Of a DNA stretch of 11,198 nucleotides, positions 1-11,198 are shown piece by piece; position 1 is the first letter of the stretch, and each line of letters begins with the position of its first letter. A program made the translations under genes and the position numbers. The DNA is taken from positions 1-11,198 of the forward strand of contig CAKTVN010000036.1 of assembly GCA_934623545.1 (NCBI GenBank). The letters run 5' to 3'. A model generated the notes under the pieces. The model was not told where the DNA came from, ran no database searches, and saw only the letters and a list, made by a program, of their open reading frames with translations. Origin of the DNA: an uncultured Oscillospiraceae bacterium. GTDB lineage: Bacteria > Bacillota > Clostridia > Oscillospirales > Oscillospiraceae.

Positions 1-264
1 GCCCATGATGATCCATGGACGGTATTTGCCGCCCTTGAGCTGCGCCTTATCGATCACGATGCCGGAAGCGAGCATGGTCGCTACCTCGACCCACTGCACG
101 GCAGAATAGATCGCCGCGGCAGTCAGCATCGGCAGGCACAGCACGTCCGTCAGATAGTACATAAGGTAATACGCGACAAGGAAGTTGAAAAAGGTGAAGC
201 CGAACTCACCGAGACCGTAGCCGTAGGAAAACAGCTTGCTGATTGTTTTCTTCTGTGCCGCCAT
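1..264 (-). CDS. GPH-family sugar/cation symporter, N-terminal part (gene runs off left edge)
   Basis: The 88 codons in the window encode the N-terminus of a glycoside-pentoside-hexuronide (GPH) type major facilitator transporter of the cytoplasmic membrane. After a short basic start (MAAQKKTISK) come two hydrophobic segments at about residues 18-38 and 48-70. They are followed by the family's cytoplasmic loop signature, an acidic residue then G-G-K-Y-R-P-W (about residues 72-84). The ATG at 264 is preceded by TAGGAGGATC on the minus strand (271-280), a strong ribosome binding site. It is the last visible gene of the leftward methyltransferase operon, 100 bp after a full-length paralogue. The two share the pattern FLAYY/N..FYLT.VL.L but are clearly diverged, so they may take up different substrates or form a pair. 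The substrate cannot be told from sequence. The C-terminal part lies outside the window. Confidence 0.85.
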   Translation of the reverse strand, partial: MAAQKKTISKLFSYGYGLGEFGFTFFNFLVAYYLMYYLTDVLCLPMLTAAAIYSAVQWVEVATMLASGIVIDKAQLKGGKYRPWIIMG

Positions 265-273
265 GGAATCGAT

Positions 274-279
274 CCTCCT
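274..279 (-). promoter_or_regulatory. Ribosome binding site of the second transporter
   Basis: On the minus strand this reads TAGGAG within TAGGAGGATC, placed about ten bases upstream of the ATG at 264. It fixes the start of the partial transporter. Confidence 0.75.
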
Positions 280-295
280 AAAATACGGCGATTTT

Positions 296-334
296 ACCGC
301 TGCGGCAGCGGTACAGGGGAACTGCACCGCTGCC
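296..334 (-). other. Overlapping alternative hairpins between the two transporter genes
   Basis: The 100-bp gap between the transporters holds three related segments that can pair in two mutually exclusive ways. Segment 304-312 can pair with 326-334 over 9 bp (GGCAGCGGT with ACCGCTGCC), extended by CAG/CTG at 314-316 and 322-324. Alternatively, 296-302 can pair with 306-312 over 7 bp with a CGG loop. Neither form is followed by a U-run in the leftward transcript, so a simple intrinsic terminator is unlikely. The structure lies about 20 bases upstream of the ribosome binding site of the second transporter. It could act as an RNA-processing or stability element that sets relative expression, or as a switch; the role is inference. 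Confidence 0.5.
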
Positions 335-364
335 GGTTCGATTTTTGCGGGTCAGCAGAACGTG

Positions 365-1723
365 TTATGCGTTCTTGGCTGCCTTCTGAGCGGCACGCTC
401 GGCTCTCCAGGCGTCGAGCTCCTTCTCATCGATGTGATAGAAGATGAAGATCAGAGCGGAGAGGACGCAGACCGCTGCGGGCGCGAACGCCATGAGGTAG
501 GTGATGGAATTGATCATCTTTTCGGTGATCTGGACCGTTGCGTCATAGCCGATCGCAACCAGTGCGAAGGAGCAGACGGTCGCGGACAGGGCGGAACCGA
601 AGCGGATGGTCGTGCCGGAGATCGACTGGATCATGGCACGGTTGTCGGTGCCGTACTTCATCAGATTGTAGTCCGCAATGTCGTTTGCGAAGACCGGGAT
701 CAGCATACCGCCGACAACGCTGAAGCAGCCGATGGCGACACGCAGGATGAGGAACGGAATGGAGGTGCGACCGATGAATGCGATCAGCATATAGAGGATG
801 CCGGTGAGGATGGAGAAGTAGACAAATGCGCGCTTCTTGCCCATCTTATCGCAGATGATCTTGCTGAGCCATGCGCCGATCAGACCGGCGACGGAGCCCG
901 CGGTGACTGCGGTGCTGAGGATGACGGGATCCTGAAGGACGTACTGGGTGAAGTATGCCAGCAGCGTCATAAAGAAGCCTATGTGCATATTGTTGAGGAT
1001 CATGGCGAAGAAGAACGGGATCGTGGGACCGGTCATTGCCTTCAGGAAGCCGCCCTTGACCTTTTCCTTCTTCTGCGCGGCGACGACAGGCTCGGAGCCG
1101 TTGTCGAAGTTTCTGGTCAGCGAGAACATACCGATCGTGCCGACTACGATGAACAGACCGTAGACCAGCGCGGTCCAGGTGTAGCTGTCGCCGACAGCCT
1201 TCATGATGAAGGGGTTGACGACGCCATAGATCAGACCGCCGAGGGTGCTGCCCTGCTGGGCGACCATCGCGAGGCTGTTGGCGTCAGCGGCAGTCGTGCT
1301 CATAGGACCGACCAGGGAGCGCTCTGCGACCCAGAGGGTGTTGTAGCCGATGGACTGGATGACGAACATCACGACGAACAGTGCGCCGGCTACGCCCTGG
1401 GAGAGACCGAAGTTTGCAAACAGCAGCGTGAACGTGATGCCGACGACGATGCCGCCGATGACCGTCCAGGTGCGGAATTTGCCGGATTTGAAGGTGAACT
1501 TTTCAATGATGGCGCCAGCCAGGAGCATCGTGACAACGTTGCCCCAGACGGAGAGCGTATTCACGACGGCGGAGATCTGCGTGCTGAGCTGTAGAACATT
1601 GGTTAGATAAAAGAGGCGGTTGTATGCCAGGAACATCAGATAGAAGGTGTTCAGGAACATACCGAAGAAGCCATAAAGCAGGATCTGGCTCTTCTTCAGA
1701 CCTTGAGGCTTTAATTCACTCAT
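365..1723 (-). CDS. GPH-family sugar/cation symporter-like MFS transporter
   Basis: A 452-residue polytopic membrane protein with about twelve hydrophobic segments, the normal length for the GPH branch of the major facilitator superfamily. Members are cation-linked symporters of glycosides and similar small solutes. The loop after the second pair of helices carries a GPH-like signature, E-K-F-T-F-K-S-G-K-F-R-T-W at about residues 74-86. A short charged tail (about 430-452, Ala/Lys rich) is cytoplasmic. An in-frame ATG at 1744 would add seven residues, but the ATG at 1723 has AAAGGAAG (1730-1737) at good distance and is preferred. The gene follows the 48-residue protein by 51 bp and precedes a paralogue by 100 bp, in the same operon as corrinoid methyltransferases. 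It therefore most likely imports the methyl donor, or the sugar-linked form of it. The actual solute is unknown. Confidence 0.88.
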   Translation of the reverse strand: MSELKPQGLKKSQILLYGFFGMFLNTFYLMFLAYNRLFYLTNVLQLSTQISAVVNTLSVWGNVVTMLLAGAIIEKFTFKSGKFRTWTVIGGIVVGITFTLLFANFGLSQGVAGALFVVMFVIQSIGYNTLWVAERSLVGPMSTTAADANSLAMVAQQGSTLGGLIYGVVNPFIMKAVGDSYTWTALVYGLFIVVGTIGMFSLTRNFDNGSEPVVAAQKKEKVKGGFLKAMTGPTIPFFFAMILNNMHIGFFMTLLAYFTQYVLQDPVILSTAVTAGSVAGLIGAWLSKIICDKMGKKRAFVYFSILTGILYMLIAFIGRTSIPFLILRVAIGCFSVVGGMLIPVFANDIADYNLMKYGTDNRAMIQSISGTTIRFGSALSATVCSFALVAIGYDATVQITEKMINSITYLMAFAPAAVCVLSALIFIFYHIDEKELDAWRAERAAQKAAKNA

Positions 1724-1774
1724 GTTTTTCTTCCTTTCTCTCATTACGTCAAAGTGTGTATGAATGCTTCGGGG

Positions 1775-1921
1775 TCACTGGCGCACCAGCGTCGAGATGA
1801 GGTTCATCACAAACGCCTCGCGCTGCGCGGTCGCTTCCGGGGGGATCGGCAGATTCAGCTCCTTCGCCAGATACTGCAAGCCTTCCGGATACTTTGTCAG
1901 GTCGACCTTTTGTTCTTCCAT
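1775..1921 (-). CDS. 48-residue conserved-position small protein of unknown function
   Basis: A short open frame from ATG at 1921 to TGA at 1775 gives a 48-residue acidic to neutral soluble peptide. It starts MEEQKVDLTKYPEGLQYLA and has a central Leu-Pro-Ile-Pro-Pro stretch (about 24-28) and a C-terminal amphipathic helix-like part (about 33-47). It contains no Cys, no membrane segment and no signal peptide. Thirty-eight of 48 sense codons end in G or C, like the flanking genes, which supports real coding. It fits neatly between the UroD-fold methyltransferase (30 bp upstream) and the transporter (51 bp downstream). AAAGGAT lies upstream of the ATG, though about 12 bases away, which is rather far. 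I do not recognise a family. It could be a subunit or partner of the methyltransferase, or a regulator of the transporter. No function is assigned. Confidence 0.65.
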   Translation of the reverse strand: MEEQKVDLTKYPEGLQYLAKELNLPIPPEATAQREAFVMNLISTLVRQ

Positions 1922-1951
1922 AGCACTTTCAGATCCTTTCTTTTTGATTTA

Positions 1952-3127
1952 TTAAGGTCGGTATTCCCGGACAAAATCACAGACCGCTTTTACATTTTCA
2001 GGCTTTGCATCGTTGCGGAACGAGACCATCTTGTCCTGGCAGAGGATGAAACCGCCGTCATGACCAAGCTCGTCGCACAGACGCTTGGTGTAATCCACGC
2101 ATTCCTTCGCGGTGCCGTTGCCGAGGAGGCTCACGGGCATACCGCCGAGGATGGCACAGTTCGGAAGCTGCTTGCGGAGCTCGAACACATCGTCCTGCTC
2201 CGGATGCATGGTGATGATGCCCTTGGGATAATCCTTCAGATAGTCCCAGAAGCGGCTGCTGCTGCCCTCGAAGAACAGACGCACCGTCAGCTTCTTCTCT
2301 GCCAGAAGATCGAGCACTGCCTTCAGGTTCGGCCAGAGGAAGCGCTCAAACTGCTTCGGATTGAGGATCGTGTGGCAGAGCATGGTGATATCATAGTCAA
2401 AGCAGTAGTCCGGGTTCGGACCGGCGGATTTGCGCAGCGCCTCGAGACCGGGGTTGAAGTAGAGCTCATTGAGCGCGTCAATGGCTGCCTCGACCTTGGC
2501 GGGATCCTTGCGCATATCCAGAGAAAGCCCGCGGATGCCGCGGATGGTGTTGAACAGAAAGTCAAGACCGCAGTAGGTGAAGCCGTTGGTCGGGCAGGTG
2601 AACAGCGGAACGCCGTACTCGTCCTTCATCAGCTTTGTGATCCCCATGTGGTACTTGATGAACGCCATCTGCTCGTCAACAGCTTTCTGAACGTCGCTGA
2701 CCTTGACGGTGCCGTCCGCCCAGCAGGGATACTTCTTTGCCATGCCCTTCTCCCAGAAGAATTTCTTCGGGTCGGCGATCAGCTCGTCCAGCTCCTCGCG
2801 CTCGGCAAGCGCCTTGTCGAGATAGCTGACGGTCCCGGCTTCGTCGTTGACGATGTAGCTCGTGCCGCCGAGCGCGGCGGGGATGCGTATGGCGTTTCGA
2901 CCGCCATACTCAAAGATGGCGTCGAAGCCGTATTTCTCCTGATGCTGGCGGACGACCTTTTCCATGATGGAATAGTCGTTCATTGCCTCGGAGAGCTTAT
3001 ACTGCGAGTCGAGGATCTTCCATGTTACGAAGAAGGAAACGTGCGGGACACGCTCCGGCTTGACCTGCATGGAGCTTGCGTCGCGGATGAGTTTCAGTCG
3101 GTATTTTTCCAATTCCTGTGGAGTCAA
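1952..3127 (-). CDS. Uroporphyrinogen-decarboxylase-fold corrinoid methyltransferase (MtaA/CmuA-like superfamily)
   Basis: A 391-residue soluble TIM-barrel protein of the UroD superfamily, which outside haem synthesis contains methyltransferases that move methyl groups between a substrate or coenzyme and a corrinoid protein. Its place between a corrinoid protein and transporters argues for the methyltransferase role, probably substrate:corrinoid. Family landmarks are P-T-N-G-F at about 179-183, R-F-L-W-P-N-L (262-268), L-G-G-M-P-V-S-L-L-G-N-G-T (327-339) and the C-terminal G-G-F-I-L-C (358-363) followed by K-P-E-N-V-K-A-V. At the place where MtaA/MtbA enzymes have the zinc-binding His-x-Cys, this protein reads L-F-F-E-G (284-288), so the usual zinc pair is missing although Cys363 remains. 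The start is TTG at 3127, chosen because AGGAGGAG lies six bases before it. It could also be a methyltransferase with a different metal site or an enzyme with another activity. Confidence 0.78.
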   Translation of the reverse strand: MTPQELEKYRLKLIRDASSMQVKPERVPHVSFFVTWKILDSQYKLSEAMNDYSIMEKVVRQHQEKYGFDAIFEYGGRNAIRIPAALGGTSYIVNDEAGTVSYLDKALAEREELDELIADPKKFFWEKGMAKKYPCWADGTVKVSDVQKAVDEQMAFIKYHMGITKLMKDEYGVPLFTCPTNGFTYCGLDFLFNTIRGIRGLSLDMRKDPAKVEAAIDALNELYFNPGLEALRKSAGPNPDYCFDYDITMLCHTILNPKQFERFLWPNLKAVLDLLAEKKLTVRLFFEGSSSRFWDYLKDYPKGIITMHPEQDDVFELRKQLPNCAILGGMPVSLLGNGTAKECVDYTKRLCDELGHDGGFILCQDKMVSFRNDAKPENVKAVCDFVREYRP

Positions 3128-3133
3128 AGCAAT

Positions 3134-3141
3134 CTCCTCCT
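3134..3141 (-). promoter_or_regulatory. Ribosome binding site fixing a TTG start
   Basis: The minus strand reads AGGAGGAG here, six bases before TTG at 3127. No ATG or GTG lies closer, so the UroD-fold gene most probably begins with TTG. The next in-frame ATG is at residue 20 and would remove the conserved N-terminus. Confidence 0.7.
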
Positions 3142-3169
3142 ATTTTTGTGTTTGTGGCGGAACAGGGTC

Positions 3170-3811
3170 TCAGCCCGCCTTGCTCCATTCCTGACAAACG
3201 GAGACGGTCTTCTGCGGGCTGTGCGCCCACTCGTCCGCGCCGGTGATCTTCATGGCTTCTTCGCTGACGGGCGCGCCGCCGATGATGACCTTCACATCGT
3301 TGAGCCCGGCTGCCTTGAGCGCGTCGACCGTCTTCTTCATCGAGTCGATCGCGAGCGTCAGAACGCCGCTGAGCGCGACAATCTTGATGTTCTCCGCCTT
3401 GACGGTCTCCACGACCTTTTCCGCCGGGACGTCGATGCCGAGATCGATGACCTCGAAGCCGGCTGCCTCCAGCATGGAACGGACGATGTTCTTGCCGATG
3501 TCGTGCAGGTCGTCCTTGACGGTGCACAGCAGCATCTTTGTCTTGCTGCCGCTGCCGCCGTCACCGGTGACGAGCGCATCCTTGAGCATACCGACCGCCG
3601 TGGTCATGAGCTCGCCGGCGTAGATGAGGTCGCCGACGAAATACTCGCCGCTTTCAAAGCGCTGACCGACGATGTCCATGCCCTTCTGGCAGGCGTCCAT
3701 CGCAGACTGCGCCTGGGAGCCGCCGTCTGCCATGACCTCGTTCAGCATTTCCGTCATGGTGTCTTCGTCGAGATCGCCCATGGCTTCTGCCAATGCATCA
3801 AAATCTACCAT
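3170..3811 (-). CDS. Corrinoid (B12-binding) methyl-carrier protein, MtaC/MtbC/MttC type
   Basis: A 213-residue cytoplasmic protein that carries the methyl group on cobalt. Residues 1-85 form the helical B12-binding-2 cap (for example R-F-E-S-G-E-Y-F-V-G-D-L at 51-62). Residues 92-213 form the Rossmann-like cobalamin domain. The base-off/His-on motif DxHxxG is D101-L-H103-D-I-G106, with H103 the expected lower axial cobalt ligand. S148 (L-S-G-V-L-T) and the G178-G179 turn (I-I-G-G-A-P-V) are the other cobalamin contacts of the family. Length and domain order are complete. It is preceded by AGGGGG at 3821-3827 (plus-strand CCCCCT) and sits between the two methyltransferases it should serve. 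The substrate depends on the partner enzyme and cannot be read from this gene. Confidence 0.93.
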   Translation of the reverse strand: MVDFDALAEAMGDLDEDTMTEMLNEVMADGGSQAQSAMDACQKGMDIVGQRFESGEYFVGDLIYAGELMTTAVGMLKDALVTGDGGSGSKTKMLLCTVKDDLHDIGKNIVRSMLEAAGFEVIDLGIDVPAEKVVETVKAENIKIVALSGVLTLAIDSMKKTVDALKAAGLNDVKVIIGGAPVSEEAMKITGADEWAHSPQKTVSVCQEWSKAG

Positions 3812-3840
3812 TTGTAATTACCCCCTATGCAAGTGCTTGT

Positions 3841-3936
3841 GTTGTGGTTGGCTTGGGAACCGGTTGGTGGTGTTGGTTGTTCGAATGTACAAAACGTTTG
3901 GGAACGTTGGGAACACGATGGGATGTTGGGATGGGA
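3841..3936 (-). other. C-rich, G-poor intercistronic leader before the corrinoid gene
   Basis: The 125-bp gap between the DHPS-fold methyltransferase and the corrinoid gene is strongly skewed. Counted on the transcribed (minus) sense, positions 3936-3841 hold 40 C, 9 G, 29 A and 18 T in 96 bases. Such unstructured C-over-G tracts are what Rho-type termination sites look like. They can also serve as unstructured leaders that favour ribosome loading or RNA cleavage. No open frame or hairpin terminator was seen. Its function is inference, but the composition differs sharply from the flanking genes. Confidence 0.45.
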
Positions 3937-4749
3937 TTATTTCTTGGGAGCGCCGATCTTGCCCTGACGGTAGGCACGGTTGTACTTGCGTCCAGACTTG
4001 TCCTTGCAAGTCAGAGCCTCGCAGGCGTAGATGGTGCTCATCATGTCGATGCTGCACGGGTCGAGGATGGCGGAGTCGAGTCCCGCCTCCAGCGCGTATG
4101 CCATGCAGTTCGTGTTGATGTACTTCCGGGCGGGCATATTGAAGGAGATGTTGGAGATGGCGCCGGTCACCTTGACCTCGGGCGCGTACTCATGGATGCC
4201 GCGGATGCAGGTCTGGAAGTCCTCCATCGCGTTGGGAAGCGTCGCCAGCGCCATGACGCAGGGGTCGATGTGCAGGTTCTTCAGCGCGACGCCGTAATGG
4301 TCTGCCTTGTCGATGATACGCTTCGCGATGTCGATCTTCTTCTGGCTCTCGTAGGGAATGCCGCCCTGGTCGCAGGTCAGACCGATGACGTTCCAGTCGG
4401 TCCCGGCGATGAGCGGGAAGATGGTCTCGCACTTGTCGCCCTCTTCGTTGACGGAATTGACCATGCCGGGTCTTGCGACGCGACCTTCGTTCAGGATGCG
4501 GGCGAGCAGGTGTGCGTTCGGGCTGTCGATGCACAGCGGCGTCTCGGAGACGGACTGCATCAGATCGATCAGCCAGCACATGGTCTCATACTCGATCTCC
4601 GTCGCGGTGGACGGCGCACAGTCGAGGAAGTTTGCGCCAGCCTCGGTCTGGGCGATGGTGCGTTCCTTGATCAGCGCTTCGTTGTGGTCCGCGATCGCCT
4701 GCTTGATGGAAGGGATCGCGCCGTTGATTTTTTCACCAATGATGATCAT
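3937..4749 (-). CDS. Pterin-binding (DHPS-fold) methyltransferase, corrinoid:tetrahydrofolate type (AcsE/MtgA-like)
   Basis: A 270-residue single-domain TIM barrel of the dihydropteroate synthase/MeTr family, close in length to AcsE and MtgA. It is expected to move methyl groups between the corrinoid protein and tetrahydrofolate in the cytoplasm, feeding the folate branch of the Wood-Ljungdahl pathway. Visible pterin-site landmarks are the N-terminal I-I-G-E-K-I-N (3-9), C-I-D-S with D75, M-V-N-S-V with N98, I-D-P with D162, and G-A-I-S-N-I-S-F-N-M-P-A-R (196-208). N200 there matches the catalytic Asn region of AcsE-type enzymes. The first Asp motif reads L-D-C-A (42-45), where many relatives have D-x-N. 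It lacks the residues expected for folate synthesis context, and no folate genes are nearby. It is the first gene of the leftward operon, with GAGAGGTG before its ATG. Confidence 0.88.
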   Translation of the reverse strand: MIIIGEKINGAIPSIKQAIADHNEALIKERTIAQTEAGANFLDCAPSTATEIEYETMCWLIDLMQSVSETPLCIDSPNAHLLARILNEGRVARPGMVNSVNEEGDKCETIFPLIAGTDWNVIGLTCDQGGIPYESQKKIDIAKRIIDKADHYGVALKNLHIDPCVMALATLPNAMEDFQTCIRGIHEYAPEVKVTGAISNISFNMPARKYINTNCMAYALEAGLDSAILDPCSIDMMSTIYACEALTCKDKSGRKYNRAYRQGKIGAPKK

Positions 4750-4775
4750 TGTGTCAAAACACCTCTCTGTTCACG

Positions 4776-4792
4776 GCTGCCGGAAGGGCAGC
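4776..4792 (-). other. Small stem-loop in the leader of the leftward operon
   Basis: A 6-bp GC-rich stem (GCTGCC at 4776-4781 with GGCAGC at 4787-4792) with a 5-base loop lies in the roughly 60-base leader between the predicted transcript start and the ribosome binding site. There is no U-run after it. It may only stabilise the 5' end of the mRNA. Confidence 0.4.
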
Positions 4793-4804
4793 AAGTATAT
4801 GGAC

Positions 4805-4822
4805 TACCTGTATATACAAGTA
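4805..4822. promoter_or_regulatory. Probable GntR/UTRA operator palindrome
   Basis: TACCTGTATATACAAGTA is an 18-bp inverted repeat with one mismatched pair and a perfect 10-bp core TGTATATACA. Cores of the TTGTATATACAA kind are, from memory, known as operators of HutC/UTRA-branch GntR repressors such as TreR. The site overlaps the -10 box of the leftward promoter (4819-4824) and covers the expected transcript start, a typical repressor position. The only regulator gene in the locus is the GntR/UTRA protein at 7901-8626, so it is the likely binder. An 8-bp direct repeat, CAAGTATA, occurs at 4792-4799 and 4817-4824 and may mark a second weak half-site. Confidence 0.65.
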
Positions 4823-4847
4823 TAGCGCCTATGTGCGAATTTTGCAA
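4819..4847 (-). promoter_or_regulatory. Sigma-A promoter of the leftward methyltransferase/transporter operon
   Basis: On the minus strand the -35 box is TTGCAA (4847-4842) and the -10 box TATACT (4824-4819), separated by exactly 17 bases. Transcription should begin near 4812, inside the palindrome at 4805-4822, and leave a leader of about 60 bases before the ATG at 4749. Confidence 0.7.
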
Positions 4848-4921
4848 TCCGTCGGAAGCGACAAAAATCAACAGGAAAATTTGTTAGACATTCATATTTT
4901 CAAAGATCGCGCATTCCGTAC

Positions 4922-4950
4922 TTGATTCAAAACACGTCATCCGCTATGAT
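4922..4950 (+). promoter_or_regulatory. Sigma-A promoter of the rightward activator operon
   Basis: TTGATT (4922-4927) and TATGAT (4945-4950) are 17 bases apart. They are followed by the purine-rich ribosome binding site AAAGGCGGTG at 4960-4969 and the ATG at 4978. The short 5' leader of roughly 20 bases fits. The palindrome lies about 100 bp upstream and would not directly block this promoter. Confidence 0.65.
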
Positions 4951-4977
4951 AACAAAAGAAAAGGCGGTGCTTTTGGG

Positions 4978-6453
4978 ATGAATTATAAGGTTACGCTGCC
5001 GGAGCTCGGGCGAACGATCGAGGCTCCTGCGGGGCAGACTCTGCTTGAGGTGCTGCGCGCGGCGGGCTGCGCGCCCGAGGCGCCGTGCGGCGGCAAGGGC
5101 GTATGCGGCAAGTGCCGCGTCCGCGTGAACGGCGCGGAGCGGCTCGCCTGCCAGACAGTGGTGGACGGTCCTGTCACAGTCTCGCTTCCGGAGCGGGCGC
5201 GGCAGGAGCGCATTCTGACCGGCGGCTGCGAGCAGGCGGACACGGAGCCGGCGGAGCCGGTCAGAGCGGGGCTGCTGCTCGCATTCGACATCGGAACGAC
5301 GACCATCGCGGGCTATCTCATGGACGAGACGGGCGCGCAGATCGCGACCGGAAGCCGACTCAATCCGCAGGCGCCCTTCGGCGCGGATGTGATCACGCGC
5401 ATCCAGCTGGCGCTGAAGGGAGAGCAGGAGGCGCTGACGCGCTGCGTGCGCGAAGCGCTTGCGGACCTGACGCGCGAGCTTTTGAATGCGGCGAAGCGGG
5501 AGGCGGATGCGCTTGGTACGATCTGCGTGGTCGGCAATCCGTGTATGCAGCAGCTGTTTCTCGGCATTTCTCCGAAGAATCTCGCAGGCGTGCCGTTTGC
5601 GCCGGTGTTGACACAGACGGAGATCTCCCGCGCCGGGGATGTGATCGCGCTTTGGGGCGACGCGGCGCTGCTGACGGTCCCGGATATCTCAGGCTATGTC
5701 GGCGCGGACACCGTGGGCTGCGTCCTCGCGACGCAGATGGACCGCAGCGATGAGATCACGCTGATGGTCGACATCGGCACGAACGGCGAAATGGTCATGG
5801 GGAGCCGCGCACGCATGGTCGCCTGCTCCACGGCGGCGGGACCCGCGCTGGAGGGCGCAAACATCCGCTTCGGGATGCGCGCGGCAGACGGCGCGATCGA
5901 CCATGTCACGGTGGAAAACGGCGGGATATGCTGCCATGTCCTCGGTGGGGGCGAGGCGCACGGCATCTGCGGCTCAGGGCTGATCGATGCGGTCGCCGCG
6001 CTGAAGGAGCTCGGGCTGGTCAACCGGCGCGGGCGGCTCCAGACGCAGGAGCAGTTTGAAGGGGACCTTGCGGTCCGGCTCAGCGGGGAGGTCTGGCTGA
6101 CGCAGAACGATGTGCGCCAGGTGCAGCTTGCCAAGGGCGCGATCTCCGCGGGCATCGGACTGATGGCGCGCCATCTCGGCATCGAGGTCGGTCAGATCGA
6201 CCGTCTGCTGCTCGCGGGCGCGTTCGGAAGCTTCATCCGTGTGGAAAGCGCCTGCCGGATCGGGCTTCTGCCGCAGGAGCTTCTGGAAAAGGCGCAGGCG
6301 GTCGGCAACGCCGCCGGAAGCGGCGCAAAGCGCGCGGCGCGCAGCCGGAAAGCGTTTGAGCATACGCAGGAGCTTGTGCGTGAGATCGAATTTCTGGAGC
6401 TTGCGAGCCTGCCGGATTTTCAGCATGAATTTGCCCGGGGAATGTGGATTTGA
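4978..6453 (+). CDS. Reductive activator of corrinoid proteins (RACo-like, 2Fe-2S plus ASKHA ATPase, DUF4445)
   Basis: A 491-residue cytoplasmic protein that uses ATP and a low-potential electron donor to bring accidentally oxidised Co(II) corrinoid back to Co(I). Residues 1-75 are a plant-type [2Fe-2S] ferredoxin domain with C37-x5-C43-x2-C46-x11-C58. After a short linker the ASKHA ATPase part shows D-I-G-T-T at 104-108, D-I-G-T-N-G-E at 265-271, A-G-P-A-L-E-G-A (287-294), C-G-S-G-L-I-D (331-337), Q-N-D-V-R-Q-V-Q-L-A-K (376-386) and A-G-A-F-G (413-417). It is shorter than the roughly 600-650 residues I recall for characterised RACo proteins, mainly in the linker and middle region. It has no C-terminal 4Fe-4S cluster motifs as in RamA. 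It opens the rightward operon next to the methyltransferase genes, and both corrinoid proteins here are plausible clients. Confidence 0.9.
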   Translation: MNYKVTLPELGRTIEAPAGQTLLEVLRAAGCAPEAPCGGKGVCGKCRVRVNGAERLACQTVVDGPVTVSLPERARQERILTGGCEQADTEPAEPVRAGLLLAFDIGTTTIAGYLMDETGAQIATGSRLNPQAPFGADVITRIQLALKGEQEALTRCVREALADLTRELLNAAKREADALGTICVVGNPCMQQLFLGISPKNLAGVPFAPVLTQTEISRAGDVIALWGDAALLTVPDISGYVGADTVGCVLATQMDRSDEITLMVDIGTNGEMVMGSRARMVACSTAAGPALEGANIRFGMRAADGAIDHVTVENGGICCHVLGGGEAHGICGSGLIDAVAALKELGLVNRRGRLQTQEQFEGDLAVRLSGEVWLTQNDVRQVQLAKGAISAGIGLMARHLGIEVGQIDRLLLAGAFGSFIRVESACRIGLLPQELLEKAQAVGNAAGSGAKRAARSRKAFEHTQELVREIEFLELASLPDFQHEFARGMWI

Positions 6454-6459
6454 GCCGCC

Positions 6460-6488
6460 TTGCAATCTGCGGAATCTGATGCTATACT
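6460..6488 (+). promoter_or_regulatory. Internal promoter before the DUF1638-corrinoid-regulator genes
   Basis: TTGCAA (6460-6465), a 17-base spacer and TATACT (6483-6488) lie just after the activator stop codon. The hexamers and spacing are identical to those of the leftward promoter at 4819-4847. A small inverted repeat CTGAA-T-TTCAG (6487-6497) sits over the end of the -10 box and the start region. The promoter would let DUF1638, the second corrinoid protein and the regulator be made independently of the activator. No TGTATATACA core is present here. Confidence 0.6.
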
Positions 6489-6541
6489 GAATTTCAGGAA
6501 AAACGAAGAAACGATGGGAAGAGAACGCTTTGAAGGATGAA

Positions 6542-7210
6542 ATGAGAACGTGCATCATCTCCTGCGACGTGGTCCGCAGAGAGCTGGAGCAGGTCTGCGC
6601 GGAGCTGGGCTGTACGCTGCCGGTCTTCTGGACGGGCTCGGGGCTGCACAACTATCCCGCCCGCCTGTGCGAGCGGCTTCAGGAGCTGATCGAGGGCGAG
6701 GCTGCGGCATTTGACCGCATCCTGCTTGCGACCGGCTTCTGCGGGGATTCCTTCTGCGGGCTGAAGACCCGGCACGCGGAGCTCATCATCCCGCGCACGG
6801 ATGACTGCATTTCTCTTCTGCTGGGCTCGGCGGAAAACCGGAGGAAGCTCACTGAGCGCTGCGGGACGTATTTTCTGACCGAGGGCTGGCTCGATTCGGA
6901 CAAGAGCATTTTTGCCGAATACCGCCACACGGTCGAGCGTTACGGCGAGGCGCGCGCAAAGCGCGTATTCGGTGTGATGTTTGCGCACTATGAGCGTGTC
7001 GCCGTGATCGACACGGGCGCGTATGCGGTCGCGCCGGTCTATGAAAAGGCGCAGGAGATGGCGAGTACGCTCGGGCTGCGCTGTGAGCTCCTGCCCGGAA
7101 AGCAGAGCTATCTGCGTACGCTGCTGACCGGTCCGTGGACGCAGGAGCAGTTTCTGATCCTGCCGCCGGGCAGCACGGTCGAGCGCGAAATGCTCTCGAA
7201 GCTTTATTGA
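6542..7210 (+). CDS. DUF1638 protein
   Basis: A 222-residue soluble protein that matches what I know of the DUF1638 family (PF07796), often found beside corrinoid methyl-transfer genes in anaerobes and methanogens. Its biochemical function is not known to me. Landmarks, counted from the chosen ATG, are I-I-S-C-D-V (5-10), L-H-N-Y-P (35-39), G-F-C-G-D (65-69), R-T-D-D-C-I-S-L-L-L-G-S (85-96) and Y-F-L-T-E-G-W (110-116). The repeated Cys/His/Asp positions (C67, C72, H78, C89) look fit for metal or thiol chemistry. The frame is open from TTG at 6530, four codons upstream. ATG at 6542 with AAGGA just before it gives the family-like start MRTCIISCD and is preferred, although the spacing is short. 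It is followed after 45 bp by the second corrinoid protein, which suggests they act together. Confidence 0.8.
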   Translation: MRTCIISCDVVRRELEQVCAELGCTLPVFWTGSGLHNYPARLCERLQELIEGEAAAFDRILLATGFCGDSFCGLKTRHAELIIPRTDDCISLLLGSAENRRKLTERCGTYFLTEGWLDSDKSIFAEYRHTVERYGEARAKRVFGVMFAHYERVAVIDTGAYAVAPVYEKAQEMASTLGLRCELLPGKQSYLRTLLTGPWTQEQFLILPPGSTVEREMLSKLY

Positions 7211-7225
7211 GCGCGCGCTGCGCGC
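7211..7225 (+). other. GC-only hairpin right after the DUF1638 stop codon
   Basis: GCGCGC (7211-7216) can pair with GCGCGC (7220-7225) around a 3-base loop. An overlapping perfect 14-bp palindrome CGCTGCGCGCAGCG runs 7216-7229. No T-run follows, so it is not a standard terminator. It may protect or separate the DUF1638 and corrinoid messages. Confidence 0.4.
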
Positions 7226-7255
7226 AGCGAGAAAGATACGTTTGAGGTGTTGACG

Positions 7256-7894
7256 ATGGAATATATCATGCCGCTGGTACAGGCGATGGCAGAGCTGGAT
7301 GAAAAGTCGCTCATGGACGCCATGCAGGACGCGCTGCGTGAAAAGCAGAAAACAGAGCGGATCGAGAACAGCCTTCAGGAGGGGCTGAAGCAGGTCGGCG
7401 TGCGCTTTGCGCAGGGACAGTATTATCTGGCGGACATGATCGTGAGCGGAGACCTCTATCAGGAGGCGATGAATCTGCTCATCAGCAACAAACAGCTTGA
7501 GGGGCGTCAGCAGAAAAGCGGCAAGGTGCTCATCGGCGTCATGAAGGACGACATCCATGACATCGGCAAGGACATCGTGCAGATGCTGCTCAAGCTGGAC
7601 GGCTTCGATGTGATGGACCTCGGCGTCGATGTGCCGACGGAGGAGTTTCTCTCCGCGGTGCAGAGCTATCAGCCGGATATCATCGCGTTGTGCGGCGTCA
7701 TGTCTTTCTCCGCAGACCATATGACGGAGACGATCCGCCGTCTGGGCGAGCTTCCGAACCGCAGCAGCTTCCGGGTCATTGTCGGCGGGAGCTGCGTGAA
7801 TGAGAAGACCGCGCTGGACATCGGCGCGGACGGGTTTACACGCGATGCCTACAACGTCCCAAAGCTCTGCACGAAACTCATGAGGGAGCGCTGA
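7256..7894 (+). CDS. Second corrinoid (B12-binding) methyl-carrier protein
   Basis: A 212-residue corrinoid protein with a helical B12-binding-2 cap (about 1-85) and a cobalamin-binding Rossmann domain (about 90-212). DxHxxG is present as D99-I-H101-D-I-G104, H101 being the expected cobalt ligand, and G177-G178 lie in I-V-G-G-S-C. The position that is Ser in the family SxL motif is Cys here (L-C146-G-V-M), unlike the paralogue at 3170-3811, which keeps Ser. The frame is open from GTG at 7247, but ATG at 7256 has GAGGTG six bases before it and is chosen. It is grouped with DUF1638 and the regulator, away from the methyltransferases. It may therefore serve another methyltransferase encoded elsewhere, or work with DUF1638. 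Confidence 0.9.
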   Translation: MEYIMPLVQAMAELDEKSLMDAMQDALREKQKTERIENSLQEGLKQVGVRFAQGQYYLADMIVSGDLYQEAMNLLISNKQLEGRQQKSGKVLIGVMKDDIHDIGKDIVQMLLKLDGFDVMDLGVDVPTEEFLSAVQSYQPDIIALCGVMSFSADHMTETIRRLGELPNRSSFRVIVGGSCVNEKTALDIGADGFTRDAYNVPKLCTKLMRER

Positions 7895-7900
7895 GAACGG

Positions 7901-8626
7901 ATGATGAGCATACAGAAGGGACCTGTTTATCAGGAAATCTATCACGATCTCAAGCGCCTGCTTCAGGGCGGGAGCAAAAAGCCGGGCGACGATCTTCCGT
8001 CGGAGAATATGCTTGCGGCGCAGTATCAGACGACCAGGACGACGGTGCGCAAAAGCCTTCAGCTGCTGGAAAAGGAGGGGCTGATCCACTCCTGGGCGGG
8101 GAAGGGCTACTTTGTCTCGCAGCCGACGCACAATGCCTTTACGCTGGATTTTCCGGAGGATGAGCAGCTGCACAGCGGCAGCTACAAGCGCATCTCTGTC
8201 GTGAAGGCGGATACGGCGCTTCTGCGCGTTTTTGCGCTGGAGGCGGGGAAGCGCGTGATCAAGATCTGCCGCAGCATCGACGAGGGCGAGCGCTGCGTCG
8301 CCTATGACGTCAAGTATCTGCCGTATACGAAGGGGCAGCCGATGATCGAGCAGGAGATCAATTATTTCGTGCCCTTCCCGGACATCGTGTCGAGAATGGT
8401 GCCGACGTTCCTGTTCTACACGGAGCTGGAGATCACGGCGGTCCTCGCGCCAAAGGAGGTCGCGCCGATCTTGGGCTGTTCCGAAACGGAGCCGCTTTTG
8501 CTGCTGCGGCGCAGATTCATGGATCAGGATCGCCACTGTATCGGCTATGGCGAGCGCTATCAGCGGCAGGGCGCGCAGAGCGGGAGCATCACCGCGCGCT
8601 CCGGCTATCAGACCCAGCCGGGCTGA
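7901..8626 (+). CDS. GntR-family transcriptional regulator, HutC/UTRA type
   Basis: A 241-residue DNA-binding regulator. Residues 7-75 form the GntR winged helix: P-V-Y-Q-E-I-Y-H-D-L-K at 8-18, L-P-S-E-N-M-L-A at 32-39, T-T-V-R-K-S-L-Q-L-L at 47-56 and the wing G-K-G-Y-F-V at 67-72. Residues about 95-241 form the UTRA effector domain, with F-M-D near 206-208 and the usual ligand pocket of small metabolites. Members are mostly repressors released by the pathway substrate or intermediate. It begins six bases after the second corrinoid gene and closes the operon, so it would be made together with its targets. The palindrome at 4805-4822 is its most likely binding site. The effector is not known; a methylated substrate or its sugar moiety is a guess. 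A second ATG three bases downstream could also start it. Confidence 0.9.
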   Translation: MMSIQKGPVYQEIYHDLKRLLQGGSKKPGDDLPSENMLAAQYQTTRTTVRKSLQLLEKEGLIHSWAGKGYFVSQPTHNAFTLDFPEDEQLHSGSYKRISVVKADTALLRVFALEAGKRVIKICRSIDEGERCVAYDVKYLPYTKGQPMIEQEINYFVPFPDIVSRMVPTFLFYTELEITAVLAPKEVAPILGCSETEPLLLLRRRFMDQDRHCIGYGERYQRQGAQSGSITARSGYQTQPG

Positions 8627-8646
8627 ACGTACATAAGCATAAAAAG

Positions 8647-8677
8647 ACCGGAGACAGATGAAACTGCCTCCGGTTTT
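8647..8677. terminator. Bidirectional intrinsic terminator between convergent operons
   Basis: ACCGGAG (8647-8653) pairs with CTCCGGT (8668-8674), and an inner CAG/CTG pairing (8655-8657, 8664-8666) extends the stem after one mismatch; the loop is ATGAAA. A T-run follows on the plus strand (8674-8677). An A-run precedes it (8641-8645), giving a T-run for the minus strand. It ends the rightward operon 20 bases after the regulator gene, and the leftward flavoprotein operon that stops at 8700. Confidence 0.85.
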
Positions 8678-8699
8678 GCGTTATTGCATATTTGGCACC

Positions 8700-9236
8700 C
8701 TATACGTGCGCGCCGAGCGCGCGCGCCTGCGCGAGCGCGGGGTGTCCGGTGATCGCGCCGGGGGTGTTGACGCCGCCAGCGAAGACTGTACCGGCGAGAT
8801 GCGCGCGCTCAAAGCAGGCGATCCAGCCGCCGAGCCCGTGCTCTGCCCCCTTCGGCGTTTCGGCTTCCTCGTCCGCAGCGGACGAGAGGAGGTATATGTC
8901 CGTAAAGCGATAATCCGTGCCATAGAGCGGATTGGCGCGGTCGAGCAGGACCTTCATCTGTCCGCTCATTTCGTAGTAATAAATGGGCGTTGCAAAGGCG
9001 ATCACATCCGCGTCGTGCATTTTCCGGACGATCTCGGCGGAATCGTCCTCCATGACGCAGCGGTGGAGCTTCTGGCAGGCGAGACAGCCCTTGCAGAAGC
9101 GCAGGTCCTTTCCGCGCAGCGTGACGGTCTCGACGTGGTGCCCGGCGCTCTGCGCGCCCTCTGCAAACGCAGCTGCGAGCGCCTCGGAATTGCTGTGTGC
9201 GCGCAGGCTGGTGGAGATGATCAATACGTTTTTCAT
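8700..9236 (-). CDS. Iron-sulfur flavoprotein-like NAD(P)H-dependent FMN reductase
   Basis: A 178-residue cytoplasmic flavodoxin-fold oxidoreductase. The N-terminal strand-loop I-I-S-T-S-L-R-A-H-S-N-S (6-17) is the FMN phosphate-binding loop of the NADPH-dependent FMN reductase family, and T-P-I-Y-Y-Y-E-M-S-G-Q-M-K (83-95) contacts the flavin. A compact cysteine cluster C48-x2-C51-x2-C54-x5-C60 matches the [4Fe-4S]-binding pattern of iron-sulfur flavoproteins such as Isf, at nearly the same position. The protein could therefore pass electrons between ferredoxin-like donors and flavin or oxygen-detoxifying partners. The frame is open further upstream, but ATG at 9236 with a perfect AGGAGG at 9244-9249 is the clear start. 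It is the last gene of the prmA operon, 43 bp after the hydrolase gene. Confidence 0.85.
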   Translation of the reverse strand: MKNVLIISTSLRAHSNSEALAAAFAEGAQSAGHHVETVTLRGKDLRFCKGCLACQKLHRCVMEDDSAEIVRKMHDADVIAFATPIYYYEMSGQMKVLLDRANPLYGTDYRFTDIYLLSSAADEEAETPKGAEHGLGGWIACFERAHLAGTVFAGGVNTPGAITGHPALAQARALGAHV

Positions 9237-9279
9237 GAAAAATCCTCCTGAGCTGTTTTTTGAACGAGGAAACGCCGCC

Positions 9280-10308
9280 TCAGCTCTCGCCGAGCAGCGG
9301 CAGCAGGACGCTGCACTGCGCAAAGCGCGTGTCGCGCGAGCTCGTGACGAAGACGGTCTGCGCGGGGATGTCGGTCATGACCTCCTGCATGGCGTCCATG
9401 ACGGTCATGACCTGCGTCGGGTCATCGGTCCGGACGTACAGCCGGTAGCCGTAAGCTGCCATAGCGGGCGCGATGGAGCCGAAGCTCACATGGATGTCGA
9501 CGCCCTGCATATTGTCGACGATGCTCTTTGCGGCGTTCAGGATCGCATCCTCCTTGGAGACGCTTGCATTCCAGGCGATGGACTCGCTGGAGGGGAAGTA
9601 GAAGTCGTCGAAGACGACCTCGTCAAAGCCGAGACCGCTCAGCTCCATCGCGATGGAGCTGAGGAAGCCCTGCACTGCGCTGCTGTTCGGGTTCATCCAG
9701 TAGCAGCGCCGGTCGTCCATCCACAGCGCGCCGGAGTACATGGCGAGGCTGTCGGACTGGTGGTCGAACGCGTAGAGGGGGTCTGAAAAGGCGGGGACGT
9801 GCGCAATCACGGTCAGTCCGTCCGTCGCAGTGAGGTCAGCGATCAGCCGGTCGATGGCGGTGATGTCCGCGTCGGCGGTCTGCGCGCCGGTCTGCTCGGA
9901 GGAATAATAGTAGTAGCCGAAGACGCTCTTGACGTCGATCATCACGGTCGTCAGACCGTCAAGACCGTCCAGCGCCGTGCGCACGGCGTCAACGTCCTTT
10001 GCGAGCATATTGGTCGTGATGTAATAACCGGAAAACTGCTGCGGCGCGTCCGAAACGGTGCCGGGCTCGGTCGTGTCGACGATGATCTCATAGGGATACT
10101 GCGCCGGGTCGAGCGTTTCGGGCTGCTCGCCGGTCGGCTGGAGCTTCTGGCTGTAATCCAGCTTCGCGCCGTCGTCGGTGTAGGTGATATAGCGCTGCAA
10201 ATAGACGAAACGGCTGATGCACAGCGCAAGCAGCAGAAGCAGGACGCCGCCCGCGATCAGAAGCGCCCGCCTCAGCGCCCGCTTGTTGCGGTAGGAAAAA
10301 ATACGCAA
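9280..10308 (-). CDS. Membrane-anchored putative glycoside hydrolase (GHL/DUF4015-like)
   Basis: A 342-residue protein with a basic N-terminus and one membrane segment (about residues 14-34) that acts as an uncleaved signal anchor, placing the rest outside. After a linker of about 55 residues the catalytic-like TIM barrel begins with G-Y-Y-I-T-T-N-M-L (94-102). It then shows M-I-D-V-K (123-127), the W-M-N-P motif (204-207) and G-F-D-E-V-V-F-D-D-F-Y-F-P (227-239). The last resembles the FDEIxFDYxRFP signature of the DUF4015 putative glycoside hydrolases, with D229, E230 and D234 as candidate acids. The substrate is unknown; a cell-wall or polysaccharide role is a guess. The start is TTG at 10308, seven bases after GGAGG. 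The ribosome binding site abuts the prmA stop codon, so the two are probably translationally coupled. Confidence 0.72.
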   Translation of the reverse strand: MRIFSYRNKRALRRALLIAGGVLLLLLALCISRFVYLQRYITYTDDGAKLDYSQKLQPTGEQPETLDPAQYPYEIIVDTTEPGTVSDAPQQFSGYYITTNMLAKDVDAVRTALDGLDGLTTVMIDVKSVFGYYYYSSEQTGAQTADADITAIDRLIADLTATDGLTVIAHVPAFSDPLYAFDHQSDSLAMYSGALWMDDRRCYWMNPNSSAVQGFLSSIAMELSGLGFDEVVFDDFYFPSSESIAWNASVSKEDAILNAAKSIVDNMQGVDIHVSFGSIAPAMAAYGYRLYVRTDDPTQVMTVMDAMQEVMTDIPAQTVFVTSSRDTRFAQCSVLLPLLGES

Positions 10309-10315
10309 GAGTAAG

Positions 10316-10320
10316 CCTCC
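10316..10320 (-). promoter_or_regulatory. Ribosome binding site fixing a TTG start, abutting the prmA stop
   Basis: The minus strand reads TAAGGAGG, so the prmA stop codon runs directly into the ribosome binding site. The spacing of seven bases points to TTG at 10308 as the start of the hydrolase gene. This arrangement favours translational coupling. Confidence 0.7.
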
Positions 10321-11198
10321 TTATTTTGCGCGCTTTGCCGTGATGCGCCGCCAGTCCTCCTGACGGTCGGCGGAGACGATGCTGAGCCCCGCGCGCTCAA
10401 TGGCGGCGGCGACCTCGTCAAAGCGGACGTCGAGAATGCCAGAACAGATGAAAACGCCGTCCTCCGTCAGAAAATGCGGGACGACCGGGCTGAGCGGGAT
10501 GATGACGTCCGCGACGATGTTGGCAAGCACGATGTCATAGCCGCCTCCAAGCCGGTCCATCATTGCCCGGTCTCCGATCACGTCGCCGGTGACGGCGGTG
10601 AAGCGGTCGGCGTGCAGGTCGTTGATGGCGGCGTTTTCCCGGGCAATATCCTCCGCCTTCGGGTCGATGTCGACGCCGACGGCGCTTTTCGCGCCGAGCA
10701 GCAGCGCGGTGATCGACAAAATGCCGCTTCCGCTGCCGAGATCGAGCACGCGCTCGCCGCCGCGGATGCGGCGCTCCAGCTCGCGCATACACATCTGCGT
10801 CGAGGCGTGCGCGCCGGTGCCGAAGATCATGCCGGGGTCGAGCAGGACCGGGATGCGCTGCTCCGGGTTTTCCGGCGACAGCCACTGCGGCACGACGAGC
10901 AGCCGCTCGCCGATGGGAAGCGGCTGATAATACTGCTTCCAGCTGTTTTCCCAGTCTTCGTCGCGCACATTGGCGAGCGCGACCTCGAGAGAGCCGAAGT
11001 CGGTGGACGGATACTGCGCACGCAGCACGGAAAGCCCGTCGCGCAGCTGACTGACGGTCTCGGGCGCGGCGGGGCCGTCCTCGAGATACAGGCGGATCTG
11101 GGACAGACCGGACATCTGCTTCTCAAGCTCCTCGTCCACATAGTCCCAGTACTGGCGGTTCTGATCCAGAAATTCGTGGAACTGCTCCTGATCGTCGA
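10321..11198 (-). CDS. prmA: Ribosomal protein L11 methyltransferase, N-terminus beyond the right edge
   Basis: PrmA uses S-adenosylmethionine to methylate ribosomal protein L11 in the cytoplasm. The frame stays open to the edge of the window, where residues reading H-E-F-L-D-Q-N-R-Q-Y-W-D-Y match the N-terminal substrate domain. The GTG at 11139 is therefore internal and the true start lies outside. The Rossmann methyltransferase domain shows G-T-G-A-H-A-S-T, then V-L-D-L-G-S-G-S-G-I-L-S (motif I), G-V-D-I-D-P (motif II acidic end) and L-A-N-I-V-A-D-V-I (the N-I-x-A motif of the family). The C-terminus is complete. It is the first visible gene of a leftward operon with the hydrolase and the flavoprotein. 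It is a housekeeping gene, which marks the right border of the methyl-metabolism locus. Confidence 0.93.
   Translation of the reverse strand, partial: DDQEQFHEFLDQNRQYWDYVDEELEKQMSGLSQIRLYLEDGPAAPETVSQLRDGLSVLRAQYPSTDFGSLEVALANVRDEDWENSWKQYYQPLPIGERLLVVPQWLSPENPEQRIPVLLDPGMIFGTGAHASTQMCMRELERRIRGGERVLDLGSGSGILSITALLLGAKSAVGVDIDPKAEDIARENAAINDLHADRFTAVTGDVIGDRAMMDRLGGGYDIVLANIVADVIIPLSPVVPHFLTEDGVFICSGILDVRFDEVAAAIERAGLSIVSADRQEDWRRITAKRAK

Follow-up and report, generated by a model that had tools for sequence, protein, structure and literature searches.

Gene content and divergent layout of the locus

The window, i.e. the whole stretch of 11,198 nucleotides analysed here, carries two operons that diverge from an intergenic centre at approximately 4750–4977 and that encode transporters, two corrinoid proteins (CP1 and CP2), methyltransferases, a reductive activator and a GntR regulator (table 1). 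Every gene named in an earlier sequence-only reading of this DNA was recovered with Pfam and NCBIfam, and so was the divergent block, with the outer transporter gene being cut by the window edge. The same gene set, whole or in part, was found again in loci of relatives, and given this recurrence the co-occurrence of the genes in the block exceeds chance. To call the system 'complete', as that reading did, is too strong, because one transporter gene extends beyond the window and several relatives carry additional genes downstream. Open reading frames in the relatives' loci were chosen by codon-usage score; a choice by length seemed to favour antisense shadows where the locus was GC-rich. A tRNA search of the window found none, and in an Rfam search of the window no family reached its gathering score.

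Table 1. Features of the locus with their positions in the window.
Feature	Position	Strand	Basis
GPH-type (MFS_2) transporter, first 109 residues (N-terminal), remainder outside the window	1..327	-	Pfam PF13347
GPH-type (MFS_2) transporter, second member of the tandem pair	365..1744	-	Pfam PF13347
UroD-fold methyltransferase, proposed substrate:corrinoid protein methyltransferase (MTI)	1952..3127	-	URO-D
CP1, corrinoid protein, proposed methyl carrier	3170..3811	-	B12-binding cap and fold domains
MT2, methylcorrinoid:tetrahydrofolate methyltransferase (MeTr/DHPS-like)	3937..4749	-	Pterin_bind/MeTr, NCBIfam PRK07535
HutC-like palindrome CCTGTATATACAAG, proposed GntR operator, divergent promoter region	4807..4820	.	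1 mismatch to CTTGTANNTACAAG
RACo-like reductive activator of corrinoid proteins	4978..6453	+	Pfam RACo_C_ter, Raco_middle, Fer2
DUF1638 protein, proposed helper in corrinoid reactivation	6530..7210	+	Pfam PF07796
CP2, corrinoid protein, GntR-linked clade, proposed sensor/co-regulator	7247..7894	+	B12-binding domains, clade, adjacency
GntR/UTRA (HutC-type) transcriptional regulator, 6 bp 3' of CP2	7901..8626	+	Pfam GntR and UTRA

The UroD-fold enzyme and the predicted path of the methyl group

By its gene content, the set is predicted to be a corrinoid methyltransferase system of the UroD type, akin to the O-demethylases and Cdm. An MTI with the TIM-barrel fold of the UroD superfamily, a corrinoid protein, a H4folate methyltransferase and an activating enzyme are encoded together (Pfam, NCBIfam), which is the same four-part plan as in the O-demethylases of acetogens (OdmB, VdmB, MtvB) and of D. 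hafniense and in the archaeal MtoB system. OdmB, VdmB, MtvB and MtoB are compared here by plan; the likeness in sequence concerns MT2 and CP1, which are closest to the solved structures 4o0q and 4jgi. In contrast to these O-demethylases, the window additionally has DUF1638, CP2, GntR and the GPH pair.

The nearest solved chain of CP1, 4jgi, is presumably the corrinoid protein of an O-demethylase from D. hafniense, and a protein of this description is the subject of an excerpt of PMC3727330. In the relatives, the corrinoid protein genes of the CP1 clade adjoin UroD. MT2 passes the NCBIfam model PRK07535 (294.9 against a cut-off of 259) and has 4o0q, 4o1e and 4o1f as its nearest solved chains (E 2.8e-82); 4O1E and 4O1F served for the folate model in the excerpted text of PMC13222342, which also lists a paper on a D. 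hafniense O-demethylase component. The RACo-like protein is nearest to the solved chain 3zyy, and the helper role proposed for DUF1638 is based on the mutant phenotype of a homologue (PMC5764234, in excerpt).

That the UroD-fold protein is the substrate enzyme of a corrinoid demethylation system, as had been suggested from the sequence, is supported by the UroD-superfamily substrate enzymes already described (CdmB, MtvB, OdmB, VdmB and MtoB; PMC13222342, in excerpt), by its kinship to CdmB and by its gene neighbourhood in relatives. Of the 50 loci whose flanks reach 3 kb or more to either side of UroD, 31 have a CP or MT2 gene within 3 kb. CP, MT2, RACo and DUF1638 are all absent within 3 kb in 18 of these 50 and within 8 kb in 6 of the 26 UroD loci that have 8 kb flanks, which gives a mixed outcome for the refuting condition set by the sequence-only reading, namely UroD homologues unlinked to corrinoid genes in related genomes.

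The SCMT zinc thiol site consists of His-x-Cys...Cys ligands. We rejected a zinc enzyme of this coenzyme M type, since the invariant and near-invariant columns of a 35-row UroD alignment contain no His and one Cys (C343), i.e. no conserved His/Cys pair. In this respect, the protein resembles CdmB, which requires no zinc according to an excerpt of PMC13222342. Also rejected was a type 1 mlp gene cluster. By the excerpted criteria of PMC10418091, such a cluster holds a minimum of two Mlps and lies more than 20 kb from any tetrahydrofolate methylase, whereas the window contains a single URO-D gene, and an MT2 gene besides.

Like the window, the Cdm chloromethane system of Acetobacterium dehalogenans combines a UroD-fold MTI with a CP and an MTII (PMC13222342, in excerpt), and CdmB is the sole solved sequence relative of the window's UroD protein. 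Moreover, cdmB homologues have been suggested in gut Blautia, Robinsoniella and Eubacterium (same source). A haloalkane such as chloromethane is nevertheless a very unlikely substrate: identity to CdmB is only 24% over 298 columns, the window's protein lies on a separate branch far from that of CdmB in a quickly built, weakly rooted tree, and the GPH carriers, which the window has in addition to a paired regulator, would be unnecessary for a dissolved gas.

A GPH-type carrier would import the methyl donor, the UroD-fold enzyme would use it to methylate the Co(I) of CP1, and MT2 would hand the methyl group on to tetrahydrofolate, with oxidised corrinoid being re-reduced by RACo together with DUF1638. 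CODH/ACS is encoded in all 12 host genomes of relatives that were tested, and the methyl group therefore most likely enters the Wood–Ljungdahl pathway, which methyl-H4folate would feed.

The methyl donor

Members of the GPH family are known for sugars. The tandem GPH pair recurs in relatives (L001, L003–L006, L010), and in L033, L037, L038 and L068, which belong to a more distant UroD branch, a melibiase-like glycosidase gene adjoins a GPH-cluster gene, a few genes from UroD and in the opposite reading direction. A sugar or organic acid carrying a methyl ether, the donor that the sequence-only reading had derived from the GPH transporters, is nonetheless rather improbable: MFS_2 membership by itself does not determine the substrate, both transporters (one of them truncated at the window edge) fall short of the TIGR00792 cut-off for the gph subfamily, and a scan of 20 family representatives shows no such glycosidase in the families that recur next to the 18 loci with strong matches to GPH.

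What does recur beside GPH-linked loci is a MOP-type molybdenum aldehyde oxidoreductase cluster. It lies near 6 of 76 related loci, including the one nearest to the window by tree path, and is present in 6 of 18 GPH-linked loci and absent from most, with some contigs being short and the window's own neighbourhood out of sight. The enzyme scores above the NCBIfam cut-off of 1100 in L010 (1124.6) and below it in L030 (972.1). For its dicluster partner, L006 gives 635.1 against a cut-off of 530. A purine or other N-heterocycle, raised by the XDH-family nature of this molybdenum enzyme, was set aside because NCBIfam and PDB group the enzyme with MOP-type aldehyde oxidoreductases. The recurrence of the latter speaks for an aldehyde or acid with a methoxylated aromatic ring. 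Methoxylated aromatics are accordingly the most likely donors, probably an aldehyde or an acid derived from it, and the cluster probably demethylates a plant-type aromatic compound through a vitamin-B12-like carrier. The cluster thereby adds a clade of UroD-type substrate enzymes for which we found no assigned substrate, with methoxylated aromatic aldehydes as the lead. Of the earlier interpretation, corrinoid demethylation by a UroD-fold enzyme finds support and the sugar-linked donor does not; the tie between CP2 and the regulator had been missed.

A corrinoid protein paired with a GntR regulator

Both corrinoid proteins of that interpretation are present, but they are not equivalent. CP1 and CP2 are 30% identical and fall into separate clades, and CP2 goes with the regulator rather than with the catalytic set: in all 11 GntR-bearing UroD loci, a CP2 gene lies on the same strand directly upstream of GntR. 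These GntR-linked CP2 proteins form a single clade (support 100/97, in 99% of 200 bootstrap trees) in a tree that has long branches, joins flagged by the tree tool and a bootstrap not fully settled. The regulator has a GntR helix-turn-helix and a UTRA domain (Pfam); its best NCBIfam match is HutC, and with 73 against an equivalog cut-off of 220 it is therefore not HutC itself. In seven loci compared with the window, identities are 30–41% for CP2, 32–44% for GntR, 51–75% for CP1, 41–79% for UroD and 47–77% for MT2; since UroD and MT2 also reach low values, the low identity of CP2 is telling only against CP1.

In held-out loci, GntR adjacency, counted in both gene orders and in score bins set after the data had been seen, was found for 12 of 13 matches to the CP2 profile at 245 bits or more, for 6 of 18 at 228–245 bits, 6 of 25 at 218–228 bits and 3 of 26 below 218 bits, with ORFs shorter than 170 aa, GntR ORFs below 110 aa or 60 bits and loci L150, L153 and L159 omitted. 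These three loci hold three more corrinoid proteins without an adjacent GntR (219.3, 223.8 and 205.3 bits), which bring the two lower bins to 6/27 and 3/27; six further matches at 220–224 bits stand outside the count, and four of its rows (L108, L206 and two in L211), none in the top bin, share genomes with profile rows. L189, the one match above 245 bits without an adjacent GntR, has, 291 bp upstream, a GntR-like ORF of 148 aa. In the CP-then-GntR order only, the pair occurs in L121–L131 (11/11) and L135, and in none of L132–L134 and L136–L149; in the Thermacetogenium class this order is seen in one of the six best matches, GntR lying directly upstream of CP instead.

Is CP2, then, a second methyl carrier for a substrate enzyme encoded elsewhere, sharing a transcript with GntR for historical reasons? 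The DxHDIGK and GG B12-binding motif is retained in all 11 CP2 proteins, and CP2 could therefore still carry a methyl group; many CP2-profile matches at 218–245 bits adjoin UroD genes and not GntR, and its operon also holds RACo and DUF1638. We consider this unlikely, however, given the single clade of the GntR-tied proteins, the lower conservation of CP2 than of CP1 in the same loci, a pairing that is preserved in either gene order and, in 9 of 16 extended regions, a CP–GntR pair without detectable UroD, MT2 or RACo (MttB genes were outside this search). CP2 resembles a partner of the cluster's gene switch more than it does a spare carrier.

A target for such a switch may be the palindrome between the two operons. 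When no more than one mismatch is allowed, 77 sequences contain 16 sites of the motif, which was picked by eye from the same loci as those counted. Of these sites, 12 lie –60 to 250 bp upstream of the start of a gene for methyl transfer, a transporter or a regulator, compared with 11.5% of random positions. Three of the loci with the palindrome (L004, L006, L008) have flanks without GntR, and their genomes carry a CP2–GntR pair elsewhere. As a discriminator between held-out loci the motif failed, with four sites in the 27 GntR-adjacent loci (0.25 expected) and six in the 49 non-adjacent ones (0.45 expected).

Taken together, adjacency, clade and operator suggest that CP2 binds the HutC-type GntR protein as its corrinoid-bearing partner and reports corrinoid state or supply, or substrate-driven corrinoid methylation, to this regulator, which would act on the palindrome. 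The block as a whole would then be a catabolic corrinoid methyl-transfer module with its own CP2–GntR switch and probably a methoxylated aromatic donor, a reading to which we assign a probability of roughly 0.55. More tentatively, and at somewhat less than even odds, CP2–GntR may represent an undescribed split sensor across anaerobic Bacillota, in which a former methyl carrier senses how far corrinoid is methylated, or its redox state, and informs a HutC-type repressor that controls methyltransferase operons both in cis and in trans.

CarH is a helix-turn-helix fused to B12 domains in one chain. CP2 shares the retained B12-binding motif with regulators of the AerR/CarH kind; unlike CarH, it has no fused helix-turn-helix and by Pfam consists of just two B12-binding domains. 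In the AerR–CrtJ pair of purple bacteria, a separate B12-binding protein likewise acts via a transcription factor (PMC6199135, in excerpt), whereas the B12 protein proposed to interact with its factor here is of the methyl-carrier type, the factor is GntR/HutC and the context is anaerobic methyl metabolism.

Acetogens have numerous methyltransferase systems in parallel, A. dehalogenans 26 of them, and an excerpt of PMC13222342 states that the regulation of such systems 'remains largely unexplored'. The tie between the genes of a regulator and of a corrinoid protein offers a concrete and testable answer to how they are regulated. If the proposed switch is real, the donor may be sensed through the very cofactor chemistry by which it is consumed, and a split sensor would explain how such bacteria sense methyl donors. 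Our literature search found no paper in which a corrinoid protein and GntR form a regulatory pair; in E. limosum, genes of the trimethylamine-methyltransferase family usually sit with genes for a B12-binding protein and GntR (PMC4791908, in excerpt).

Gene layout and linkage of the UroD gene

The catalytic part of the cluster, with UroD as proposed substrate enzyme, CP1 as proposed methyl carrier and MT2 as methyl-H4folate enzyme, is one more system of the UroD-type demethylase kind. The new element of the cluster is the pair formed by a second corrinoid protein, CP2, and the HutC-type regulator GntR. All families named in the sequence-only reading were found, on nine window ORFs. Right of base 8626 (8700-11196), the minus strand encodes an FMN_red/flavodoxin protein (flavin reductase), a DUF4015 protein and PrmA; these genes do not look part of the cluster, and no link to it was seen.

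Gene layout of the two operons in the window
Feature	Operon	Position	Strand
second GPH (MFS_2-type transporter)	leftward	cut at base 1	-
GPH	leftward	365-1744	-
UroD	leftward	1952-3127	-
CP1	leftward	3170-3811	-
MT2	leftward	3937-4749	-
divergent promoter region	between the two operons	4750-4977 (228 bases)	
RACo (corrinoid activator)	rightward	4978-6453	+
DUF1638	rightward	6530-7210	+
CP2	rightward	7247-7894	+
GntR	rightward	7901-8626	+

One scan of genome contigs, many of them short, yielded 76 loci with UroD relatives, 43 with a corrinoid protein gene and 40 with an MT2 gene. The expectation that UroD relatives are linked to corrinoid genes was borne out in 31 of the 50 loci with at least 3 kb of flank on each side, where a corrinoid protein or MT2 gene lies within 3 kb of UroD, but not in 18, where neither these nor RACo or DUF1638 occur within that distance; one further locus has only RACo or DUF1638 there. 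With 8-kb flanks (26 loci), 20 contain a corrinoid protein or MT2 gene and 6 contain none. Linkage is common but not fixed, and the UroD family itself is rare: in one family 8 of 400 genomes gave a match at E 1e-40 or better, in another 3 of 397. For the window's UroD clade, no assigned substrate was found. The CODH/ACS subunit PF03598 is encoded in 2 of 14 control genomes, both archaea, and in all 12 relatives' host genomes tested (reached via 14 loci), which suggests the Wood-Ljungdahl pathway as destination of the methyl group. Members of a PLP-dependent beta-eliminating lyase family (named from L018) occur beside the UroD loci L017 (1704-2768), L018 (7656-8702) and L047, and a family of ~342 residues (c43) has nine copies across L036, L044 and L070, seven of these in L036.

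Pairing of CP2 with GntR

The window's two corrinoid proteins are of different kinds. A GntR gene is present in 10 of the 76 UroD loci and in the window, and in all 11 cases the gene immediately before it, in the same orientation, encodes a corrinoid protein (spacing -203 to +16 bp when the longest ORFs are taken). These 11 corrinoid proteins form one branch (100/97), apart from the UroD-adjacent ones, in a tree of 58 on which GntR linkage takes one change versus a shuffled mean of 10.2, a tree that has several long branches, a long-branch-join warning and a bootstrap not quite settled. Identity to the window's copies in seven loci is 51-75% for CP1, 41-79% for UroD and 47-77% for MT2, and 30-41% for CP2 and 32-44% for GntR, so that in its pace of change CP2 resembles the regulator, unlike CP1. 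Despite this low identity, DxHDIGK and the GG turn are retained in all 11 CP2 proteins. AerR-CrtJ (PMC6199135) illustrates how a transcription factor can be steered by a B12 protein that is separate from it; for a carrier-type corrinoid protein steering GntR, no description was found in the literature searched.

A held-out test used profile A2, built from the 11 CP2 sequences with GntR excluded from the query, on 391 Clostridia-class genomes, on 300 genomes from the class that contains the Sporomusa locus, 2 of which gave a match at E 1e-62, and on 20 from the class containing the Thermacetogenium locus. The 82 matches examined comprise the Clostridia best per genome (29 genomes), 20 further ones and the Sporomusa- and Thermacetogenium-class loci, leaving out ORFs <170 aa, GntR ORFs <110 aa or <60 bits, and loci L150, L153 and L159. 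A same-strand adjacent GntR accompanies 12 of 13 matches at >=245 bits and 6 of 18 at 228-245; between 218 and 228 bits it accompanies 6 of 25, and under 218 bits 3 of 26. Gene order in the Thermacetogenium class is mostly reversed, GntR then CP2; in L188-L192 GntR immediately precedes CP2, the L189 copy being broken or short, and L188, L189, L190 and L192 also have an ORF nearby that resembles MT2 by eye.

Nine of 16 extended regions (L151, L152, L154-L158, L161 and L163; 12-19 kb) hold a CP-GntR pair where a search limited to UroD, MT2 and RACo turned up none of the three. L160 is a possible tenth, but one ORF there resembles a UroD-family protein by eye. Such lone pairs may act on distant operons.

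DUF1638 and a putative operator

DUF1638 accompanies CP2-GntR in several loci, including L151, L152 and L155, where UroD, MT2 and RACo were looked for and not found. Eight DUF1638 rows share invariant C12, H40, C71 and C93, which might form a metal site; the structure model of the window's protein is confident (pLDDT 90.4), and a fold search with it gave no confident match. In the accessible part of PMC5764234, methionine rescues a P. inhibens DUF1638 mutant and the protein is assigned to B12 reactivation, with no specific proposal; in that of PMC12478193, a DUF1638 protein and RamA are more abundant in R. pomeroyi on N-osmolytes.

The window's divergent region contains, at 4807-4820, CCTGTATATACAAG, one mismatch from the HutC-like palindrome CTTGTANNTACAAG. 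At <=2 mismatches the window has two sites, the second at 3997 inside MT2, versus 0.13 expected, a number reached in 4 of 200 shuffles. At <=1 mismatch, the 11 GntR loci contain 12 sites versus 0.0 expected, and the 66 loci without GntR four versus 0.6. Three of these four lie just before MT2 or UroD in L004, L006 and L008, whose genomes (G003, G005 and G004, respectively) encode CP2-GntR elsewhere. Altogether, 12 of 16 sites (77 sequences) fall at -60 to 250 bp relative to the start of a relevant gene, versus 11.5% of random positions; the others are at L018 9287, L056 5336 and 6935, and L065 1271. Since the motif was initially chosen by visual inspection of some of these loci, and is over-represented in the GntR-adjacent and non-adjacent sets of later loci alike, these counts are support and not proof for a putative GntR operator.

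Transporters, aldehyde oxidoreductase and candidate substrates

GPH genes (>150 bits) occur in 18 of the 76 UroD loci, most of which cluster around the window in a quick UroD tree. Six GPH-linked loci carry, beside the operon, a molybdenum hydroxylase gene of ~980 residues that belongs to a single sequence cluster, 3' of the transporters in L001, L006, L010 and L014 (copy cut) and 3' of UroD in L030 and L069, and in five of the six an NAD(P)/dicluster protein follows next. Profile names come from representatives only (L010, L030, L006): the aldehyde oxidoreductase profile NF045668 gives 1124.6 bits for L010, over the cut-off of 1100, and 972.1, below it, for L030, and the L006 representative is named as dicluster partner of aldehyde oxidoreductase. 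The best PDB matches of the L010 protein are 1dgj and 1sij. L001 has the shortest path to the window in the quick tree, and there the gene immediately follows the two transporters; the window sequence ends before the corresponding place. The gene is missing from other GPH loci with ample flanks, among them L004, L005, L008 and L013.

A methoxylated aromatic aldehyde, both oxidized and demethylated, would fit best as substrate of the window's group, and for a methoxylated aromatic in general we see about even odds. A sugar reading would fit the more distant UroD relatives L033, L037, L038 and L068, where a melibiase-like glycosidase (named from L037), oriented away from UroD, adjoins a GPH-cluster gene. 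A family of PucR-type regulators, named from its L069 member, stands beside GPH-UroD loci in L030 (686-2197), L069 (6580-8154) and L019 (8240-9823), three loci in which no GntR was found. A family-5 solute-binding protein of an ABC importer (named from L004) is encoded beside the cluster in L001 (2866-4593) and L004 (14621-16291), possibly as part of an alternative import system.
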